From assembly GCF_002844195.1 (NCBI RefSeq), contig NZ_PEND01000004.1:186001-250000 (forward strand): a DNA stretch of 64,000 nt. Direction: 5' to 3'. Of this stretch, positions 1-64,000 are shown piece after piece. Within the stretch, counting starts at the first letter, position 1, and the number at the start of each line of letters is the position of its first letter. The translations under genes were made by a program, and so were the position numbers. The notes beneath the pieces were generated by a model. That model did no database searches. It saw only the letters and a list, made by a program, of their open reading frames with translations, and was not told where the DNA came from. The DNA is from Halegenticoccus soli (lineage in GTDB: Archaea; Halobacteriota; Halobacteria; Halobacteriales; Haloferacaceae).

Positions 1-851
1 GCGAGAGGCGCGAGAGCCTCGCCGACCTCAACGACGAGCGCCGCGAGCGACTCGCCGAGAAGCGCTCTCGTCGGGCGGAGCTCCGCGAGGCCGTCGACGA
101 GGAGCAGATCCGACGGGCCCGCGAGCAGAAGGAAAAGGCCGAGGAGTACCTCGAACGGGTCGAAGACGAGCTGGATCGCCTGACCGAAACGCGGGACGAG
201 CTTCAGAGCGCCGTCGGCGGGGTCAAACAGGACCTCGCGCAGCTGGAGGAACTGCGGGCGCAGCGCGAGGAGCTCTCGGAGCGCGTCGACGCGCTCGAAT
301 CGCTTCACGACGAGACGGAGGAGCTGGAGCGTATGTACGGCGACCTCCGCGCGGAGCTCCGGCGGCGGAACGTCGAGAGCCTCGAACGGATGCTGAACGA
401 GACGTTCGATCTGGTCTACGGCAACGACGCCTACTCGCGCATCCGGCTCGACGGGGAGTACGAGCTCACCGTCTTCCAGAAGGACAGGACCGCGCTCGAC
501 CCCGAGCAGCTCTCGGGCGGCGAGCGCGCGCTGTTCAACCTCAGCCTCCGCTGTGCGATCTACCGGCTGCTCGCGGAGGGGATCGACGGGGCCGCGCCCA
601 TGCCCCCGCTGATCCTCGACGAGCCGACGGTCTTCCTCGACTCCGGGCACGTCTCCCGACTCGTCGGCCTGGTGGAGGAGATGCGCGGACTCGGCGTCCG
701 ACAGATCGTCATCGTCAGCCACGACGAGGAACTCGTCGGGGCCGCGGACGACCTCGTCACGGTCGAGAAGGACGCGACGACGAACCGCTCGTCCGTCCGA
801 CGCGAGGACGCCGCGGCGCTCGTCGGGCTCGAATCCCCCGCCGACGACTGA
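1..851 (+). CDS. rad50: DNA double-strand break repair ATPase Rad50 (3' part only)
   Basis: C-terminal part of Rad50, the SMC-like ATPase that works with Mre11 in double-strand break processing. The reading frame is open from base 3 to the stop at 849-851, so the gene starts outside the window. The first ~110 codons are a Glu/Arg/Leu-rich coiled coil, the returning arm. The C-terminal ATPase lobe follows: signature [13 protein letters not shown], Walker [13 protein letters not shown], and a switch histidine in IVSHDEEL. This lobe would pair with an N-terminal Walker A lobe upstream; mre11 is normally next to it but cannot be seen. The gene converges on the small gene at 853 with one base between stop codons. 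Only the missing 5' end limits the call. Confidence 0.95.
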
Positions 852-852
852 A

Positions 853-1275
853 CTACCGCCGGATCGCCGCGACCGCGTCGGTCGCGAGAGCGGTCGCGTC
901 GTACCCGCGCTCGCCGTACACCCGGGTCTCCTCGACCAGCCCGGCCGCGCGGAACTCCGCGATGACGCCGTGGAGGTCGCTCTCGCAGAGGTCGTACGCG
1001 TCGAGCAGTTCGACCGCCGACAGGGGACCGCGGTCCACGAGTTCGACGAGCAGCCCGAGCGCGCGGTCGTTCGGCGCCGCGGTGATCAGCCGTCTGACGG
1101 CCGCGGGCACTCCCGCGGCGGCGGTGGCGAGCGGCGATTCGCCGTCGACCGCTTCGAGGTCCTCGTTGCCGACGTACCGTTCGGCCCCCGTCTCGGGGTC
1201 GCGCACGAGACTCGACGAGCCGGACCGCTTGAGGAGGAGATACCGCTTCCCCGACGAATCCCGTACCGTTCGCAT
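853..1275 (-). CDS. Conserved haloarchaeal protein, winged-helix-like (DUF7346-type)
   Basis: 140-residue protein starting at the ATG at 1275 (begins MRTVRDSSGKRYLLLK). An upstream in-frame ATG at 1407 would add an Arg/Thr/Pro-rich stretch that looks non-coding. The N-terminal ~50 residues resemble a small beta domain. The C-terminal half (RALGLLVELVDRGPLSAVEL... then DLHGVIAEFRAAGLVEE) has the helix pattern of a winged helix. It is the first of three small genes on this strand between rad50 and polB, an arrangement I recall from other haloarchaea. The DUF number is from memory. A regulator or a repair-associated protein are both possible; no function can be assigned. Confidence 0.7.
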   Translation of the reverse strand: MRTVRDSSGKRYLLLKRSGSSSLVRDPETGAERYVGNEDLEAVDGESPLATAAAGVPAAVRRLITAAPNDRALGLLVELVDRGPLSAVELLDAYDLCESDLHGVIAEFRAAGLVEETRVYGERGYDATALATDAVAAIRR

Positions 1276-1300
1276 GTGGACGGACAGGCCCCGCGGGGGG

Positions 1301-1792
1301 TTAGGAGTTCCGCTCGTCCGCCGCCGATCGGTCGTCCGAAGCCGGCGCGTCGTCGGCCCGACGGGCGGCGTCCGAGACGCCCTCGTTCCCGTCCGGGTCG
1401 TCCCCATCCGCGTCTGTCCCGTCCGCGCCGTCCCGGCTCCGTCTGAACTCGCGGTAGATCTGATAGGTCCGTACCAGGGCGAGCGTCCCCCCGACCACCA
1501 GTCCGCCCCCGATGGTCCACTGGTCGCGGAAGTAGACGAGCATCAGTCCGAGGCAGAGCGCAAACAGCCCCAGGTTGACGAAGACGACGCTGGCCCAGAA
1601 CGGTCCGGCGATCTCCCGGACGGCCTCCGGCCGCGGCTTCGGCTCGGAGACGCGGGGATCAGGTACCGACGGGACCGTCGGAAGCTCCCGCTCCGGATCG
1701 CTCCACCGGGCTTCGGGGTCGGGCTCGTCCGGCTCGTCCGGCCAGGGATCGTCCCCGTCCCCGGGCTCGTCGGACCACGGGTCGGCGGTCAC
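1301..1792 (-). CDS. Small membrane protein with acidic termini (DUF7322-type)
   Basis: 163 residues. An N-terminal region rich in Asp, Glu and Pro (~1-58) is followed by two hydrophobic segments (about 63-83, FWASVVFVNLGLFALCLGLM, and 90-107) and a long Asp/Ala-rich C-terminal tail. This predicts a two-span membrane protein with both acidic tails on one side, typical of halophilic membrane proteins. It lies upstream of the 853-1275 gene on the same strand with a 25-base gap, so the two are probably co-transcribed. No catalytic motif is visible. Family name from memory; function unknown. Confidence 0.65.
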   Translation of the reverse strand: MTADPWSDEPGDGDDPWPDEPDEPDPEARWSDPERELPTVPSVPDPRVSEPKPRPEAVREIAGPFWASVVFVNLGLFALCLGLMLVYFRDQWTIGGGLVVGGTLALVRTYQIYREFRRSRDGADGTDADGDDPDGNEGVSDAARRADDAPASDDRSAADERNS

Positions 1793-1832
1793 GGTCGAAC
1801 CGTCGATCGGCAGCGGGGAAAAGCGTTCGACT

Positions 1833-2018
1833 TCAGGCGCACTCCTTCAGCGGGACGGTTCGCGCCGCCTGCATCCACGCCAGCGGGTTGTCGGCGTCGT
1901 AGAACACCACGCCGCCGTCCGTCTCGTAGGACTCGATCGTCTCGACGCCGTCGGGCACCTTCGGCGGTTCGTCGGACGCGTCGATCCCCCTCTCCTCGTC
2001 TATCGCACGGTCGGACAT
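1833..2018 (-). CDS. Small conserved protein (DUF7331-type)
   Basis: 61-residue protein from the ATG at 2018 (begins MSDRAIDEERGID), ending KECA. It is acidic at the N-terminus, then has a compact region (ETIESYETDGGVVFYD, ADNPLAWMQA) that could form a small beta/alpha fold. The open frame extends further upstream, but that part is Arg-rich and crosses the AT-rich promoter-like stretch at about 2035-2085, so the short form is preferred. It is divergent from polB. Family assignment from memory; function unknown. Confidence 0.6.
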   Translation of the reverse strand: MSDRAIDEERGIDASDEPPKVPDGVETIESYETDGGVVFYDADNPLAWMQAARTVPLKECA

Positions 2019-2274
2019 TTCACAGATCCAACCTGATTCTTCGAATAAATGTTTTCTGGAAGATATCAATCGATAGTTTTGTACGCGTCGGCGTCGGATT
2101 GAACCGACGCGACCCCGTCCTCGAGTCCGTCCCGACGACCGGAATTCGGTCGAGCCGCCATCGTCCGCGACGGCACCGCCCGAGAGCGGCCGGGGCCGGC
2201 GGGTCGTCCGCCGGAAGGCCTCTCGCCGAGGTAGCCCCCGCTCGCGGCCGAGCGCTGCGGCCACACCGCGGGGG

Positions 2275-2282
2275 TTTTTATC
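2275..2282 (+). promoter_or_regulatory. TATA box of polB
   Basis: TTTTTATC lies 24-31 bases before the polB ATG at 2306, preceded by a G-rich tract. This spacing places transcription start at or next to the ATG, as expected for a leaderless haloarchaeal mRNA. It also supports the ATG at 2306 over any upstream in-frame codon. Confidence 0.6.
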
Positions 2283-2305
2283 GGCGGGGACGAACCATCG
2301 ACAAC

Positions 2306-5300
2306 ATGAAACAGAGCGGATTCGACGACTTCGCCGGGGGAGGAGGTGGCGCCCGGCCGGACGAGGAGGCCGCGGCCGTCGCGGGCAACGGCGGCCAGGA
2401 GGTCGCGGAGGTCATCGACGCGTCGGAGCTTCGGTTCCCGGAGGCCGACGGAACGATCGAGATCGCCGTGACGCAGGTCGATTACACCGTCGAAGGGCAG
2501 GGTTCGAACGAGCATCCCGTCGTCCACGTCTTCGGTCGCACGGCGGACAACGAACCCCAGCACGTCCGCGTTCTCGGATTCCGCCCGTACTTCTACGCCC
2601 CGACCGACTCGCTGACCGACGGAGCGCTCGACCGCGACGCCATCACGGGCGCCGAGGAGGGGTACCGGAGCATCCGGGGGAAGGCGCTCACGAAGATCTT
2701 CGGCCGCACCCCGCGGGACGTCGGCCAGATGCGCGACGAGTTCGAGCACTACGAGGCCGACATCCTGTTTCCGAACCGGTTTCTCATCGACAAGGACATC
2801 GGCGGCGGCGTCCGAGTGCCGGCGCGTCGGCTCGACGACGGCACTATCCAGGTTCCGCACGACGAGGTCGAACCGGTCGAGGTCGACGCCGAACTCCGCG
2901 TCAACACGTTCGACATCGAGGTGGACGATCGGTCCGGCTTCCCCGAGGACGGCGAGGAGCCGATCGTCTGCCTGACGAGCCACGACTCCTACCGCGACGA
3001 GTACGTCGCCTGGCTGTACGAGGCCCCCGACGGCGACGGGGACGCGCCCGACGCGCTCGTCGGGTACGACCCGTACCAGGACAGCACCGACATCGAGGTC
3101 CGGTCGTTCGAGGCCGAGGACGAGATGCTCGACGCGTTCGTGTCGTACGTCGAGGAGACGGACCCGGACGTGCTCACCGGCTGGAACTTCGAGGACTTCG
3201 ACGCGCCGTACTTCCTCGACCGGCTGGAGGTGCTCGACCCGACGAGCGAGTACGACCTCAGCGTCGAACGCCTCTCGCGCGTCGACGAGGTCTGGCGCAG
3301 CGGCTGGGGCGGCCCCGACATCAAGGGTCGGGTCGTCTTCGACCTGCTGTACGCCTACAAACGGACCCAGTTCTCCGAACTGGAGTCGTACCGCCTCGAC
3401 GCCGTGGGCGAACTGGAACTCGACGTGGGCAAGGAGCGGTACTCCGGAGACATCGGCGACCTCTGGGAGCGGGACCCCGAGCGCCTCCTCGAGTACAACG
3501 TTCGCGACGTCGAGCTCTGCGTCGAGATCGACCGCAAGCAGGAGGTCATCGCCTTCTGGGACGAGGTGCGGACCTTCGTCGGCTGCCTCCTGGAGGACGC
3601 GCCGACGCCCGGCGACGCGGTGGACATCTACGTGCTCCACAAGGCGCACGGGCGGTTCGTGCTCCCGACGAAGGGACAGCAGGAGACCGAGGAGTTCGAA
3701 GGCGGCGCGGTCTTCGACCCGATCACGGGCATCAGGGAGAACGTGACCGTGCTCGACCTGAAGTCGCTGTACCCGATGTGCATGGTGACGATCAACGCCT
3801 CGCCGGAGACGAAGGTCGGTCCGGAGTACGAGGGGGAGACCTACCGCGCGCCGAACGGGACCCGCTTCCGGAAGGAACCGAACGGGATGATGCGCGACAT
3901 GGTCGACGAACTCCTCACCGAGCGCGAGGAGAAGAAGGCGCTCCGCAACGAGCACGCGCCGGGGACGCCCGAGTACGAGCAGTTCGATCGGCAGCAGGCG
4001 GCGGTGAAGGTCATCATGAACTCGCTGTACGGCGTCTCGGGCTGGGACCGGTTCCGCCTCTACGACAAGGAGAACGCCGCCGCCATCACGGCCACCGGCC
4101 GCGAGGTCATCGCGTTCACCGAGACGGCGGCGAAGGAGATCGGCTACGAGGTGGCGTACGGCGACAGCGTGACCGGGGATCGTCCCGTGGTCGTACGCGA
4201 CCCGACCGGTTCGGTTCGGCTCCTCCCGATCGAGGAGCTATTCGAGCAGGGCCGACCGGAGGCGACTTCGGAAGTACTCATCACCGCAGACGGCGGTCCG
4301 GTCGCCGCGACGTCCCTCGGCAAGGAGCGTCGAGCGGTCGACGGATGGGAAGCGCTCTCCGTGAACGAGAACGGCGAGCCGGAGTGGCAACCAATCAGAC
4401 AGGCGATCAGGCACGAAACGGACAAACCGGTCGTCAAACTTCAGCACAAGTTCGGAGAGTCGACGACGACTTACGACCATTCGTACGTCGTCGAGGCGGA
4501 CGGCGAACTGACGGAAGCCAGTCCGGACGACGTGGACGAACCGCTTCGGGTCGACGGATTCCCGGACGTCGACGCGGTCGAGACGATCGACGTGTACGAG
4601 ATCCTCAGCGGGTACGAACGCGAATACGAGGACGGACGGAGCGTCGGTGGTGACAACTCCCGAACGAAGGTGAAACGCGTCCACGCCGACGACGAGTACG
4701 TCTGGTTCGGGCACGAACACCACCGTGACCAACCGAAGACCGTCCGCGTCCAGCGCTACATCGATGTCGACAGCGAGGACGGGTACGCGCTCGTCAGACT
4801 CCTCGCGGCGTACGTTGCCGAAGGAAGCTCTTCGACGGCCGAAACGACGGAGAGTCGCTACGGCGCGAGCATCGCGGAGTCGCGGCGGGAGTGGCTCGAA
4901 CAACTCCAGCGTGACTACTACCGACTGTTCGACAATACGACCGCAAGCATCGTCGAGAGTGACGTGCGCGACGAACGTCGTCTGCCGTCCGAACCCGGCT
5001 CCGACGGAACGGTGCTGACGGACAACGATCGGACGCTCAAGCTCCAGATGATGAACGAACTTGCGGCGGTGTTCTTCCGGGAATTCGCGGGGCAAACGTG
5101 CCGGGGAAAGCGGGTTCCATCGTTCATCTTTCACCTCCCCGACGAACTCCAGACGCTGTTCATCCGGACTGCGGTCGAGGGTGACGGGTCGAAGGAGTTC
5201 CCGCGGTACTCCGACGCGTACGCCGACCGAAACTTCGACTTCGAGACGGTGAGCCGAGAGCTCGCCGCCGGGTTGTCGATGTTACTCACCCAGCGCGGGC

Positions 5301-6355
5301 AGAAACACGCGCTGAAATACCGAGCCTCGAAGGGCTCGTACACGATTCGCACCTGCGATTACTACCGCGAGGGTCGCAAGCCGGTTCTCACCGAAGTCGA
5401 TTACGACGGCTACGTGTACGACCTCAGCGTCGAAAAGAACGAGAACTTCGTCGACGGCGTCGGCGGGATCGTTCTCCACAACACCGACAGCGTCATGCTC
5501 GAACTCGGCCCCGACGTCACGAAGGACGAGGCCGTAGAGCAGTCCTTTGAGATCGAGGCGCACATCAACAGCAGGTACGACGACTTCGCGCGCGAGGAAC
5601 TCGGCGCGGAGGAGCACCGCTTCCAGATCGAGTTCGAGAAACTCTACCGCCGGTTCTTCCAGGCCGGCCGAAAGAAGCGGTACGCGGGCAACATCATCTG
5701 GAAGGAGGGCAAGGACGTCGACGACATCGACATCACGGGCTTCGAGTACAAGCGCTCCGACATCGCGCCGATCACCAAGGAAGTCCAGAAGAACGTCATC
5801 GAGATGATCGTCACCGGCGGCGACCTGGCGGCGGTGAAATCGTACGTCCACGAGGTCATCACCGACTTCCAGGCCGGGAACGTCGACCCGGACGAGGTAG
5901 GTATTCCCGGCGGCATCGGCAAGCGCCTCGACAGCTACGACACCGACACGGCGCAGGTCAGGGGGGCGAAGTACGCGAACCTGCTCCTCGGCACCAACTT
6001 CCAGCGCGGGAGCAAGCCGAAGCGGCTCTACCTCGATCGCGTCAAACCCGAGTTCTTCGAGCGCTTCGAGTCCCGCCACCCCGAGCTGTTCCCCGAGAAG
6101 AACGGCGGGACCCGCGGGGAACTCACGGCCGAACAGCGCCGAAAGCGCGACCTGTACGACGAGTTCCGGAAGAACCAGGACGTCATCTGCTTCGAGTACG
6201 CCGACCAGGTGCCCGAGGAGTTCGAGATCGACTGGGAGAAGATGCTCGACAAGACGCTGAAGGGCCCCATCGCCCGGGTCATCGAGGCGCTCGACGTCTC
6301 GTGGGACGAGGTCAAATCCGGCCAGCAGCAGACCGGCCTCGGGAGCTTCGTCTGA
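2306..6355 (+). CDS. polB: Family B DNA polymerase I, intein-containing precursor
   Basis: Replicative/repair family B polymerase. The 1349-residue precursor is ~910 residues once the intein (residues ~621-1059) is spliced out, a normal haloarchaeal length. In order: N-terminal domain; 3'-5' exonuclease motifs (ExoI FDIEV, ExoII region GWNFEDFDAPYF, ExoIII YNVRDVELC); polymerase motif A DLKSLYPMCM; motif B with KVIMNSLYGVSGW; motif C YGD/TDSV, split by the intein; and C-terminal KKRYAG and EYKRSD. The C-terminus QQTGLGSFV resembles a PCNA-interacting peptide. Start chosen at the ATG at 2306 because the longer open frame upstream is shadow sequence across the promoter. Until splicing restores the two catalytic aspartates of motif C the polymerase is inactive. 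Confidence 0.95.
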   Translation: MKQSGFDDFAGGGGGARPDEEAAAVAGNGGQEVAEVIDASELRFPEADGTIEIAVTQVDYTVEGQGSNEHPVVHVFGRTADNEPQHVRVLGFRPYFYAPTDSLTDGALDRDAITGAEEGYRSIRGKALTKIFGRTPRDVGQMRDEFEHYEADILFPNRFLIDKDIGGGVRVPARRLDDGTIQVPHDEVEPVEVDAELRVNTFDIEVDDRSGFPEDGEEPIVCLTSHDSYRDEYVAWLYEAPDGDGDAPDALVGYDPYQDSTDIEVRSFEAEDEMLDAFVSYVEETDPDVLTGWNFEDFDAPYFLDRLEVLDPTSEYDLSVERLSRVDEVWRSGWGGPDIKGRVVFDLLYAYKRTQFSELESYRLDAVGELELDVGKERYSGDIGDLWERDPERLLEYNVRDVELCVEIDRKQEVIAFWDEVRTFVGCLLEDAPTPGDAVDIYVLHKAHGRFVLPTKGQQETEEFEGGAVFDPITGIRENVTVLDLKSLYPMCMVTINASPETKVGPEYEGETYRAPNGTRFRKEPNGMMRDMVDELLTEREEKKALRNEHAPGTPEYEQFDRQQAAVKVIMNSLYGVSGWDRFRLYDKENAAAITATGREVIAFTETAAKEIGYEVAYGDSVTGDRPVVVRDPTGSVRLLPIEELFEQGRPEATSEVLITADGGPVAATSLGKERRAVDGWEALSVNENGEPEWQPIRQAIRHETDKPVVKLQHKFGESTTTYDHSYVVEADGELTEASPDDVDEPLRVDGFPDVDAVETIDVYEILSGYEREYEDGRSVGGDNSRTKVKRVHADDEYVWFGHEHHRDQPKTVRVQRYIDVDSEDGYALVRLLAAYVAEGSSSTAETTESRYGASIAESRREWLEQLQRDYYRLFDNTTASIVESDVRDERRLPSEPGSDGTVLTDNDRTLKLQMMNELAAVFFREFAGQTCRGKRVPSFIFHLPDELQTLFIRTAVEGDGSKEFPRYSDAYADRNFDFETVSRELAAGLSMLLTQRGQKHALKYRASKGSYTIRTCDYYREGRKPVLTEVDYDGYVYDLSVEKNENFVDGVGGIVLHNTDSVMLELGPDVTKDEAVEQSFEIEAHINSRYDDFAREELGAEEHRFQIEFEKLYRRFFQAGRKKRYAGNIIWKEGKDVDDIDITGFEYKRSDIAPITKEVQKNVIEMIVTGGDLAAVKSYVHEVITDFQAGNVDPDEVGIPGGIGKRLDSYDTDTAQVRGAKYANLLLGTNFQRGSKPKRLYLDRVKPEFFERFESRHPELFPEKNGGTRGELTAEQRRKRDLYDEFRKNQDVICFEYADQVPEEFEIDWEKMLDKTLKGPIARVIEALDVSWDEVKSGQQQTGLGSFV
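4166..5482 (+). other. Intein in polB motif C, with LAGLIDADG homing endonuclease
   Basis: 439-residue in-frame insertion between YGD and TDSV of the polymerase active site. It begins with Ser (SVTGDRPVVVR) and ends VLHN, followed by Thr as the first C-extein residue: all expected splicing residues. The block B histidine is in TTYDHSY. Two dodecapeptide-type endonuclease motifs are visible, LVRLLAAYVAEG (about 4785-4825) and LFIRTAVEGDG (about 5155-5187), each keeping its acidic residue, so the endonuclease may be active. GC is slightly lower than in the flanking polymerase. The site is a known intein insertion point in archaeal PolB. Confidence 0.95.
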
Positions 6356-6480
6356 TTACCCGGGAGGGGCCTTCGTCTGATCGCCCAGGAAAACCGATCG
6401 GCGCGCGCAGCGCGCTCTCACCGCGCTGATTACGGCCCGTCGCGCCCGTTGCGCCCGCCGCGACGCTTTCACAAACGGCA

Positions 6481-6573
6481 AATTAATTTTCCCAGGTCAA
6501 AAATCGCAGGGGGTAAATGCGTAAGCATTATGGGTCGGACTCGCCACCCTTCGAGTACGAGGAAACGAGATAA
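6481..6573 (+). promoter_or_regulatory. suf promoter region with inverted repeat and 18-codon leader ORF
   Basis: An AT-rich element (AATTAATTTT, 6481-6490) is a likely TATA region. The inverted repeat AATGC-GTAA-GCATT lies at 6516-6529, close to the predicted transcription start. An 18-residue ORF, MRKHYGSDSPPFEYEETR, runs 6517-6573 and stops two bases before the sufC ATG at 6576. The repeat could be an operator, plausibly for an iron or redox regulator, and the ORF a leader peptide; both are inferences. The rest of 6356-6575 shows nothing else. Confidence 0.4.
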
Positions 6574-6575
6574 CG

Positions 6576-7487
6576 ATGGCAGTACTCGAAATCAAGAACC
6601 TCCACGCAGAGGTAGCGACCGAGGACGGTGAGAAGATCCTTCGGGGCGTCGATCTCGAGGTCAACTCGGGGGAGATCCACGCGCTGATGGGACCGAACGG
6701 GTCCGGAAAGTCGACGACCGCAAAGGTCATCGCCGGCCATCCCGCCTACGAAGTGACCGAGGGGGAGGTGCTGCTCCACCTCGACGAGGACGACTTCGGC
6801 GCGGATTTCGAGATCCCCGAGGACAAGCGCACGTGGGACCTCCTCGACCTCGAACCGAACGAGCGGGCCGCGCTCGGCGTCTTCCTCGGCTTCCAGTACC
6901 CCGCCGAGATCGAGGGCGTCACGATGACGAACTTCCTCCGGACGGCGCTCAACGCCAAGCTCGAAGAGCGCGAGGAGCTCTTCGAGGACGAGGACGAGGC
7001 CGAAGACGAGGAGGAGGACGTCGGCTACGACACCTCGCCGATGGAGGGCCCCGTCGACGAGGGCGAGGTCGGCGTCGCCGAGTTCCAGCAGCTGCTGAAG
7101 GAGAAGATGGAGCTCCTCGACATGGACGAGAAGTTCGCCCAGCGGTACCTCAACGCCGGCTTCTCCGGCGGCGAGAAGAAGCAGAACGAGGTGCTCCAGG
7201 CCGCGATCCTGGAGCCGTCGATCGCCGTGCTCGACGAGATCGACTCGGGGCTCGACATCGACCGCCTGCAGGACGTCTCGAAGGGCATCAACGCCCTCCG
7301 CGACGAGCAGGGCACCGGCATCCTCCAGATCACCCACTACCAGCGCATCCTCGACTACGTCGAGCCCGACATGGTCCACATCATGCTCGACGGCGAGGTC
7401 GTCATGGAGGGCGACGCCTCGCTCGCCCAGGAACTCGAAGCGAAGGGGTACGACTGGGTCCGCGAGGAAGTGTACGGCACGGCGTAA
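6576..7487 (+). CDS. sufC: Fe-S cluster assembly ATPase SufC
   Basis: ABC-type ATPase of the SUF machinery, which with SufB and SufD forms the cytosolic SufBC2D scaffold for iron-sulfur clusters. 303 residues: Walker A GPNGSGKST (~39-47), Q-loop LGFQYPAE, SufC-type signature NAGFSGGEKKQNE (~193-205), Walker B SIAVLDEIDSGLD, and H-loop ITHYQRIL. A very acidic insertion (~128-165) enlarges the helical lobe, as is common in haloarchaeal SufC. First gene of a sufC-sufB-sufD operon with short intergenic gaps (52 and 23 bases). No cysteine desulfurase is nearby. Confidence 0.96.
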   Translation: MAVLEIKNLHAEVATEDGEKILRGVDLEVNSGEIHALMGPNGSGKSTTAKVIAGHPAYEVTEGEVLLHLDEDDFGADFEIPEDKRTWDLLDLEPNERAALGVFLGFQYPAEIEGVTMTNFLRTALNAKLEEREELFEDEDEAEDEEEDVGYDTSPMEGPVDEGEVGVAEFQQLLKEKMELLDMDEKFAQRYLNAGFSGGEKKQNEVLQAAILEPSIAVLDEIDSGLDIDRLQDVSKGINALRDEQGTGILQITHYQRILDYVEPDMVHIMLDGEVVMEGDASLAQELEAKGYDWVREEVYGTA

Positions 7488-7539
7488 CCGAATTCGCCTA
7501 GCAGAGGCTACATAAGTTAGCGAACGTAAACACGAGACA

Positions 7540-8970
7540 ATGAGCTCCGAACAAGATCACCTCAAGGAAACAGACACCGAGGCCCGCTTCGAATTCAAGA
7601 AGGAGCAGAAGGCCGCGTTCAAGGCCGACAAGGGTCTCACCGAGGAGACGATCCGTCTCATCTCGGAGGACAAGGACGAACCGGAGTGGATGCTGCAGCG
7701 CCGCCTCCGCGCGCTGAAGCAGTTCCAGAAGATGCCGATGCCGACCGACTGGCCGGGGCAGCCGGACCTGTCGGAGGTCGACGTGAACGAGATCGTCCCG
7801 TACATCCGCCCGGACATCGAGACCCGCGGCGGCGCGGAGTCGTGGGACGACCTGCCCGAGGACATCAAGGACACGTTCGACAAGCTGGGGATTCCGGAGG
7901 CCGAGCGCAACGCCCTCTCGGGCGTCGGCGCCCAGTACGAGTCCGAGATCGTCTACCAGAACATGCAGGAACAGTGGCAGGAGAAGGGCGTCGTCTTCAT
8001 GGACATGGACAAGGCTGTCCAGGAGCACCCCGACATCGTCAAGGAGTACTTCATGACGAAGTGCGTGCCGCCGTCGGACAACAAGTTCGCGGCGCTGCAC
8101 GGCGCTATCTGGTCCGGCGGCTCCTTCGTCTACGTCCCCGAGGACGTGACGGTCGAGATGCCGGTGCAGGCGTACTTCCGGATGAATTCGGAGGGGATGG
8201 GCCAGTTCGAACACACGCTCATCGTCGCCGAGAAGGGCAGCGAGGTCCACTACATCGAGGGTTGCTCCGCGCCCAAGTACTCCGCCTTCAACCTGCACTC
8301 CGGCGGCGTCGAAGTGTTCGTGGGCGAGGACGCGCACGTGCAGTACTCGACGGTGCAGAACTGGTCGAAGAACACCTACAACCTCAACACCAAGCGCGCC
8401 ATCGTCGAGAAGGGCGGCCGCATGGAGTGGATCTCCGGCTCCATGGGCTCGAAGGCCACCATGCTCTACCCGGCCTCGATTCTGAAGGGCCGCGGCGCGA
8501 GCGACAACCACATCACCATCGCGTTCGCGGGCGAGGGGCAGAACATCGACACTGGCGCGAAGGTGTACCACAACGCCCCCGAAACCAAGTCGACCATCGA
8601 GTCCAAGTCGATCTCGAAGGACGGCGGCCGCACCAACTACCGCGGCCTCGTCCACATCGCCGACGGCGCGGCGAACTCGTCGACCTCGGTGGAGTGCGAC
8701 GCGCTGATGTTCGACAACGAGTCCACCTCGGACACCATGCCGTACATGGAGATCAACGAGTCGACGGTGGACGTGGCCCACGAGGCGACGGTGGGGAAGA
8801 TCGGCGACGAGGACGTGTTCTACCTCCAGTCGCGCGGCCTCGACGACGACGACGCAAAGCAGATGATCGTCTCGGGATTCATCGAGCCGATCACGGAGGA
8901 ACTGCCGATCGAGTACGCGGTCGAACTCAACCGCCTGGTCGAACTCGAAATGGAGGGTAGCCTCGGGTAA
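7540..8970 (+). CDS. sufB: Fe-S cluster assembly scaffold protein SufB
   Basis: 476-residue SufB, the core scaffold subunit on which clusters are built. The N-terminal helical region (~1-110) contains LTEETIRLISEDKDEPEWM. The beta-helix core follows, with the SufB hallmarks MNSEGMGQFEHTLI, EGCSAPKYS, SSTSVECDALM and HEATVGKIGDEDVFYLQSRG near the C-terminus. The cysteine of VECDAL corresponds to the conserved cluster/sulfur-handling cysteine. Starts at the ATG at 7540, 52 bases after sufC. Length and motifs are normal for the family. Confidence 0.96.
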   Translation: MSSEQDHLKETDTEARFEFKKEQKAAFKADKGLTEETIRLISEDKDEPEWMLQRRLRALKQFQKMPMPTDWPGQPDLSEVDVNEIVPYIRPDIETRGGAESWDDLPEDIKDTFDKLGIPEAERNALSGVGAQYESEIVYQNMQEQWQEKGVVFMDMDKAVQEHPDIVKEYFMTKCVPPSDNKFAALHGAIWSGGSFVYVPEDVTVEMPVQAYFRMNSEGMGQFEHTLIVAEKGSEVHYIEGCSAPKYSAFNLHSGGVEVFVGEDAHVQYSTVQNWSKNTYNLNTKRAIVEKGGRMEWISGSMGSKATMLYPASILKGRGASDNHITIAFAGEGQNIDTGAKVYHNAPETKSTIESKSISKDGGRTNYRGLVHIADGAANSSTSVECDALMFDNESTSDTMPYMEINESTVDVAHEATVGKIGDEDVFYLQSRGLDDDDAKQMIVSGFIEPITEELPIEYAVELNRLVELEMEGSLG

Positions 8971-8993
8971 CCGCCCGGGACGACACACGACAC

Positions 8994-10205
8994 ATGAGCA
9001 CGCAACTGCCAGCCAACCTCTCCGAGGAGACGGTACGACAGATTTCGGAGGACCGCGACGAGCCGGAGTGGCTCCTGGAGACGCGCCTCGACGCGCTCTC
9101 GGCGCTCGAAGAACTGGAGCTGCCGGACGTCATCCAGACGCCCGGCCGCCGGTGGACGAACCTCGAACAGCTCGACTTCGAGGCGCTCGTCGATCCGCTC
9201 AACGCCGCCGACCGGACTGAGCGCGTCACTGCCGAGGGCGTCGAAGTGCTCCCGCTGGTCGAGGCGCTCGACGAGTACGAGTCGATCGTCCGCGAGCGCT
9301 TCGGCTCCGTGGTCGACTTCAAGACCAACTACCTGACGGCGCTCTCGGCCGCGCTGTTCACGACCGGGACGTTCATCTACGTCCCCGAGGACGTGAACGC
9401 CGAGGACGTGAAGATCCGCGCCGAGATGAACTCCCGGTCGCTGTTCAGTCACACCCTCGTCGTCACCGAGAAGTCCAGCTCGGTGACGATCTTAGAGCGC
9501 GTCTCGACCGGAGACGCGGTGGAGGGAGAGCGCTACTTCAGCAACCTCGTCGAGATCGACGCGGGCGAGAACAGCTACGTCCAGTACGGCTCGCTCCAGA
9601 ACGTCGACGAGAACACCTACGCGTACACGCTGAAGCGCGCCGACGCCGGCACGTACGCGACGGTGAACTGGATCGAGGGCAACCTCGGATCCCGGCTCAC
9701 CCGCAGCGACGTGGAGACTGAGCTCAACGGCGACGCGAGCGAGACGAAGATCGTCGGGGCCTTCTTCGGCCACGGCGACCAGCACTTCGACGTGAACGCC
9801 CGCGTGTGGCACAACGCCGAGCACACGACGGCGGACCTCGTCACCCGCGGCGTGCTCGACGACACCGCCCGATCCGTCTACGAGGGCGTCCAGCACGTCG
9901 GGCGCGAGGCGTGGGACACCAACTCCTACCAGCGCGAGAACACGCTGATGCTGTCGGACGAGAGCGAGGCCGACGCGTCCCCGAAGCTCATCATCAACAA
10001 CCACGACACCGAGGCGAGCCACGCCGCGACGGTCGGGCAGGTCGACAAGGAGGACATGTTCTACATGACCTCACGGTCGATCCCCGATCAGGTCGCTCGC
10101 AACATGCTCGTGGAGGGCTTCTTCGTGCCGGTTCTCGAAGAGATCGACGTCGACGAGTTCCGCGAGGACCTCGCGGAGCTCATCTCGTCCCGCCTGCGCG
10201 CCTGA
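8994..10205 (+). CDS. sufD: Fe-S cluster assembly protein SufD
   Basis: 403-residue SufB paralogue that heterodimerises with SufB in the SufBCD complex. The same beta-helix fold is indicated by MNSRSLFSHTLVV, LERVSTGDAV and the C-terminal SHAATVGQVDKEDMFYMTSRSIP, whose histidine matches the conserved SufD residue at the SufB interface. It shares the N-terminal segment EETVRQISEDRDEPEWLLE with SufB, a clear sign of duplication. Starts 23 bases after sufB; last gene of the operon. Confidence 0.95.
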   Translation: MSTQLPANLSEETVRQISEDRDEPEWLLETRLDALSALEELELPDVIQTPGRRWTNLEQLDFEALVDPLNAADRTERVTAEGVEVLPLVEALDEYESIVRERFGSVVDFKTNYLTALSAALFTTGTFIYVPEDVNAEDVKIRAEMNSRSLFSHTLVVTEKSSSVTILERVSTGDAVEGERYFSNLVEIDAGENSYVQYGSLQNVDENTYAYTLKRADAGTYATVNWIEGNLGSRLTRSDVETELNGDASETKIVGAFFGHGDQHFDVNARVWHNAEHTTADLVTRGVLDDTARSVYEGVQHVGREAWDTNSYQRENTLMLSDESEADASPKLIINNHDTEASHAATVGQVDKEDMFYMTSRSIPDQVARNMLVEGFFVPVLEEIDVDEFREDLAELISSRLRA

Positions 10206-10520
10206 ACGCGCTCCTCAGCACCCGATTCGGTTTTCTACGGTTTCGCTCGTTCCCGCAGGAAACACTGTCGAGGCACAAGCCGGGATTACGACGCCGTTCA
10301 CGACGAGAACGATCGGACGCCTTCGCGCGCGTCGGCGGCTCTTCGACCTCCGTGTGAACTGGTATTTCCCGAACGCGCGTCACTTCCGGCAAGCGTCTAT
10401 TAAATACTCTACTTTTCTTATCTCAAACACCAATGAAATTTACGGGTTCGAGGCCGTTCGTGAGAACGGGCTGTAGCCGGCACATAACAATGCCGACACG
10501 ACACGCTACGTTCGTTCGCA
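10206..10520 (+). promoter_or_regulatory. Intergenic region with promoter of the channel-like gene
   Basis: A 315-base stretch between sufD and the gene at 10521. The first ~170 bases show no conserved element. An AT-rich TATA-like element, CTATTAAATAC, sits at 10397-10408, which would start transcription near 10430 and leave a leader of about 90 bases. An ATG at 10433 opens a frame different from the real gene; the protein read from it is Arg-rich and not credible. Confidence 0.4.
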
Positions 10521-11276
10521 ATGCTTGCACAGCAACTCACATCCGGGCTCGCGCTCCAGGCGCAGAGCGTCCCCCAGTTCTTGCAGAACACGATTTCGAA
10601 CATCGTCGCGTTCCTGCCGCGGCTGCTCGGCGCACTCGTCATCCTCCTCATCGGGTGGATCATCGGGCGCGTCCTCGGCGGGGTCGTCCGAAGCCTGGCC
10701 GATCGGATCGGAATCGACAGACGGCTCCGAGACACGCCGCTGGGCAGGCTCGGTCAGAGCGAAGACGCGATGGCGCGAGTGCTCGGCAAGATCACGGCGT
10801 ACTACATCTACCTGCTGGCGATCCTCGCGGCCGCGAACGCGCTCGCGATCCCGGTGCTCTCGCAGTGGGTCCAGCGGGCGGTCGCGTACCTCCCCGCGCT
10901 CATCGCCGGCGTGCTCATCATCATCTTCGGCTTCGTCCTGGCCGACTTCGTCGCCGACGTGGTCAGGCGGACCGAAGCCGTCACGAGCTCGCGGATGACC
11001 ACGATCTTCGCGGACGGGGTCCGGTTCTTCCTGTACTTCGCGGTGCTCGTCATCGGTCTCGACACCATGGGCGTGCAGGTGCAGATCCTGTACCTGTTCG
11101 CGCGCGCGCTGGCGTTCGGGCTGGCGATCGGCCTCGCGCTCGCGGTCGGCATCGCCTTCGGGCTCGGCGGCCGCGACTACGTCTCGCAGAACATGGACAA
11201 CTGGGCGGGCCGCGCCCAGTCCGCGGCGGGCCAGGGGCAGAGCCAACCCGACGGCGGTACCCGATCGGACGACTGA
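10521..11276 (+). CDS. Membrane protein with MscS-type conserved TM helices
   Basis: 251-residue integral membrane protein with about five hydrophobic segments (roughly 28-55, 92-112, 120-146, 168-188, 190-216). The pattern GALVILLIGWIIGRVLGG, repeated as AGVLIIIFGFVLADFVADVV, matches the conserved TM-helix repeat found in the N-terminal parts of small-conductance mechanosensitive channel relatives. The Gly/Ala-rich last helix ends LGGRDYVSQ. There is no cytosolic MscS beta domain, so it may be a stripped-down channel or an accessory protein. It stands alone between the suf operon and the ferritin-like gene. Confidence 0.75.
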   Translation: MLAQQLTSGLALQAQSVPQFLQNTISNIVAFLPRLLGALVILLIGWIIGRVLGGVVRSLADRIGIDRRLRDTPLGRLGQSEDAMARVLGKITAYYIYLLAILAAANALAIPVLSQWVQRAVAYLPALIAGVLIIIFGFVLADFVADVVRRTEAVTSSRMTTIFADGVRFFLYFAVLVIGLDTMGVQVQILYLFARALAFGLAIGLALAVGIAFGLGGRDYVSQNMDNWAGRAQSAAGQGQSQPDGGTRSDD

Positions 11277-11495
11277 TCGCAGCGCGTCGACAGCGGTTCG
11301 CGGTGCGAACCGGGTGGCGGGGCGCGGCCGCGTCACCGCGCGTCGCGAACGCAGGTGGCCGAGACGCGCCGGTCGATCGGCGGCACGACCGGATCCGCCC
11401 CGCTTTCGATCGCGGCTCACCGTTTCCGAGGCTGTAACGGGACGTTTCCCCGTTCCGGGGGGTCGGGTTCGTCCGCGTCGAACGGGGAGGGAACC

Positions 11496-11573
11496 GCTTA
11501 AGTCCTCGACTCCCTCAACGTGAGGTATGAACGCGAACGGGGGAGTATCGCCTTCGGGCCGGAGGTGTCCGCG
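11496..11573 (+). promoter_or_regulatory. Promoter and strong ribosome binding site of the ferritin-like gene
   Basis: CGCTTAAGTC (11496-11505) is a plausible TATA element. GGAGGT at 11561-11566 is a strong Shine-Dalgarno sequence seven bases before the GTG at 11574, and it decides the start against the upstream in-frame GTG at 11520. Such a clear ribosome binding site is uncommon in this window, where many mRNAs look leaderless. The rest of 11277-11573 shows nothing. Confidence 0.6.
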
Positions 11574-12071
11574 GTGAGCCTGGGACAGCGGGTCGCCTCG
11601 GACCACCAGCTCGCGCGGCTGCTCCAGATCGGCGTCGTGCTGGAGGAGGTCGTCGAGGCTCGCGCGTACCACCACTACCAGTCGCTGACCGGCGAGGAGC
11701 GCGAACTCGACGCCGAGATCGAAACCCTGCTCGAACACGCCGCCGAGGAGTCGGCCGAGCACCGCGAGCGGCTGGCGGACCTGATCGACGAGCTGGACGC
11801 CGAGAGCGTTCCGTTCGAGGAGATCGAGACGCTCGTCGAGGCGAAGTACGGCAAGACGAAGCCCGACGACTTCGACGGCATCCTCTACGATCAACTCTGC
11901 AACGAGGAGACGGCGTACAAGTTCTACGACGATCTCATCGCCGCCGTCGAGGCGAGCGACGAACAGTTCTCCGTCGACCGCGAGCGACTCCTCTCCACCC
12001 TCCGCGACATTCGAGAGGAGGAGGCCGCCGGCGTCGAGGAAGTGACCAGAGTCATGGAGACTCGAGATTGA
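11574..12071 (+). CDS. Ferritin-like / rubrerythrin-type diiron protein
   Basis: 165-residue all-helical protein from the GTG at 11574. The four-helix bundle carries candidate diiron ligands: LEEVVEARAYHH (helix 1), EESAEHRERL (helix 2, ExxH), NEETAYKFYDDL (helix 3) and EEEAAGVEEV (helix 4). A role in iron or manganese handling or peroxide protection is inferred. It is followed after 13 bases by a DtxR-type metal regulator, so the pair is probably one transcript and regulator and target may be coupled. No rubredoxin-like domain is present. Confidence 0.8.
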   Translation: MSLGQRVASDHQLARLLQIGVVLEEVVEARAYHHYQSLTGEERELDAEIETLLEHAAEESAEHRERLADLIDELDAESVPFEEIETLVEAKYGKTKPDDFDGILYDQLCNEETAYKFYDDLIAAVEASDEQFSVDRERLLSTLRDIREEEAAGVEEVTRVMETRD

Positions 12072-12084
12072 GCGGGGCGAAGGA

Positions 12085-12519
12085 ATGAACACGGCAGACC
12101 AATACGTCAAGGCGATCTACCTCCTCCAGCAGATGGAGGACGGACCGGCGGCGACGGGCGCGCTCGCGGACATGCTGGACGTGAGCCCGGCGAGCGCGAA
12201 CGAGATGATCGGCAAGCTCGAACAGCGCGGCCTCGCCGAACACGAGAAGTACAAGGGCGTCCAGCTCACTGACGAGGGGATCGTCCGCGCGCGCGACGCC
12301 CTCCGGACGTACTGCATCATCGAGCGGTTCCTCGCGAACGTGCTCGACGTCGAGGAGTTTCGGGCGGAGGCCCGCGAACTCGAGAGCGTCATCGACGACA
12401 CCGTCGCCGAGCGGCTGGACACCATCATCGACCGTCACGCCGAATGCCCGGACTGTTTCGACCCGGAAACGGACGCCTGCCGGTACCTCGAAGTCGAGAG
12501 CGAGAGCCCGGCGGACTGA
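12085..12519 (+). CDS. DtxR-family metal-dependent transcriptional regulator
   Basis: 144 residues: an N-terminal winged helix (QYVKAIYLLQQME, GALADMLDVSPASANEMIGKLEQRGLAE) and a dimerisation/metal-binding domain (TYCIIERFLANVLDV, then EARELESVIDDTVAERLD). The C-terminal cysteines in HAECPDCFDPETDAC look like a small metal-binding tail. It lacks the SH3-like third domain, so it is closer to the short MntR/SirR/TroR type than to full DtxR. Co-transcription with the ferritin-like gene suggests control of iron or manganese homeostasis. Which metal it senses cannot be read from the sequence. Confidence 0.88.
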   Translation: MNTADQYVKAIYLLQQMEDGPAATGALADMLDVSPASANEMIGKLEQRGLAEHEKYKGVQLTDEGIVRARDALRTYCIIERFLANVLDVEEFRAEARELESVIDDTVAERLDTIIDRHAECPDCFDPETDACRYLEVESESPAD

Positions 12520-12643
12520 TCGGCGCGACCGCCTCGCCGCGACCGCGGATCGTGTACCTGTGTCGGTGGATCGTGCGTCACGAGCGACGCCCCGGCGTCG
12601 ATCCGGAACGGCTTAGTGGATCTGCCCGGTAGGTGGAACCGGC

Positions 12644-12716
12644 AGTCCCGTGGTGTAGTGGCCAATCATAACGGCCTTTGGAGCCGTTGACGGCGGTTCG
12701 AATCCGCCCGGGACTA
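12644..12716 (+). tRNA. tRNA-Gln (anticodon UUG)
   Basis: Cloverleaf by eye: acceptor AGTCCCG / CGGGACT with discriminator A; anticodon stem ACGGC/GCCGT around the loop CTTTGGA, giving anticodon TTG (Gln); T arm GGCGG-TTCGAAT-CCGCC. No intron. The 3' CCA is not encoded. Parts of its 3' half are repeated downstream (see the repeat entry). Confidence 0.95.
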
Positions 12717-12868
12717 TTCTGTGCGAACGACAGTGAGCGCGAATAGCCGACGGTGGATTCGAAGCAGGGAACGGAGCGCAGCGGAGTGACCGCGGTTCGA
12801 ATCCGCCCGGGACTATTTTCGCGCGAACAATATCGTGAGCGTGAAATATCCTCGGCGGTTCGAATCCG
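12693..12868 (+). repeat. Repeated tRNA-Gln 3' ends (possible attachment-site remnants)
   Basis: The 26 bases from the T arm to just past the tRNA-Gln 3' end (12693-12718) recur exactly at 12792-12817, and a shorter, slightly diverged copy (GGCGGTTCGAATCCG) is at 12854-12868. The stretches after copies one and two also resemble each other: GCGAAC, then GTGAGCG, then an AT-richer patch. Repeated tRNA 3' ends are the usual trace of tRNA-targeted site-specific integration, but local slippage is also possible. No integrase gene is nearby. Confidence 0.7.
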
Positions 12869-12924
12869 TCCGTCCGAGTTCACCCGAAACTCGCCGAGAA
12901 GGGCAACCGCACCCCCGATCCGCG

Positions 12925-13908
12925 CTACGAGTCGCTCGCGATCAGCTCCAGCTGCTCCTGGTACCGGTTTCGAACGGTGACTTCGGTGATGTCCGCGGCG
13001 GCCGCGACCTCCGACTGCGTCCGCTTCGCGTTCAAAAGCAGGCCGGCGAGGTAGATCGACGCCGCGGCGACGCCCGTCGGGGCTTTGCCGCTGTGGAGGC
13101 CTGACTCGGTCACGTTTCGGAGGATCTCCGCCGCCCGCCGCTCGACGCGATCGTCGACGTCAAGTTCTGAGCAGAGCCGCGGAAGGAACTCCCGCGGATC
13201 GGCCGGCGGGAGGCCGAGGCTCAGCTCGCTCGCGACGTAGCGGTACGTGCGGGCGATCTCTTTGCGGTCGACGCGCGCGACCGCCGTGACCTCGTCGAGA
13301 CTGCGTGGGACGCTCTCCTGGCGACAGGCGGCGTACAGCGCCGCGGAGGCGACGCCCTCGATCGAGCGCCCGCGGATCAGATCCTCGTTGAGCGCGCGGC
13401 GGTAGATCACGGACGCGACCTCCCGAACCGACCGCGGCACGCCGAGCGCGGAGGCCATGCGGTCGATCTCCGAGAGCGCGAACTGGAGGTTGCGCTCGCC
13501 CGCGTCCTGCGTGCGGATGCGCTGTTGCCACGTCCGCAGCCGGTGTAACTGGTTCCGCTTTTCGGCCGAGAGCGGGCGGCCCTTCGCGTCCCGGTTCCCC
13601 CACCCGATCTCGGTCGTCAGTCCCCGGTCGTGCATCGACTCGGTCAGCGGCGCGCCGGTCCGCGACTTCTCCTCGCGCTCCCGGGAGTCGAACGCCCGCC
13701 ACTCCGGCCCGTAGTCGATGTTGTCCTCTTCGACGATCAACCCCGTCTCGGGATCGATGAGTTCGCCGTCCTCGGTCCGAACCAGCGACTCCCTGTCGAT
13801 CGCCTCTTCGCTCGGTTCGTCGCGCATCTCGCCCGTCTCGCCCGTCTCGTCGCGCGAGTCCGCCGTCTCCGCCCGCTGCTGCCGGTGGGTGGTGAATCGA
13901 GTGCTCAT
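12925..13908 (-). CDS. tfb: Transcription initiation factor TFB lacking zinc-ribbon cysteines
   Basis: 327-residue archaeal TFIIB homologue that bridges TBP-promoter DNA and RNA polymerase. The B-reader/linker region IDYGPEWRAFD and the two cyclin-like repeats are clear: first ERNLQFALSEIDRMASALGVP and RGRSIEGVASAALYAACR, then SGKAPTGVAAASIYLAGLL and the recognition helix TEVTVRNRYQEQ. The N-terminus is abnormal. Where TFBs have two CxxC pairs, this one has an Arg/Asp/Glu-rich segment and DPETG in place of the second CxxCG; there is no cysteine before the core. Start taken at the ATG at 13908; a start at 14031 would add an Arg-rich stretch that does not look coding. Haloarchaea usually encode several TFBs, so this is probably a specialised paralogue. 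Confidence 0.9.
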   Translation of the reverse strand: MSTRFTTHRQQRAETADSRDETGETGEMRDEPSEEAIDRESLVRTEDGELIDPETGLIVEEDNIDYGPEWRAFDSREREEKSRTGAPLTESMHDRGLTTEIGWGNRDAKGRPLSAEKRNQLHRLRTWQQRIRTQDAGERNLQFALSEIDRMASALGVPRSVREVASVIYRRALNEDLIRGRSIEGVASAALYAACRQESVPRSLDEVTAVARVDRKEIARTYRYVASELSLGLPPADPREFLPRLCSELDVDDRVERRAAEILRNVTESGLHSGKAPTGVAAASIYLAGLLLNAKRTQSEVAAAADITEVTVRNRYQEQLELIASDS

Positions 13909-14131
13909 CCGTCGTCGCCTCTCGATCGCCGGATCTCGGCCAGGCGGCGCTCGCACGTCACTCGACGACCCGCGCGCCCGAAGACGCTGCCCGCCCGTCG
14001 CTCCGCGTCGCCCCGCCGGTGCGTGTCGCATCCCGACATGGATTGATCATGCGACGGGATTCGGATAATCGCTCTCCCTAAAGAGATTGGATTTTCTGCG
14101 ACCGCGTATCGATCCGGATTCCGTCGGGCGA

Positions 14132-14749
14132 TCAGGCTACGGCGGCGATGCGTGCGACGTACAGCAGGCTGCGTCGGTGGTCGTCGGGGCCGAGCGCCGA
14201 GTCGGCGTCGGACTCCGCGGGGAAGTCCGTCAGGTAGTCCCGCAGGTCGGCTTCGACCTCCTCGGAGATCCACTCGACGCGCCGGTAGTATTCGAGCGCC
14301 TCGCGCACCCGCTCCGTACCGGCCTTCGCCACGAGAAATTCGAGCCAGTCGAAAACTACCCGCTCCGCCACCCTGCGCTCCGGCAGCGACCGAAGGAACG
14401 GCTTCGAGGGGCCGCCCTCGTCCATCGCCGCCTGGAGGAAGAACAGCCGGTCGAGTTCGTCTCCGGGGGAGTCGATCCTCGCTCGGGAGCGGTGCTCCGG
14501 CCGGGAGTCGCTCTCGGTCGCGTCGGCCGCTTCCCCCTCGCCCGGATCGTCCAGTCCGCCCGCCTCCTCGGTCTCGCTCGCGTTCCCCGCCTCGTCCGCG
14601 TTCCCGGCCTCGATCGCGTCGGTCGCTTCGATCGTTCCACCCGCCTCGTGCGCGCCGTCGGCATCGCGTTCCGGCCGCGACGCCTCCCGGTCGGCGGACG
14701 GCCACCGATCGGACGGGTCGTAGTCGCTCAGGTTCACACCGACAATCAT
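14132..14749 (-). CDS. Orphan FlaD/FlaE-domain protein (archaellum accessory family)
   Basis: 205 residues. The N-terminal half is low-complexity and acidic (Ala/Glu/Asp/Gly, ~18-90). The C-terminal half (~110-175) matches the FlaD/E domain pattern: PFLRSLPERRVAERVVFDWL, EFLVAKAGTERVREALEYYR, VEWISEEVEADLRDYL. In archaella this family belongs to the FlaC/D/E ring linking motor and chemotaxis, but no archaellum gene is nearby, so a role in motility is only inferred. The ATG at 14749 directly abuts a 22-base near-palindrome. Confidence 0.7.
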   Translation of the reverse strand: MIVGVNLSDYDPSDRWPSADREASRPERDADGAHEAGGTIEATDAIEAGNADEAGNASETEEAGGLDDPGEGEAADATESDSRPEHRSRARIDSPGDELDRLFFLQAAMDEGGPSKPFLRSLPERRVAERVVFDWLEFLVAKAGTERVREALEYYRRVEWISEEVEADLRDYLTDFPAESDADSALGPDDHRRSLLYVARIAAVA

Positions 14750-14771
14750 AAACTACTATAGATAATAGTTT
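14750..14771 (-). promoter_or_regulatory. 22-base near-perfect palindrome at the FlaD/E start codon
   Basis: Arms AAACTA (14750-14755) and TAGTTT (14766-14771) plus inner TAT/ATA pairs, with one mismatched position per arm. The site touches the start codon at 14749 and is the most AT-rich spot nearby, so it probably overlaps core promoter or transcription-start sequence. It is a strong candidate operator; the binding protein is unknown. Confidence 0.5.
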
Positions 14772-14854
14772 TGTCTAGTCGGGGCGGCGGCTCTCTGCGT
14801 TCGAGGCTCGGGCCGCGACGCCAACGCTAACACCCGGGCGGCCGAAGTGAGGGC

Positions 14855-15631
14855 ATGTCGATCGCGTCCGCGGTCTCGCGGCTCCCCGTCGCCGCTTTCC
14901 GGGCGTACCGGTACGCGGCGTTTTCGCTCTACTACGCCGCGACCGACCTCAACCACCGCCACGAACTGTACGCGCCGGAAAAACGCGCCGGCCCCGCGAC
15001 CTTCCGCAGCTACGAACTGGCGGACAAGCACTGCGGCGACGTGCTGCTGCACCGACTCCTCGCCGCCTGCGATCCCGGCGACGTCGTCGTCGACGCGGGC
15101 GCGAACACCGGCGTCTACTCGCTGGCGGTCGCGGCCGCGGAGCCTGCGGCGACGGTGATCGCCTTCGAGCCGAACCCGCGCGTGTGCGACCACCTCCTGA
15201 CCAACGTCGAGCGGAACGGGTTCGGCGACCGCGTCGAGGTGCGAAACGAGGGACTCGGCGACGAGTCGGGAACGGCGACCTTCTACCGGTCGAACTACGG
15301 CGAACTCGGCTCCTTCAACGAGTACAACGCGGGCGCGTGGGAGGCGCGCGTCGAGGACGCCGTTCCCGTCGCGGTGCGCCGGCTGGACGAGCTTGTGGCG
15401 TCTGGAGCGGTCCCGCCGCCGGATCACCTGAAGATCGACGTCGAAGGGTTCGGCTACGAGGTGCTCTCGGGCGCGCGCGAGACGCTCCGGGAAGACCGCC
15501 CGGTCGTCTACTTCGAGCCCCACCGGATCGCCGAGGGCGTCGATCGCGACGACGCCCTCGCGGCGCTGTTCGACGAACTCGGCTATCGGGTCCGGGTGCG
15601 GGGCGACGCGTGGCTCTGCACCCCTCGGTAG
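14855..15631 (+). CDS. FkbM-family SAM-dependent methyltransferase
   Basis: 258 residues. Class I methyltransferase fold: SAM-binding motif I VVDAGANTGVYSLAV (~72-86), acidic residue after beta2 in VIAFEPNP, then EVRNEGLGD, and DHLKIDVEGFGYEVLSGA, the FkbM signature (IDVEG, E..vL.GA). The hydrophobic N-terminal ~30 residues (LPVAAFRAYRYAAFSLYYAA) may be a membrane-associating helix. FkbM enzymes usually O-methylate sugars or polyketides; a glycan substrate is plausible because haloarchaea methylate S-layer sugars. It is divergent from the FlaD/E gene and has no partner gene. Confidence 0.85.
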   Translation: MSIASAVSRLPVAAFRAYRYAAFSLYYAATDLNHRHELYAPEKRAGPATFRSYELADKHCGDVLLHRLLAACDPGDVVVDAGANTGVYSLAVAAAEPAATVIAFEPNPRVCDHLLTNVERNGFGDRVEVRNEGLGDESGTATFYRSNYGELGSFNEYNAGAWEARVEDAVPVAVRRLDELVASGAVPPPDHLKIDVEGFGYEVLSGARETLREDRPVVYFEPHRIAEGVDRDDALAALFDELGYRVRVRGDAWLCTPR

Positions 15632-15690
15632 CGCCGCGGGCGTCGGGGGAGCGCGGTCCGTCGCGGATCGCGGGGTTCCCGATCGAATCG

Positions 15691-16677
15691 CTACCGCTCG
15701 CCGTCGGCGCTGAGCCCGTAGAAGGCGTCGGGACCGTGATCGTCCTGCCAGGCGAAGGCGAACAGCCGGCGGGCGGGCAGCCGCGACAGCGCCCGGCCGT
15801 CGTCGCTTTCGCCCGTCGCGCCGTCCCAGAGCGCCCCGTCGGCCCGGAACAGCCCGCCGTCCGCCGGCTCGAACGAGAGACCGGGATTCTCGAACGCGTG
15901 GACGCCGTCGGCCACGAAGACGACGACGTCGGCGTCTCCGACGGTCGCCGCGACGACGCCCCCCGTTCGCTCCACCGCCGGCAAGGGGAATCCGACCGCG
16001 TCCCTGTCGCGCTCGATCCCGAGGACGACCGCTTTGGCCGCCACGTCCTCGCGGTCCCAGGTCCGGCCGCCGTCGACGCCGCGGTGGGCCGCCAGCCCGA
16101 AGCCGTCGCGCTCGAAGTACGCCTCGTACGGGTCGGCGTCGTAGTCGATCGGCTCGGGGTCGTCACCGGGGCCGCTCGCCTCGCTCTCGCCGCCGGGGGG
16201 CGCCTCGCGGAACCGCTGCCAGGTCGTCACCGCCGCGGGCAGGACCCGGAGCGTCCGCCCCTCGCACTCCCCGGCGAAGCAGACGCCGCTCGACTGCTTC
16301 CACTCCGACTCCGTCTCTCGGTCGTACATCACGAGATCGTCGTCGGCGAGCTTTCCCGAGACGCCGAAGGTCAGCCGCCGGGCGTCGGACTCGTCGGATT
16401 CGTCGGAGTTCCCCTCGACGCGCCCTCCCCCGACGCACCTGTCGTACGCGATCGCGCTCCCGCAGAGCGGACACCACGTCACGGCGATCGCCGTTTCGCC
16501 GATCCGGTCGTTGACGATCTCGTGGTAGTGGAGGTAGCGGACGGGGTACGCCCGCGCTTCCCCCTCCAGGTCGACCGCGACGACCTCGTCGTCCGCCGGC
16601 CCGTCGTACGCCGCCTCGAAGCGGGGATCGTCGACGCTCGGGATCGCGTCTCTCGGAACGACGCGGCGGACGTTCAT
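15691..16677 (-). CDS. DUF3179 domain-containing protein
   Basis: 328 residues from the ATG at 16677, which overlaps the stop of the upstream AlaX gene by four bases (ATGA), implying translational coupling. The DUF3179 hallmark is present: AYPVRYLHYHEIVND, VTWCPLCGSAIAYDR (CxxC), FGVSGKLADDDLVMYDRETES and WKQSSGVC. Ser/Glu/Asp-rich insertions (EGNSDESDESD; PPGGESEASGPGDD) separate the core blocks. The CPLC pair suggests a metal- or redox-related role, but the family's reaction is not known to me. There is no secretion signal, so it is probably cytoplasmic. Confidence 0.85.
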   Translation of the reverse strand: MNVRRVVPRDAIPSVDDPRFEAAYDGPADDEVVAVDLEGEARAYPVRYLHYHEIVNDRIGETAIAVTWCPLCGSAIAYDRCVGGGRVEGNSDESDESDARRLTFGVSGKLADDDLVMYDRETESEWKQSSGVCFAGECEGRTLRVLPAAVTTWQRFREAPPGGESEASGPGDDPEPIDYDADPYEAYFERDGFGLAAHRGVDGGRTWDREDVAAKAVVLGIERDRDAVGFPLPAVERTGGVVAATVGDADVVVFVADGVHAFENPGLSFEPADGGLFRADGALWDGATGESDDGRALSRLPARRLFAFAWQDDHGPDAFYGLSADGER

Positions 16678-17495
16678 TCGATGACGAAGTGGATCCGCTC
16701 GCGGTCGCTGCCCTGGGTCTGCCGTCCGGTCTCCTCGACGCTCCCGATCTCCTCGGTGTTCGAGACGTGGGTTCCGGCGCAGGCCGTCCGATCGTACGGC
16801 GCTTCCTCGGGAGCTACTTCGCCGGCGCCCAGACCGTCTCGCTCTCCGATCTCGCCGGCGTCCGCGTCGACTCGTCCTCCTACCTCGTCGGCGTCCGCGC
16901 CGACTCGTCCCCCTATCTCCACGATCCGGACGCGCGTGATCGAATTCGGGAGGAGGTGGATCCGCGTCCGCTCCGGGTCCAGCGTCGCCTCCGCCTCCTC
17001 GCGGTCGAGTTCGTACCACCGGACCGGGAGCGCGTCGGCGACGAGGTCGTTCAGCTGCGACTCGATGTCGTCGAGGTCGTCCGCCGAGAAGCGCGGGTAC
17101 GCGCAGTCGAGGTGCGCGTGGTCGTGGTACAGCTGGTTGCCCGTGGTCTCCGCGTCGTACTCCTCGAGGAGCAGCGCCGAGAGGAGGTGCTGGGCGGTGT
17201 GATAGCGCATGTGGGCGTACCGCCGATCCCAGTCGAGGCGACCCGTGACGGCCGTCCCCGCGGTCGGCGGATCGCCGTCGACCGCGAGCGAGTGGTACAC
17301 GGTGTCCTTCTTCCGAACGTCCGTCACGTCCCAGACGGCGCCGTCGGCTTCGAGGGTCCCGGTGTCGTGCGGCTGGCCGCCGCCGGTCGGGTAGAAGTGC
17401 GTCCGGTCGAGCACGACCCGGTCGCCGGCGACCCGCTCGACCGTCGCGTCGAACTCGCGGACGGTCGCGTCGTCGAGGTACCGTTCCTCCGTCAT
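16674..17495 (-). CDS. alaX: Alanyl-tRNA editing protein AlaX (AlaX-M type)
   Basis: Free-standing editing enzyme that hydrolyses mischarged Ser- or Gly-tRNA-Ala. 273 residues from the ATG at 17495; an upstream start would add a basic stretch. An N-terminal beta domain (FDATVERVAGDRVVLDRTHF, YPTGGGQPHDTG) is followed by the second additional domain with zinc ligands HTAQH (~100) and CAGTH (~240). Just before CAGTH is a low-complexity insertion of ~33 residues containing an 11-codon tandem duplication (16851-16883 and 16884-16916). The core motifs are intact, so the enzyme should work. Upstream partner of the DUF3179 gene. Confidence 0.92.
   Translation of the reverse strand: MTEERYLDDATVREFDATVERVAGDRVVLDRTHFYPTGGGQPHDTGTLEADGAVWDVTDVRKKDTVYHSLAVDGDPPTAGTAVTGRLDWDRRYAHMRYHTAQHLLSALLLEEYDAETTGNQLYHDHAHLDCAYPRFSADDLDDIESQLNDLVADALPVRWYELDREEAEATLDPERTRIHLLPNSITRVRIVEIGGRVGADADEVGGRVDADAGEIGERDGLGAGEVAPEEAPYDRTACAGTHVSNTEEIGSVEETGRQTQGSDRERIHFVIE
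16851..16916 (-). repeat. 33-base in-frame tandem duplication inside alaX
   Basis: Two adjacent 33-base units (16851-16883 and 16884-16916) differ at only a few positions and encode two similar 11-residue segments related to GGRVGADADEV and GGRVDADAGEI. The copies are in frame and lie in an insertion of the AlaX zinc domain, so they are a length-variable linker and not part of the fold. Confidence 0.75.
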
Positions 17496-17778
17496 GGGCG
17501 TGGAGACCCGTTCGACCCACTTACCCCTTCGCCTTCCAGCGAGTTCACGCCGCAAACTGAGTCCGGAGAGCGGGAGGGCGAATTCCGAGACGGGACGGGG
17601 GAGTCGCCGCGAAACGGACGCGGGTCGTCCGGGGTAATCCCCCGTTACTCCGGAGCCGCCGGGCGATTCTACCCCGATCGGAGCGGACGGCGACTCACGC
17701 TGTCGTAACGCCTAAGAGCGGAACGGCCCTCTTTTTGAACAACAATGACAAACGAAGGGATCCTCCGGGGGGTGTACC

Positions 17779-18468
17779 GTGGGCGTTGAAATAAAGGAAT
17801 CCACGGTCTCCGAGGAGGAGTTCGAGGCGATGAAGCGGTTCGTCTACGACTACCTCGCCGCGAGCGTCGAAAACGAGGACGACGGCGGACGGATGCGGTG
17901 GTACCCCTGGCACAGCGCCGAGTACCGGTACAACCACATCCTGAACGTCGTCGAGCTCGCGGCGCACATCGCGGAGCGCGAGGGGGCGGACGTGGACGTG
18001 GTCCGCGTCGCGGCGCTGTTTCACGACATCGCCAAGCTCGACGCGGACCAGGAGGTCCACGCCGAGGAGGGCGCCCGCGTCGCCCGCGAGTACCTCGCGT
18101 CCCACGGCGACTACCCGCGGTCGTTCGTCGAGCAGGTGTGCCAGTGCATCGAGGACCACTCCTATCAGGGGCCGCTCTCCGACGTCTCGCTCGAGACGCG
18201 GTGTCTCATCGAGGCCGACATCCTCGACAAGGTGGGCGCGAACGGAACCGCGCTGATGCTCCTGCGGATGGGGTACGAGGCCCGGACGCACATGGACGCC
18301 GCCGAGATGATAGAGCGGGTGCTCCAGCGCGGCAGGGACCACGCCCAGCGCATCGAGAGCGACACCGCAGAAAGCGTCGCCCACCGCCGGCTCAAGCGCG
18401 TCAAGTGGTTCCGCGAGTGGCTCGAAGAGGAAGTGTCGGACATGGACCACGACCGTCCGGACCGATGA
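17779..18468 (+). CDS. HD-domain metal-dependent phosphohydrolase
   Basis: 229 residues with the HD-superfamily metal site: H53 (YNHILNVVELAAHI), H82-D83 (ALFHDIAKLD), a further histidine in EDHSYQG, and Asp in EADILDKVG. The arrangement matches small HD hydrolases acting on nucleotides or phosphoesters; the substrate is unknown. The GTG start at 17779 is preceded by the G-rich GGGGGGTG, a possible ribosome binding site. A 14-codon ORF (17745-17789) overlaps the start and may be chance. The gene stands alone. Confidence 0.85.
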   Translation: MGVEIKESTVSEEEFEAMKRFVYDYLAASVENEDDGGRMRWYPWHSAEYRYNHILNVVELAAHIAEREGADVDVVRVAALFHDIAKLDADQEVHAEEGARVAREYLASHGDYPRSFVEQVCQCIEDHSYQGPLSDVSLETRCLIEADILDKVGANGTALMLLRMGYEARTHMDAAEMIERVLQRGRDHAQRIESDTAESVAHRRLKRVKWFREWLEEEVSDMDHDRPDR

Positions 18469-18528
18469 GGCGGCTCGAACCGTCGTTCGCGCCTGACCGT
18501 TCGTTCCGTTCTCGCGGTTCACCCGGGT

Positions 18529-19518
18529 TCAGAGCGTGTCGAGCACGCCGAGCACGCGCTCTTCGGCCCCGCGGCCGGGATCGTGTTCGCTGCCGTCGCG
18601 GCCGCTCTCGCGGTGCTCGGCGACCGTCCGCGACATCGCCTCCTCGATCGGCGTCGACTCCCACCCGAGCGCGGAGAGCTTCTCGGTCGCGAGGACGTGC
18701 GGGTACTCCCGGTAGAAGACGAAGTCCGTCGGCTCCAGCCCGCCCGCGGAGAGCTCGCGCTCGCCCGCGTGGACGACCTCCACCTCGGCGTCCATCGCCT
18801 CGGCGACGAGGTCGACCATCTCCTCCAGGGTCACGAGTCGCCGGTCGCCGACGTTGTACGCCTCGCCGGGCGTCCCCTCCTCCGCGACGATCCGCAGGGC
18901 GCTCGCCACGTCCTCGACGTACGCCCGGTGCCAGATGTTCGTCCCGTCGCCGGGAACGACGATGCGGTCGTACTCCTCGACCCGGTTCAGCCAGTAGTCC
19001 ATGCGCTCCGTGTAATCGTGCGGCCCGTAGACGATGCACGGGCGCACGCTCGCGGCGTTGACCCCGCGCTCCGCCGCCTCGGAGACGACGCGGTCGCCCT
19101 CCGCCTTCCGCGGCCCGTAGCTCTCCGGGGAGTCGTCGACGGCCTGCTCGGGCGTGCAGTCGCACAGCTCGGTTTCGCCCTCGCGCTTCGGGATCTCCTC
19201 AGCGCCGTAGGCGCTCCCGCTGGAGACGAAGACGTATGCGTCGGCGTCGGCGAAGACGTCGACGGCCGCCTCGACCTCGCCCGGTTCGTAGGCGACGCAG
19301 TCGATTACGACGTCGGGGTCGACCGACAGCGCGGCGGCTCGCAGGTCGGTGTCGTCGGTGCGGTCGCCGCGGACGTGCCTCACGCGGTCGTCTCCCGCGA
19401 ACGGATTGTCGCGGTTCCCGCGGTTGAAGATGGCGACGTCGTAGCCGTGATCGAGGAACTCCTCGACCGCGTGGCGGCCGATGAAGCGCGTGCCGCCGAT
19501 GATGAGGGCCGTACTCAT
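18529..19518 (-). CDS. NAD-dependent epimerase/dehydratase (extended SDR)
   Basis: 329 residues from the ATG at 19518. N-terminal Rossmann motif ALIIGGTRFIGRHAVEEFL, DVVIDCVAYEPGEV, FVSSGSAYGAEE with the catalytic serine region, and YGPRKAEGD containing the YxxxK catalytic pair. The C-terminal half (NIWHRAYVEDVASALRIV, EAYNVGDRRLVTLEEMVDLV) is the substrate domain of atypical/extended SDRs related to nucleotide-sugar epimerases. The GGTRFIG form of the glycine motif resembles the chloroplast CSP41-like subgroup. The substrate cannot be deduced; no sugar-pathway genes are adjacent. Confidence 0.87.
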   Translation of the reverse strand: MSTALIIGGTRFIGRHAVEEFLDHGYDVAIFNRGNRDNPFAGDDRVRHVRGDRTDDTDLRAAALSVDPDVVIDCVAYEPGEVEAAVDVFADADAYVFVSSGSAYGAEEIPKREGETELCDCTPEQAVDDSPESYGPRKAEGDRVVSEAAERGVNAASVRPCIVYGPHDYTERMDYWLNRVEEYDRIVVPGDGTNIWHRAYVEDVASALRIVAEEGTPGEAYNVGDRRLVTLEEMVDLVAEAMDAEVEVVHAGERELSAGGLEPTDFVFYREYPHVLATEKLSALGWESTPIEEAMSRTVAEHRESGRDGSEHDPGRGAEERVLGVLDTL

Positions 19519-19626
19519 GACTCGCCGGTGGGCTGCCGCGACAAAAAGTGTGGCAGTTGTCGTTCCGGGGCGGCGCACCTCCGAGCCGTCGGGGCGTCGG
19601 CGACGCGAACGGCGTTCGGCCGTCGG

Positions 19627-20385
19627 TTACAGGTACGCCGCGTCCCAGCGCGTCGCCTTCCGCCGGTTGCCGCACGCGTTGCACTCGACGCGGCCCATCG
19701 AATCCATCGCGGCGTCGAAGCTACCGCAGTTGCCGCAGAGGTAGCCGTACCGCTCGCCGCGGTCGGCGTCGAGATACGCCGCGTACATCGGCGCGAGCGA
19801 GGCGCGGTCGCTCTCGTCGTAGGCGACGTACACCGTCGTCCCGTCGTCCAGGCTCCGCTCGTCCACGAGATCCGCCTCCGGATCGACCTCTCCGCCGGGC
19901 CACTTCTCGAAGACGCGCTCGGTGAACGTCTCGCCGCCGATCTCGATCTCCCGCTCGCCCGCGTCCTCGTAGCCGTGCGACTCGTAGAAGGTCGCGCCCT
20001 CCTCGTTGGCCGCGAGCACCATTCCCCGGAGGTGCGTCGCGCCGCCGTCGACGAGTTCCTCCTCGGTCCGTTCGAGGAGTCGGACGCCGACCCCCCGCTC
20101 GCGGTGTTCGGGGTCGACGTGCAGCCAGTTGATCTCGCCGATCGACCCCTCTCGGCCGGTGATGTAACTCTGGGAGAACGCCACTATCTCGCCGCCGTCC
20201 TCGACGACGACGAACGCCGCGTCCTCGTCGTCGAGTTCGTCTGCGAGGCCGTCGCCGTACCACCTGTCGACCGCGTCGTCGATCACGCCCTCGTCCAGCG
20301 CGTGGCTGTACGATTCGAACAGGGATCCGCGCGCCACCCTTCTGATTCCCTCGATGTCCGACGCTGTTGCCTCACGAACGTCCAT
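19627..20385 (-). CDS. GNAT acetyltransferase with C-terminal zinc ribbon (DUF5816-type)
   Basis: 252 residues from the ATG at 20385; TTTTATGTTAAC at about 20402-20413 fits a TATA box for a leaderless start there. N-terminal GNAT fold: INWLHVDPEHRERGVGVRLL (acetyl-CoA-binding R/Q-x-x-G-x-G/A-type loop) and ANEEGATFYESHGYED. The C-terminal part has CGNCGS and CNACGN, a four-cysteine zinc ribbon joined by a linker rich in Asp/Glu/Tyr. The combination of GNAT and zinc ribbon is haloarchaeal. The acetylated substrate is unknown. Confidence 0.85.
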   Translation of the reverse strand: MDVREATASDIEGIRRVARGSLFESYSHALDEGVIDDAVDRWYGDGLADELDDEDAAFVVVEDGGEIVAFSQSYITGREGSIGEINWLHVDPEHRERGVGVRLLERTEEELVDGGATHLRGMVLAANEEGATFYESHGYEDAGEREIEIGGETFTERVFEKWPGGEVDPEADLVDERSLDDGTTVYVAYDESDRASLAPMYAAYLDADRGERYGYLCGNCGSFDAAMDSMGRVECNACGNRRKATRWDAAYL

Positions 20386-20522
20386 ACCACGGATGGGTCG
20401 TGTTAACATAAAATTCCCTCGGCCCGGACGGCCGGCCCCGGGGTCCGACGCGCAGGTTCGGACCGCCGATGCGTCGTTCGAGCGAAACCGACGAATCCCG
20501 CGACGCCGGGACGGTTCGAAGG

Positions 20523-20792
20523 CTACTCGCGCGCGACCTTCTCGTCGTCGAACCGCCGGGAGACGTACACCACGAGCGCCAGCGGGACGCCGAGCACGAT
20601 CGCGATGGTCAGCGCGCCGTAGGCGGCGAGGCCGAGCTGCGTCGGCGGAAACTCGACGAGAAAGAGGAACGCCGGCGGTCGCAGGTCGTCGACGACCGTC
20701 GCGATCAGAAAGCCGGCGGTCCCGGCGACGGCGACGAGCAGCGCGTACAGGAGCAGCACGAACCGCGGTCCCCGAAGTCCACTCTGGCTCAC
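20523..20792 (-). CDS. Small two-span membrane protein
   Basis: 89 residues from the GTG at 20792 (begins VSQSGLRGPRF). Two hydrophobic segments, VLLLYALLVAVAGTAGFLIA (~12-31) and a second at ~55-75 (ALTIAIVLGVPLALVVYVS), then a charged tail RRFDDEKVARE. The longer open frame upstream is Arg-rich and lacks coding character. No family recognised with certainty. Confidence 0.55.
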   Translation of the reverse strand: MSQSGLRGPRFVLLLYALLVAVAGTAGFLIATVVDDLRPPAFLFLVEFPPTQLGLAAYGALTIAIVLGVPLALVVYVSRRFDDEKVARE

Positions 20793-20916
20793 GAGTGCCC
20801 CTGCGGGTTGCGGACGATTAGGGTTTTCGAGACCGCCTCGAAAGGGGTGCCGCCGACCGCGACCTCCGCGGACCGCACACCGACGGACCTTTTTCGCTCG
20901 GGCACGTTGTCCGAGT

Positions 20917-21000
20917 ATGGCCGACAAAGACCTCCTCGGGCTTGTCCTCGCCGGCATCGCGCTCATGATGTTCGCGACGGGCCTCATTCTCGCCGTCTGA
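20917..21000 (+). CDS. 27-residue single-span membrane peptide
   Basis: A very short gene: ATG at 20917, TGA at 20998-21000, encoding MADKDLLGLVLAGI followed by a hydrophobic stretch ending LILAV, one membrane span. The T-rich element CTTTTTCG at about 20888-20896 is placed like a TATA box for a leaderless start. Similar tiny membrane proteins are annotated in haloarchaea. Its function is unknown and short length limits confidence. Confidence 0.5.
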   Translation: MADKDLLGLVLAGIALMMFATGLILAV

Positions 21001-21202
21001 CGCCGTCGCCGTCTCGCGCCCCCGACGCGCGGACCGGTTCGTTCCGAGGGGCCCCGACCGCGTTCGCTCCGCCGAGTCGGCCGTCTCTTCCCCCCGCGAG
21101 AGCGCGGGCTCGACGCTCGGCGAGTATCCGGGTCGAACGGGAAACCCGCGGGTCAAGAACTGTCGAGGGGAGACAGAACCGATCGAAAGCGACGCGGCCG
21201 GG

Positions 21203-22966
21203 TCAGTTCTCGGCGGCGTCCGATTCCTCGCCGCCGGGCAGCGCTTCGCCGCCGTCGGCGACGGCGGTCTTGAGCTTGCGGTCGAACCACTCCCACTCGG
21301 TCGTGTAGAGGCTGTCCTCCTTGAGGTCCCACGGGTCGCCGTCCCGGACGACCGGTCCCTCGTACCACGAGACGACGAAGTTCCACAGGAAGATCAGCGC
21401 GCCGAGCGTCATGATGAACGCGCCGATGCTCGCGACCTGGTGGAGGTCAGTGAACTGCGGGAGGTAGGTGGCGTACCGGCGGGGCATGCCGCCGTACCCG
21501 AGCAGGATCATCGCGAAGAACGTCACGTTCGAGCCGATCATCCACAGCCAGAAGTGCCACTTCGCGAGGCTCCGCTGGTACATCCGGCCGGTGTAGATCG
21601 GGTACCAGTAGTACAGCCCCGCGAACCCGGCGAAGGCGATCGCGCCCATGACGATGTAGTGGAAGTGGCCGACCACGTAGTAGGTGTCGTGCAGCACGAG
21701 GTCGACCGGGATCGACGCGAGGAACACGCCGGTGACGCCGCCGACGATGAAGTTCGAGACGAAGCCGATGCAGAACAGCATCGGCGCGGTCAGCCGGATG
21801 CTCCCGTTCCACATCGTCGTGATCCAGTTGAACGTCTTGACGGCGCTCGGAATCGCGATGGCCATCGACACCGCCATGAAGCTGGCGCGGAGCCGCGGAT
21901 CCATTCCGGTGGCGAACATGTGGTGAGCCCACACGCCGAACGAGAGCACGCCGATCGCGAGCGTCGAGTAGACGACGAACTTGAACCCGAACAGCCGCCG
22001 CCCCGAAAACCGCGGGAGGATGTAGCTGACCAGCCCCATCGGCGGCAGGACGAGAATGTACACCTCGGGGTGGCCGAAGAACCAGAACAGGTGCTGCCAC
22101 AGCATCGGCCCGCCGCCGTCGACCGCGAAGAACGTCGTGCCGAGGTTGCGATCCGCGAGGAGCATCAGGAGCGCGCTGCCGAGGAGGGGGAACGAAAAGA
22201 GGATGAGCCCCGACTGGGTGAGGATCGTCCACGAGAAGATGTCGAGGTTGGCCCAGGTGACCTCCTCGGCGCGCTCCGTGAAGATGGTGACGATGAAGTT
22301 GATCGCGCCCATCGTCGCGCTGATCCCCGACAGGTGCAACCCCAGAAGCATCAGATCGACGCCGGCGTTGGCCTGATTACCCTGCCCGACGCCCGCCGAA
22401 AGCGGGGTGTACATCGTCCACGACGTCTGGGCGGGGATGACGTCCGGAACGGGGAAGAAGCCGGCCCAGATGAGCAGCGCGGCGGGCGGGAGGAGCCAGA
22501 AGGCGATGGCGTTGATCCGCGGGAACGCCATGTCGTCCGCGCCGATGACGAGCGGGATGAAGTAGTTGGAGAAGGCGGCGATGATGGGGGTGCCGAACAG
22601 GAACAGCATCGTGATCCCGTGGCTGGTCATCAGCGAGTTGTAGAACTGGTTCGAGATCAGCGTCATCTCGGGGACCGTCAGTTCCGCCCGCATCAGCATC
22701 ACCATCGCGCCGCCGACGAGGAACGCGGTGACGCCGAAGGCGCCGTAGAGCATTCCGATGTCCTTGTGGTCGACCGTGGTCAGCCACCGGATGAATCCGG
22801 ACGGCTTCTCCTGAGAGACGTATCCCGACTCCTGTCCGTATCCGCCGCCACCGCTCCCCAGCGGCGTGTACGAGCGCCAGTTCTCCACCCGGGCGAGCCA
22901 GGCGGCGACGGCGACGAGGAACAGCCCCATCAGGACCGTCAGCGCCAACTGTCCGTTTAACTCCAT
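21203..22966 (-). CDS. coxA: Cytochrome c oxidase subunit I (heme-copper oxidase)
   Basis: 587-residue catalytic subunit of a terminal oxidase in the cell membrane, reducing O2 to water and pumping protons. Ligands: H116 (SHGITML) and H436 for the low-spin heme, H434 (HFHYIV) for the high-spin heme, and H299, H348, H349 (GHPEVYI, WAHHMF) for CuB. E301 and Y303 of HPEVY mark an A-family enzyme with the cross-linked tyrosine. About 12 or more membrane spans and an acidic C-terminal tail are present. TCTTTACCC at about 22992-23000 is a fitting TATA box. Subunit II is not in the window. Two small membrane-protein genes lie upstream on the same strand. Confidence 0.95.
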   Translation of the reverse strand: MELNGQLALTVLMGLFLVAVAAWLARVENWRSYTPLGSGGGGYGQESGYVSQEKPSGFIRWLTTVDHKDIGMLYGAFGVTAFLVGGAMVMLMRAELTVPEMTLISNQFYNSLMTSHGITMLFLFGTPIIAAFSNYFIPLVIGADDMAFPRINAIAFWLLPPAALLIWAGFFPVPDVIPAQTSWTMYTPLSAGVGQGNQANAGVDLMLLGLHLSGISATMGAINFIVTIFTERAEEVTWANLDIFSWTILTQSGLILFSFPLLGSALLMLLADRNLGTTFFAVDGGGPMLWQHLFWFFGHPEVYILVLPPMGLVSYILPRFSGRRLFGFKFVVYSTLAIGVLSFGVWAHHMFATGMDPRLRASFMAVSMAIAIPSAVKTFNWITTMWNGSIRLTAPMLFCIGFVSNFIVGGVTGVFLASIPVDLVLHDTYYVVGHFHYIVMGAIAFAGFAGLYYWYPIYTGRMYQRSLAKWHFWLWMIGSNVTFFAMILLGYGGMPRRYATYLPQFTDLHQVASIGAFIMTLGALIFLWNFVVSWYEGPVVRDGDPWDLKEDSLYTTEWEWFDRKLKTAVADGGEALPGGEESDAAEN

Positions 22967-23183
22967 GCGAGTCCCTCCGGAGTGCAGGGTAAAGAAAGAT
23001 TCGGGATGACCGTGATGTCGGCGCGGTCTCGCCGTTTCCGCGTGCGATCTGCCGACGGCGACCGCGCCGATACCAGGCCTCGAAGCGACGCGGGTGAAAG
23101 AACCCGACCGGACGCAAGAAGCGACCCCGCGGCGACCGGGGGTCGCAGCGCGCGGCCGTCGCGCGGGCCGCCGCGGCCGCGGG

Positions 23184-23558
23184 CTACTCGGCCGCGCGCG
23201 TCTCTTCGGTCCCGCTCTCTTCGTCCTCGTCCTCGTCGCCCGCTTCGGCGATCGCCGGTTCCGCCTCGGCTCCGCCGTGTTCCTTCTCGCTCGCGCCGGG
23301 GACCAGCGCCTGTCCCTGGTGGAAGACGTCTCCCGTCTTCTCGGACCCGGCGATGGCCTTGCCCGAGAGGTACGTCAGGAGCGCGAGCGTGACGAGCGGC
23401 ACGACGTGCAGTCCGATCATGAGGACTGACGGAAGCGTGTCCCAGCCCCACGCCTGGTAGAGGAGAAACAGCCCGAGGAAGAAGCCGATGATGAAAAGCG
23501 GGATGATGTTCACCGTCAGGTCGAGGATGGTCTCCCTGTCGAAGATCTTGACTGCCAT
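23184..23558 (-). CDS. Small membrane protein next to coxA (DUF6684-type)
   Basis: 124 residues: two or three hydrophobic segments (NIIPLFIIGFFLGLFLLYQA ~17-36; LPSVLMIGLHVVPLVTLALL ~42-61) followed by a long Glu/Ala/Gly-rich acidic tail. Its position directly upstream of coxA on the same strand suggests a role in oxidase assembly or as a small subunit; this is inference from context. The DUF number is from memory. Confidence 0.7.
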   Translation of the reverse strand: MAVKIFDRETILDLTVNIIPLFIIGFFLGLFLLYQAWGWDTLPSVLMIGLHVVPLVTLALLTYLSGKAIAGSEKTGDVFHQGQALVPGASEKEHGGAEAEPAIAEAGDEDEDEESGTEETRAAE

Positions 23559-23698
23559 GTGTGGACGTTACGGACGCCGGTCAAATAGATTGTTGGTTCG
23601 CCTCTCGGTCGATGGTCTCGAACTCCGCCCCGACTCGTATCCCGGTCGGAGCGGTCCGTGTGATGAGAGCGAATGGCGGATCGGATCGATCAGACCGA

Positions 23699-24082
23699 TC
23701 AGACCGGTTCTGGTTCGTCGACGAGCAGCGATCCGACGACGCTGCCGAACAGGAGGACGCCGCCGGCGACGACGATCGCCCACCCGCGCGCGACGAACCT
23801 GATCCCTTCCGCGCCGAACTGCGCGTCGGCGTAGAAGAACAGTCCGCCGAGGGCGAACAGGAGCACCGCGCAGGCCGCGAGCGCGCGCCACGGGGTCCGC
23901 GCGTACCCGGCCTCCTGCACCATTCCGGCGACGCTCCCGCAAAAGAGGATCAGACCGCCGATCGACAGCGCCGGAATGTCGAACAGAATCCCGATTTCGG
24001 CGATGGGCAGTCCGAGCGCGACGAACAGCGGCCACGGGCTGGCCATCCGGTACTGCTCGCTCAGTCCGGGGTTTTCGTCCAT
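23699..24082 (-). CDS. Four-span membrane protein of the oxidase cluster (DUF7541-type)
   Basis: 127 residues with four hydrophobic helices (about 16-34, 40-56, 66-84, 98-119) and short loops; N-terminus MDENPGLSEQYRMASPWPLF. It lies upstream of the DUF6684-type gene and coxA in the same orientation. An oxidase-related role is inferred only from neighbourhood. No cofactor-binding motif is visible. Confidence 0.65.
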   Translation of the reverse strand: MDENPGLSEQYRMASPWPLFVALGLPIAEIGILFDIPALSIGGLILFCGSVAGMVQEAGYARTPWRALAACAVLLFALGGLFFYADAQFGAEGIRFVARGWAIVVAGGVLLFGSVVGSLLVDEPEPV

Positions 24083-24141
24083 GCTCTCACTTTCCCCCGG
24101 AGACTAAGAAGCGCTTCGGATGGGACGCCGCGCCCGCCGAC

Positions 24142-24345
24142 TCACGGTAAGCTGACGCCGTGGCGGGCGAGGTAATCGCTCACGGCTTTGATCTCGACCG
24201 GGCTCCCGATGATGCGACAGTACGCCTCCCCGGCGTCGAAAACGGTGATCGTGAACTCCGCCTCCAGTTCGTCGTGTAACCCGTCGAGGGCGTCGCAGGG
24301 GAGAACGATCTCCGTGCTGTCACGGAGTCTCGCGGGATCCGGCAT
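24142..24345 (-). CDS. Small conserved haloarchaeal protein (67 aa)
   Basis: 67 residues from the ATG at 24345 (MPDPARLRDSTEIVLPCDAL). GATTATACG at about 24373-24381 is a well-placed TATA box, supporting this start over upstream ones. The compact alpha/beta pattern (EFTITVFDAGEAYCRIIGSP, then EIKAVSDYLARHGVSLP) resembles a small nucleic-acid or ligand-binding domain; the cysteines are isolated. Conserved small proteins like this are frequent in haloarchaea. Function unknown. Confidence 0.65.
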   Translation of the reverse strand: MPDPARLRDSTEIVLPCDALDGLHDELEAEFTITVFDAGEAYCRIIGSPVEIKAVSDYLARHGVSLP

Positions 24346-24570
24346 GCTATATTTCCTTGCTAAGTTGCCTGACGTATAATCGTATCGAAGTGGCCGAACT
24401 ACTGTCGTGTGCGCGCGTCGCGCACGTTTCACGGTGTTTCCGGGCTCGTTCGACGTGTCGTAATTTCCGGGTGTCGCCGGACTCGATCGCCGGTTCGGGC
24501 GGACGATTCGGGCGGGGGCGTTCGGCCCGAACGAAAGGGTTTTTCGAGATAGGCGGCCGAAAGGAGCACA

Positions 24571-25680
24571 ATGGGACTGGAGGAGGAGATCGAAGAGATC
24601 CGCGAGGAGATCGCCGAGACGCCCTACAACAAGTCCACCGAGGCGCACATCGGGCGGCTGAAGGCGAAGCTCGCGGAGAAAAAGGAGAAACTCGAAAACC
24701 AGTCCTCCGCCGGCGGCGGCCAGGGGTACGCCGTCGAGAAGACCGGCGACGCCACCGTCGCCCTCGTCGGGTTCCCCAGCGTCGGCAAGTCGACGCTCAT
24801 CAACGCGCTCACCAACGCGGAGAGCGAGACCGGCTCGTACGAGTTCACGACGCTGAACGTCAACCCCGGAATGCTGCGGTACAAGGGGGCGAACGTTCAG
24901 ATCCTCGACGTGCCCGGATTGATCGAGGGCGCGGCGGGCGGCCGCGGCGGGGGCAAGGAGGTCCTATCGGTCGTCCGGACGGCGGACCTCGTCGTGTTCG
25001 TGCTCTCCGTGTTCGAGGTCGAACAGTACGAGCGCCTCCGCCGGGAGCTGTACGACAACAAGATCCGCCTCGACGCCGAACCGCCGAGTCTGACGATCAG
25101 CAAGAAGGCCAAGGGGGGGATCAGCGTCACGAAGAGCGACGACGTCGCCCTCGACGAGGGGACGATCAAGGACGTGCTCCGCGAGTACGGCTACGTCAAC
25201 GCCGAGGTGACCGTCCGCGGCGACCCCTCCATCGACGAACTCATCGACGGCGTCATGGACAACCGGGTCTACCTCCCGTCGATCGTCACCGTGAACAAGG
25301 CCGACCTCATCGACCGCGACTACCTCCCGACCGTCTACGAGAACCTCCGCGAGATCGGCCTGGATCCCGAGGCGGTGACGTTCATCAGCGCCGAGAAGGA
25401 GAAGGGCCTGGAGGGGCTGAAAGAGCGCATCTGGGACGCGCTCGGGCTGATCCGGATCTACATGGACAAGCCGGGGCGCGGCGTCGACTACGAGGAGCCG
25501 CTCATCCTCACCGAGGGCGACACCGTCGGCGACGCCTGCGAGAAGCTGGGCGCGAAGCTCGACGAGCGGTTTCGATTCGCCCGCGTGTCGGGCCCGAGCG
25601 CGAAGCACGACGAACAGCAGGTCGGCAAGGACCACGTCCTCCGGGACGAGGACGTCCTGCGCATCGTCTCGCAGCGCTGA
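24571..25680 (+). CDS. DRG-family (OBG-HflX-like) GTPase with TGS domain
   Basis: 369-residue developmentally-regulated GTP-binding protein homologue, a universal archaeal/eukaryotic translation-associated GTPase. An N-terminal helical region (EEEIEEIREEIAETPYNKST) precedes the G domain: G1 GFPSVGKSTL (~67-76), G2 Thr in YEFTTLNVNPG, G3 DVPGLIEGA, G4 NKAD and G5 near ISAEKEKG. A DRG-specific insertion follows G3, and the C-terminal TGS domain includes ILTEGDTVGDACEKLG. The sequence AAAGGAGCACA just before the ATG is a good ribosome binding site. It stands alone, divergent from the 67-aa gene. Confidence 0.93.
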   Translation: MGLEEEIEEIREEIAETPYNKSTEAHIGRLKAKLAEKKEKLENQSSAGGGQGYAVEKTGDATVALVGFPSVGKSTLINALTNAESETGSYEFTTLNVNPGMLRYKGANVQILDVPGLIEGAAGGRGGGKEVLSVVRTADLVVFVLSVFEVEQYERLRRELYDNKIRLDAEPPSLTISKKAKGGISVTKSDDVALDEGTIKDVLREYGYVNAEVTVRGDPSIDELIDGVMDNRVYLPSIVTVNKADLIDRDYLPTVYENLREIGLDPEAVTFISAEKEKGLEGLKERIWDALGLIRIYMDKPGRGVDYEEPLILTEGDTVGDACEKLGAKLDERFRFARVSGPSAKHDEQQVGKDHVLRDEDVLRIVSQR

Positions 25681-25760
25681 CCCCCTCCCCTTCCCCTCCG
25701 AAACACCGCCACCGCCGCGAAGCGGCGGGTTGAAACCGGGGCAGGCCTCACGGTATCCCG

Positions 25761-26243
25761 ATGAGCGCGACCACCGATAGCGAGTCGACGGCCCCCCACA
25801 GCGGACCGGCGGCGGTGCTCTCGATCCTCGCGCTCGCGCTCCTCCCCTGGACGGTCGTCGTCGAGAACGGGACCACGTTCGTGATGGCCTGGGGGCTCGT
25901 CACCCCCGCGCCGTTTCACGCCTTCTCGATCGTCGAGTACTTCGGCCAGCCGGGCGTCCGGTACGGGTCGCTCCCGCCGTCGCTGCGGGCGTGGCCGCTC
26001 GCGAGCGGCGTGTACGCACTCGCACTCGCGAGCGCGGGAGTCGGGTTCGCGACGGGCCGGGAGGATCGCCGCGTGACGGCCGGGCTGCTGGTGCTCGCAG
26101 GGGTCGCGTCGCTGTCGGTGACGGTCGGGTTCCTCCGCCGCGGCGTCCCGCTCGCCGTCCCGCTGGGCACGGGGGCGCTGTGGCTCACGGCGTGGTGGTT
26201 CTACCGCTCCGCGCTCCGCCGGGCGCTCCCCGCCTCGGGGTAG
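25761..26243 (+). CDS. Haloarchaeal membrane protein (TIGR04206-type)
   Basis: 160 residues with about four membrane spans (about 19-38, 74-92, 104-121, 130-147). The conserved-looking segment LPWTVVVENGTTFVMAWGLV near the N-terminus is what I associate with the TIGR04206 family, from memory. It follows the DRG gene by 80 bases but may be transcribed separately. Function unknown. Confidence 0.6.
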   Translation: MSATTDSESTAPHSGPAAVLSILALALLPWTVVVENGTTFVMAWGLVTPAPFHAFSIVEYFGQPGVRYGSLPPSLRAWPLASGVYALALASAGVGFATGREDRRVTAGLLVLAGVASLSVTVGFLRRGVPLAVPLGTGALWLTAWWFYRSALRRALPASG

Positions 26244-26407
26244 TCCCGCCGTAGCCCCGCGACCCCGCGTCGACCGACGACGGCTCCGTCTCCGGCGCTC
26301 CCGCCTTCAGCAGCGACTCCGTCTCCGGCGGCGGATCGGCCCGTTCGGCGGCGGTTCGCGCTTCCGCCTCCGGTACCCTTTTCGACGCGGCGGTCCATGC
26401 TTCGGCC

Positions 26408-27193
26408 ATGTCCGGAACGCTCGACCACGTGATGATGCGCGTCGAAGACCTCGACGAGGCGCTCGACTGGTACCGGGGGCACCTCGACTACGAGGAGAAG
26501 GACCGCTGGGAGGCGGACACCTTCACGAACGTCTACCTCGGCCCCGAGGACATGCACGAGGACGGCGCCATGCTCGAACTCACGTACAACCACGGGGACA
26601 ACACCTACGAGATGGGCGACGCGTGGGGTCACATCGCCGTCCGCGTCGAGGACGTGTACGACGCCTACGAGGAGCTGATGGACGCGAGCGTGGAGGACTA
26701 CCGCGACCCCGACTCCTGCGGCGGGCGCTACGCGTTCGTGAAGGACCCCGACGGCCACGAGGTCGAGATCGTCCAGCGCGACCACGGCGCGCGGTGGAGC
26801 CTGGACCACACGATGATGCGCGTCGAGGACGCGGACCGCGCGCTCGGCTTCTGGACCCGGAAGTTCGAGTACGAGCACACCGGCCGCTGGGAGTCCGACA
26901 CCTTCGCCAACTACTTCGTGAAGCCCGAGGGCGCGGCCGAGGAGGCGATGGCGGTCGAGCTCACGTACAACTACGACGGTCGGTCCTACGACCTCGGCGA
27001 CGCGTGGGGTCACCTGGCCGTGCGCGCCGACGAGCTCGGCGAGTACTGGGGGACGCTGATGGAGCGCGAGGCCGAGGACTACCGAGATCCGGAGTCCTGC
27101 GACGACCTGTACGCGTTCACGAAGGACCCCGAGGGGCACGAGATCGAGGTGCTGGAGCGCGATTGGGACGCCGAGTCGCTGTTCCCGGCGTAG
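26408..27193 (+). CDS. Tandem VOC-domain (glyoxalase I-like) protein
   Basis: 261 residues made of two similar VOC domains (about 3-125 and 137-255), an internal duplication. Each has the pattern D-H-x-M-M-R-V-E-D at the start, an E in MLELTYN / AVELTYN, H in GDAWGHIAV / GDAWGHLAV, and E in GHEVEIV / GHEIEVL: the metal ligands of glyoxalase I. Lactoylglutathione lyase-like activity is therefore plausible, but haloarchaea use gamma-glutamylcysteine and not glutathione, so the real thiol substrate would differ. The ATG start at 26408 is 164 bases after the previous gene. A dioxygenase role of the same superfamily is less likely. Confidence 0.87.
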   Translation: MSGTLDHVMMRVEDLDEALDWYRGHLDYEEKDRWEADTFTNVYLGPEDMHEDGAMLELTYNHGDNTYEMGDAWGHIAVRVEDVYDAYEELMDASVEDYRDPDSCGGRYAFVKDPDGHEVEIVQRDHGARWSLDHTMMRVEDADRALGFWTRKFEYEHTGRWESDTFANYFVKPEGAAEEAMAVELTYNYDGRSYDLGDAWGHLAVRADELGEYWGTLMEREAEDYRDPESCDDLYAFTKDPEGHEIEVLERDWDAESLFPA

Positions 27194-27400
27194 TCAGTTC
27201 CCATCGACTCGCTCGACGAGCCTCGCCCCGCTTCGGTTTGACGTTTTTGCGACCGAACGCGTCCGACTCGTCCGACGCGAGCGGAAGCGCTCTCCTCGGT
27301 TACACAAAGTACTTATCGACGTGATCCGGAACAGAGACATTCCCAATCGGGAATTTCTCCGTATCGGTAATTACCCGATTTAATTACTTACCACAAAACA

Positions 27401-27538
27401 TTTATAACGGGCGTCTTAGGTATCGGTTGTACCCCTACCCAAGGTGGCATTGGCAAGTATCCCGGTTCGAGTCCGGCGCTGCGCCGGGCGGTCAGGACGG
27501 GGCGAACGGTAGTGTCGCCGTGCAGTACAATCAAAACC
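27401..27538 (+). promoter_or_regulatory. S-layer gene promoter and structured ~110-base leader
   Basis: TATA box TTTATAA at 27401-27407 places transcription start near 27428-27430, leaving a leader of about 110 bases before the ATG at 27539, unusually long for this window. The leader contains the hairpin CCGGC-GCTGC-GCCGG (27473-27487) and a second, GGCGA...TCGCC (27501-27519). From memory, haloarchaeal S-layer genes have leaders of about this length with hairpins, so a role in mRNA stability or translation is plausible. The upstream part (27194-27400) is an AT-rich spacer without other features. Confidence 0.6.
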
Positions 27539-29638
27539 ATGACAGCAAAAACGAACGACAAGATCCGCGGCCTGTTCCTGGCTGCGATGATGGTGCTCTC
27601 CGCGTTCGCGGGGGCCGTCGCATTCGCTGGTACCGCCGCAGCGGCGAATTCCAGCCAATACGACGCGGAACTGAGTCAATCGGGGACGACCACAATTTAC
27701 CAGGGACAGATTGCAGTCGCTGGAAATTTACAGTCGGGAGAAACGTACGAAATTCGTGAGTATGATGGCGAAAATGTTGGTTCGCTAGAGGCTCAGGCTG
27801 ATGCTGACACCGATGGCGACATCCTCATCGACACCACTAAACTCGAAAATGGGTTCTTCGCAGTCGAAGCCCCTGATGATTCGACTACTCACAAGTTCGA
27901 AGTCGTTGAGCAAGCCTTCTCTGCCGAGTTTGCAAATGAAGAAGTTGCAAACGACGAAAGCACGACGCTGACCATCGAATCTCGAAATCGTGCAGACGCC
28001 TTCGACGTGGTTGTCACGTCCGAGGACGCGAAATCGAGCTCGATTAAAAACATCTTCCCAGTCACCGAGACTGACATCGACGGAGATGGAGAGAACGAAC
28101 TTGTTCTCGAAGATGTTGAAGACGGAGCCGAGTTCACCGCTAACTTTGATGGTCGAAATATCGGCAACTACACCTTCGACTTCGAAGTTGCGGACACCAC
28201 GGCGTCTGACAGCGCTTCTGTCGAGGTTGTCAAGCCTGGTGATGAGAAGGTCAATCTTGTCGACCGCACGATACAGGTCGATCGCGGCGACTCTGTGACC
28301 TTCGAAGTTGAGCTTAAGAACACCCAAAGTGGTTACATCATCATCGGTGACGCTGAAGACGATGGCTTCGAGGTCAGGGCTGATCTCGTCGAAGGTGAGG
28401 AAGACGGTGTCGCCAACGTCACCCTGAACACGTACAAGTCGGGTGACACTGGGACCGCAGGACTCTCCGGCGACGTTGAGAACGTCAACGCCGTCGAAAC
28501 AACCTCCGGCGTCCTCGCCGCGGGCAACTACGACATCGAAGTCCGTACGTCTGAGAGCACGAGCGCGGACGACGTCGGCACGCTGTCCGTCATGGAGCGG
28601 TCGACCACCGGTGCTGGTACGTGGGTCACCTACGCAGATGTTGCCGATGACCTCGAAGACAGCGACGATGTCATCGAGGCTATCGAAAACAACCAGCTGA
28701 CGCAGACGAGTGACGTGGCTCAGAAGGATTACGCGGTCATCGCGGTTGAAGCCTCCGGGATCTACGGCTCGCTTGGCGACACGACTGGCGACAGCTACAA
28801 TATCGACACCGCCAGCGATGACGTGAGCGTCACCATCGAACAGACCAATCCGGCGAAGAACCGCGAAGCCAAGGTGTACCAGAACGAAAACCTTGAAATC
28901 ATCACGGACGACGAGCGTAACCTGCTCTTCTTCGTCATCGAGCTCGACGGTAACGTGCTTGACCGCAACGGTGCTGTCGGCTTCGAAGACGGCGACCGCT
29001 ATGAGGTCAACTTCACGGTCCTCGGTGACGGCAAGCTCGCTGAGGAAGACGAAACGGTGAAGACGTCCTTCACGGTTGACGACCGCAGCGTCTCTCTCGA
29101 TCTGAATGACGACGACAAGGTCGAGGTCGAGGCTTCCGAGAACGCGACCATCAGCGGAGACACCAACGTTGCGCCCGGCACGGACATCACGTTCCGTCTC
29201 CAGAGTGAGTCCGGCGCGGACAACCCGTTCTTCATGACGGAGACGATGAACGTCACCCAGGATGGTTCGTTCGAAGGCACCTTCGACTTCTCTGAAGTCG
29301 AGGCTGGTGCGTACTTCTCCGTGGCTGTCAGCGCGACTCCAGACCTGAGCGGTGAAACCTCGTTCGACGGCGTTGTCGTCGAGGCGCAGCCGGACGAGAC
29401 GACCACGGAGGAGAACGAGACGACGACGGAGACGCCGACGCCGACGGAGACGACCACGGAGACTCCGGAGCCGACGGACACCGACACCGCGACGCCCGAG
29501 CCGACCGACAGCAACGAGGGCGGCAACGGTGGCGGTGAGGACACCACGACGCCCGAGGAAGGTCCCGGCTTCGGTGTCGTCGTCGCGCTCGTCGCGCTCG
29601 TCGCCGCCGCGCTCCTCGCGGTCCGCCGAGAGAACTAA
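27539..29638 (+). CDS. S-layer-type surface glycoprotein with PGF-CTERM anchor
   Basis: 699 residues. A signal peptide (residues ~1-36, KIRGLFLAAMMVLSAFAGAV then AFAGTAAAA) leads to a long, acidic, beta-rich ectodomain with several N-glycosylation sequons (NSS, NYT, NVT, NFT, NAT, NET). A Thr/Glu/Pro-rich stretch (~625-665), likely O-glycosylated, precedes the C-terminal PGFGVVVALVALVAAALLAV plus RREN: the PGF-CTERM signal recognised by archaeosortase A, encoded next door. Start at the ATG at 27539; a GTG at 27512 in frame lies inside the leader. It is shorter than the 794-residue mature Haloferax volcanii protein but has the same architecture. GC is only ~50% over the N-terminal third and ~65% near the C-terminus. 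Confidence 0.88.
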   Translation: MTAKTNDKIRGLFLAAMMVLSAFAGAVAFAGTAAAANSSQYDAELSQSGTTTIYQGQIAVAGNLQSGETYEIREYDGENVGSLEAQADADTDGDILIDTTKLENGFFAVEAPDDSTTHKFEVVEQAFSAEFANEEVANDESTTLTIESRNRADAFDVVVTSEDAKSSSIKNIFPVTETDIDGDGENELVLEDVEDGAEFTANFDGRNIGNYTFDFEVADTTASDSASVEVVKPGDEKVNLVDRTIQVDRGDSVTFEVELKNTQSGYIIIGDAEDDGFEVRADLVEGEEDGVANVTLNTYKSGDTGTAGLSGDVENVNAVETTSGVLAAGNYDIEVRTSESTSADDVGTLSVMERSTTGAGTWVTYADVADDLEDSDDVIEAIENNQLTQTSDVAQKDYAVIAVEASGIYGSLGDTTGDSYNIDTASDDVSVTIEQTNPAKNREAKVYQNENLEIITDDERNLLFFVIELDGNVLDRNGAVGFEDGDRYEVNFTVLGDGKLAEEDETVKTSFTVDDRSVSLDLNDDDKVEVEASENATISGDTNVAPGTDITFRLQSESGADNPFFMTETMNVTQDGSFEGTFDFSEVEAGAYFSVAVSATPDLSGETSFDGVVVEAQPDETTTEENETTTETPTPTETTTETPEPTDTDTATPEPTDSNEGGNGGGEDTTTPEEGPGFGVVVALVALVAAALLAVRREN

Positions 29639-29719
29639 CGTTCTCTCGAACTCCCGTTCACTGCGTTCACGGGAACGCCGCGAAAACTAACGTTTTCGCG
29701 AGCCCCCACTTCCGTGGGG
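29628..29719 (+). terminator. Tandem hairpins at the 3' end of the S-layer gene
   Basis: Three strong stem-loops in 92 bases. GAGAGAAC-TAAC-GTTCTCTC (29628-29647) overlaps the stop codon; CGCGAAAAC-TAAC-GTTTTCGCG (29679-29700) has a 9-bp stem; CCCCAC-TTCC-GTGGGG (29704-29719) has a 6-bp stem. The first two share the loop TAAC, which in the first contains the stop codon. GCCGCGAAAACT recurs after the third hairpin (29722-29733). They probably act in termination or 3'-end protection of a very abundant mRNA; the shared loop is unexplained. Confidence 0.6.
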
Positions 29720-29947
29720 ACGCCGCGAAAACTGAGCGCTGAACCACCGGCGTCACGCCGGCCCCTTGCGATCCATTCTTTCGACGCTCGATCGACGAGC
29801 GGGCGCTATTTCTCGCCGGTCGAGTACCGTTCGGTCCTCCGAGAGCGACGCGTTGACGGCGGAAACGCAGCCGCGGACGGCGAATCCCGGAGCTCCGCCG
29901 ACCTACCAACGACAAGGCATTTATCGGCGCACGCCCACCTCGTCGGT
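29720..29947 (+). promoter_or_regulatory. Spacer with archaeosortase promoter
   Basis: Between the S-layer 3' hairpins and artA. CATTTATCG (29918-29926) is a TATA-like element 22-30 bases before the ATG at 29948, consistent with a leaderless mRNA and with artA being transcribed independently of the S-layer gene. No other signal is visible. Confidence 0.45.
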
Positions 29948-30901
29948 ATGCCCGGACCGCTCACCGACGCCTTCGCGTGGCTCGTGGTCGCCGCCTTCGG
30001 CGCGGGCGTCATCCTGGGGGGCCGGAACCGCGACGCCGGGCGGGTCGCGACCGCCGGGGCGTGGGGGCTGTTCGGGGCGTTCTGGCTGTCGCTGTTTCCG
30101 CACTTCGCGTTCGTCCAGAAGAGCTACGTCGAGGGAGTCCTCTCGCTCGCCGCGGTTCCGGCCTGCCTGTACGCCGGGGCGCTGCTCTACCGCGGCCGCG
30201 ACACCCTGTTCGTCCTCTCGCGCGCCGTCGCCGTCATGGGGCTCGTCTACCTGCCGTTCGAGACGATCCCCGCGCTCGTCGTCGCCGGGGTTCACCTGCC
30301 CGCGCCGCGGCAGGTGCTCATCCAAACCGTCGCGGCGCAGACGGAGGCGCTGATGAACCTCCTCGGCTACCACCCGGAGACGATCCCCGGCCCGCAGACC
30401 GGGTACGAGGACACCACGTTCCTGTTCGTCACCGAGTCCGGCCACCGGCTGACCTTCGAGATCGTCCTCGCCTGCACCGGGCTCGGAAGCGTGGCGATAT
30501 TCGCCGGGCTCATCGGGGCCGTGCGCGCCCCGTTGCGGCGCAAACTCCGCGCGCTCGCAATCGCCGTTCCGACGATCTGGGGACTCAACCTGCTCCGGAC
30601 GACGTTCATCGGCGTCGTCTTCGGCAAGCAGTACCTCCACGTCTACCCGGAGCTGGTGCTGTTTCTCTTCGGGGCCGAAGATCCCTACCGCGTGTCCTTC
30701 TTCCTCTCCGATCGCGTGATCAGCCAGGTGCTCGCCGTCTTCGCCCTCGTGGGGATCACCTACGCGGTCGTTCGGGTCCTGCCGGAGCTCCTGACCGTCG
30801 TCGAGGACGTGCTCTACCTGCTGACCAGGGAGGAGTACGACCTCCGCGACGCGCTCGGCGTCTCGGTTCCGCGCGCGGACGGCGGCGAGCGAGCGGAGTA
30901 G
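29948..30901 (+). CDS. artA: Archaeosortase A
   Basis: 317-residue multi-span membrane transpeptidase that processes PGF-CTERM proteins, allowing lipid attachment of surface proteins. About eight hydrophobic helices. The catalytic cysteine is in the exosortase/archaeosortase motif LACTGLGSV (~residue 175), and the conserved arginine in GLNLLRTTFIG (~217). Start at the ATG at 29948, supported by the TATA element; an upstream frame extension is Arg/Ser-rich shadow. Its location directly downstream of a PGF-CTERM glycoprotein fits enzyme and substrate. BtuF, 6 kb away, carries the same tail. Confidence 0.93.
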   Translation: MPGPLTDAFAWLVVAAFGAGVILGGRNRDAGRVATAGAWGLFGAFWLSLFPHFAFVQKSYVEGVLSLAAVPACLYAGALLYRGRDTLFVLSRAVAVMGLVYLPFETIPALVVAGVHLPAPRQVLIQTVAAQTEALMNLLGYHPETIPGPQTGYEDTTFLFVTESGHRLTFEIVLACTGLGSVAIFAGLIGAVRAPLRRKLRALAIAVPTIWGLNLLRTTFIGVVFGKQYLHVYPELVLFLFGAEDPYRVSFFLSDRVISQVLAVFALVGITYAVVRVLPELLTVVEDVLYLLTREEYDLRDALGVSVPRADGGERAE

Positions 30902-30917
30902 CGCGGCTTCCGACGCC

Positions 30918-31691
30918 TCAGATCGGCTCCAGCAACTCCGGCGGCGCGCCCGCGAGCTCCCGGAGGGCGTCGGCCTCGATGTGGTGGAGGTCGCCCGGAA
31001 TCACGAGTAGGTGGAGCGGATCGCCGAAGTCGCGCTCGGCCAGCGCGGAGAGCCGGTCGGCGGCGACGACAGGGTCCGGGCTGCCGGCGCGCGCGACGAC
31101 GACGCCGAGCGCGTCGTTCCAGTCGGTCGCGAGCGTCGACGCGGCCGCGTCCGCGGTCATGTACTCGTCGCGCTCGGCTTTTATGTCCAGATACACGAGC
31201 GTGTGCAGGCCGCGCTCGCGGTTCGCCTCGACGCTCTCGGTGACGCTCTTCGGCACCCCGTCGGCCCCGTGCGCGTACGGAAACGGGAGCGTCACCGCCT
31301 TGCCGAACCGGTAGTTCTGCAGGCCGGTCAGCCCGCTCGCGGCGGACTCGGCCGTGACGCCGTGGATCACGCGCGCGTCGACGCCGCGCTCGATCGCCCG
31401 GAGCCGGAGGTCCGCGTGCGTCGTCGAGATCATCGTGTCCCCGGCGGTGAGAAAGACCACGTCCTCGGTCTCCGCGGCGTCGAGGATCGGGTCGGGGCGC
31501 TGTTCGACGCCCGCGCGGTCGCGGACCTCGATCTCGACGCCGTGGTGCGCTTCGAGGTCGGCGACGGTGGCCCCGAGGAGTTTGCTCGTGTAGAACTCGG
31601 CGAAAACGCGGTCCGCGCCGCGGAGAGCGTCGCGGCCCTCGACGGTGATCGACCGCTCGTCGTAGAGCCCGAGGCCGACGAACGTGAGCAT
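30918..31691 (-). CDS. dphB: Diphthine synthase (DphB/Dph5)
   Basis: 257-residue SAM-dependent methyltransferase of the tetrapyrrole-methylase fold that makes diphthine on the conserved histidine of elongation factor 2. Motifs: MLTFVGLGLYDERSITVEG at the N-terminus, VFLTAGDTMISTTHADLRL (SAM-binding GDP/GD-type loop), VIHGVTAESAASGLTGLQNY and TLVYLDIKAE. The ATG at 31691 is chosen over 31718 because alignable sequence starts at MLTF. Converges on artA with 16 bases between stops. Confidence 0.93.
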   Translation of the reverse strand: MLTFVGLGLYDERSITVEGRDALRGADRVFAEFYTSKLLGATVADLEAHHGVEIEVRDRAGVEQRPDPILDAAETEDVVFLTAGDTMISTTHADLRLRAIERGVDARVIHGVTAESAASGLTGLQNYRFGKAVTLPFPYAHGADGVPKSVTESVEANRERGLHTLVYLDIKAERDEYMTADAAASTLATDWNDALGVVVARAGSPDPVVAADRLSALAERDFGDPLHLLVIPGDLHHIEADALRELAGAPPELLEPI

Positions 31692-31790
31692 GTCGAGCAC
31701 TCTGCGACCCGCGGGCATAAGCGGCCCGTTCGCCGTCGACGCTCGGGAGGCGACCTCGGCGGCGGTGGCCTACGAGTCCGACCGGAGGCG

Positions 31791-32096
31791 TCAGAGGTGT
31801 TCGATCCCCTGCTTGGAGACGTTCGCCCTGGTGACGACGTCGGGCATCCAGTCGGGCGTGTCGTCGGGCGACTCCTCCTTCCAGGCCCAGCCGTGGTAGA
31901 CGTGGACCTTGTCCGTCCCCTTCTCGCGCAGCCGGAGCACGGCGTGGTCGTCGACCTCCTCACGGCTCGGCGCGGGGTGGAGCCGACGGGCGGCTTTCAG
32001 CGCGGCCTGCCTCGGGGAGTTACCGCTGAAGACGCTCTCTTCGGTGCCGTCCTCCTCTCGGAGCGCGAAGTTTCGCTTGCCGTCTTCTCGTGGCAT
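31791..32096 (-). CDS. Non-histone chromosomal protein MC1
   Basis: 101-residue DNA-bending chromatin protein of the MC1 family. Hallmarks: RNFALREEDGTEESVFSG, PRQAALKAARR, LRLREKGTDKVHVYHGWAW and PDWMPDVVTRANVSKQGIEHL. Compared with methanogen MC1 there is an acidic insertion (SREEVDDHA) typical of haloarchaea. MC1 monomers bind and sharply bend DNA. Start at the ATG at 32096; an upstream extension is Arg-rich. Its AT-rich promoter lies at about 32130-32150, next to the candidate ncRNA region. Confidence 0.92.
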   Translation of the reverse strand: MPREDGKRNFALREEDGTEESVFSGNSPRQAALKAARRLHPAPSREEVDDHAVLRLREKGTDKVHVYHGWAWKEESPDDTPDWMPDVVTRANVSKQGIEHL

Positions 32097-32243
32097 CTCT
32101 GTGGTCCTCGGCTGTTCCTCTCGCCCCTCCGTAATTAATTTACATGCGGACCGGAGTGTTCGAACCCCGCCGCGACGGAGTCGGCCACCGATTTCCTCCC
32201 CGCGCCGTTCGCCAGAGTCGAACAATCATCCGTCTCTCTCGAA

Positions 32244-32511
32244 ACTATAAGCTCCCTGAGTGTGCCGGCAACAGTGTCATGTCGGCTCTCTTCTAAACTC
32301 GGTCGCCAGCAGGGGTGGGATCGCGTGCCCGAGTCCCGTTCGTACCCGAATTACTTCGTACCTCAAGGTGCCTCTGCTGGCGTTTCTTTGTGATGTGTTA
32401 TCCTGGCCACTAACCCGGTGCTGCGTGCCGATGAGACTCGAACGTTCGTGTCCGGTCCGCCACGTCAATGATCTGCGTGAGACGACGTGGTAAAATCGGG
32501 GCGTCCCCCGA
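32244..32511 (+). ncRNA. Candidate structured non-coding RNA (~240 nt)
   Basis: In the 478-base gap between MC1 and tRNA-Thr. CTATAA (32245-32250) is a TATA-like box; transcription would start near 32270. Downstream are: a 12-bp stem between 32304-32315 and 32371-32382 (all paired, one G-U), enclosing smaller hairpins such as CGAA-TTAC-TTCG (32348-32359); a 7-bp stem CCACGTC/GACGTGG (32460-32490); and a GC hairpin TCGGGG-CGTC-CCCCGA (32496-32511) suited to 3'-end formation. GC is lower than in neighbouring genes and the 77-codon frame across it (32260-32493) does not look coding. It lacks RNase P and SRP RNA consensus elements I would recognise. Entirely an inference from structure. Confidence 0.45.
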
Positions 32512-32574
32512 CGAAGCGCTCTGAGAACGGAACACAGCTGCGGCGATGGTCGTTGGAATACGGTGGGAGGAAAG

Positions 32575-32647
32575 AGCCGGTGGAGGGATTTGAACCCTCG
32601 ACCTAATCCTTACGAAGGATTCGCTCTGCCAGCTGAGCTACACCGGC
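32575..32647 (-). tRNA. tRNA-Thr (anticodon CGU)
   Basis: On the minus strand: acceptor GCCGGTG/CACCGGC, D arm with AGCTCAGCTGGCAGAGC, anticodon stem AATCC/GGATT around loop TTCGTAA giving anticodon CGT (reads ACG, Thr), T arm GAGGG-TTCAAAT-CCCTC. Discriminator U. No intron and no encoded CCA. Confidence 0.95.
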
Positions 32648-32802
32648 GCCGGGGTCGGTCGGCGTCTCCGACGCACTATCACCTACCGCGATAACCTCAA
32701 TAAGGGTTCCGAATTCGGCCGACGGCCCGCCCGCTCGGCGTGCGTCCGCGCCGAGCGAGCGAAGGTGGACGCTCGCGGAGGCGGCGGGCGCGTCCGCGCC
32801 GC

Positions 32803-33786
32803 TCACCGGCGGGAGAGCCGGACGTCCAGACAGACGTTCAGCTCGTGGGGGGCGTACGAGCGGACGACGCGTCGCGTGAGCACGTCGACCTCGTAGGTCG
32901 GCTCCGCCGCGGCTCCGATCGCCGCCTCACCCGGACCGAACGGGTCGTCCTCGTGCTGGATGTCGTAGTAGTGGACGACGCAGTCGTCGCCGGCGGCCTC
33001 GACCGCCGCGTCGAGGAACTCGTCGGCGCTGTGCGGGAGGTTCATCACGATGCGGTCGGCCCAGTCGGCGTAGTCGGACGCGACCTCGCGGGCGTCGCCG
33101 CGGATCGCCGTCACCCGCTCTTCGACGCCGTTCCGGCGCGCGTTCTCCCGCAGGTACTCGACGGCGGCCGCGTTCAGGTCCACCCCGACGACCTCCGCCC
33201 CGCGGGCGGCGAACGGGACGACGAACGGTCCGACCCCCGCGAACATGTCGAAGGCCCGCTCCCCGGCTTCGACCTGCTCGGCCACGCGGTGCCGTTCGGT
33301 CGCCAGACGGGGCGAGAAGTAGACCGTCGCGATGTCGAGCAGGTACTCGAAGCCGTACTCGCGGTGGACCGTCTCGGTTCCGTTCCCCGCCAGCACGTCC
33401 CACTCGCGCACCCGCAGTTCGCCCTTGACCTTCGACGCGCGGTTGACGACCGTCTCCGCGCGCAGGTCGGACGCCGCGATCGCGTCGGCGATCTCCCGCG
33501 CCCGCTCGGGGTCGTCCTCGTCGAGGATCACGACGTCGCCGAGCCGCTCGTACGTCGGCTCGAAGCCGAGGAGGTCCGCCGGCATCCGCTGCGGTTCGCG
33601 GGCCGGCACCTCGCGCCGGACGACCTCGAACCCGTCGGGGACGGCCGCCGGATCGACGACCGGGATGTAGAGTTCGCCCTCCGAGACGACGATTTCGAAC
33701 TCGCGGTCGACGAGGTCGTCCTCGGCGAGCGCCCGACGGGCCGACTCGCCCTCCTCCCGGCGGACGTGCACGCAGGGCACTTCCAT
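32803..33786 (-). CDS. Trm5-type tRNA (guanine-N1)-methyltransferase
   Basis: 327-residue class I SAM methyltransferase of the Trm5/TYW2 family, modifying G37 of tRNA. An N-terminal domain with GDVVILDEDDPERAREIA precedes a linker with VKGELRVREWDVLAG and HREYGFEYLLDIATVYFSPR. Then the catalytic domain: motif I FDMFAGVGPFVVPFAARGA, acidic loop VVGVDLNAAA, and motif IV MNLPHSADEFLDAA (Trm5-like NLP). Start at the ATG at 33786. The Trm5 (m1G37) assignment is more likely than TYW2 because of the NLPH form, but the two are hard to separate by eye. Confidence 0.87.
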   Translation of the reverse strand: MEVPCVHVRREEGESARRALAEDDLVDREFEIVVSEGELYIPVVDPAAVPDGFEVVRREVPAREPQRMPADLLGFEPTYERLGDVVILDEDDPERAREIADAIAASDLRAETVVNRASKVKGELRVREWDVLAGNGTETVHREYGFEYLLDIATVYFSPRLATERHRVAEQVEAGERAFDMFAGVGPFVVPFAARGAEVVGVDLNAAAVEYLRENARRNGVEERVTAIRGDAREVASDYADWADRIVMNLPHSADEFLDAAVEAAGDDCVVHYYDIQHEDDPFGPGEAAIGAAAEPTYEVDVLTRRVVRSYAPHELNVCLDVRLSRR

Positions 33787-33829
33787 ACCCGACCCACGCC
33801 CCTCCCGGGAGTAAGCCTGACGTTTCGCC

Positions 33830-34387
33830 TCAGCGCCCGCCGGGCCGCGCTCGACGCGCGTAGCGGCGGTGGACCGCCGCGGACGCGGCCAGGACGGCGG
33901 CCAGGAGAGCGGCGTACGCGAGGTCGGGAAGCAGCGTGAACGGGTGGACGTCCGCCCAGACGGCGGTGACGAGCGCGACGGAGACGCCGGCGAGTCCGAG
34001 GTAGTAGTCGCACCACGGGGGGTCGGTTCCGTCGACGACTTCGAGGTGCGCCTCGAAGTCGGGGGTGCGGTCGGTCGGCCTGATTCCGTCCCACGACCGC
34101 TCGCTCGTGATCGCGCCCGCCTCGGACAGCTTCGGGAGGTGCGTCTGGTGGAGCGACGTGTAGACGCGCTTTCGCTGCCTGTACGTCACCTCCTCGGGGG
34201 CGACGCCGTTCTCCCAGGCCGCGATCTGCTCGGTGAGTTCGCGGATGGTGAGCGGGGCCTCCCGTTCGTGCAAGATCTGGAGCACGTAGCGACGTCGCTC
34301 GTTGGCCAGCGTCGAAAACACCGCGTCGCGCGAGCACGCCACCCTCGGGTCCTCCCCCGCCGGCGCGTCCTGTATCGCCAGACTCAT
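33830..34387 (-). CDS. DUF7344-type HTH protein with two membrane helices
   Basis: 185 residues. The N-terminal winged-helix domain (~17-95) has FSTLANERRRYVLQILHE, TIRELTEQIAAWENG, and the hallmark RVYTSLHQTHLPKLSEAGAI. After a short linker come two hydrophobic helices (~130-147 and ~152-170) and a basic tail, so the DNA-binding domain is probably tethered to the membrane. A paralogue with the same layout is at 50324-50848. A role as a one-component membrane-associated regulator is inferred; targets are unknown. The AT-rich stretch at about 34405-34430 is its promoter. Confidence 0.75.
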   Translation of the reverse strand: MSLAIQDAPAGEDPRVACSRDAVFSTLANERRRYVLQILHEREAPLTIRELTEQIAAWENGVAPEEVTYRQRKRVYTSLHQTHLPKLSEAGAITSERSWDGIRPTDRTPDFEAHLEVVDGTDPPWCDYYLGLAGVSVALVTAVWADVHPFTLLPDLAYAALLAAVLAASAAVHRRYARRARPGGR

Positions 34388-34559
34388 GCCGTCGTGTCAG
34401 TTCGGCCATCTATATTTATGAGCTGATTTATCAGTCGAACCGCCGATTAACCGCGGGCGTCGCCGGGGGTAACGTCTCCAGAGGCCGCCCGCTCCGACCG
34501 GGGCGGCCGCCGCGACGTCGGCGAAACGCGCGCTTTCGAAGCGGCGTTCGGCGGGAGCG

Positions 34560-35945
34560 TCACTTCCCCAGCGAGCGGCCGTCGGGGCCGTCGACGCCCG
34601 ACCGGCGGTCGGCCGCCACCGCGTCGGCCACGGCGCCCACCACGCCGTTCGTCCGGACGACCGTCGCGCGGTCCCGCAGGCGCGCGTACGCCGTCTCCCC
34701 GGCGGTTCCGGCGTAGTTCCGCTCCGCGAACGGCCGCTCCTCGACGAGCACGAGCGCGTCGCTCGCGGCGGCCGCCTCGAGGTTCGCGAGGTTTCCGTCC
34801 CCGACTTCGACGTCGGCGACGAGCGTCACGTCCGCCGCGTCGACGCGCTCGCGAACCGCCGCTCGGGCCGTCGGATCGACCGGGGCGAACGGGGGTACGG
34901 TGACCGCGTCGATCCCCAGTTGGCGGGCCGTCTCGGTGTCGGAGTCGCCCTCGTTGAGCGCGCCGACGGACACGTCGTACCCGGCCGCGGAGAGCAGATA
35001 CAGGTACCGCGCGGCGCTCCCGCCGCCGCCGATCACGTGGACGCGCCCCTCGGCCCCGCCGGTCCGCTCGGGGAGCGCGGTGACGTACACGGCCCCCGTC
35101 ACCGGGTGGCGCGAGACGACGGCGTTCGCGTCGAATGCGCGCTTCAGCGCCGTCTCGGTGAGCACGTCCTCCGGCGGTCCGGATGCGAGCGCCGCCCCGT
35201 CGCTCAGGAGGAGGAGCTCGTCGCAGTAGTGCGCCGCCAGGTTCAGGTCGTGGATCGCCGCGAGCACCGTCTTCCCGTCGGCGACGAGCTCCCGGACCAG
35301 CTCGAACGTCCGGATCTGGTGGTTGATGTCGAGGCTGGCCGTCGGCTCGTCGAGCAGGAGCACCGGCGCGTCCTGCGCGAGCGCCCGCGCGAGGAGCACC
35401 CGCTGTCGCTCCCCGCCGCTGATCTCGGTGATGGCGCGGTCGGCGAGTTCGGCCACCTCCGTCCGCGCCATCGCCGCCTCGACGGCGGTCTCGTCCCCCT
35501 CGGTCCACCGACCGAACCGCGAGAGGTACGGCGTCCGCCCCATGGCGACCGTCTCGCGCACGTCGAACGCGAACGAGAGGTTCGTGTCCTGCGGCACCGT
35601 CGCCACCAGCCGACTCGCCTCCTTCGACGGGAGCGCGTATATCCGCTCGCCCGCGACCGTCACGGTCCCGCGGTCGGGCGTCAGCGCGCCGGTGATCGTC
35701 CTGAGCAGCGTGGTCTTGCCCGCCCCGTTCGGGCCGATGAGCCCGACGAACCAGCCGCGGTCGACGCTCGCGTTCACGTCGCGGAGCGCCTCGACGCCGC
35801 CGAGGTCGACGGTCACGCCGTCGACGACGAGCGTCGGGTCGTCCCCCGCGCCCTCCGCGCTCCCCGTCCGCCCCTCGGCCGACCCGACGGCGGGACGGCG
35901 TCCCGCCCCGATCCGCCGCCGGAACGCGCCTCGCCGTCCGGTCAC
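34560..35945 (-). CDS. btuD: Cobalamin/corrinoid ABC transporter ATPase BtuD with extra C-terminal domain
   Basis: 461 residues from the GTG at 35945, overlapping the btuC stop by four bases (GTGA). ABC domain (~45-290): Walker [10 protein letters not shown], signature [17 protein letters not shown], Walker [14 protein letters not shown]-loop AIHDLN. A further ~150 residues (from [20 protein letters not shown]) form a Rossmann-like domain not found in bacterial BtuD. The read-through frame continuing upstream is only the shadow of btuC. Couples ATP hydrolysis to vitamin B12 or other corrinoid uptake. Confidence 0.9.
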
Positions 35946-37045
35946 AGGGCGTGCACCTCCCGCCGGCGGAGCAGGTACAGGAAGAAGGGCGCGCCGAGCG
36001 CGGCCGTGACGATGCCGACGGGGACCTCCGCGGCCCCCGACCGAGCGATCGTGTCCGTCGCCACGAGGAACGACGCGCCGGCGAGCGCGCTCGTCGGCAG
36101 GAGTACCCGGTGGTCCGGGCCGACGAGCAGGCGCATGATGTGGGGGACGACGAGGCCGACGAAGCCGATGACGCCCGAGACGGCGACCGCGGCCGCGGTG
36201 ATGACGCTCGCGGTCGCGAGCAGGATCCGCTTGGTCCGCTCGACCTCGATGCCGAGGCTGTGGGCGTCCTCCTCGCCGAGCAGGAGGACGTTCAGGTCGC
36301 GGGCGTAAAACAGCAGCACGAAAAAGAGCGGCGGGACGAGAATGCCCGCCGTCGTCACCTCGTCCCACGACGCCGCGCTCAGGTGGCCCATCAGCCAGTG
36401 GACCACCGTCCGGATGCTCTCGCCGCTGCGCAGGAGCATGAACGAGATGACCGCGCCGAGGAACGTCTGCACCGCGACCCCCGCGAGAAGCAGCGTCGCC
36501 ACGGGCGTCCGCCCGTTCTCGGTGGCGATTAGGTACACGCCGAAGGCGGCGACGAGCGCGCCGACGAACGCCGCCCCGTGGAGCCCGAGCCCGAACGGGA
36601 TCGCGACGGGCGCGACGATGGCCGCGACGGCCCCGACGGCCGCGCCGGAGGAGACGCCGATGATCGAGGGGTCCGCCATCGGGTTCCTGAAGAAGCCCTG
36701 CATCACGACGCCCGCGGCGGCGAGCGAAAAGCCGACGATCGCCCCGAGGGCGATGCGCGGCAGCCGGATTCGCGCGACGATCGTCGCGTGGGTGTCCTCG
36801 ACCGCGAAGGAGAACGGGTGAACGAAGCCCACGGTCGGGACGGGTACCCGGAGCCCGCCGGCCAGGGGGACGCCCCGGGGCGCGACGCCGACGGACGCGG
36901 GGACCGCGACGCCGTTCAGGAGCACCTTCGCGACCGTGTCGGGCGCGATGCTGACCGGGCCGACGCCGGCGCTCACGAGGACGACGAGCGCCAGCGCGCC
37001 CGTCAAGCCGACCGACCACGTCGCCGTCCGGGCGGCCGTTCGCAT
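35942..37045 (-). CDS. btuC: Cobalamin ABC transporter permease BtuC (FecCD family)
   Basis: 367 residues from the ATG at 37045, with about ten membrane spans. FecCD hallmarks: [42 protein letters not shown], and the C-terminal [23 protein letters not shown]. An ATG at 37066 would add seven residues, but the TATA-like AATAAGTATTTA (37070-37081) fits a transcript starting near 37045-37050, favouring the shorter form. Middle gene of the btuC-btuD transcript, divergent from btuF. Confidence 0.92.
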
Positions 37046-37069
37046 GGTGAGAAACCCGACTTGCATTAG

Positions 37070-37081
37070 GTAAATACTTAT
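37070..37081. promoter_or_regulatory. Shared divergent promoter of btuC and btuF
   Basis: TAAATACTTATT reads as a TATA-like box in both directions: about 25-36 bases before the btuC ATG (37045) on the minus strand and about 26-37 bases before the btuF ATG (37107) on the plus strand. The two core promoters overlap almost completely, so occupancy by TBP in one orientation should exclude the other. Exact boxes are inferred. Confidence 0.5.
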
Positions 37082-37106
37082 TGGGTTAGTGCGCTCTCCT
37101 CAAGCG

Positions 37107-38261
37107 ATGCGAACGAAGTTCACCGTACTGACGGTGCTCCTGGTCGCGCTGTCCGCGGTCGCCGCGACCCCCCTCGCGGCGGGCGCGACACAGCAGAGCG
37201 GGGCGCAGTGTTCGTTCCCCGTCAGCGTCACCGACGCGACGGGGACCGAGGTGACGCTGGACGAAAAGCCCCAGCGGGTGACGACGCTCATGCCGAGCGC
37301 GACCCAGATCATGTGGGAGATCGGCGGAAAGGAGCAGGTCGTCGGCGTCGGCCTCCCCGAGTACAGCACCTACCTCGACGGCGTCGAGTCGCGGACGAAC
37401 GTCTCCGCCGAGGGGATGGGCGTCAGCGTCGAGAAGATCGTCGGCACCGACCCCGACCTCGTGCTCGCGCCGAGCGGCACCCCCCAGGAAACCGTCGAGG
37501 CGCTCCGGGAGGCCGGCCTGACGGTCTACGTGTACAGCGACACGACCTCCGTCGAGGACGTGAAGCGCGACACGACCGTCACCGGGAAGCTCACGGGCAA
37601 CTGTGAGGGGGCCGCGGAGGCGAACGCCTGGATGGTGGCGAACGTCGACGCCGCGGCGAACGCGACCGCCGACGCCGAGCGTCCGCGCGTGATCTACCCG
37701 CTCGGCGGCGGCTACGTCGCCGGCGGCGAGACGTTCATCGACAGCGTGATCTCGGCGTCCGGCGGCACCAACGTCGTCGCCGAGGCCGGCCTCACGGGCT
37801 ACCCGCAGTTGAACGACGAGAAGGTGATCGAACTCGAACCCGAGGTGATCGTCGTCTCCGACTACCCCGGCCCGTCGGTCGTCCGGTCGGAACCGTACGC
37901 CAGCACGCCCGCGGGCGAGAACAACCGGACCGTGACGGTCGACAGGAACTGGATTAACCAGCCGGCCCCCCGGAGCGTCGTCTACGCCACGCGGAACCTG
38001 ACCGCCGGGCTGCACCCCGAAGCGGCCGAGAGCGCCGACTTCGTCGCCAAGTCAGAGATCCGAGCCGAGGCGAACGCCTCGGCGGACGGCGGAACCGGGA
38101 GCGACGGCGGACAGTCGGCCACGGACGCCTCCGGCGACGCGAACGCCGACGCTGACGCCGACGCCGAGGGCGAGACAGGCGCACAGCTCCCCGGGTTCGG
38201 CGTTCCCGCCGCGGTCGCCGCGCTCCTCGCCAGCGCGCTCCTCGCCCGCCGCCGTCGGTAA
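37107..38261 (+). CDS. btuF: Cobalamin-binding protein BtuF with PGF-CTERM tail
   Basis: 384 residues. Signal peptide (MRTKFTVLTVLLVALSAVAA), then a class III periplasmic-binding-protein fold: VTDATGTEVTLDEKPQRVTT, SATQIMWEIGGKEQVVGVG, IVGTDPDLVLAPSGTPQETV and a C-lobe with ELEPEVIVVSDYPG. A Gly/Ser/Asp/Ala-rich linker leads to PGFGVPAAVAALLASALL and RRRR, the archaeosortase substrate signal. Start at the ATG at 37107; an upstream in-frame GTG at 37089 lies in the promoter. Captures corrinoid at the cell surface for BtuCD. Confidence 0.92.
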   Translation: MRTKFTVLTVLLVALSAVAATPLAAGATQQSGAQCSFPVSVTDATGTEVTLDEKPQRVTTLMPSATQIMWEIGGKEQVVGVGLPEYSTYLDGVESRTNVSAEGMGVSVEKIVGTDPDLVLAPSGTPQETVEALREAGLTVYVYSDTTSVEDVKRDTTVTGKLTGNCEGAAEANAWMVANVDAAANATADAERPRVIYPLGGGYVAGGETFIDSVISASGGTNVVAEAGLTGYPQLNDEKVIELEPEVIVVSDYPGPSVVRSEPYASTPAGENNRTVTVDRNWINQPAPRSVVYATRNLTAGLHPEAAESADFVAKSEIRAEANASADGGTGSDGGQSATDASGDANADADADAEGETGAQLPGFGVPAAVAALLASALLARRRR

Positions 38262-38360
38262 CGACGACCGGATCGAAGCGAGTCGAGCGGTTTCCGTTTT
38301 CCGCCGCTCCGCCGCCGGAGGATCACAACCGTATTACGGGCGGCCCGCGCCGTTTCGGAC

Positions 38361-38639
38361 ATGGTCGAGAACGTGATCTACCCCGCGTACATCGACGCGG
38401 CGAAGACCCGGTCGGAGGGGCGACGGGTGCCCATGAAGGACGCCGTCGAGGACCCGACGGTCGACGAGATCGCGCGGGCGGTCCAGCAGGTCGGCTACGA
38501 CGCGGTCGTCGAGCGGGACAAGGCCTACTCCCGGGAGTGGGGGGCGCGCGGGCGCGTCCTCGTGCGGGGGGCGGACGACGCGAGCAAGAACGACCTCGTG
38601 CAGGCCGTGGCCGCCTACGTCCGGATCCTCCGCGACTGA
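38361..38639 (+). CDS. srp19: Signal recognition particle subunit SRP19
   Basis: 92-residue SRP19, which binds helices 6 and 8 of SRP RNA to allow SRP54 assembly. Recognisable by [20 protein letters not shown] and [20 protein letters not shown], ending in an RVLVR-containing strand. Its stop codon shares one base with the gar1 start (TGATG), so the pair is translationally coupled. Confidence 0.93.
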
Positions 38640-38866
38640 TGCGCCGCGTCGGAACGGTCTCGAAGACCGCCCAGGGGCTGGCCGTCGTCCGCGCCGCCGA
38701 CGGTTCGCACCCCGACATCGGGACGCCCGTCGTCGACGAGTCGCTCTCCCGCGTCGGCCGCGTGGTCGACGTGTTCGGCCCGGTCGAGCGCCCGTACCTC
38801 GCCGTCTCCCCCGACGACGGCGTCCGACCGATCGACCTCCTCGGTTCGAAGCTGTACGCGCGGTAG
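38639..38866 (+). CDS. gar1: H/ACA ribonucleoprotein subunit Gar1
   Basis: 75 residues from the ATG at 38639. Small beta-barrel RNA-binding protein: RRVGTVSKTAQGLAVVRA, GTPVVDESLSRVGRVVDVFG, PVERPYLAVSP, the Gar1 pattern (GxVxDVFGPV). It serves pseudouridylation complexes with Cbf5, Nop10 and L7Ae. Coupled to srp19, a linkage I recall from other archaea. Confidence 0.9.
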   Translation: MRRVGTVSKTAQGLAVVRAADGSHPDIGTPVVDESLSRVGRVVDVFGPVERPYLAVSPDDGVRPIDLLGSKLYAR

Positions 38867-39004
38867 CGCGATCGGTCAGTTTCGCTCGGTTCCCGTCCCA
38901 CCCGATCCCCGTTTCGCTCGGGTCTCGTTTCGCTCGCACCCCGTCTCGCCGCGCCGAGCGCCGCACAACACAAGTGCAAAGCCGCCCCCGCCGGTACGGC
39001 CGGT

Positions 39005-40012
39005 ATGGACGCTCGCGCGTACCGCGGCGGCGCGTTCGCCGCGTTGATCTTCCTTCTCGTGCAGCTGGGCGCGCTCGCGCTCGTGCCGACGTTCTTCGAC
39101 CAGGGGTACCAGACGGTCGAGGACCCGTCGGACCCGACGAACAGCCTCCTCTACGTCGGCGCGATACTCGTCGCGACGGCGGTCATGCTCGCGGCGTTCA
39201 AATACGAACTCGACCGCGCGATCCGCGGGTTCATCGTCTTCACGAGCGGTCTGCTCTCGTGGTACGTCTTCGGCGCGATCGTCCCCGACCCCTTCCTCGC
39301 GCTGGCGCTGGCCGCAGGCGTCGCGCTCGCGCTCCTCGCGTACCCCGAGTGGTACGTCATCGACACCGCCGGGGTGCTCATGGGGGCGGGAGCGGCGGGG
39401 CTTTTCGGCATCAGCTTCGGGCTCCTCCCCGCGGTGCTCCTGCTCGCGGTGCTCGCCGCGTACGACGCGATCAGCGTCTACGGGACGAAACACATGCTCA
39501 GCCTCGCCTCCGGCGTGATGGACCTCCGGGTCCCGGTCGTGCTCGTCATCCCGCTTTCGCTCTCGTACTCGCTCCTCGACGACGACTTCTCCGCGGTCGG
39601 AGGCCTCGACGGGGGGAACGGGAAGGACGGGGAAGACGGAAACGGGGGGGAGAGCGAACCCGGACGGGGCGACCGCACGGAGGGGGCCGAGGCGCCTCCG
39701 GTCGAGCGCGACGCGTTCTTCATCGGCCTCGGGGACGCCGTGATGCCCGCCGTGATGGTGGCGAGCGCGGCCTTCTTCTCGCCGGCCGAGCCGCTCGGCG
39801 TCCCGGCGCTCGCGGCGCTTAACCTCCCGGCGCTGCTGTCGATGGTCGGCACGTTCGTCGGCCTCGCGGTCCTCCTCCGGATGGTGATGGAGGGGCGCGC
39901 CCACGCCGGCCTCCCGCTTTTGAACGGCGGCGCCATCGCCGGCTACCTCCTCGGCTCCGCGCTCGCCGGCGTGCCGATCGCGCGGGCGCTCGGCCTCGCG
40001 CCGTACCTCTAG
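39005..40012 (+). CDS. Presenilin/SPP-like intramembrane aspartyl protease
   Basis: 335 residues, about nine membrane spans. The catalytic pair of GxGD proteases is visible: AAYDAISVYGTKHML (YD motif, ~162) and FIGLGDAVMPAV (GxGD, ~244); a PAL-like segment, GLPLLNGGAIAGYL, is near the C-terminus. A Gly/Asp/Glu-rich hydrophilic loop (~200-235) separates the two catalytic helices, as in archaeal presenilin homologues. Probably cleaves within the membrane; natural substrates are unknown. Confidence 0.88.
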   Translation: MDARAYRGGAFAALIFLLVQLGALALVPTFFDQGYQTVEDPSDPTNSLLYVGAILVATAVMLAAFKYELDRAIRGFIVFTSGLLSWYVFGAIVPDPFLALALAAGVALALLAYPEWYVIDTAGVLMGAGAAGLFGISFGLLPAVLLLAVLAAYDAISVYGTKHMLSLASGVMDLRVPVVLVIPLSLSYSLLDDDFSAVGGLDGGNGKDGEDGNGGESEPGRGDRTEGAEAPPVERDAFFIGLGDAVMPAVMVASAAFFSPAEPLGVPALAALNLPALLSMVGTFVGLAVLLRMVMEGRAHAGLPLLNGGAIAGYLLGSALAGVPIARALGLAPYL

Positions 40013-40040
40013 TTCACGTCCCCGTTCCCGCGCCGCACCG

Positions 40041-40520
40041 CTAGTCCCCGCCCGCGCCCTCGCGGACCATCACGGCCATCCCCGCCTGAAAGTCGCACAT
40101 GGCGTCGGCGGAGAGTTCGGCCCGGCCGACGCCGAGGAGGTCGCCGCGCTCGTGGACGACGGCCACCTCGTCGCCCGGGCGGATCTCGGGGTCGACGCCG
40201 CCGACGAACTTCGCGAAGACGTTCTTCCCGTCGCGGACGAACGGCTCGCTCTCGTCGCCGACGACGACCCGGTTCGCGGGCGCCGCGAGGGCGTCGACGA
40301 GCCGGCGCCCGCCCGCCAGCCCGAGGGTGAACCGCCCGTCGACGGCGTACGTGACGAGCCGGTCGTCGCCCGCGCGGACCTGCCGCGGTCGGCCGCTCGT
40401 CGATCGCGTCACCGTCAGGGAATCGGACTCCGTCGGCGGGAACAGCGCCGCCCCGGCGCCGGCGCCGAACTGGTAGTCAGCGACCGTCCGGAGGTCGCCG
40501 AGGGCTTCCGCGTCGCTCAT
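40041..40520 (-). CDS. PUA-domain protein
   Basis: 159 residues from the ATG at 40520. The C-terminal ~75 residues form a PUA domain (FVRDGKNVFAKFVGGVDPEI, RPGDEVAVVHERGDLLGVGRA). The N-terminal half (LRTVADYQFGAGAGAALFPP) matches the small family of archaeal PUA proteins where this segment precedes PUA. An RNA-binding role in tRNA or rRNA modification is inferred; no catalytic domain is present. Confidence 0.82.
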   Translation of the reverse strand: MSDAEALGDLRTVADYQFGAGAGAALFPPTESDSLTVTRSTSGRPRQVRAGDDRLVTYAVDGRFTLGLAGGRRLVDALAAPANRVVVGDESEPFVRDGKNVFAKFVGGVDPEIRPGDEVAVVHERGDLLGVGRAELSADAMCDFQAGMAVMVREGAGGD

Positions 40521-40677
40521 ACCGCGGCATCGCCGGCGGTGCGGGAAAGCGCTTCGATGGCGGCCGGCGCGCGAGGCCGCCTCCGTGAGGAGCTCCCACA
40601 GCGCCGGCCGGAACAACTCGGCGCGCGTCGCGTACCGTTTCGAAACCGCTTATCAGTGAGGCGTTCGACGTGTCGAT

Positions 40678-41598
40678 ATGTCCGCGATCGGGTCCCTGCG
40701 AACCGCCGTCGGAGCGCTCCTCGGAAGCCCCGTCCTGTTTCTCGCCGCGCTCGTCTACGGGCTGGTCGTGCTCCCGCAGAACGCCCTCTCGCTGGTCGGC
40801 GTCCCCCTCCTTCCGCAGCTGATCCAGGTCCTGACGTTCTTCGTCACGCCCTTCCTCCTGGCGGGGATCGTCGGCATGGCCGCTGAGGCGATCGAGGACG
40901 GCGACACCCGCCTCGGAACGCTCGTCGGCGTCGGGAAGTCGCGGTACCTCACGATGCTCCTGGGGAAGCTCGCGGAGACGGCTATCTTCGTGGTCTTCTT
41001 CATCCTGGCCTTCTTCGGCGTCCTCTTCGCCGTCATCGGCGCGGGCGTCGGAGGGGGCTTCGCCGCCGGTAACGCCGGCCCGGCGGCCCTGCTGCCGCTC
41101 CTGGCCGTCGTCGCGCTCGTCGTGATCCCGTTCCTCCTCGTGACGTTCTTCATCCAGTTTTTCCCGGTCGCCATCGTCGTCGAGGAGGCGGGCGCGGTCG
41201 AGAGCTTCAAGCGGAGCTACGCGGTCGTCCGGAACAACCTCCTGAGCGCGCTCGGCTACTCCGTCGTCTCCCTGGCCGTCTCGCTCCTGCTCGGCGCGCC
41301 GCTCGGCGGGTACGTCCTGTTCCGGTCGCTGGGAGCGTCCGGTCCGGGGATGGACGCGACCACCGGCGCGCCGGGCGCGGCACCGGTTCCGGATCCGACG
41401 TCCGTAGCGACGCCCTTCTCGCCGCCGGAGATCGCCGGCGTCGCGGCGCTCTCGCTGGCGCTGACGACGGTGCTGTTCGCGTTCCGGAACGCCTACGCGG
41501 TCGCCTTTTTCGCTGAGCACCGAACGGCGAGGGCGGCGACGCCGACGGAACCGGCGGCGGACGCCGACGCCGATCGGAGCGGCGTCGATCCGCGGTAG
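40678..41598 (+). CDS. Multi-span membrane protein (DUF7847-type)
   Basis: 306 residues with about six membrane spans in a pattern I associate with haloarchaeal proteins distantly related to glycerophosphoryl-diester phosphodiesterase membrane domains. Segments include the Gly/Ala-rich AVIGAGVGGGFAAGNAGPAA, then VEEAGAVESFKRSYAVVRNN, a typical internal amphipathic stretch of this family. The C-terminal tail is acidic and Ala-rich. No catalytic residues visible. Confidence 0.65.
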   Translation: MSAIGSLRTAVGALLGSPVLFLAALVYGLVVLPQNALSLVGVPLLPQLIQVLTFFVTPFLLAGIVGMAAEAIEDGDTRLGTLVGVGKSRYLTMLLGKLAETAIFVVFFILAFFGVLFAVIGAGVGGGFAAGNAGPAALLPLLAVVALVVIPFLLVTFFIQFFPVAIVVEEAGAVESFKRSYAVVRNNLLSALGYSVVSLAVSLLLGAPLGGYVLFRSLGASGPGMDATTGAPGAAPVPDPTSVATPFSPPEIAGVAALSLALTTVLFAFRNAYAVAFFAEHRTARAATPTEPAADADADRSGVDPR

Positions 41599-41650
41599 AA
41601 CGGCCCTCCCGCGGTGGTGCCGCTTTCCCGGGGTCGAGCCGCCCTCCGTC

Positions 41651-42148
41651 CTAGAGGAGGAACGTGTCCTCCCGTTCGGACATGTCGACGAACGAGTCGG
41701 CCGCCTCGATGAGCTCCTCGGCGGTCGAGCTCCTGAACGCGACGACCTCGACCCTGACGCCCTCGTGGCGGAGGTGCGAGCACAGCCGGGAGAAGTCCCC
41801 GTCGCCCGTACAGAGGACGATCGTGTCCACGTGGTTCGCGAGGGTGACCGCGTCGAGGCTCATCCCGACGTCCCAGTCGGCCTTCTTCGAGCCGTCGTTG
41901 AACGTCTTTATGTCCTTTATCTTCGTCTCGAAGCCGATGTCGACGAGCGCCTCGAAGAAGCGCTCCTCGTCGGGCGCGTCCGCGCGGATGACGTAGGCGA
42001 TGGCGCGGGTGAGTTCGCGGTTCTGGACGCTCTTTTCGAGGAGGGACGAGTAGTCGATGTTCCGCGAGTAGACGCTCTGTGCCGTGTGATAGAGGTTCTG
42101 CGCGTCGGCGAGCACCGCGACGCGCTGGTTCGGGTGAATATCGGTCAT
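41651..42148 (-). CDS. NYN-domain (LabA/PIN-like) nuclease family protein
   Basis: 165 residues. PIN-like fold with the acidic residues expected for metal binding: VAVLADAQNLYH (D15), KKADWDVGMSLDAV, and VLCTGDGDFSRLCSHLRHEG. This GDGDF pattern is diagnostic for NYN/LabA-like proteins. An RNase role is plausible but not proven for the family. The TATA-like ATCTATACG at about 42177-42185 supports a leaderless start at 42148. The stop is 52 bases from the convergent DUF7847 gene. Confidence 0.87.
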   Translation of the reverse strand: MTDIHPNQRVAVLADAQNLYHTAQSVYSRNIDYSSLLEKSVQNRELTRAIAYVIRADAPDEERFFEALVDIGFETKIKDIKTFNDGSKKADWDVGMSLDAVTLANHVDTIVLCTGDGDFSRLCSHLRHEGVRVEVVAFRSSTAEELIEAADSFVDMSEREDTFLL

Positions 42149-42445
42149 TCGCTTGTCTCTCCCAGACCGCCCGACACGTATAGATTCTTCGTCCGGGCGT
42201 CCGAATCCGATCGCCTTGGGTCCCGCCGAGACCGATCGGCGTCAGCTGGCAGAGGTGTGACCGGAAGGGGACGCACGCTCCGGGACCCGGCGGCTCACGA
42301 GAGCGAAGCTTCCCTAACACCACGAGAACAGGTCGCCGAAGCACTTCTCAGGAGTGCCGCTGGGGCGGGACATCCGCGATCGCCGTAATCCGAACGCCGT
42401 CCGCGAACGGGTAACTCTTTTACCGCCCGACCGAACCCGTCGCAC

Positions 42446-42850
42446 ATGGTTTCACTGGGACTCGTGGTGTCGCGCTTCAACGCGTCCGTCACGGAGGAGA
42501 TGGAGGAGGCTGCCCGGGAGGCGGCCGCCGACCGGGGGGCGGAGATCGTCGAGGCGATCCGCGTCCCCGGGTCGTACGACGCGCCCCTCGCGGCGGACCG
42601 CCTCGCGCGCCGGCGCGACGTCGAGGCCGTCGCCGTCGTCGGCGCGATCGTCACCGGCGACACCGACCACGACCGCGTCATCGCCGACGCGGCGGCGCGG
42701 GCGCTCACGCGGGTCAGCCTGGAGCGCGACAAGCCCGTCACGTTCGGCGTGAGCGGGCCGGGGATGAGCGGCGCGGAGGCCCGAGAGCGCGTCGGCAAAG
42801 GAGCGGAAGCGGTAAACGCCGCGATCGAGATGGTGGAGGTACTGGCATGA
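42446..42850 (+). CDS. ribH: 6,7-dimethyl-8-ribityllumazine synthase
   Basis: 134 residues, the short archaeal form. Penultimate step of riboflavin biosynthesis. Motifs: LGLVVSRFNASVTEEMEEAA, IRVPGSYDAPLAADRLARR (phosphate/substrate binding), VAVVGAIVTGDTDHDRVIAD with the catalytic histidine, and KPVTFGVSG. The stop overlaps the aminotransferase start by four bases (ATGA), so the two are translationally coupled. Confidence 0.93.
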   Translation: MVSLGLVVSRFNASVTEEMEEAAREAAADRGAEIVEAIRVPGSYDAPLAADRLARRRDVEAVAVVGAIVTGDTDHDRVIADAAARALTRVSLERDKPVTFGVSGPGMSGAEARERVGKGAEAVNAAIEMVEVLA

Positions 42851-44037
42851 GCGACGAGTTTGCGTTTGACTTCGCGGCGCGCGTCGGCCGGGTCGAGCCG
42901 AGCGCGACGCTGGCGATCAGCAACCTGGCGAGCGAACTGGAGGCCGAAGGCGAGGACGTCGTCGACCTCTCGGTCGGCGAACCGGACTTCCCGACGCCCG
43001 AGAACGTGATCGACGCGGCGAAGGCGTCGATGGACGCGGGCGACACCGGCTACGCGCCGTCGAACGGCGTCCCCGAACTCAGGGAGGCCATCGTCGAGAA
43101 GCTGGCGGCCGACGGCATCGACTGCGGGCCCGAGAACGTCATCGTCACGCCGGGCGCGAAGCAGGCGCTCTACGAGACGGTGCAGACCCTCATCGACGAG
43201 GGCGACGAGGTCGTCCTCCTCGACCCGGCGTGGGTCTCCTACGAGGCGATGGCGAAGCTCGCGGGCGGCAGCCTGAACCGGGTCGACCTCGCGCCGCGCG
43301 ACTTCCAGCTGGAGCCCGCCCTCGACGACCTCGCCGAGGCGGTTTCGGACGAGACCGAGCTGCTGATCGTCAACTCCCCGAGTAACCCGACCGGCGCGGT
43401 CTACTCGGAGGCGGCGATGGAGGGCGTCCGCGACCTCGCGGTCGAGCACGACTTCACGGTCATCTCGGACGAGATCTACGACGAGATCACCTACGGGACC
43501 GAGCAGACCAGCCTCGCGTCGCTCGACGGCATGGGCGACAGGACCGTGACGATAAACGGGTTCTCGAAGGCGTACTCGATGACCGGCTGGCGGCTCGGCT
43601 ACCTCTGCGCCCCGGAGGAGCTCGTCTCGCAGGCGGGCAAGCTCCACTCGCACTCGGTCTCCTGTGCGGTCAACTTCGTCCAGCACGCGGGCGTCGAGGC
43701 CCTCCGGAACACCGACACCGCGGTCGACCAGATGGTCGAGGCCTTCCGCGAGCGCCGCGACATGCTGGTCGACCGGCTCGGCGAGCGCGGCGTCGACGTG
43801 GCGGTCCCCGACGGCGCGTTCTACATGATGCTCCCCGTCGGCGAGGGCGGCGCGAGCGACGGCGGATCGCGGGGCGACGACCAGGCGTGGTGCGAGGGCG
43901 CGCTCCAGGACGCGAAGGTCGCGACCGTCCCCGGCAGCGCCTTCGGCGCGCCCGGCTACGCCCGCGTCTCCTACGCGGCGAGCAAGGAGCGCCTGGAGGA
44001 GGCCGTCGACCGCCTCGCCGAGCACGGCTACCTGTAG
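42847..44037 (+). CDS. Class I/II pyridoxal-phosphate aminotransferase (aspartate aminotransferase-like)
   Basis: 396 residues. Fold type I PLP enzyme: VVDLSVGEPDFPTPENVIDA, NVIVTPGAKQALYETVQTL, VNSPSNPTGAVYSEAAMEGV, ISDEIYDEITYGT, Schiff-base lysine in TINGFSKAYSMTGWRLGY, and arginine in PGYARVSYAASKERL. Closest to the aspartate aminotransferase Ib subgroup; aspartate, alanine or aromatic substrates cannot be separated by eye. Coupled to ribH. Confidence 0.92.
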   Translation: MSDEFAFDFAARVGRVEPSATLAISNLASELEAEGEDVVDLSVGEPDFPTPENVIDAAKASMDAGDTGYAPSNGVPELREAIVEKLAADGIDCGPENVIVTPGAKQALYETVQTLIDEGDEVVLLDPAWVSYEAMAKLAGGSLNRVDLAPRDFQLEPALDDLAEAVSDETELLIVNSPSNPTGAVYSEAAMEGVRDLAVEHDFTVISDEIYDEITYGTEQTSLASLDGMGDRTVTINGFSKAYSMTGWRLGYLCAPEELVSQAGKLHSHSVSCAVNFVQHAGVEALRNTDTAVDQMVEAFRERRDMLVDRLGERGVDVAVPDGAFYMMLPVGEGGASDGGSRGDDQAWCEGALQDAKVATVPGSAFGAPGYARVSYAASKERLEEAVDRLAEHGYL

Positions 44038-44091
44038 CCCTCGCCGCACCGTCCGCGTAGCTTTACGTCCACGGACCGAGTACGGCGTCGC

Positions 44092-44898
44092 ATGCCGACC
44101 CGCGACGACGTGCGTTTTCTCGCCGACTCGCCCGACCGGTTCCGCCTGCTCGCCCGCCTCCGCGAGCGGCCGGGGTCGCCGCGGGACCTCGCCGAGGACC
44201 TGTCCGTCTCCCGGCGGACCGTCCAGCGAAACCTCTCGGAACTCGGCGAGCGCGGCTGGGCCGAGCGCGGCGACGGCGGGTACTCCCTCACGACGACCGG
44301 CCGGCTCGTCGCGGAGGAGCACGCGTCGTACGTCGAGGCGCTCGACCTCCTCGCCGAGTTCGACCCGCTCTACCGACACCTGCCCGACCGTGACCACGCG
44401 CCCGACCCGCAGTGGCTCCGCGACGCGACGCTCGTCGTCGCGGAGCCCGACAACCCGCAGGCGCCGGTCCACCACTACGTCACGGCGCTGCGGTCGTTCG
44501 AGACGCGGACGATCCGGATGATCTCCCCGGTGTTGAGCCGGCTGTTTCACGACGCCCACGCCGACCTGGCGCTGCGAGGGGTGCACACCGAACTCGTGAT
44601 GTCAGCGACCACAATCGAGCGCGCCCGCTCTCTCAACCCGGCGGAGTTCGACGCGGTGGTGAGCGCGGGCGTGCTCGACCTGTACCGGTATCCCGACGGC
44701 GTCGACTTCGGGCTCACGCTCGGGGACCGACGGGCGCTCGTCGGCGCCTACGACCGCGACGGTCAGCTCCGGGCGTGTCTCGACGCGACGGCCGACGAGG
44801 TGCTGTCGTGGGCGGAAACGCTGTTCGAGCGGTACCGGTCCGGCGCCGCGCGGGTCGACCCGCCGATCCCGCTGCCGTTCGGGCGCAGCCGCGACTAA
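44092..44898 (+). CDS. HTH transcriptional regulator with FilR1-type C-terminal domain
   Basis: 268 residues. The N-terminal winged helix (~1-80) has RFLADSPDRFRLLARLRE and SPRDLAEDLSVSRRTVQRNL. The C-terminal two thirds, with VHHYVTALRSFETRTIRMI, TELVMSATTIERARSLNP and LTLGDRRALVGAYDRDGQLR, matches the methanogenesis-regulator FilR1 middle domain common in haloarchaeal regulators. It probably senses a small ligand; target genes unknown. Confidence 0.8.
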   Translation: MPTRDDVRFLADSPDRFRLLARLRERPGSPRDLAEDLSVSRRTVQRNLSELGERGWAERGDGGYSLTTTGRLVAEEHASYVEALDLLAEFDPLYRHLPDRDHAPDPQWLRDATLVVAEPDNPQAPVHHYVTALRSFETRTIRMISPVLSRLFHDAHADLALRGVHTELVMSATTIERARSLNPAEFDAVVSAGVLDLYRYPDGVDFGLTLGDRRALVGAYDRDGQLRACLDATADEVLSWAETLFERYRSGAARVDPPIPLPFGRSRD

Positions 44899-44960
44899 TC
44901 GGCCGCCGCCTTTCGGCGCTCTCGGCTCCCCCGCCGACGCTTCTGAACTCCCTCGCCGAC

Positions 44961-45040
44961 GCTCCCGAACGCCTTCCGACGCCCCCGGACGCTTTCCGAC
45001 ACCCCCGGACGCTTTCCGACACCCCCGGACAGTTCCCGTC
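44961..45040 (+). repeat. 20-base tandem repeats (four copies)
   Basis: Units at 44961-44980, 44981-45000, 45001-45020 and 45021-45040, the middle two nearly identical (consensus ACCCCCGGACGCTTTCCGAC). A further degenerate unit lies just before 44961. They sit between the FilR1-type regulator and the SDR gene. No spacer or palindrome, so not CRISPR. Probably a replication-slippage tract; some units could also be protein-binding sites. Confidence 0.8.
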
Positions 45041-45108
45041 GCCCGCGTCACGGCCTGTCGCGGCCGCCACGGGGTGGCGTAAAGCGCCCCGCCGACGTTT
45101 CTCCGTCC

Positions 45109-46005
45109 ATGAACGTGCTGATCGTCGGCGGGACCGGTTTCGTCGGAACGGCGTTGACCGAGGCGCTGGTCGCCCGCGGCCACGACGCGGCCGTCCTCTC
45201 GCGCGATCCGGCCGACGCCGACCTGCCCGCTGACGTCGAGCGGGTCGCGGGCGACGTCACCGACTACGACTCGATCGCGGGCGCGTTCGACGGCCGGGAC
45301 GCCGTCGTCAACCTCGTCGCGCTCTCGCCGCTTTTCACTCCCCCCGGCGGTGAGGCGACGCACCGCCGCGTCCACGTCGGCGGCACCGAGAACGTCGCGC
45401 GCGCGGCCGAGGCGCACGGCGTTCGGAAACTCGTTCAACTGAGCGCGCTCGGGGCCGACCCCGACGGCCCGACGGCGTACATTCGGGCCAAGGGCGAGGC
45501 CGAGCGGGTGGTGCGCGACTCCGACCTCGACTGGGTGGTCGTCAGGCCGTCGGTGGTCTTCGGCGACGGCGGCGAGTTCCTCTCGTTCGCGCGGACGCTC
45601 ACCACGCCGTACTTGACGGCGTTGCCCGGCGGCGGGAAGACCCGCTTTCAACCGATCTGGATCGGCGACCTCGCGCCGATCCTGGCGGACGCGGCGGAGG
45701 ACGACCGGCACGTCGGTCGGACGTACGAGATCGGCGGCCCGGAGGTGCTGACTCTCGCCGACGTCGCCCGCCAGATCTATCGGGCGGAGGGGAAACCCCT
45801 CGTCGTGCTCCCGGTTCCGATGGCCCTCGCCCGCGTCGGGCTGACAGTGGGCGGTTCCCTCCCCGGCTTCCCGATGGGACCCGACCAGTACCGCTCGCTC
45901 CGCTTCGACAACACCGTCGCGGACAACGGCGCGGAGGCGTTCGGCCGAGAGCCGGCCGACCTGCGAACGCTGTCGGCGTACCTCTCGGAGGTGCGAGAGC
46001 GGTGA
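45109..46005 (+). CDS. NAD(P)-binding atypical SDR (NDUFA9-like)
   Basis: 298 residues. Rossmann motif VLIVGGTGFVGTALTEALVA (GxxGxxG), EADVERV-like acidic region, DAVVNLVALSPLF, and VVVRPSVVFGDGGEFLSFA. The lack of a clear YxxxK pair and the sequence VRKLVQLSALGADPDGPTAY resemble the NDUFA9/complex-I-associated and related SDRs. Role unknown: oxidoreductase or quinone-related. First gene of a run with two small membrane-protein genes, each overlapping by four bases (GTGA). Confidence 0.83.
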   Translation: MNVLIVGGTGFVGTALTEALVARGHDAAVLSRDPADADLPADVERVAGDVTDYDSIAGAFDGRDAVVNLVALSPLFTPPGGEATHRRVHVGGTENVARAAEAHGVRKLVQLSALGADPDGPTAYIRAKGEAERVVRDSDLDWVVVRPSVVFGDGGEFLSFARTLTTPYLTALPGGGKTRFQPIWIGDLAPILADAAEDDRHVGRTYEIGGPEVLTLADVARQIYRAEGKPLVVLPVPMALARVGLTVGGSLPGFPMGPDQYRSLRFDNTVADNGAEAFGREPADLRTLSAYLSEVRER

Positions 46006-46370
46006 GTCGCGGCGGGTCCGCGTCGGCCTGGACGTCGCGGTCGACGCTCGTCGCGTTCGGGTACCTCGCGCTCGCCTGGCGGCTCCCGGAGGTCGTCGAC
46101 ATCTACGCCTCGTTCGCGTACCGGCTCCTGTTCCTGCCGCCGTACCTGGTGGCGTCGCTGGTCTACGACAGCGCGTGGGGCCTGGAGAACGTCGCCTACG
46201 CGGTCGGCGGGCTCGTCCCGATCGACGGCGGGGTGCTGTGGGAGATCGGACTCCTCGCCGCGTACTACCTCTTCGCCGTGACCGCGACGTGGCTCGGTCG
46301 TCGCCTGGAGTCGGCGGTTCGCCCGCTGAAACGCCGGCCGAAGCGGATCGACCAGAGGTCCGAACGGTGA
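46002..46370 (+). CDS. Small membrane protein coupled to the SDR gene
   Basis: 122 residues from a GTG overlapping the SDR stop. Three hydrophobic segments (STLVAFGYLALAWRLPEVV ~12-30, a middle one with FAYRLLFLPPYLVASLVYDS, and EIGLLAAYYLFAVTATWLG ~85-103), followed by a basic tail. Coupled translation suggests it works with the SDR protein or the next membrane protein. No known family recognised. Confidence 0.6.
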   Translation: MSRGGSASAWTSRSTLVAFGYLALAWRLPEVVDIYASFAYRLLFLPPYLVASLVYDSAWGLENVAYAVGGLVPIDGGVLWEIGLLAAYYLFAVTATWLGRRLESAVRPLKRRPKRIDQRSER

Positions 46371-46651
46371 CGCTCCGATACACGGTCGCCGCGGCGTTCC
46401 TGCTCGCGGGCGCGCTGCTCGCGCTCTCCGCCGCCGCGACGGAGCCGACCGTCACGACGGTCACCTGCGAGGACGGAGACGCGAAGGACCCGCGGGCCGC
46501 GCCCATCGCGTCCTCTTCGGGAGACTGTACGAGGACGGTGACGCCCGACGCCGAGCAGCGTCGGCACGTCGCCGGCCTCGGCGTCGGGTGCGCGCTGATC
46601 GGCGTCGCAATCGTTCTCCTTGACGCGTACCGGGGCCGAATGCGAGGCTAG
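46367..46651 (+). CDS. Small two-span membrane protein with extracellular cysteine loop
   Basis: 94 residues from the GTG at 46367, again overlapping the previous stop (GTGA). A hydrophobic N-terminal segment (LRYTVAAAFLLAGALLALSA) is followed by a hydrophilic loop with two cysteines (TCEDGD, DCTRTV) and a second hydrophobic helix (VGCALIGVAIVLLDAY). The cysteine-bearing loop could form a disulphide outside the cell. Function unknown. Confidence 0.55.
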   Translation: MTLRYTVAAAFLLAGALLALSAAATEPTVTTVTCEDGDAKDPRAAPIASSSGDCTRTVTPDAEQRRHVAGLGVGCALIGVAIVLLDAYRGRMRG

Positions 46652-46711
46652 AGTCGGGGCCGGCGGCGCTTCGATCCAGCAGTTATCCCGCTGGGCGACG
46701 TACGTCCCGGC

Positions 46712-47386
46712 GTGGACGGCAGCTCAGACCTCACCGAACTGGCGCTCGAGTACGTCCGCCGGTTCGGGTACCTCGCGATCTTCGTCTTCTCCTTCCTCGA
46801 AACGTCGATGCTGTTTCCGTTTCTGCCGAGCGAGGTCGTCGTCCCCTTCGCCGCCGCGGTGCTCGTCGACGGCCCCGCCTCGTTCGCCGCGTTCGTGCTC
46901 GCCGCGTCGCTCGGCGCGACCGCCGGCAGCCTGTTCGCGTACTACGTCGTCGGCCGGGGCGGATACCGGGCGATCGACGACTACGGGGGGGTGCTCCAGG
47001 TGTCGGCGCGGGACCTCGACAGGGGGCGTCGGTGGTTCCGGCGGTGGGGCGAAAGCTCGGTCCTCTGGGGTCGGCTGCTGCCCGTGCTCCGCTCCGTCAT
47101 CTCCATCCCCGCGGGGTTCGCGGGGATGTCCCCCCGAAAGTTCGCTGCGTACTCGTTCGTCGGGAGCGCGCTGTTCAACGCGACCGTCGCCGCCGCCGTC
47201 TACTACGGCAAACGACAGCCCGCGTACGACGTCGCCGTCTCGTTGGCGGTCGACGCGCTCCGGCGGGGTGCGGACTACGCCGCGGCCCGCCCGCTGCTGA
47301 TCGCGGCGGGGGTCGTCGCGGTCGCGGGGGTCGCCGCCCTCCTGATCGTCCGCCGCCGGAACGACCCGCGGGGCGAGACTGACTGA
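46712..47386 (+). CDS. DedA/VTT-family membrane protein
   Basis: 224 residues, GTG start at 46712. DedA family: FGYLAIFVFSFLETSMLFPF (E-rich first re-entrant helix region), then GATAGSLFAYYVVGRGGYRA, FRRWGESSVLWGRLLPVLRS and the conserved FxGRxxPxxRs-like motif, IPAGFAGMSPRKFAAYSFVG. Members are linked to lipid scrambling and membrane homeostasis. Stands alone, convergent with the ABC ATPase. Confidence 0.88.
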   Translation: MDGSSDLTELALEYVRRFGYLAIFVFSFLETSMLFPFLPSEVVVPFAAAVLVDGPASFAAFVLAASLGATAGSLFAYYVVGRGGYRAIDDYGGVLQVSARDLDRGRRWFRRWGESSVLWGRLLPVLRSVISIPAGFAGMSPRKFAAYSFVGSALFNATVAAAVYYGKRQPAYDVAVSLAVDALRRGADYAAARPLLIAAGVVAVAGVAALLIVRRRNDPRGETD

Positions 47387-47450
47387 TCCGCACGCGCGAC
47401 CCACCGGGGCGCGGCCGCGTGGTGGCCCGCTCGTTCGACCACGCCGACCG

Positions 47451-48116
47451 TCACTCCCGGATCTCCCCGTCGACGATGTCGACTGTCCGGTCGGCGAACT
47501 CGCTCACCCGGGGGTCGTGCGTCACCGCGACGACCGCGACGTCGTCCTCGGCCCTGATTCGGGAAAACTCCTCCAGCACCCGCCGCCCCGTCTCCCGGTC
47601 GAGGTTCCCCGTCGGCTCGTCCGCGAGGAGGAGCCGGGGGGCGTTGATCAGCGCGCGCGCGACGGCGACCCGCTGTTTCTGCCCGCCGGAGAGCTGATCC
47701 GGGCGGTGGTCGAGGCGGTCCCCGAGCCCGACCCTGCGGAGGAGGGCGCAGGCGCGCTCGCCCGCGCCGGGGTCGTCGCCGAACAGCGTCGGCACCTCGA
47801 CGTTCTCGACGGCGGTGAGCGTCGGGATGAGGGAGAAGTCCTGGAAGACGAAGCCGATGGAGCGCTTCCGCTCGCGGGTCTGCTCCGCGTCGGTGAGCCC
47901 GGTCACGTCCCGCCCGTCGAGGAGGACGGCCCCCTCGCTCGGGGCGTCGAGCAGGCCGAGGACGTGCAGCATCGTCGACTTGCCGCTCCCGCTCGGCCCC
48001 ATGACGGCGACGAACTCACCGGGCTCGACGGCGAAGTCCACGCCCCGTAGGGCTTCGAGCACCTCGCTTCCGGTTTCGTAGCGCTTCGTCACCCCCCGGA
48101 GTTCGGCGATGGCCAT
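47451..48116 (-). CDS. ABC transporter ATP-binding protein (MacB/LolD-like), unpaired
   Basis: 221 residues, a complete nucleotide-binding domain: Walker A GPSGSGKST, Q-loop FVFQDFSLIP, signature LSGGQKQRVAVARAL, Walker B LLLADEPTGNLD, H-loop VTHDPR. The GNLD and the compact length fit the MacB/LolD/FtsE subgroup, which usually pairs with an FtsX-like permease. No permease gene is next to it here, so the partner is elsewhere or was lost. Confidence 0.88.
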   Translation of the reverse strand: MAIAELRGVTKRYETGSEVLEALRGVDFAVEPGEFVAVMGPSGSGKSTMLHVLGLLDAPSEGAVLLDGRDVTGLTDAEQTRERKRSIGFVFQDFSLIPTLTAVENVEVPTLFGDDPGAGERACALLRRVGLGDRLDHRPDQLSGGQKQRVAVARALINAPRLLLADEPTGNLDRETGRRVLEEFSRIRAEDDVAVVAVTHDPRVSEFADRTVDIVDGEIRE

Positions 48117-48238
48117 TGCGACGCGCCGCGTAGGCGCCTCGCGGGAATATACCTGCCGTCGGGGCGGGTACGACGGTCGATCGTTCGGAAGATTCGCGGC
48201 GACGTTCAGGCTCGACCCACATTCGTCCCGCGGCGAGA

Positions 48239-48248
48239 TTTTTTAACC
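48239..48248 (+). promoter_or_regulatory. TATA box of the helicase gene
   Basis: The T-run TTTTTTAACC ends 23 bases before the helicase ATG at 48272, placing transcription start at or near the ATG and supporting this start codon. Confidence 0.5.
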
Positions 48249-48271
48249 GATGACGACGACAGAACGGGACA

Positions 48272-50182
48272 ATGCACGTCCGGGACCTCCCGCTGTCCGG
48301 CGAGGTCGTCGCCCACTACGAGGCGAAAGGGATCGGGGAGCTGTACCCGCCGCAGGTCGCGGCCGTCGAGGCCGGCGTCGCCGACGGCGGCCGGCTCGTC
48401 GCGGCCGTCCCGACCGCCAGCGGGAAGACGTTCGTCGCCGAGCTCGCCATGCTCACCGCCGACGGACCCGGGCTGTACATCGTTCCGCTCCGCGCGCTCG
48501 CCCGCGAGAAGTACGAGACGTTCTCGGCGCTCCCGGGGGTGAGCGTCGGCATCTCGGCGGGCGATTACGACTCGCCCGCCGAGGAGCTGGGCGACCACGA
48601 CATCGTCGTCGCCACGAGCGAGAAGGTCGACTCGGCGATCAGAAACGGTGCCGAGTGGGTGTCGGACCTCGCCTGCGTCGTCGTCGACGAGGTCCACCTC
48701 CTCGGCGCGGAGGGCCGCGGGCCGACGCTCGAAGTGACGCTCGCCAACCTCCAGCGGCGCGCGCCGGGCGTCCAGATCGTCGCGCTCTCGGCCACCGTCG
48801 ACAACCCGGAGGACATCGCCGACTGGCTGGACGCAGAACTCGTGCGAACGCGGTGGCGCCCGGTCGACCTCCGGACCGGGGTCTACGCCGACGGGTCGGT
48901 CGAGTTCGACGACGGGACGACGCTGGCCGTCGACGTCGACGAGAGGGAGATCCCGCCGAGCGCCGACGCGGACACCGAGGCGACGGCCGCGCTCGTCGCC
49001 GGCGCGGTGGAGGCGGGCGGACAGTGCCTCGCGTTCGTCCGCTCGCGCCGCGAGGCGGAGTCGCTCGCCGAGCGACTCGCCCGGGACGACCTCGGATCCG
49101 CCGAGGCGGTCGCGGACGACATCGAGAGCGTGGACGGGACGGAGACCGGGCGGCGACTGGCCGACTGCGCCCGCTCCGGCGTGGCGTTCCACCACGCGGG
49201 CCTCCGGAGCGAGCACCGCGCGACCGTCGAGGCGGCGTTCCGCGGGCGCGGCCTCGCGGTCATCTGCGCGACGCCGACGCTCGCCGCGGGCGTGAACGTC
49301 CCGGCCCGCCGCGTCGTCATCCGCGACCAGAAGCGCTACACCGGATCGGAGATGGAGTTCCTCCCCGTCCTCGAGGTCCACCAGATGTGCGGCCGCGCCG
49401 GACGCCCGCACCTCGATCCGTACGGGGAGGCGGTGCTCGTGGGCGACGAACGGACGAGGGACGAACTCGTCGAACGCTACGTGCGCGCCGACCCGGAGGC
49501 GGTCGAGTCGAAACTCGCGGACGAGTCGGCGCTGCGGACGCACGTCCTCTCCATCGTCGCCACCGGCTTCGCCGACTCGTTCGAGGGCGTCCTCGACGTG
49601 CTCTCCGCGACGTTCTACGCCCACCAGACGCCCGAGGGGGACCTCTCGGGCATCGTCGACTCCGTCGTCGACGAGCTCGTCGACATGGGGATGATCACGA
49701 CCGAACACAGCCTCGCGGCGACGGAGCTGGGCGCGCAGGTGTCGAAGCAGTACGTGACGCCCGAGTCGGGGGCGCACATCGTCGACGGGCTCCTGGCCGC
49801 CGACGCGATGGAGCGCGCGACGGAGCTCACGGTGCTCGAAGTCGTCTGCGGCGCCCCGGACATGCAGGACACGTACCTCGGAAACCGCGAGCGGGCGGCG
49901 ATCTACCGCTTCGCACGGTCGCACGCCGGAGAGTTCACGACCGCGATGGGCGAAGCGGAGGACTTCGAGCGGTGGCTCGAGACGGTGAAGACGGCTCGCA
50001 TCCTCCACGAGTGGTGCGAGGGGGCGGACATCGAGCGCATCGTGGAGCGGTACCGGATCGGCCCGGGCGATCTCGAATCGCGCGTCGAGCGGGCGGAGTG
50101 GCTGCTCGGGGCGGCGGACGCGCTCGCGGAGCTACTCGACCTGTCGCTCCCGGAGATCGGGTCGGTCCGGGCGCGGCTGTGA
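48272..50182 (+). CDS. Ski2/Hel308-like DEAD/DEAH-box helicase
   Basis: 636 residues. Superfamily 2 helicase: Q-like region with LYPPQVAAVEAG, motif I PTASGKT (~47-53), Ia PLRALAREK, II DEVH (~137), III SAT, motif V region GLAVICATPTLAAGVNVPAR, and VI QMCGRAGRP. The C-terminal part (~400-636) is helical with a winged-helix/ratchet-like pattern and a helix-hairpin-helix-like end (IVERYRIGPGDLESRVERAE). Shorter than a typical archaeal Hel308 (~700+), so it is a related haloarchaeal paralogue. Probably works in DNA repair or replication-fork restart. Confidence 0.88.
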   Translation: MHVRDLPLSGEVVAHYEAKGIGELYPPQVAAVEAGVADGGRLVAAVPTASGKTFVAELAMLTADGPGLYIVPLRALAREKYETFSALPGVSVGISAGDYDSPAEELGDHDIVVATSEKVDSAIRNGAEWVSDLACVVVDEVHLLGAEGRGPTLEVTLANLQRRAPGVQIVALSATVDNPEDIADWLDAELVRTRWRPVDLRTGVYADGSVEFDDGTTLAVDVDEREIPPSADADTEATAALVAGAVEAGGQCLAFVRSRREAESLAERLARDDLGSAEAVADDIESVDGTETGRRLADCARSGVAFHHAGLRSEHRATVEAAFRGRGLAVICATPTLAAGVNVPARRVVIRDQKRYTGSEMEFLPVLEVHQMCGRAGRPHLDPYGEAVLVGDERTRDELVERYVRADPEAVESKLADESALRTHVLSIVATGFADSFEGVLDVLSATFYAHQTPEGDLSGIVDSVVDELVDMGMITTEHSLAATELGAQVSKQYVTPESGAHIVDGLLAADAMERATELTVLEVVCGAPDMQDTYLGNRERAAIYRFARSHAGEFTTAMGEAEDFERWLETVKTARILHEWCEGADIERIVERYRIGPGDLESRVERAEWLLGAADALAELLDLSLPEIGSVRARL

Positions 50183-50323
50183 TCTCATCTCTAATTCGTG
50201 AGAAAAAGATATTTTATCCAACAGTCTATTACTGAAAACGAAACGGGGGTGAACGCCGCCGGGTCGATCTCTCGGACCCGCGACCGGTACGCGTCGCACC
50301 GGCACCTACGTAGGACACGAACG

Positions 50324-50848
50324 ATGGCACACCAACTGACGGACGCGATCGGCGAGACAGCGCACGTCGAACAGCCCTCCCTGGCGCCGGGAGACGCTTT
50401 CGACGCGTTGGGCAACGACAGGCGGCGGTGCGCGGTCTCCGTCCTGGCCGACGAGCGAGGAACGCTCGCCGTCTCCGAGCTGGCGACCGCCGTCGCGGCC
50501 GCGGAGGCCGACGCCGTGCCCCCGCCGAACCAGACGTACAAGAGCGTCTACGCGTCCCTCCGCCAGACGCACCTGCCGAAGCTCGAGAGCCTCTCCGTCA
50601 TCGAGTACGACCCGGACGCCGGAACCGTCGCCCCCGGACCGCAGCTCGACGGTATCGCCTCGTACTTTCCGGACTCTGCCGACCGGTCGAGCGACCGGAA
50701 CTGGTTTTCGCTCTTCGTCGCCGCGCTCTCTCTCGCCGCCATCACGAGCGGGTACCTGGGCCCCAGTTCGCTCCGCCTCGTCTCGGATCTCTTCGTCGCG
50801 ATCGGACTGCTCTTCATCATCGGATACGCCGCCTCGGGCCGCCGCTGA
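50324..50848 (+). CDS. DUF7344-type HTH protein with two membrane helices (second copy)
   Basis: 174 residues from the ATG at 50324. Same layout as the gene at 33830-34387: FDALGNDRRRCAVSVLADE, ELATAVAAAEADAVP, and SVYASLRQTHLPKLESLSVI, then two hydrophobic helices (~131-148 and ~153-171). A TATA-like ATATTTTATCC at about 50209-50219 would give a leader of ~80 bases. In-frame codons upstream (from 50198) precede the TATA element and are rejected. Confidence 0.75.
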   Translation: MAHQLTDAIGETAHVEQPSLAPGDAFDALGNDRRRCAVSVLADERGTLAVSELATAVAAAEADAVPPPNQTYKSVYASLRQTHLPKLESLSVIEYDPDAGTVAPGPQLDGIASYFPDSADRSSDRNWFSLFVAALSLAAITSGYLGPSSLRLVSDLFVAIGLLFIIGYAASGRR

Positions 50849-50934
50849 CGCCCGACCGACTCTCGCGGAGGGGGGACCGGAATTGGGATATCTCGGGCGA
50901 CGAGCCGTCTGTTCACCCGTAGAGGTGAAAGGCG

Positions 50935-51284
50935 ATGACCGCTACCGTCCTCGAAAGTAGAATCGGAGGTGTGACCGTCACCGGACGGGCGCACGACCTG
51001 AGCGCGTGGTTCGCCCTCGCGCTGCGGCTGATGTGATCTTCGGCGTGCTAACCCGCCTCGCGGCGTTCTGGGGCGCGTTCGTGATGCTCCTGTTCTACTT
51101 CGGAAACTGGAGCGTCGAACACGGGCCGATCAACGGCGATTTCGCCTACATGCTGGTGTTCCTCACGGTCGCCGCCCTGGGCGCGGGTCGCATCCTCGGC
51201 CTCGACGCGCTCGTAGGGCGGTACGAGATCGACGGCGAGCCGCTCGTCGAAAAGCACCCGCTCCTGGACTACGTTCTCGGTTGA
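50935..51284 (+). pseudogene. DoxX-family gene broken by an internal deletion
   Basis: Two pieces of one protein in different frames. The N-terminal piece (50935-51036) reads MTATVLESRIGG... to SAWFALALRLM then TGA, the normal start of haloarchaeal DoxX proteins. The C-terminal piece (from GTG 51033 to 51284) reads IFGVLTRLAAFWGAFVMLLF... to LLDYVLG, the family's C-terminal part. Roughly 50-60 central residues are missing compared with usual lengths of 150-180, and the frame shifts at the junction (about 51031-51040). Not expected to make a functional protein, although the C-terminal piece could be translated alone. Confidence 0.75.
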
Positions 51285-51315
51285 GCCGAACCGGGGGGAG
51301 TCCGACTCCTCCCGG

Positions 51316-51729
51316 TCACTCGCTCCGGTAACGCTCGACGAGTTCCGCAAGTACGTGCTTTTCCCGCACGCCGACGATCCGCTCGACGGGGTCGCCGTCG
51401 GCGAACAGCACGAGCGTCGGCACGCTCCGCACCCCGTACTGCGCGGCCAGGTCTCGCCGCGCGTCGATGTTCACCTTCGCGACCGCCGCGGGGGTGTCCC
51501 GCGCGATCTCCGCGACGATCGGTTCGAGCATCTTGCACGGGCCGCACCAGTCGGCGTAGAAGTCCGCGAGCACGACATCGTGATCGTCGAGTAGTTCGGT
51601 CAGGTGATCGGCGCTCCGGACGGGGATCGGCTCGCGGGTCGCCTCGTGCTCGGTTCGCTCCCGCAGGCGAGCCTCCAGCTCCTCGCGCTTGCGACGTCGG
51701 ATCTCATCCAGTTCGTCCGCGTCGGTCAT
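51316..51729 (-). CDS. Thioredoxin with N-terminal charged extension
   Basis: 137 residues from the ATG at 51729. An N-terminal ~35-residue charged helix (DELDEIRRRKREELEARLRE) precedes a thioredoxin fold: VVLADFYADWCGPCKMLEP with active site WCGPC (61-65), the cis-proline in RSVPTLVLF and VGVREKHVLAELV. General thiol-disulphide reductase in the cytoplasm. The helical extension is seen in haloarchaeal thioredoxins; its role is unknown. Confidence 0.92.
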   Translation of the reverse strand: MTDADELDEIRRRKREELEARLRERTEHEATREPIPVRSADHLTELLDDHDVVLADFYADWCGPCKMLEPIVAEIARDTPAAVAKVNIDARRDLAAQYGVRSVPTLVLFADGDPVERIVGVREKHVLAELVERYRSE

Positions 51730-51785
51730 GGGATCGGATACGGACGAGCGCCTCTTAGCCCCGCCGATTCGATCGATTCGGTCGA

Positions 51786-52076
51786 TCAGTCCGCGTACAG
51801 CGAGTAGGTGATGACGGCGAAGCCGAGGAGCGTCAACACGGCGTCGACGAGGACGCTCGCGTCCAGCGGAATGTGCAACACCTGGTGGGTGAGGCCGCCG
51901 ACGAACGCGCCGAGAGTGACGATGCCGAATCCGATCGCGAGCGCGCGCAGCGCCCTCGCGCCGGTTCGTCGGTAGGCCTTCCAGCTGAAGTACGTGATGA
52001 GCCCCCCGAGCACCAGGATGCCGGTCTTCACGGCGATGATGGCCGTGGTGACGAGGGTCGCGGACTCGTGGACCAT
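51786..52076 (-). CDS. Three-span membrane protein (DUF7521-type)
   Basis: 96 residues with three hydrophobic helices (about 9-28, 43-61, 74-93) and almost no loops. Its ATG (52076) directly follows the TAG of the upstream winged-helix gene, so the two are translated together, the usual pairing of this family with an ArsR-like regulator in haloarchaea as I recall. Function unknown; possibly the effector of the regulator. Confidence 0.7.
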   Translation of the reverse strand: MVHESATLVTTAIIAVKTGILVLGGLITYFSWKAYRRTGARALRALAIGFGIVTLGAFVGGLTHQVLHIPLDASVLVDAVLTLLGFAVITYSLYAD

Positions 52077-52454
52077 CTACGTCTCCCTCCTGACTTCGGA
52101 CCAGAGCTCGGCCAGCCGCTCGTCCGGGCCACGCTCGCGCGGTTCGACGGTCACTTCGAGGTCCCGCTCGTCCGTCAGCGCCACCACGACCGACTGGAAG
52201 CCGAGTTCGTACCGCGTCGTGTGGTGACCGTCGCTTCGGATCTCCGTCCGCTCGGCGAGCAGCGACGCGTCCGTCAGCAGGTCGAGTTTCCGGTAGGTCG
52301 TCGACAGAGGGATGTCGCATTGCTCCGAGAGTTCGCTTGCCGTCATTGGTTCCGAGAGGCTCTTTATTATCGTTCGGGCGGCCGGATCGTCGAGCGCACT
52401 GACGACGGTTTCCAGATCCACCCCGTCGCGTGCGTGCCGGTCGCGCACCATCAT
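52077..52454 (-). CDS. ArsR-like winged-helix transcriptional regulator
   Basis: 125 residues from the ATG at 52454. Winged helix: VVSALDDPAARTIIKSLSEP, MTASELSEQCDIPLSTTYRK, LDLLTDASLLAERTEI. The C-terminal part (ELGFQSVVVALTDERDLEVT) is a small effector or dimerisation region. ACTTATATCGG (about 52473-52483) is a well-placed TATA box, making the ATG at 52487 impossible as a start. Forms an operon with the DUF7521-type membrane protein. Confidence 0.8.
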   Translation of the reverse strand: MMVRDRHARDGVDLETVVSALDDPAARTIIKSLSEPMTASELSEQCDIPLSTTYRKLDLLTDASLLAERTEIRSDGHHTTRYELGFQSVVVALTDERDLEVTVEPRERGPDERLAELWSEVRRET

Positions 52455-52499
52455 CCGATACCAGTCGGTCCCCCGATATAAGTTCACGCGATACGCCGC

Positions 52500-53816
52500 T
52501 CAGTCGCGGTCGTACGCGCCCCGCTTTCGGAGTTCGCCCGCCCGCCGGAGCACCGACGGCGTCCGACAGACCCCCGGCGCGCCCGTCACCTGCGGGACCG
52601 TGCAGTTGTTGCAGCTCTCGCAGACGGCGCTCGCCCCCGCCGACGACGCGGCGAGCAGGCGCGCGGGGAGCCGCGGCTCGGCGTAGAACGGACGGGCCAT
52701 GCCGACCATGTCGCAGGCGGCGTCCGCCTCCCCGCCCGCGCCGAGCAGGCGGTCGATCCGGCGGCGCGTCCTGATGCCCCCCTCCGCGAGAACCGGTACG
52801 TCGACCGCTCGCCGGACCGCTCGGCAGAGGTCGGCGTTCCAGGCGGGTTCGAACCCGTACCGGAACGACTCGATCCAGTTGCCGAACGCGACGAGCCGCG
52901 CGCGCCACCGGCTTCCGAACGCCTCGGCGTACCCGGCGCGGAACCCCTCGTCGCGCCACGCCCGCGCCGGGTAGGCCCCGCGGACGACGCTCATGTCCCA
53001 GAACACCGACGTCCGCACGGGAACCAGCGCGTCGTAGCCGATCTCGTCGAGCCGCCGGCAGATCCGGACGGCGTCGGCCGCGGAGAGCCGCCGTCGGACG
53101 AACGGCGGGGCCTCCGTCTCGGCGGGCACCTTCGTCGTCAGCGGCGCGTCGCCGGCGCGGTCGTGGACCTCGTCGCGGACGACCTCCAGAAAGCGGACGC
53201 CGTCGGCGAACTCGTCCGTCCGGCGGTTGTAGAACGGCGAGAGGAACTGCTGGACGACGCCCATGTTCGCGCCGGCCAGGTGGACGACGTCGTACCCGGC
53301 GTCGACGGCGCGCGCCGCGGCGCGGCCGAAGTCGGCGGCGAGGCCGTACACCTCCTCGGTCGACAGGACGCGCGGGCGGTACGAGAGGAACCCCGCGCGG
53401 TCGAGGAGGCGAAGGAACGCGGGCGGCCGCGACACGGCGAGCTGTTCGAGCGCCGGGTGCGCGGCGCGGTAGCCCGCGTGCCACGTCTCCATGCTCCGGA
53501 GGCCGCCGTGCTCCAGCTGGACGGCGATGGTCGACCCGTGCTCGTGGATCCGGTCGGTCAGCCGCGAGAGCCGGGCCACGAAATCGGGGTCGTGGACGCG
53601 CGTCATGTTCGGCGCGGCGCAGCCCCCCTCGCCGCGGACGATCGTCGCCCCCTGGCAGACGAGCCCCGCGCCGGCCGCCGCGGCGGGTTCGAGGTCGGCG
53701 ATCAGCGCGTCGACCGCGCCCTCGCCGTTGCCGGCGCACTCGAGCAGCGGCGCGCGGTAGAGCCGGTTCGGGATCCGCACCCCGCCGATCTCGATCGGGT
53801 CCGCGAGTCGCGTCAT
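52500..53816 (-). CDS. Old Yellow Enzyme-family NADH:flavin oxidoreductase
   Basis: 438 residues, FMN-binding TIM barrel: RIPNRLYRAPLLECAGNGEG, IAVQLEHGGLRS, the phosphate-binding VPVLAEGGIRTRRRIDRLLG, and MVGMARPFYAEPRLPARLL. The C-terminal cysteine cluster (CESCNNCTVPQ... then a Cys in GVCRTP) resembles the 4Fe-4S-binding part of 2,4-dienoyl-CoA-reductase-like OYEs, but the C-terminal NAD-binding domains are absent. The substrate is unknown. Confidence 0.85.
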   Translation of the reverse strand: MTRLADPIEIGGVRIPNRLYRAPLLECAGNGEGAVDALIADLEPAAAAGAGLVCQGATIVRGEGGCAAPNMTRVHDPDFVARLSRLTDRIHEHGSTIAVQLEHGGLRSMETWHAGYRAAHPALEQLAVSRPPAFLRLLDRAGFLSYRPRVLSTEEVYGLAADFGRAAARAVDAGYDVVHLAGANMGVVQQFLSPFYNRRTDEFADGVRFLEVVRDEVHDRAGDAPLTTKVPAETEAPPFVRRRLSAADAVRICRRLDEIGYDALVPVRTSVFWDMSVVRGAYPARAWRDEGFRAGYAEAFGSRWRARLVAFGNWIESFRYGFEPAWNADLCRAVRRAVDVPVLAEGGIRTRRRIDRLLGAGGEADAACDMVGMARPFYAEPRLPARLLAASSAGASAVCESCNNCTVPQVTGAPGVCRTPSVLRRAGELRKRGAYDRD

Positions 53817-54099
53817 GGGCGACCATGGCGGCCGAGGGACAAAGGTTCTCGTGCGTCGACGGTCCGCTTGGGAGGGTGTGCGGGCGGTGGTGGACGAGCG
53901 CCATATTCGATGAACTACATTTTGATATACCGAATCTGAGTCGATCGAGAAACTCTCAAACTTCCTCTGCGCACAGTGAACGCCGCCCCGCGGCAGACAA
54001 CGAGAGCGGACGCGTGTTCGAGTGCCGAAACGATATGTGGATTCGAATCCAACAGCGAGTCACGTGCGAAGTGACGCTACGACCTCCCGTGGCGGTTAC
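53817..54099 (+). other. AT-richer intergenic stretch
   Basis: About 280 bases of lower GC than the surroundings, with a TATA-like TTTGATATACC at about 53922-53932. No gene, RNA or repeat could be identified. The local composition together with the unusual next gene may point to inserted DNA. Confidence 0.35.
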
Positions 54100-54474
54100 G
54101 TGACCCGGCGGGTCCTGATAGAGAATATCGGTTTCGGGGCTCTCGGGTTGCTCTACGCCCGACTAGTTCTCAGCGGTACGTCCGCGTCTCTGGCCGCGGT
54201 CAGAGACGAACTATCGTCGGTCCTGCTCGGAGCTCTTTTCGCCGCCCTCCTTTTTTCGGTTCTCGAACTGTCCGAATTCGGTACGAACGTCCAGAATATC
54301 CTCCGGAACTCGGCGCTCGTCACCGCGTCAGTTATCGTAGGGTTGCTCGTCGTCGTTGTCGTCCCCCTCGTGACGCACCTCGCGGACGGTATCCACGTCG
54401 AGGCGGCAGTCGCGTGGTTGATCGGCTTCTCGTCGGCGATGCCCGTCGTCTCTACCCTCTTTTATTTACGGTAA
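54100..54474 (+). CDS. Hypothetical four-span membrane protein
   Basis: 124 residues from the GTG at 54100; a GTG at 54022 in frame would add 26 hydrophilic residues. Hydrophobic segments: IGFGALGLLYARLVLSG, VLLGALFAALLFSVLEL, VTASVIVGLLVVVVVPLVTH and VAWLIGFSSAMPVVSTLFYL. Codon usage is less GC-biased than in neighbours. No family recognised; the gene may be strain-specific. Confidence 0.5.
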   Translation: MTRRVLIENIGFGALGLLYARLVLSGTSASLAAVRDELSSVLLGALFAALLFSVLELSEFGTNVQNILRNSALVTASVIVGLLVVVVVPLVTHLADGIHVEAAVAWLIGFSSAMPVVSTLFYLR

Positions 54475-54596
54475 AGGGGTACACGAATCCCCGTCGTCCG
54501 CTCACCGGAATCTCGCGCGCCGCATTCGAACCGCGCAGGAGCTGACCCTGTCCCGAACTCGGCGTTTCGCTCCTCTCGATACCGCACTGGGTCGGC

Positions 54597-55316
54597 TCAC
54601 GCCGGTCCACTCGACGATCGAACCCGTTCGAGACCGTCGAACACCGTCCGCAGGCGCGATTCGAGCGGCCCGGCCTTGTCGAGCTGCGCGCGGATCGTCG
54701 CGGCGTTCTGCACGTACCGACCCTCCGAGAGGTCCTCGTCTGCGTTTCGGAGGAGCTCCTCGACGGTCTCGGGCGAGGATTCGAGGTGGAACTGGAGGCC
54801 GACGACCCGGTCGTCGAAGACGAACGCCTGGTTCGGACAGGCGTCGGTTCCGGCCGCGCGCGTCGCGCCCGCCGGCAGGTCGAACGTCTCGCCGTGCCAG
54901 TGGAACGCGTCGTACTCGTCGCCCAGGGGGGCAAACGGCGGCAGGTCGGCCGCTTCCGGCGTTGCCTCGACCGGGAGCCAGCCGATCTCGCGGCGCTCGG
55001 CCTCGTACACCTCGGCCCCGAGAACCTCGGCGATCAGCTGCGATCCGAGACAGATCCCCACGACCGTCTTCCCGGCGTCGATCGCGTCCCGCACGAGCGC
55101 CTTCTCGTCGGCGAGCCAGGGGTACTCGGCCTCGTCGCGGACGCTCATCGGCCCGCCCAGGACGATCAGCCAGTCGAAGTCGGCAACCGATGGGAGGGAG
55201 TCGCCGTCGAACAGGCGCGTCCGGGTCAGTTCGTGACCGCGGTCGACCGCCCAGCGCTCGATCGTCCCCGGCCCTTCGAACGAGACGTGCTGGACGCAGC
55301 GGACCCGGAGCGTCAC
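54597..55316 (-). CDS. Class I glutamine amidotransferase-like protein
   Basis: 239 residues from the GTG at 55316, overlapping the stop of the protoglobin gene by four bases. GATase fold with a complete catalytic triad: C89 in GICLGSQLIAEVLGA, H177 and E179 in GLQFHLESSP. Also LIVLGGPMSVRDEAEYPWL near the N-terminus. It has no synthase domain, so it resembles stand-alone GMP-synthase-like amidotransferases; an acceptor protein is not apparent. Coupling to protoglobin is unusual. Confidence 0.87.
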   Translation of the reverse strand: MTLRVRCVQHVSFEGPGTIERWAVDRGHELTRTRLFDGDSLPSVADFDWLIVLGGPMSVRDEAEYPWLADEKALVRDAIDAGKTVVGICLGSQLIAEVLGAEVYEAERREIGWLPVEATPEAADLPPFAPLGDEYDAFHWHGETFDLPAGATRAAGTDACPNQAFVFDDRVVGLQFHLESSPETVEELLRNADEDLSEGRYVQNAATIRAQLDKAGPLESRLRTVFDGLERVRSSSGPA

Positions 55317-55903
55317 CAGTCCCCCTCTTTCATGTAGGGATAGCTCCAGAGGGCGACCTGGAGCGTGACCGACTTGAACCACGCGTGGTACATCTCGTCG
55401 ACCTCCCCGGGCGAGTGATCCCCCGCTTCGAGGAACTCGCGGATCGTCGCCGTGATCGGATAGACGAACGCGATCACGTACCGGAGGTCGATGTTCGGCA
55501 CGGAGTCGACCCGGTCGGTTTGGTTCTTTTTCGTCCGGCGGTGCCTGCGGCCGATCTCGAACTGGTAGTTCAGCCAGTCCTGATCGTACGGGGCGTCACA
55601 CGTGTCGCGGATCCACTGGCCGAAGCGCTCGCGCACCCGGTCGAGGTACTCCTCGTCGGGCTCGCCGGCGGGCCCGGCGAAGTAGCGGAGAAGGAATTCG
55701 TGGTCGGCGACGAAGCCGTACCAGAGGTCGAGGATCTCGTCGATCTGCGGTTCGAGGACTTCGCCCGCCCGCCGGAGCGCGCGCTCGTCGGCCTCCGTGA
55801 ACATGACCGTCCGCTTCAGCCGCTCGAACTCGTCCGCGTCGATCGGCGCTTCGGGGACGGACTCGTCGCCGTACGTGTATCCCGGCAGTTGTTGGTCCGC
55901 CAT
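55313..55903 (-). CDS. Protoglobin (heme-binding gas sensor/dioxygenase)
   Basis: 196-residue globin-fold protein of the protoglobin family. Diagnostic elements: PGYTYGDESVPEAPIDADEF at the N-terminus, TEADERALRRAGEVLEPQ, and YQFEIGRRHRRTKKNQTD with the proximal heme ligand H121. The C-terminal helix is VDEMYHAWFKSVTLQVALWS. There is no kinase, methyl-acceptor or cyclase domain, so it is a single-domain protoglobin, likely binding O2, CO or NO. It is the first gene of a two-gene transcript with the amidotransferase and is divergent from an HxlR regulator. Confidence 0.9.
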   Translation of the reverse strand: MADQQLPGYTYGDESVPEAPIDADEFERLKRTVMFTEADERALRRAGEVLEPQIDEILDLWYGFVADHEFLLRYFAGPAGEPDEEYLDRVRERFGQWIRDTCDAPYDQDWLNYQFEIGRRHRRTKKNQTDRVDSVPNIDLRYVIAFVYPITATIREFLEAGDHSPGEVDEMYHAWFKSVTLQVALWSYPYMKEGDW

Positions 55904-55950
55904 GGCGTATCACCTACCTCACCGTACGCGGGTCGGCGCGGTAAAGCTGG

Positions 55951-55994
55951 TAGTAATGTTGAACTTAGTAGCTCCACTACGGTGAACCAACTAC
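55951..55994. promoter_or_regulatory. Symmetric operator-like region between protoglobin and HxlR genes
   Basis: The core GTAG-CTCCA-CTAC lies at 55968-55980, flanked at similar distances by further TAGTA (55951-55955) and CTACG (55990-55994) half-sites, so the whole region is roughly dyad-symmetric. It lies just upstream of the HxlR ATG (55999) and ~50 bases upstream of the protoglobin start. It is the natural candidate for an HxlR binding site controlling both directions. Confidence 0.5.
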
Positions 55995-55998
55995 GCGC

Positions 55999-56301
55999 AT
56001 GGGAACGACAGACGCGGAGTGGGGTGGGATCTGGGAGGTGCTCGGCTGTAAGTGGACGTTCCACATCCTGCGGTTCCTCTCGACGCGCCCCGCCCAGTTC
56101 AATCAGATCAAAAACGCGATCGAGGGGCTGCCGGCGAGCACGCTCTCGACCCGGCTGAAGAGCTTACGGGAGGAAAACCTCGTCTCGCGGTCGGTGGCGG
56201 ACTCGACGCCGCCGACCGTCACCTACGCGCTCACCGAGAAGGGCGAAGAGCTTGCCGAGATAATCGCCCGGATCGAGGAGCTCGAACGGCGGTACGAGTG
56301 A
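55999..56301 (+). CDS. HxlR-family transcriptional regulator
   Basis: 100 residues: a winged helix of the HxlR/MarR-like family with the typical VLGCKWTFHILRFLSTRPAQ, FNQIKNAIEGLPASTLSTRL and TYALTEKGEELAEI. The single N-terminal cysteine (in GCKW) sits at the position used for redox or electrophile sensing in several HxlR members. Divergent from the protoglobin operon, which it probably regulates. Confidence 0.85.
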   Translation: MGTTDAEWGGIWEVLGCKWTFHILRFLSTRPAQFNQIKNAIEGLPASTLSTRLKSLREENLVSRSVADSTPPTVTYALTEKGEELAEIIARIEELERRYE

Positions 56302-56305
56302 TCGA

Positions 56306-56701
56306 CTACCGACGCGCCCGCTCGTGTTCGAGAAGCCGCCGCTTCAGCGCCACCCCCTCCTCGCCGCCCGCCGAGTACCCGCCGAGCGAGTTCGCCCCGA
56401 CGATCCGGTGGCACGGGACGACGATCGGAACGGGGTTCCGCCCGCACGCCTGCCCCACCGCGACCGGCGCCGTGTCCAGTTCCGCGGCCACCTCGCCGTA
56501 GGTGCGAGTCTCACCGTACGGAATGCGGCGCATGCGCGCCATCACCCGTCCGGTCAGCCCGCCGGGGGCCGCGACGGCGAGATCGAAGTCCGTCCGTTCG
56601 CCCCGCTCGTACGCGGTAATCTGCCGACGGATCGCCTCCGGCGGTTCCTCGACGACCGATTCGTCGATCTCCACCTCGGTTCCGAGTATCTCGACGAGCA
56701 T
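56306..56701 (-). CDS. ogt: O6-methylguanine-DNA methyltransferase family protein
   Basis: 131 residues. MGMT/ATL active-site motif VPCHRIVGANSLGGYSAG with acceptor cysteine C97, preceded by the helix-turn-helix region RIPYGETRTYGEVAAELDTA and GQACGRNP. Short, without a long N-terminal domain. Repairs O6-alkylguanine directly. Four bases after alkA on the same strand, so the pair is an alkylation-repair operon. Confidence 0.92.
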   Translation of the reverse strand: MLVEILGTEVEIDESVVEEPPEAIRRQITAYERGERTDFDLAVAAPGGLTGRVMARMRRIPYGETRTYGEVAAELDTAPVAVGQACGRNPVPIVVPCHRIVGANSLGGYSAGGEEGVALKRRLLEHERARR

Positions 56702-56705
56702 CGTA

Positions 56706-57302
56706 TCACGCCGACTTTTTCGCGGAGTCGCGCGCCCGCGCGTCGTCGTACGCGTGCCAGACGTAGAGGCAGGCGACGCTCCGGTAGGGCCGCCACGCCT
56801 TCGCGCGTTCGACCATCTCCTCGCGGCTCATCCCCTCCCCGTAGAGGTGCCGCATCCCGTTCCGGATGCCGAGGTCCTCGACCGGGAACACGTCCTCACG
56901 GCCGAGTCCGAACATGAGGAACGTCTTCGCGGTCCACGCGCCCACGCCGCGGATCGCGGTCAGTTCGTCGACGACCTCCTCGTCGGTCATCCCTTCGAAC
57001 GTCGCGCGCGTCAGCCCCCGATCGCGGAAGGCGCGGGCCGCGTTCCGCACGTACTCAATCTTCTGTCCGGACAGCCCGGCCTCCCGGAGCGATTCGTCGT
57101 CCGCCCGGATGAGGGACTCGGGGGTGATCTCGTGGCGGGCGAACAGCCGCTCGCGGATCGAGCTCGCGGCGGCGGTCGACAGCTGCTGGTTGACGATCGA
57201 GACGACGAGCCGTTCGAACGGCTCGTCGGCCGCCGAGAGTTCGAGCGGACCGTGAGCCTCGACGATCTCGGCGAGCACCGGATCGTTTCGGAGAGGTTGC
57301 AT
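56706..57302 (-). CDS. alkA: DNA-3-methyladenine glycosylase (AlkA-like, HhH-GPD)
   Basis: 198 residues from the ATG at 57302. HhH-GPD superfamily: FERLVVSIVNQQLSTAAASS, the helix-hairpin-helix ELTAIRGVGAWTAKTFLMFG, then DVFPVEDLGIRNGM with the catalytic aspartate. There is no iron-sulfur loop, so it is of the AlkA type and not the Nth/MutY type. Removes alkylated bases; upstream of ogt in one transcript. Confidence 0.92.
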   Translation of the reverse strand: MQPLRNDPVLAEIVEAHGPLELSAADEPFERLVVSIVNQQLSTAAASSIRERLFARHEITPESLIRADDESLREAGLSGQKIEYVRNAARAFRDRGLTRATFEGMTDEEVVDELTAIRGVGAWTAKTFLMFGLGREDVFPVEDLGIRNGMRHLYGEGMSREEMVERAKAWRPYRSVACLYVWHAYDDARARDSAKKSA

Positions 57303-57491
57303 TGATCGGGGATAGAGAGGCCCGACGGCGTCAAAAACGTGCGCCAAGCGGGGCGGAAGTGAACTAGCGACGAACGTCGGAGGCCTCGTTCGTCCCACCC
57401 CTGACCGACGGTGACGGTGGGAAGGGAGTTCCCGACCAGCGCTGGGAATGGACAGTGCCGGGAATGGATGTCCCCGACCTCGACGGTTGGT

Positions 57492-57995
57492 TCAGGCGGT
57501 TTCCTCCGCAACTCGCCCGATAATCTCGTACTCCTCGCCGCTGTACGCGATGAACCGGACGTCTTCGAGCGAGCGCGGCTCGAAGTCGCGGATCTCCTCG
57601 CAGATGAGGCGCGCGCCCTCTTCCAGCGGGAACCCGGCGACCCCGCAGCCGAGCGCCGGGAGGACGAGCGACCGGCAGCCGCGCTCGTCGGCGGCCGCGA
57701 GCGCGCTGCGGGTCGCCTCGCGGATGCTCTCCTCGGTCGCCTGCCCGTCGCCGTAGTGCGGCATGGCCGCGGCGTGGACGACGTATTCCGCGTCGAGCTC
57801 GTAGGCGTCCGTGACGGCCGCCTCGCCGAGATCGACCGGACCCTTCTCCATCGCCTCCTCGTTTATCGGCCCGCCCGCCGCGCGGCGGAGCGCGCCCGCG
57901 ACCCCCGAGCCCATCCGGAGGCTCGTTCCCGCGGCGTTGACGAGCGCGTCGGCCTCCTGTTCGGCGATGTCTCCCTGGATCACCGTGAATTTCAT
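57492..57995 (-). CDS. Macro-domain protein (ADP-ribose-related hydrolase)
   Basis: 167 residues, the whole protein being one macro domain: KFTVIQGDIAEQEADALVNA, AGTSLRMGSGVAGALRRAAG (glycine-rich binding loop), EYVVHAAAMPHYGDGQ, and RSLVLPALGCGVAGFPLEEG. It probably binds or deacylates ADP-ribose derivatives. Near the alkylation-repair genes but with its own promoter. Confidence 0.92.
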   Translation of the reverse strand: MKFTVIQGDIAEQEADALVNAAGTSLRMGSGVAGALRRAAGGPINEEAMEKGPVDLGEAAVTDAYELDAEYVVHAAAMPHYGDGQATEESIREATRSALAAADERGCRSLVLPALGCGVAGFPLEEGARLICEEIRDFEPRSLEDVRFIAYSGEEYEIIGRVAEETA

Positions 57996-58102
57996 ATCGC
58001 GGTATTCGCTTTCAAAGCAAAAAAGCGTGGATGATCGATACGCCGCGGCGGCGGAAAACGGTCGGCGAATCGGCTGTCGGGCTCAGGCGTCCGCGCGGCG
58101 CT

Positions 58103-60247
58103 TCACCGGGCGTCGTCGTCCTCGCTCGCCGGGTCGTGGCGCTCGTACCACGCCGTGATCTGTTCAAGCCGGTGGATCGCCCGCTCCGGCGTCCCGATGT
58201 CGTGGTGCTCGTCCGGGTAGACGACGAGCTTCGCGTCCACCCCCTGCTTTCTGGCGCTGACGTACAGCTGCTCGGACTGCGACGGCGGGCAGCGCCAGTC
58301 GCGCCCGCCGGCCATCACCAGAAGCGGCGTCCGGACGTTCCCGACGTCGGTGATGCTGGAGGACGCGTCGAACGCTCCCTGGTTCTCCCACGGCAGGCCG
58401 TACTCGTTTTCGGTCCAGACGTGGCTGTCGTCGGTGCCGAACGCCGAGCGGAGGTCGTAGATCCCGTGCTCCGGCGCGGCCGCCGCGAGCGCGTCCGTCT
58501 GCGTGACCAGATACCCCTGCGCGATGCCGCCGTAGGAGAAGCCGTAGCCGAACACCCGATCGGGATCGGCCCACCCGCGATCGACCGCGCTTTCGATCCC
58601 CGCGACGACGTCCTCGACCTCGACCGTCCCCCAGCGGCCGCGGAGCGTCTCCGCGAACTCGCGGCCGTACGACGAGCCGCCCCGGTAGTTCGGCCGAAAG
58701 ATCACGTACCCCCGGCTGACCAGGGCGGCGTGCGAGAAGTCGAACACGGGCTCGTCGTAGGATATCGGCCCGCCGTGGATGGCGACGACGAGCGGACGGG
58801 GTACGGGATCGTCCGGGTCGAACTCCGGCGGGTGATAGAGGAGGCCGTCGATCTCCCAGCCCGAACTCTCGTAGCTGAACCGCCGGCACGCGGGCATCGC
58901 GCACTCGTTGGTAAAATCGTCGTTGACGGCCGTGAGCCGCCGGAGCGACGGCGGTTCCGCCTCGGCGTCGAGGTCCGCGGCGTCGACCGCGAAGGCGTCG
59001 TGGCCGTCGGTCGGGTGCGAGAACGTCGTCGCGGCCGTCCCGCCGCGGAGGTCGAACCCCTGCATCGCGCGGTCGTCCCCCTGCGCCTCGAAGACGCGGT
59101 CGACCGAGCCGTCGACCCCGACGCGGATCAGCCGCGTCCGACCCTCGTCGGCGGCGAGCGCGTACAGGGTCTCGTCGTCTTCCCACACCGGCCGCGCGCT
59201 CCAGGCGAGCGTCCGATCGAGGTCCGCCGTCAGCGACTCGTACCCGGCCCCGTCGTGGAGGTACACCTGCGCGGGGATGCACCAGTTCTCGGGGTCGCGC
59301 CCGACGAACGCGAGGCGGGTGCCGTCGGGCGACCACCGGGGGAAGCCGACGGCCAGGTCCGAATCGGTCAGCTTCGTCAGGTCGCTCCCGTCGGGGCGGA
59401 TCGCGTACAGGTCCCGGACGAGCGTGTCGTCCGGATTCTCGGTCCGACAGGACGTGAAGGCGATCCGCCCGTCCGCTCCCCACGAGGGGTCCATCCCCGA
59501 GAGGGGTTCGAACGCGCCGCCGCCGTACGCGTCGTCGAGGCGCGTCTCCTCCCCGGAGTCGAGGTCGACGACGAACAGGTACGCCGTGACCGCGTCGAGC
59601 CACCCCGCGCCGTCGAGCTTGTGCTGCAGGCGCTCCGTCTCGATCGGGCCGCCGTCGCGGCGCTCCTTCAGGTACTCGCGCTCCTCGTCGGTCGGGTCGC
59701 GGGCCGCGATCGCGATCCGCTCGCCGTCCGGACCCCAGTCGAACTCGCTCACGCCCTCCTCGCGGTCCGTCACCTGGCGGGCGTCGCCGCCCAGATCGAG
59801 GTCGAACAGCCAGACCTGCGCCTTCGGCTCGTCGCCGTCGCCGCCGTCGCCTCCGTTTTCGCTCCCGTTCTCGTCCTCTTCACCGTTCCGGTCCTCGTCG
59901 CCGTTCTCGCCCTCCTTTCGGTCGCTTCGGTCCTCGTCGTCCCCCGCCTCCGCCTCGTCCGTCTCCCGACCGACCCGCCGCTCCGTGTCCTCCTCGCGGG
60001 CGGCGAGGAAGGCGAGGCGGTCCCCGTCGGGGCTCCACCTGGGGCTGCTCGCGCCCGGAAGCCGGGTCAGCCGGTGCGGCTCGCGCCCCCCGTCGGTCGG
60101 GACGACGAACAGCGACGGGACGAACTCGTCCTCGTCGGGGTCGGCCTCGGCGGCGCAGAAGGCGAGGCGCCCGCCGTCCGGCGAGAGGGCGATCTCGGTG
60201 ATGCGAGTGAGGTCGCAGAGGGCGTCGAGCGGAATCGGCTCCGTCAT
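58103..60247 (-). CDS. S9-family (prolyl oligopeptidase-like) serine peptidase
   Basis: 714 residues. N-terminal seven-bladed propeller with repeated blocks like SPRWSPDGDRLAFLA and FPRWSPDGTRLAFVG. C-terminal alpha/beta hydrolase: nucleophile serine in FGYGFSYGGIAQGYL (~570), Asp in MAGGRDWRCPP (~647), His in YPDEHHDIGTP (~680). A very acidic Asp/Glu/Asn/Gly stretch (~85-135) lies in the propeller, as in many haloarchaeal proteins. No signal peptide, so it is cytoplasmic. Acylaminoacyl-peptidase-like activity is inferred. Confidence 0.9.
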   Translation of the reverse strand: MTEPIPLDALCDLTRITEIALSPDGGRLAFCAAEADPDEDEFVPSLFVVPTDGGREPHRLTRLPGASSPRWSPDGDRLAFLAAREEDTERRVGRETDEAEAGDDEDRSDRKEGENGDEDRNGEEDENGSENGGDGGDGDEPKAQVWLFDLDLGGDARQVTDREEGVSEFDWGPDGERIAIAARDPTDEEREYLKERRDGGPIETERLQHKLDGAGWLDAVTAYLFVVDLDSGEETRLDDAYGGGAFEPLSGMDPSWGADGRIAFTSCRTENPDDTLVRDLYAIRPDGSDLTKLTDSDLAVGFPRWSPDGTRLAFVGRDPENWCIPAQVYLHDGAGYESLTADLDRTLAWSARPVWEDDETLYALAADEGRTRLIRVGVDGSVDRVFEAQGDDRAMQGFDLRGGTAATTFSHPTDGHDAFAVDAADLDAEAEPPSLRRLTAVNDDFTNECAMPACRRFSYESSGWEIDGLLYHPPEFDPDDPVPRPLVVAIHGGPISYDEPVFDFSHAALVSRGYVIFRPNYRGGSSYGREFAETLRGRWGTVEVEDVVAGIESAVDRGWADPDRVFGYGFSYGGIAQGYLVTQTDALAAAAPEHGIYDLRSAFGTDDSHVWTENEYGLPWENQGAFDASSSITDVGNVRTPLLVMAGGRDWRCPPSQSEQLYVSARKQGVDAKLVVYPDEHHDIGTPERAIHRLEQITAWYERHDPASEDDDAR

Positions 60248-60281
60248 GCGTCGTACCTGTCCACGCCGCGTGATATACGTT

Positions 60282-60314
60282 GTCGGTCCGAACGGCTCAT
60301 GTGGTCGGACCGAC
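60282..60314. promoter_or_regulatory. 9-bp inverted repeat between the S9 peptidase and IMPase genes
   Basis: Arms GTCGGTCCG (60282-60290) and CGGACCGAC (60306-60314) are perfect complements, separated by 15 bases. GATATACG (60272-60279) is a probable TATA box for the plus-strand gene, so the repeat spans its transcription start. Candidate operator for the divergent pair, or a leader hairpin. Confidence 0.5.
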
Positions 60315-60324
60315 TGGCGTCCGT

Positions 60325-61134
60325 ATGGACGATCGGATCCCCGCGGGGCGGCTGGCCGACGTCGCCGTCGCGGCCGCCCGGACCGGGGGGACGTTCCTCG
60401 CCGGGGAGTTCAGAAACGGCGAGGTCGACGCCGAGTACGGCACCGACGACGTGAAGGCCGCGGTCGACCGGGAGGCGGAGCGGCGCGTCGTGGCGGCGAT
60501 CCGCGACGCGTTCCCGGAGCACGCGTTTCACGGCGAGGAGTCCGGGCGAAACGGCGACCACGAGTACACCTGGGTCATCGACCCACTCGACGGGACGAAC
60601 AACTTCGCCAGCGGGCTCCCCTCTTTCGCGACCGCCGTGGCCGCGCTCCGGGACGGCGAACCGGCGGCGAGCGCGATCTACGAGCCGCTGCCGGACACGA
60701 CGTACCGCGCCGAGGCCGGCGGCGGCGCGACCGCGAACGGATCTCCGATCTCGGCGGCCAACGACCTGCCGCTCGACCGCGGGACGGTGTCGCTCGTCGT
60801 CGGCCTCCGGGCGGTGCGCGATCCCGACCGTCGAACCGAGGCGGAACGCATCGAGGCGGCGCTCTCGGCGCGGTGCAAGCGGGTGATCCAGACCTGGTCG
60901 CCCTGCGTCGACTGGGGGCTCGTCGCCCGCGGCTCGCTGGAGGGGATCGTCTGTTTCCACCCGGACGTCTACGAGCAGTACGCGGGCGAACTCCTCGCCG
61001 CCGAAGCGGGGATCGAATCCGAGTCGCGGGACGGGCTCTACGTCGGGGCCGGCAACCCCGAAACGCTCGCGGTGCTCCGGGACGCGGTCGATTCCGCCGC
61101 CGCGGGAGCGACCGAGTCGGCCGAACCGACCTGA
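60325..61134 (+). CDS. Inositol monophosphatase-family sugar phosphatase
   Basis: 269 residues from the ATG at 60325. Metal-dependent phosphatase family: GEESGRNGDH with the first metal-binding glutamate, WVIDPLDGTNNFASGLPSFA with the central DPLDGT motif, and SPCVDWGLVARGSLEGIV containing the third Asp. Archaeal members hydrolyse inositol-1-phosphate and/or fructose-1,6-bisphosphate; which applies here is not evident. Divergent from the S9 peptidase. Confidence 0.9.
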   Translation: MDDRIPAGRLADVAVAAARTGGTFLAGEFRNGEVDAEYGTDDVKAAVDREAERRVVAAIRDAFPEHAFHGEESGRNGDHEYTWVIDPLDGTNNFASGLPSFATAVAALRDGEPAASAIYEPLPDTTYRAEAGGGATANGSPISAANDLPLDRGTVSLVVGLRAVRDPDRRTEAERIEAALSARCKRVIQTWSPCVDWGLVARGSLEGIVCFHPDVYEQYAGELLAAEAGIESESRDGLYVGAGNPETLAVLRDAVDSAAAGATESAEPT

Positions 61135-61143
61135 GCGGCGCGT

Positions 61144-62031
61144 TCAGCGCCGCCGCCGCCAGAGCACGATCGCCCCGGCCGCCGGCAGCCCGAACGCCAG
61201 CGCGTAGGGCGCGGCGTAGGCCGCGGCGACGACCGCCGCCCGGAGGACGACGCCGACACCCTCGACGGACGCGAGGAACGCCTCGACGACGCCCGTGTCG
61301 TACCACCGCGCCCCCGCCGCGAACGTCTCGGGATCCGGGGCCGATTCGGCCAGACGGACCGTTATCGTCGAGTAGGCGACGCGATCCGCCAGCGACCGCC
61401 GTTGCGCCTCCAGCCGCTCGATCTCGGACTGCACGTCCGAGAGCTCGCGCCCCACCGCGAGCACGTCCTCGGTCTCGTTCGCCCGCTCGTACAGGTCCCG
61501 CAGGCGGTCGCGTTCGGCCCGCAGGTTCGAGAGCCTGGCCTCCAGGTCGACGACGCGATCGGTCACGTCCTCGGTCGCCGTCCGCGACGACTCGACCTCG
61601 CCCTCTGCGGCGACGCCCTCGACGGTCGCGGTGAAGTTCGCCTTCGGCACCCTGAGAACGATCGTCCCCGTGGTCCAGGTGGCGTTCTCGCGCTCGTGGA
61701 CCCGGCGCGTCGAGTTGTTCACGTACCCCCCGCGATCGCGGACGAGGGCGGTCAGGTTCGCCCGGGACGACTCGTAGTTCTCGACCCGAAGCCGGATTTC
61801 GCCGGTTCGGATCCGCTCCTGTCGGGCGACCTGGGCGGCGAGGTTCCGGTCGCCGTCGGACGCGTCGCCGCTCTCGGCTCCGTCCGCGCCGGTCGCTGCG
61901 TCGCCGCTCTGCGTCGATCCGGACGATCCGAAGCCGCCCCCGTCGTCGACGCCGCCCATCCCCGAACACCCCGCCAGCACCGCGAGGAGCGAGAGCGCCA
62001 GGGCGGCCGCCGCGCTCGTTTTCGGACGCAT
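61144..62031 (-). CDS. DUF4349 lipoprotein
   Basis: 295 residues from the ATG at 62031. Lipoprotein signal with lipobox LAGC followed by SGMGGVDDGG; a Gly/Ser/Asp-rich linker; the DUF4349 region (RIRTGEIRLRVENYESSRAN, VNNSTRRVHERENATWTTGT, IVLRVPKANFTATVEGV); a coiled coil (~180-225, with SDVQSEIERLEAQRRSLADR); and one membrane span before RRRR. Predicted surface-anchored with a C-terminal helix in the membrane. DUF4349 members are thought to sense or stabilise the envelope; the role is unknown. Confidence 0.87.
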   Translation of the reverse strand: MRPKTSAAAALALSLLAVLAGCSGMGGVDDGGGFGSSGSTQSGDAATGADGAESGDASDGDRNLAAQVARQERIRTGEIRLRVENYESSRANLTALVRDRGGYVNNSTRRVHERENATWTTGTIVLRVPKANFTATVEGVAAEGEVESSRTATEDVTDRVVDLEARLSNLRAERDRLRDLYERANETEDVLAVGRELSDVQSEIERLEAQRRSLADRVAYSTITVRLAESAPDPETFAAGARWYDTGVVEAFLASVEGVGVVLRAAVVAAAYAAPYALAFGLPAAGAIVLWRRRR

Positions 62032-62180
62032 GCCGTCGTATCCCGCGGGACCGGGATAACGGCTCGCTAATGTCAAAGAGCGATTTGAGCCTTCTCGGGG
62101 CACCCGCGGAAATGCTCAGGCCGACCGCCGGGAGCGGTCCGGGCAACAGCGGAAAGTGCGTCCCGCGCGTACCGGGGCGT

Positions 62181-62882
62181 ATGCTCGACCGCCCCCTGCT
62201 GTCCGTGACCTGGCGGGACAACCTCTTCGCCCACTGGCGGGTCGATCCGGAGCGAGTCCGGCAGCGCCTCCCGGCCGGCCTCGACGCGGCGACGCACGAC
62301 GGGAGCGCCTGGCTCAGCGTCGTGGCCCTCGTCATGGCCGACCTGCGCCCGTACGGCCTCCCGGCGTCCGTCGGCCGGTCGTTCGCGCAGGTCAACCTCC
62401 GGACGTACGTCGAACCGCGCGCCGGCGGCGAGCGGGGGCTGTACTTCTTCAGCCTCGACGCGAGCGATCCGATCGGCGTCCCCGCCGCCCGGGCGCTGCT
62501 CTCCCTCCCGTACCGCCGCGCGAAAACCCGCGCGGTCCGGCGCGGACAAACGGTTCGGTTCGAGAGCCGACGGACTCGGTCCGACCCGCCGCCGGCGCGC
62601 TTCGCCGCCGCCTACCGGCCGACGGGCGAGGCGTTCGAGGCCGACGCCGACCCGGACGAGGCGTTCCTCGCGGAGAACTACGCGTCGTACGTCGACCGCG
62701 GGGACCGACTGTACCGGTTTTCGGTCCGCCACGACCCCTGGCGGCTTCGGCCGGTGGAGCTCGACGTGCGCGCGAACACCCTCTTCGAGGCGAGCGGGTT
62801 CGAACCGCCGTCCGACGAACCGATCGCCCACTACGGCACTCGGAGAAGCGTGGACGCCGGATGGTTCGCCCGAGTCGACTGA
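62181..62882 (+). CDS. DUF2071 family protein
   Basis: 233 residues from the ATG at 62181 (MLDRPLLSVTWRDNLFAHWR). Features of DUF2071/YqjF-like proteins: WRVDPERVRQRLPAGLDAAT, FAQVNLRTYVEPRAGGERGL, YFFSLDASDPIGVPAARALL and PYRRAKTRAV. A starting point further upstream is unlikely because the sequence there is Gly/Pro/Arg-rich. Possibly an acetoacetate decarboxylase-fold protein; function unknown. Confidence 0.85.
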   Translation: MLDRPLLSVTWRDNLFAHWRVDPERVRQRLPAGLDAATHDGSAWLSVVALVMADLRPYGLPASVGRSFAQVNLRTYVEPRAGGERGLYFFSLDASDPIGVPAARALLSLPYRRAKTRAVRRGQTVRFESRRTRSDPPPARFAAAYRPTGEAFEADADPDEAFLAENYASYVDRGDRLYRFSVRHDPWRLRPVELDVRANTLFEASGFEPPSDEPIAHYGTRRSVDAGWFARVD

Positions 62883-62958
62883 CCCGAGACTGACTTCGAC
62901 CGACTCGGTACCGCTCCCGAGAGTACGGAGCGTTCCCCCCGCGGAACGTATATTACAT

Positions 62959-62974
62959 CGGATATTTTTATCCG
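62959..62974 (+). promoter_or_regulatory. TATA-overlapping palindrome upstream of the 50-aa gene
   Basis: Inverted repeat CGGATA-TTTT-TATCCG (6-bp arms) at 62959-62974, ending 23 bases before the ATG at 62998. Its T-rich centre is the probable TATA box, so a repressor bound here would block TBP directly. No regulator gene nearby. Confidence 0.4.
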
Positions 62975-62997
62975 TGAACCCGTCGTACCGACGCCCG

Positions 62998-63150
62998 ATG
63001 ACAGCCGACGACCGCCCCGCCGACCGTCGACGCGGTGACGGATCGCGGCGGGACGCGCCGCTGACGATCGAACTCGGATTGGAATCCGGCCGCATCAGGA
63101 TCCGCCGGACGACGCCGCTCGGGGCGTACACCGAATCGATCGATCGCTGA
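62998..63150 (+). CDS. Hypothetical small protein (50 aa)
   Basis: ATG at 62998, TGA at 63148-63150. The N-terminal half is Arg/Asp-rich (MTADDRPADRRRGDGSRRDA), the C-terminal half reads PLTIELGLESGRIRIRRTTP and then SIDR. The TATA-like palindrome at the right distance is the main evidence for expression. No family recognised; a chance ORF cannot be excluded. Confidence 0.4.
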   Translation: MTADDRPADRRRGDGSRRDAPLTIELGLESGRIRIRRTTPLGAYTESIDR

Positions 63151-63247
63151 TCGGATCGCGCCGCTCACCGGAGGGTTTCTTCCGCCGCAATCGCCCCAAC
63201 CGACCGCGCTCCCCGCCCCCGATTTCGGGCGACCGCGGTTGCGGGAT

Positions 63248-63337
63248 ACTTATACCGCCGCGCGGAAACGGACACGTATGAATCGGTATCGGCGCGGGGC
63301 CGACGGTCGGCCGCGGCGGTTCCAGAGGGGCCGATGA
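63248..63337 (+). promoter_or_regulatory. Promoter and 19-codon leader ORF of the PH-domain pair
   Basis: TATA-like ACTTATACC (63248-63256) is placed to start transcription at about 63278, exactly at an ATG opening the 19-residue ORF MNRYRRGADGRPRRFQRGR (63278-63337). Its TGA overlaps the ATG at 63334 of the PH-domain gene (ATGA). Translation of the leader ORF from a leaderless mRNA could thus be coupled to the real gene. It is Arg-rich and may not encode a functional peptide. Confidence 0.4.
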
Positions 63338-63795
63338 ACCGATTGCACCCGCGCATTCGGGTGCTCTGGGCGCTCAGGGCGGTTCTCACGGCGGCGATAC
63401 TCGGCGGGGCCTCCTGGCTCGGCAGCCGGTTCGCCGTCGACGCGCCCCGGTGGATCCCCGCCGCGGTCTTCGCCGTCGCCCTCCTCGCGGGCGTCGCCCT
63501 GGCCCTCCTCCGGTACCGGCTGTGGGGGTACGAGGTGCGCGAAGACTCGCTCTACCTCGAACGGGGCGTGTTCACGCGCGTCCGGACCGTCGTCCCGTTC
63601 GTCCGCATCCAGCACGTCGACTCCGCCCGCGGCCCGGTCGAACGGCTCGTCGGCCTCGCGAGCACGGTCGTCTACACGGCCGGCTCCCGCGGCGCCGACG
63701 TGAAGATCCCGGGGCTGACCCCCGAGGGATCCGACGAGCTACAGGAGCGGCTGAAGCGACTGGCCATCCGAGCCGAGGGCGACGACGCCGTATGA
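63334..63795 (+). CDS. PH-domain (bPH2, YdbS-like) membrane protein
   Basis: 153 residues. Two N-terminal membrane spans (IRVLWALRAVLTAAILGGAS and WIPAAVFAVALLAGVALALL), then a bPH2 domain with YRLWGYEVREDSLYLERGVF, TRVRTVVPFVRIQHVDSARG and PVERLVGLASTVVYTAGSRG: the YdbS pattern. Overlaps the next gene by four bases (ATGA), the classic YdbS-YdbT pairing. Function not established; linked to membrane homeostasis in bacteria. Confidence 0.88.
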   Translation: MNRLHPRIRVLWALRAVLTAAILGGASWLGSRFAVDAPRWIPAAVFAVALLAGVALALLRYRLWGYEVREDSLYLERGVFTRVRTVVPFVRIQHVDSARGPVERLVGLASTVVYTAGSRGADVKIPGLTPEGSDELQERLKRLAIRAEGDDAV

Positions 63796-64000
63796 GGCTC
63801 TCGCCGCTGTCGGTCCCGTACCGGGTCGTCGAGAAGGGCGCGAGCGTCGTCTTCACCGCCGCGTTCCTCCTCTTTTCCGGCGCGGCGTCGTTCACCGGGG
63901 GAATCGTCGGGCCGCTCGTCGTGGCCGGACTCCTCGGGGCGTTCCTGCTCGCGCTCGTCGGCTACGAGGTCGCCTACTACCGGCGGTACGAGTACGAACT
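63792..64000 (+). CDS. PH-domain membrane protein, YdbT-like (5' part only)
   Basis: Starts at ATG 63792 inside the stop of the previous gene and runs off the window after ~69 codons. It begins MRLSPLSVPYRVVEKGASVV and then shows hydrophobic segments (FTAAFLLFSGAASFTGG and GPLVVAGLLGAFLLALVGYE) followed by YEVAYYRRYEYEL, the usual entry to the first PH domain of YdbT-like proteins. Partner of the upstream gene. Confidence 0.8.
   Translation, partial: MRLSPLSVPYRVVEKGASVVFTAAFLLFSGAASFTGGIVGPLVVAGLLGAFLLALVGYEVAYYRRYEYE

Follow-up and report, generated by a model that had tools for sequence, protein, structure and literature searches.

Introduction

The closest described counterpart of the locus analysed here is sRNA132 of Haloferax volcanii, a 138-nt intergenic sRNA that acts as a phosphate-starvation regulator, carries both a BRE and a TATA box, keeps a stable position between two genes, is present only in Haloferax and is predicted to base-pair with mRNAs (PMC6560208). 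In haloarchaeal sRNAs the TATA centroid lies at about -29 (PMC5892119).

The window, 64 kb of the 4.6-Mb genome of the haloarchaeon Halegenticoccus soli (G000:C4:186001-250000), contains a gap between an MC1 gene and a tRNA-Thr gene, for which the original prediction proposed a structured RNA with its own promoter. That proposal is supported for the 5' half of the gap, where promoter and core are conserved in a sister species, but not for the 3' stems at 32460-32511, which are unconserved. Our reading, to which we give a probability of about 0.6, is that 32246-32390 is an independent sRNA gene, confined to Halegenticoccus among the genomes searched. It is probably a small-RNA gene with its own predicted promoter that takes up the 5' half of the flagged gap only.

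Gene order and conservation

Both flanking genes named in the original prediction were borne out. An S-layer-type glycoprotein gene and an archaeosortase A gene, both on the plus strand, are followed by dph5 and the MC1 chromosomal protein gene (31791-32096; Pfam PF05854), both on the minus strand, the latter bordering the gap. Beyond the gap are tRNA-Thr and a Trm5-type methyltransferase gene, both minus, and no plus-strand gene lies downstream of the RNA, the next feature being tRNA-Thr. The sole other congener in the comparison set, Halegenticoccus tardaugens, has the RNA block in the orthologous position between dph5 and tRNA-Thr. There the MC1 gene is missing from the corresponding place next to the block, and a gene for an FxLYD-domain secreted protein (L031 2906-3637), which starts ~150 bp downstream of the block on the same strand, lies between the block and tRNA-Thr; the block has therefore been retained while its neighbours changed.

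Two further features of the neighbourhood can be recorded. The glycoprotein gene (27512-30901, plus strand), directly upstream of the archaeosortase A gene, encodes a PGF-CTERM surface glycoprotein that is related to ArtA-dependent S-layer glycoproteins and scores under the NCBIfam full-length cut-off; archaeosortase A is the enzyme expected to process this product, and a similar glycoprotein/archaeosortase pair is present in H. tardaugens (L031 7-261 and 383-1480). A simple GATCGATCGACC-type repeat (L031 2786-2851) lies immediately downstream of the RNA in H. tardaugens and gives a spurious mir-341 match in Rfam.

A DNA search of 60 relatives returned H. tardaugens as the sole non-tRNA match, over window positions 32246-32386, and a sensitive pairwise comparison extended the match to 32246-32397 (73% identity over 155 bp, E 2e-21). 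No other non-coding stretch of the gap can be aligned with H. tardaugens; in the same pairwise comparison the remaining gap up to the tRNA-Thr border gave no comparable collinear match, and the conserved unit ends near 32390. Conservation in relatives, on which the original prediction had staked its case, is thus seen in H. tardaugens for 32246-32397, but not in the rest of the gap or in other haloarchaea. The 7-bp stem CCACGTC/GACGTGG (32460-32466/32484-32490) and the GC-rich terminal hairpin (32496-32511, 6 bp) are present in the sequence as described, but neither has an H. tardaugens counterpart and the proposed transcript of ~240 nt reaching to 32511 is therefore unsupported.

Within the block conservation is modular, the promoter and the structured core being kept and the leader free to vary. 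Identity between the two species is 88% in the TATA region and 79% from the TATA box to the start, falls to 26% in the 5' leader (32281-32303), and in the core reaches 92% in the 5' strand of the closing stem, 90% in hairpin A and 82% in hairpins B and C; the 3' strand of the closing stem and the tail are each 62% identical. At the four-fold sites of dph5 and trm5 the two species are ~70% identical. Since the leader, at 26%, shows that unconstrained non-coding DNA is saturated here, the 80-90% identity in promoter and core indicates constraint. This constraint does not reflect an encoded protein, the outcome that had been named as speaking against an RNA: six-frame translation of both blocks revealed no shared open reading frame, and because the stops fall at different places and frame-shifting indels lie inside the core, the two species share no protein here.

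Predicted promoter and transcript ends

The TATA-like box of the original prediction is present, its exact position being 32246-32251 (TATAAG, plus strand), and TATAAGC is identical in H. tardaugens. Just upstream is a BRE-like CGAAA (32240-32244, plus), which matches the haloarchaeal BRE consensus (PMC4983044) and is absent in H. tardaugens. Downstream, the 79% identical stretch CCTGAGTG..CCGGCA.CAGT.TCAT (32253-32280, plus) may be a promoter-proximal or initiator element. The combination TATAA-N14-CCGGCA was no commoner than its reversed control in 60 genomes, so it is not a general promoter motif. A pattern of TATAA..CCTGAG..CCGGCA with 2 mismatches allowed gave scattered matches in 293 genomes, none of them accompanied by the core. 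One haloarchaeon of another family (G044) carries TATAA-CTGAG-CCGGCA with identical spacing ~750 bp from tRNA-Thr (L011 723-755); the RNA core is absent there and the gene order is different.

With the TATA centroid at -29, transcription is predicted to start near 32275 (32272-32278, plus strand), and the unconstrained 32281-32303 (plus) would form the 5' leader of the predicted RNA. A T-rich tract, TTTCTTT (32383-32389, plus), follows the core and is the likely termination region; TCTTTTCG occupies the same place in H. tardaugens.

Predicted structure of the core

The predicted structured core (32304-32382, plus strand) has three hairpins enclosed by a closing stem of 12 bp (32304-32315 with 32371-32382), and the stem is in the sequence, with its one G-U pair, as the original prediction had described it. 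Hairpin A (32317-32337, plus; GGGAUCG-CGUGCC-CGnnUCCC) has 100% of its cells paired. Hairpin B (32339-32350, plus; UUCG-UACC-CGAA) loses its outer pair in H. tardaugens, and hairpin C (32359-32370, plus; UACC-UCAA-GGUG) is weakly supported because its loop-closing C-G pair is lost there. Over the whole structure 92% of pair cells are standard, vs 34-49% when the strands are slid against each other. Nine continuous pairs of the 12-bp stem are present in both species; H. tardaugens has lost four pairs of the structure, two of them in the stem close to its open end and the other two in the small hairpins.

The 79-nt core alone folds better than its shuffles (z -3.4 and -3.0 for the two species), and RNAalifold gave z -3.5 for the two-species core with small flanks, matched by 0/500 column shuffles, while 2/500 did as well as the exact core; these strong z-scores come from core edges picked after the stem was already known. 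In an unbiased sliding scan the 80-nt window that scored best fell at homologous positions in the two species, with z a weak -1.6 in H. soli vs -3.4 in H. tardaugens; taken whole, the 266-nt region is indistinguishable in folding from its shuffles (z -0.19). A stem of at least 12 bp arose in 2/60 dinucleotide shuffles of the gap, so the stem alone is marginal evidence. Covariation in this stem, which had been named as support for the prediction, is partial: one A-U pair has become G-C (compensatory) and one G-U has become G-C (single-sided), but the 3' strand is 62% identical, and with just two sequences covariation is limited to these two changes. The two-species structure signal would therefore count as support for a folded RNA, not as proof of it.

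Distribution

A covariance model of the block (R1) was run with strict filters, which can lose divergent homologues, against 148 genomes of the family and 392 of the order, and with permissive filters against 40 relatives, and also against the dph5 loci of 80 named haloarchaea, 1.0 Mb in total. R1 matched just the two Halegenticoccus genomes, at ~180 bits and with one copy each, and gave nothing convincing in >400 other haloarchaeal genomes. In the 80 loci, which include the syntenic dph5-tRNA-Thr gaps of Halogranum, Halogeometricum, Halobium and Haloferax, it matched H. tardaugens alone. The examined matches below 23 bits lay in coding DNA or covered the promoter part only: L138, L136/L137 and L237 were inside or antisense to coding sequence, and L035 and L011 matched the promoter part alone, the gene order at L011 not being conserved.

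Rfam at permissive thresholds returned nothing at the gap beyond tRNA, and in the H. tardaugens spacer nothing but the low-complexity mir-341 match. RNase P RNA (RF00373) and SRP RNA (RF01857) were accordingly rejected, as the original prediction had anticipated. Like these RNAs the candidate is a structured non-coding RNA; unlike it, both have their true copies elsewhere in the genome, at C1:40205-40712 and C4:279119-279432, respectively.

Repeated CGURCC motifs

The motif CGURCC recurs along the core (32324-32372, plus strand), with three copies in H. soli (32324-32329, 32341-32346 and 32357-32362) and four in H. tardaugens, where GGUGCC at 32367-32372 is CGUGCC. A 6-mer of any sequence was equally repeated in 4% of shuffles for H. 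soli and 1% for H. tardaugens and, as the two species are not independent, the repetition is no more than a lead, and the copies could be sites either of repeated pairing or of protein binding. When complements of the loops were searched in both genomes, no target site common to both was found. Exact matches to the 13- and 15-mer complements occurred at the RNA locus alone in both genomes, and an 11-mer had four other exact sites in the H. soli genome, none homologous to the H. tardaugens site.

Alternative explanations

Among the alternatives to an sRNA gene, a control element acting at the DNA level, that is, a cluster of regulator sites with inverted and direct repeats at a promoter and no functional RNA structure, is unlikely, although the TATA-to-start stretch shows roughly the conservation of the core, proteins could bind at TGCCGGCA and at the CGTRCC repeats, and the evidence for the stem depends on one double change. 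Counted from the expected start, the core occupies the stretch 30-110 bp downstream, with an unconserved leader in front of it; conservation of the core follows the fold, and no plus-strand downstream gene is conserved in both species. The lack of a downstream plus-strand gene in the window, where the minus-strand tRNA-Thr comes next, equally makes it improbable that the block is a cis-acting 5' leader (riboswitch or attenuator); the FxLYD gene of H. tardaugens could be served by a leader of this kind, but a T-rich tract follows the core in both species. It is just as doubtful that we are looking at a chance structure without function in a slowly evolving spacer. The 12-bp stem appears in 3% of shuffles, and some similarity is expected between species as close as these (70% at four-fold sites), but outside the block the gap cannot be aligned, and within it the leader is down to 26% identity, so slow evolution alone does not account for the block.

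The original prediction had also offered a regulatory RNA, an atypical H/ACA guide and a mobile-element remnant, and the first of these remains the best option on the basis of sequence, whereas the other two fell away. An atypical H/ACA or C/D guide directing RNA modification is very unlikely. Haloarchaeal H/ACA guides are divergent and difficult to detect (PMC2584109), and like archaeal H/ACA guides the candidate is a small structured intergenic archaeal RNA, but unlike them it has no K-turn/K-loop, no ANA box and no haloarchaea-wide conservation (PMC4652768, PMC2584109), known haloarchaeal guides being kept across halobacteria. By inspection, the conserved hairpins of either species have no tandem G-A motif of a K-turn or K-loop, and the ANA box that a guide would carry past the stem, at 14-16 nt from its pocket, is lacking, UUUCUUUG / UUUUCGUC coming after the stem instead (UUUCUUU / UUUUCG). 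The conserved part also lacks a C box (RUGAUGA) and then a D box (CUGA) in order, with paired C'/D', and Rfam has no match there; the sole C-box-like sequence, GUGAUGU near 32390-32396, lies beyond the core and is missing from H. tardaugens. The 3' hairpin at 32460-32490 was rejected as an H/ACA hairpin, since it lacks both an ANA box at 14-16 nt and an H. tardaugens counterpart. The loop of this unconserved plus-strand hairpin, AAUGA...GUGA, resembles a K-loop. A mobile-element remnant with inverted repeats is still harder to credit: the stem is an inverted repeat and genes have come or gone within the gap (MC1 in H. soli, the FxLYD gene in H. tardaugens), but the block is present in one copy per genome at an orthologous position, its promoter is conserved along with its core, and no copies were found in the other haloarchaea, phages, plasmids and viral contigs searched.

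Proposed function and comparison with known systems

Returning to the reading of 32246-32390 as an sRNA gene, the candidate, as judged from its sequence features, is probably a regulatory RNA, young and of an ordinary sort, and probably acts in trans. TBP/TFB would start transcription near 32275, RNA polymerase would stop within the T tract at ~32385-32390, and the resulting 105-120-nt RNA would fold into a stem enclosing three hairpins. The least certain step is that the conserved CGURCC loops may act in trans, short base-pairing with mRNAs being the likeliest means (cf. Haloferax sRNA132). That the candidate is instead an archaeal multi-site decoy, its three to four CGURCC motifs, presented in the loops of a single closed structure, sequestering a single RNA-binding protein or a target RNA class, is a long shot; if true, it would be an archaeal analogue of CsrB-type titration that arose within one genus. 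CsrB/RsmZ-type RNAs are bacterial, protein-titrating RNAs with GGA as their repeated motif, and CsrA is not known from archaea. Like these RNAs, the Halegenticoccus candidate repeats a short motif in or near its loops, but unlike them its motif is CGURCC rather than GGA.

The candidate settles no larger question. Its modular conservation supplies exact ends and loops, and it would add one to the haloarchaeal intergenic sRNAs that are confined to a single genus and would support the view that sRNAs in archaea are quick to arise and remain lineage-specific. It lies between genes without a conserved open reading frame, as does sRNA132, and by sequence it has a basal promoter of its own, with the TATA box in both species and the BRE in H. 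soli only. R1 had no match in Haloferax, the genus of sRNA132, or in other members of the family searched. Unlike sRNA132, the candidate has different neighbours and is predicted to form one closed multi-hairpin structure, but like sRNA132 it is intergenic, of similar predicted length and with predicted stem-loops, has a predicted BRE/TATA promoter of its own, and is found as a single copy at a fixed genomic position in one genus only.

Follow-up and report, generated by a model that had tools for sequence, protein, structure and literature searches.

Protoglobins are well-studied heme proteins that also serve as engineering scaffolds. To our knowledge, the protoglobin (Pgb) of Methanosarcina acetivorans (MaPgb) has no known tie to an HxlR-family regulator or to a glutamine amidotransferase (GATase). 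In vitro, MaPgb reduces nitrite and isomerises peroxynitrite (PMC4020757), and its biological role has been called still unknown (PMC3680402). An NO-dioxygenase role of globins has been argued, which for MaPgb is not settled in the extract concerned (PMC3820574), while a study of haloarchaeal denitrification treats cyanoglobins, with protoglobin named in one reference title only in its available text (PMC11218638). In energised Nitrosococcus oceani, Pgb was among the higher genes along with NO reductase genes, a pattern that is suggestive only for the role of the protein (PMC3772326).

Two described systems involve stand-alone class I GATases. Gamma-glutamyl peptidase 1 (GGP1) of Arabidopsis cleaves gamma-glutamyl bonds, and no papers on gamma-glutamyl peptidases were found in the open-access library searched. 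DnfC acts beside redox enzymes, a diiron hydroxylamine oxidase and a flavin reductase; it belongs to the Dirammox cluster, which converts hydroxylamine to N2, was reported to be essential for Dirammox in one strain and, in the extract available, left hydroxylamine oxidation unchanged in vitro (PMC9478400). Among regulators, OxsR of Haloferax volcanii is a single-domain haloarchaeal winged-helix thiol switch of the TrmB family, with a single Cys that is essential and conserved, a site beside BRE/TATA, a CG-rich motif and a wide regulon (PMC9426492). YodB, QsrR and HxlR of the HxlR/DUF24 family are small dimeric thiol-sensing regulators with an N-terminal sensing Cys, which in Bacillus subtilis HxlR is Cys11 with Lys13 nearby, and the family's formaldehyde- or electrophile-reactive sensors use a Cys (PMC7835342). 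The locus described here combines an HxlR regulator, a Pgb and a GATase, which look like a small stress-response unit recurring rarely in distant microbes; no published description of this trio was found in the open-access library searched.

Results

Gene Organization and Family Assignment

The window analysed is a stretch of 64,000 nucleotides of Halegenticoccus soli (contig NZ_PEND01000004.1). The initial annotation had placed in it a Pgb gene and a GATase gene with a divergent HxlR gene, and these genes and the singled-out residues were borne out (Table 1). Each protein exceeded the cut-off of its family (Pgb, 127.9 vs 25 bits; GATase, 68.2 vs 22.8 bits; HxlR, 71.1 vs 20.8 bits). The GATase begins at GTG, and its start and the Pgb stop share four bases, GTGA, as had been claimed. 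A search of 50,697 phage records yielded nothing matching Pgb at E ≤ 1e-5, and phage cargo was rejected, as were defence genes: PADLOC gave no match for Pgb or GATase, and for HxlR only weak Csa3/CARF matches (best E 9.7e-5).

Table 1. Features of the HxlR–Pgb–GATase locus, with positions in the window.
Feature	Positions	Strand	Characteristics
Stand-alone class I glutamine amidotransferase (GATase)	54597..55316	-	239 aa; PF00117, E 9.6e-19; triad C89-H177-E179
Single-domain protoglobin (Pgb)	55313..55903	-	196 aa; PF11563, E 4.5e-37; proximal His H121
TTTAC, putative TATA-like element for transcription of Pgb-GATase	55941..55945	-	TTTA invariant in five promoters
Searched 20-bp core ACT-N3-TTCA-N3-TTACTAC	55950-55969		no other exact site in the 4.6-Mb genome
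Conserved operator block AGCTACTAAGTTCAACATTACTA	55951..55973	-	15/23 columns invariant in five promoters
TTAGTA within the operator, putative TATA-like element for HxlR	55965..55970	+	proposed from its position 28 nt before ATG
HxlR-family winged-helix regulator	55999..56301	+	100 aa; PF01638, E 7.1e-20; single Cys, C17, in G-C-K-W

Protoglobin and Glutamine Amidotransferase

Alignment of Pgb with MaPgb (2veb) was full-length (residues 2-196, E 3.4e-78) and placed H121 on the proximal His, H120; W61, Y62 and C102 are common to, or aligned with, pocket positions of MaPgb, and the WYGFV segment is also present. By these alignments, the window Pgb is closely related to the Methanosarcina protein. 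Compared with MaPgb, the haloarchaeal Pgbs form a separate clade of 23 rows nested within the bacterial Pgbs, in a quick tree with SH-aLRT support only and with a deposited mutant chain as the MaPgb row. In-frame stops interrupt the Pgb of two loci, L106 and L028.

Among 15 relatives of the GATase, C89 is invariant and H177 nearly so. The AlphaFold model (pLDDT 91.1) has DnfC among its closest solved folds (8khs; Z 32.3 over 227 residues, 35% identity), with the uncharacterised 3l7n and 1o1y scoring as high, and also resembles GGP1 (9k7i-9k7l; Z 25.6 over 226 residues). A sequence search of solved structures gave a glutamine amidotransferase, 9xfs, as the best match, and 8khs was not among the matches. 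Assignment to GMP synthase subunit A was rejected (44.5 bits on PRK00758, curated cut-off 198), and the best NCBIfam model, PRK07053, was matched with 199.4 bits, below its cut-off of 250. The GATase is best read as a probable stand-alone gamma-glutamyl hydrolase resembling DnfC and GGP1. It differs from the GGP1 system, a plant glutathione-conjugate enzyme, at 16-17% identity, and from that of DnfC in that neither a diiron hydroxylamine oxidase nor a flavin reductase was seen among the ten neighbour genes scanned.

The HxlR Cysteine

The HxlR sequence matches those of known thiol-sensing regulators (5hs7, E 1.4e-9; 4hqm; 7bze), but a Cys11-type sensor was rejected, since the N-terminal Cys ahead of the DNA-binding domain is absent and the sole Cys is C17, which aligns with a Gly of the GGKW (GGK23) of B. 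subtilis HxlR, apart from Cys11 and Lys13 (in the extract of PMC7835342). The cysteine of this C-K-W motif is present in 12 of 12 HxlRs divergent to Pgb or GATase, spanning five phyla, which were picked by similarity to the window HxlR and are related to one another; L107, which nearly duplicates L087, is not counted among them. Its equivalent was found in none of 31 sampled haloarchaeal HxlRs, taken as best family hits with a 32nd (L166) unaligned, and in two of these, L154 and L156, a Cys occupies the preceding position. Among nearer relatives not linked to Pgb or GATase, 3 of 29 (L179, L171, L170) carry it. A second Cys lies within the HxlR domain of L013, L085 and L112. The Cys17 HxlRs are a candidate new sensor class, with the thiol sited elsewhere than in the known sensors of the family.

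A Conserved Operator in the Divergent Promoter

The initial annotation had described a dyad-symmetric run of half-sites in the shared promoter. A run of ACTA/TAGT half-sites does exist; the conserved element, however, is a direct-repeat block, with two ACT(A/G) half-sites 15 bp apart flanking TTCA and an adjoining conserved TTTA. A dyad-symmetric operator was set aside, given that a repeat search of 55900-56010 returned repeats of 6-8 nt only and that the spacing of the GTAG/CTAC inverted elements differs, by eye, among the five promoters compared. The 15 invariant columns of the block were reached by none of 500 shuffled sets (maximum 6); as the five promoter regions are homologous, the shuffles show conservation and not its cause.

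The exact core occurs in the promoters of the window, L085, L087, L091, L106 and L107, all with a close HxlR, and with 3 mismatches and the layout kept in L110, L112 and L115, where the HxlR is more distant. For 16 haloarchaeal Pgbs that lack the HxlR, the best upstream matches had 4-7 mismatches. Together with the cysteine kept in linked HxlRs, this supports the initial annotation in that HxlR is tied to its neighbouring genes. The exact core has one site in each of four genomes (G000, G210, G319, G394) and none in four others (G008, G225, G265, G350). A regulon beyond the divergon was rejected, since allowing one mismatch added four sites in two of the eight genomes, as many as in a backwards control. 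The HxlR shares with OxsR the single cysteine of a haloarchaeal winged-helix protein and differs from it in family and in having one exact site per genome.

Distribution of the Trio

A search of 391 genomes of the class found Pgb in 20 (E ≤ 1e-40) and the GATase in 4 (E ≤ 1e-45), and the window genome was the only one with the two adjacent. A trio common in haloarchaea, the frequency of which the initial annotation had left to be checked, was ruled out by these counts: the GATase adjoins 1 of 21 haloarchaeal Pgb matches, and HxlR lies opposite 7 of the 21, the other 14 having none there. Halalkalicoccus jeotgali has a native HxlR–Pgb pair. The four-base overlap was seen in the window only, but the linkage is not confined to it: L008, a bacterial MAG, carries the same trio in the same order, with Pgb and GATase 154 nt apart (256 nt in L090), and an Acaryochloris plasmid carries a Pgb–GATase pair. 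On a plasmid of Haloarcula litorea, HxlR lies opposite a GATase whose reading frame opens with Pgb codons, most likely the scar of a deleted trio in which, on this sequence, the two genes were once linked; the fork uniting the window and H. litorea GATases (93/96) falls slightly below the starred level. Cyanobacteria were rejected as a source of further trios, since 1 of 292 genomes has a Pgb at E ≤ 1e-40, that of L028, interrupted by its stop and about 2 kb from GATase pieces in two frames at a contig end.

That the three genes are chance neighbours, with no joint function or control, might be proposed from how widespread all three families are and from the restriction of the overlap to the window genome. 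It is highly improbable given an operator conserved far beyond shuffles and absent where HxlR is absent, the Cys conservation in linked HxlRs, the gene order shared with a distant bacterium and the H. litorea scar. A related view, that HxlR and Pgb are the true unit and the GATase is a passenger functionally unlinked to Pgb, draws on the HxlR–Pgb pair being far commoner than the trio. We consider it quite unlikely, as the GATase overlaps Pgb translationally, the two are linked independently in L008 and Acaryochloris, and the H. litorea GATase frame has stayed open under the same operator despite the loss of Pgb.

Neighbouring Stress Genes

In bacteria, the genes around Pgb include some for thiol, peroxide and NO stress: hmp, catalase and HTHP at one place, yghU at another, and redoxin and peroxidase elsewhere. 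Among the neighbours put to Pfam (150 of 169 proteins, longest-ORF calls within 900 bp of Pgb at 57 loci, after removal of 22 near-duplicates), glutaredoxin and AhpC-TSA occurred in 2/150 each. A MarR-type regulator is present at 42 of 106 Pgb loci, and most bacterial Pgbs were seen with another regulator or none.

In Desulfosarcina, the GATase shares an island with NO reductase, NorR, FprA and Hcp. Its company of NO reductase and Hcp, the DnfC-like fold and the reported requirement for DnfC (PMC9478400) would fit a Dirammox-like pathway, with Pgb and GATase acting successively on reduced or oxidised nitrogen (hydroxylamine, NO), the GATase supplying or removing gamma-glutamyl-bound N and Pgb doing the redox step. 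Such a pathway is very unlikely: the ten window neighbour genes scanned with Pfam included neither DnfA (a diiron oxygenase) nor DnfB (a reductase), DnfC has an unclear role and was dispensable in vitro in the extract cited, and a shared fold, equalled by 3l7n and 1o1y, does not give function. A heme counterpart of DnfA-DnfC, in a nitrogen-oxide or hydroxylamine pathway, is a similarly long shot; there, the GATase would make or cut a gamma-glutamyl-N species (e.g., gamma-glutamyl hydroxamate) and the Pgb heme would oxidise or reduce the released N compound, under a new archaeal-bacterial Cys17-class HxlR switch.

Close to the trio are genes for an Oxidored_FMN enzyme (52500-53816) and for alkylation repair (56306-57398). 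With the GGP1-like GATase model and the C17-K18 pair, which recalls the Cys and Lys used by known sensors of the family (PMC7835342), they would suit a detoxification unit for aldehydes or electrophiles in which HxlR senses formaldehyde or another electrophile, with gamma-glutamyl thiol conjugates recycled by the GATase and a side role for Pgb. This is unlikely, although with some weight, since B. subtilis HxlR has its Cys11 and Lys13 at a different place, a conserved proximity of the repair genes would be conjectural and aldehyde detoxification is a poor fit for a gas-binding globin.

Discussion

The reading favoured here, at about even odds (probability near 0.5), is that the locus is a thiol-switch, one-operator unit against reactive nitrogen/oxygen species, patchily spread and often carried on plasmids. 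It builds on the genes, their residues, the conserved operator, the conserved cysteine and the recurrent linkage. HxlR would bind the operator between the two promoters, and modification of Cys17 by a signal such as NO, peroxynitrite, peroxide or an electrophile would alter this binding and switch Pgb and GATase together, in a direction that is conjectural, as is any contact between the two proteins. The Pgb heme would remove or interconvert reactive nitrogen/oxygen species, while the GATase would by itself hydrolyse the gamma-glutamyl amide bond of a stress by-product, most likely a gamma-glutamyl thiol adduct or a gamma-glutamyl-N compound. Haloarchaea use gamma-glutamylcysteine as their thiol (PMC7278568), and in the genome containing the window a GCS2 ligase was strongly matched (E 2.4e-77).

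Several observations count against the unit: the single adjacent pair and the 14 matches without HxlR among 21, the non-exclusive Cys17 and the different sensing position known for the family, the lack of a DnfC effect in vitro, the interrupted Pgbs, the second Cys of three HxlRs and the MarR-type regulator at many Pgb loci.

With its conserved Cys and one operator in each genome, the HxlR opposite Pgb offers a direct way to the signal that induces Pgb, in haloarchaea amenable to genetic manipulation. The Cys17 class is a candidate for a new thiol-sensing position in the HxlR family, and one that can be tested, while the repeated linkage of Pgb with a DnfC/GGP1-like enzyme hints at which class of substrate to try with both proteins.

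Organization of the HxlR-protoglobin-GATase cluster

The three genes proposed in the initial annotation, an HxlR regulator divergent to a protoglobin (Pgb) and a class I glutamine amidotransferase (GATase), proved to be real and placed as described. Pgb is full-length, since the Methanosarcina acetivorans protoglobin (MaPgb; 2veb) aligned across residues 2-196, and the heme-protein residue claimed for it, H121, pairs with H120 of MaPgb, the proximal histidine. The claimed GATase triad was present, C17 was the sole cysteine of HxlR, and the four-base overlap is GTGA, common to the GATase start and the Pgb stop.

Features of the HxlR-Pgb-GATase region and nearby genes (window numbering)
Feature	Position	Strand	Observation
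Thioredoxin gene	51316-51762	minus	at most a few kb from the trio
Oxidored_FMN (old yellow enzyme type) gene	52500-53816	minus	at most a few kb from the trio
GATase	54597-55316	minus	GTG start; triad C89, H177, E179
Pgb	55313-55903	minus	PF11563 E 4.5e-37; 2veb E 3.4e-78
HxlR	55999-56301	plus	single cysteine C17
O6-methylguanine methyltransferase domain gene, then HhH-GPD DNA glycosylase gene	56306-57398	minus	alkylation-repair pair beside HxlR
Macro-domain gene	57492-57995	minus	at most a few kb from the trio

A cysteine common to Pgb- and GATase-linked HxlRs

When 12 HxlRs encoded divergently to Pgb or GATase were aligned (haloarchaea, Myxococcota, Armatimonadota, Cyanobacteriota, and Planctomycetota are represented), all had a cysteine at the C17 position, and in nine the aligned domain contains no second cysteine. 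Of 32 other HxlRs sampled from haloarchaea, including four encoded in the window's genome, 31 were alignable at this position and none had cysteine there, while two had it one position earlier (linked vs sampled, Fisher p 6.5e-11, relatedness ignored). Of 29 more closely related HxlRs linked to neither Pgb nor GATase, three have the cysteine (L179, L171, and L170); the motif of L171 is C-E-W, and L170 is a broken copy of the window-type HxlR. Thus, the cysteine tracks the Pgb/GATase link, but not exclusively. Known HxlR-family members, as described in PMC7835342, carry an N-terminal sensing cysteine, whereas C17 occupies another position.

L179 (genome G166), a C-K-W HxlR with neither Pgb nor GATase beside it, has a clear upstream palindrome, GTACTACC-N9-GGGTAGTAC, with a similar half-site, and the HxlR of the bacterial trio (L008:4295-4873, minus strand) consists of two HxlR domains in tandem, with C-K-W in each.

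A putative operator in the shared promoter

In five promoters lying between HxlR and either Pgb or GATase (window, L085, L087, L091, and L106), a shared 23-bp block is invariant at 15 columns, against a maximum of six in 500 dinucleotide-shuffled sets treated by the identical procedure. The whole gap has 27 invariant columns, 20 of them within a 37-column stretch that includes TTTA and seven in the other 57. Searched as an exact match of its 14 specified bases, the core (ACT-N3-TTCA-N3-TTACTAC) occurred once each in G000 (the window's genome), G210, G319, and G394, always at the divergon, and was not found in the genomes G008, G225, G265, and G350. For 16 haloarchaeal Pgbs that lack this HxlR, the closest core match within 170 bases upstream had 4 to 7 mismatches, while L110, L112, and L115, which have a more distant HxlR, keep the layout with three mismatches. 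The HxlR-Pgb gap of L008 holds GTTACT-N8-AGTAAC. Sites of YodB are TACT/AGTA-like.

The conserved block lies immediately 5' of a candidate Pgb TATA element. For OxsR, the single-cysteine thiol-switch regulator of Haloferax volcanii, sites 5' of BRE/TATA are linked with activation and those 3' with repression (PMC9426492), and by analogy with this positional rule it is possible that HxlR activates Pgb from its putative operator.

Distribution and phylogeny

Pgb has 21 matches in 20 of 391 class genomes (E≤1e-40), and in 7 of these 21 HxlR is divergent to it (window, L097, L106, L107, L110, L112, and L115). GATase is present in 4 of the 391 (E≤1e-45). An HxlR at least 70% identical to that of the window occurs in three further genomes among the 391, opposite Pgb in all three. 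Plasmid records carry HxlR-Pgb in Halalkalicoccus jeotgali and in Natrinema zhouii, where hemL and a MOSC gene follow, and Pgb without the regulator in Halocatena salina. Bacterial and archaeal genomes were scanned as well, and in 4 of 80 loci from them (L008, L013, L028, and L032) HxlR was divergent to Pgb. One of the 80, L008, has all three genes in the order and orientation of the window; it is a MAG contig whose title says Deltaproteobacteria and whose placement is Myxococcota. An Acaryochloris marina plasmid has Pgb followed by GATase without HxlR; the linkage is therefore not peculiar to one strain. Opposite a C-K-W HxlR, Pgb has an in-frame stop in L106 (G319; TAG) and in L028 / L141 (TGA in L028's genome), which may reflect gene decay there or an assembly error.

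A Haloarcula litorea plasmid carries a GATase 61.9% identical to that of the window, opposite a close HxlR, and Pgb was not found in the 12.6 kb read around it. Its annotated start encodes SNEPIPG, resembling the haloarchaeal Pgb start (SNEPVPG in N. zhouii), and the frame continues as GATase from GHDLTGTRL onward. Of its first 24 bases, 19 agree with the N. zhouii Pgb start and 7 with the window GATase; of 51 bases past the junction, 39 agree with GATase and 14 with Pgb. The simplest reading of these sequences is that an internal deletion took most of Pgb and the first GATase codons from a former trio, which would have kept HxlR, the operator, and a GATase frame that is still open. The GATase tree places the sequence of the window as sister to that of H. 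litorea (bootstrap 93, SH-aLRT 96).

The haloarchaeal Pgbs form one clade (23 rows) nested among bacterial Pgbs (SH-aLRT 99). The L008 Pgb clusters with MaPgb outside this clade (SH-aLRT 80), so its GATase link was not inherited along the Pgb branch of the window.

Protoglobin neighborhoods

In 42 of 106 loci, Pgb is flanked by a MarR-type regulator that carries a cysteine cluster at its C terminus, and in 23 by a DUF2024 gene. A Pfam scan of 150 Pgb-neighbor proteins returned 143 families, including MarR_2 (23), DUF2024 (14), HxlR (4), Ferritin (3), AhpC-TSA (2), and Glutaredoxin (2). Single loci contain flavohemoglobin, catalase, and a hexameric tyrosine-coordinated heme protein (Hymenobacter), YghU (Agarilytica), a redoxin (L014), and a nitroreductase (L017), and in L107 a peroxidase gene, incomplete at the locus end, adjoins HxlR. 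DUF2024, a small cysteine-containing protein, recurs beside bacterial Pgbs (L020, L033, L038, and others), mostly with the MarR-type regulator, and the two constitute a second Pgb module. Beside another Pgb, a single open frame (L030:6086-7318) joins a thioredoxin-like N-terminal part to a MarR regulator; these are neighboring frames in L029 and L041.

Identity of the GATase

The best NCBIfam match of GATase, as of eight relatives, was PRK07053, below its cut-off, and the closest solved structure by sequence was 9xfs (E 4.1e-39). The AlphaFold model (11 sequences; mean pLDDT 91.1) gave four near ties, 3l7n (Z 33.1), DnfC of the Dirammox cluster (8khs; 32.3, 35% identity), 1o1y (31.9), and 3m3p (31.8), together with 7d54 (28.8), followed by Arabidopsis gamma-glutamyl peptidase 1 (Z 25.6, 16%) and, lower, synthase GATase subunits (about 21). 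According to PMC9478400, dnfABC confers on E. coli the conversion of ammonia to hydroxylamine and N2; DnfC had no effect in vitro on the oxidation of hydroxylamine by DnfA, though the paper cites it as essential in strain JQ135. On a plasmid of Desulfosarcina ovata, a GATase with 43% identity shares an island with NO reductase, NorR, FprA, and Hcp. This island and the likeness to DnfC are two separately sourced leads to oxidized nitrogen; other relatives have unrelated surroundings, e.g., between transposases on an Aeromonas plasmid. Gamma-glutamyl hydroxamate can be made by glutamine synthetase and GATases, and hydroxylamine is used by engineered protoglobins for nitrene transfer.

Proposed function

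In the proposed mechanism, C17 of HxlR would be a thiol switch acting at one operator to control Pgb, working as an NO, peroxynitrite, or peroxide heme enzyme, and, in the window, also GATase, a gamma-glutamyl amide hydrolase that would be translated together with Pgb. We give this model as a whole about even odds (0.5); its HxlR-Pgb part is the more probable and the proposed GATase substrate the less probable. The in-vitro activities of MaPgb, as reported in PMC4020757, fit the heme-enzyme role. The haloarchaeal thiol is gamma-glutamylcysteine (PMC7278568), and the gamma-glutamylcysteine ligase family has a strong match in the window's genome (E 2.4e-77).

The HxlR, Pgb, and GATase families are already known, and a description of their combination was not found in the open-access papers searched. 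Two things seem to be new, the Cys17 HxlR class with its putative operator and the linkage of Pgb to GATase; the arrangement as such, a thiol-switch regulator beside its own stress genes, would be of a known kind.
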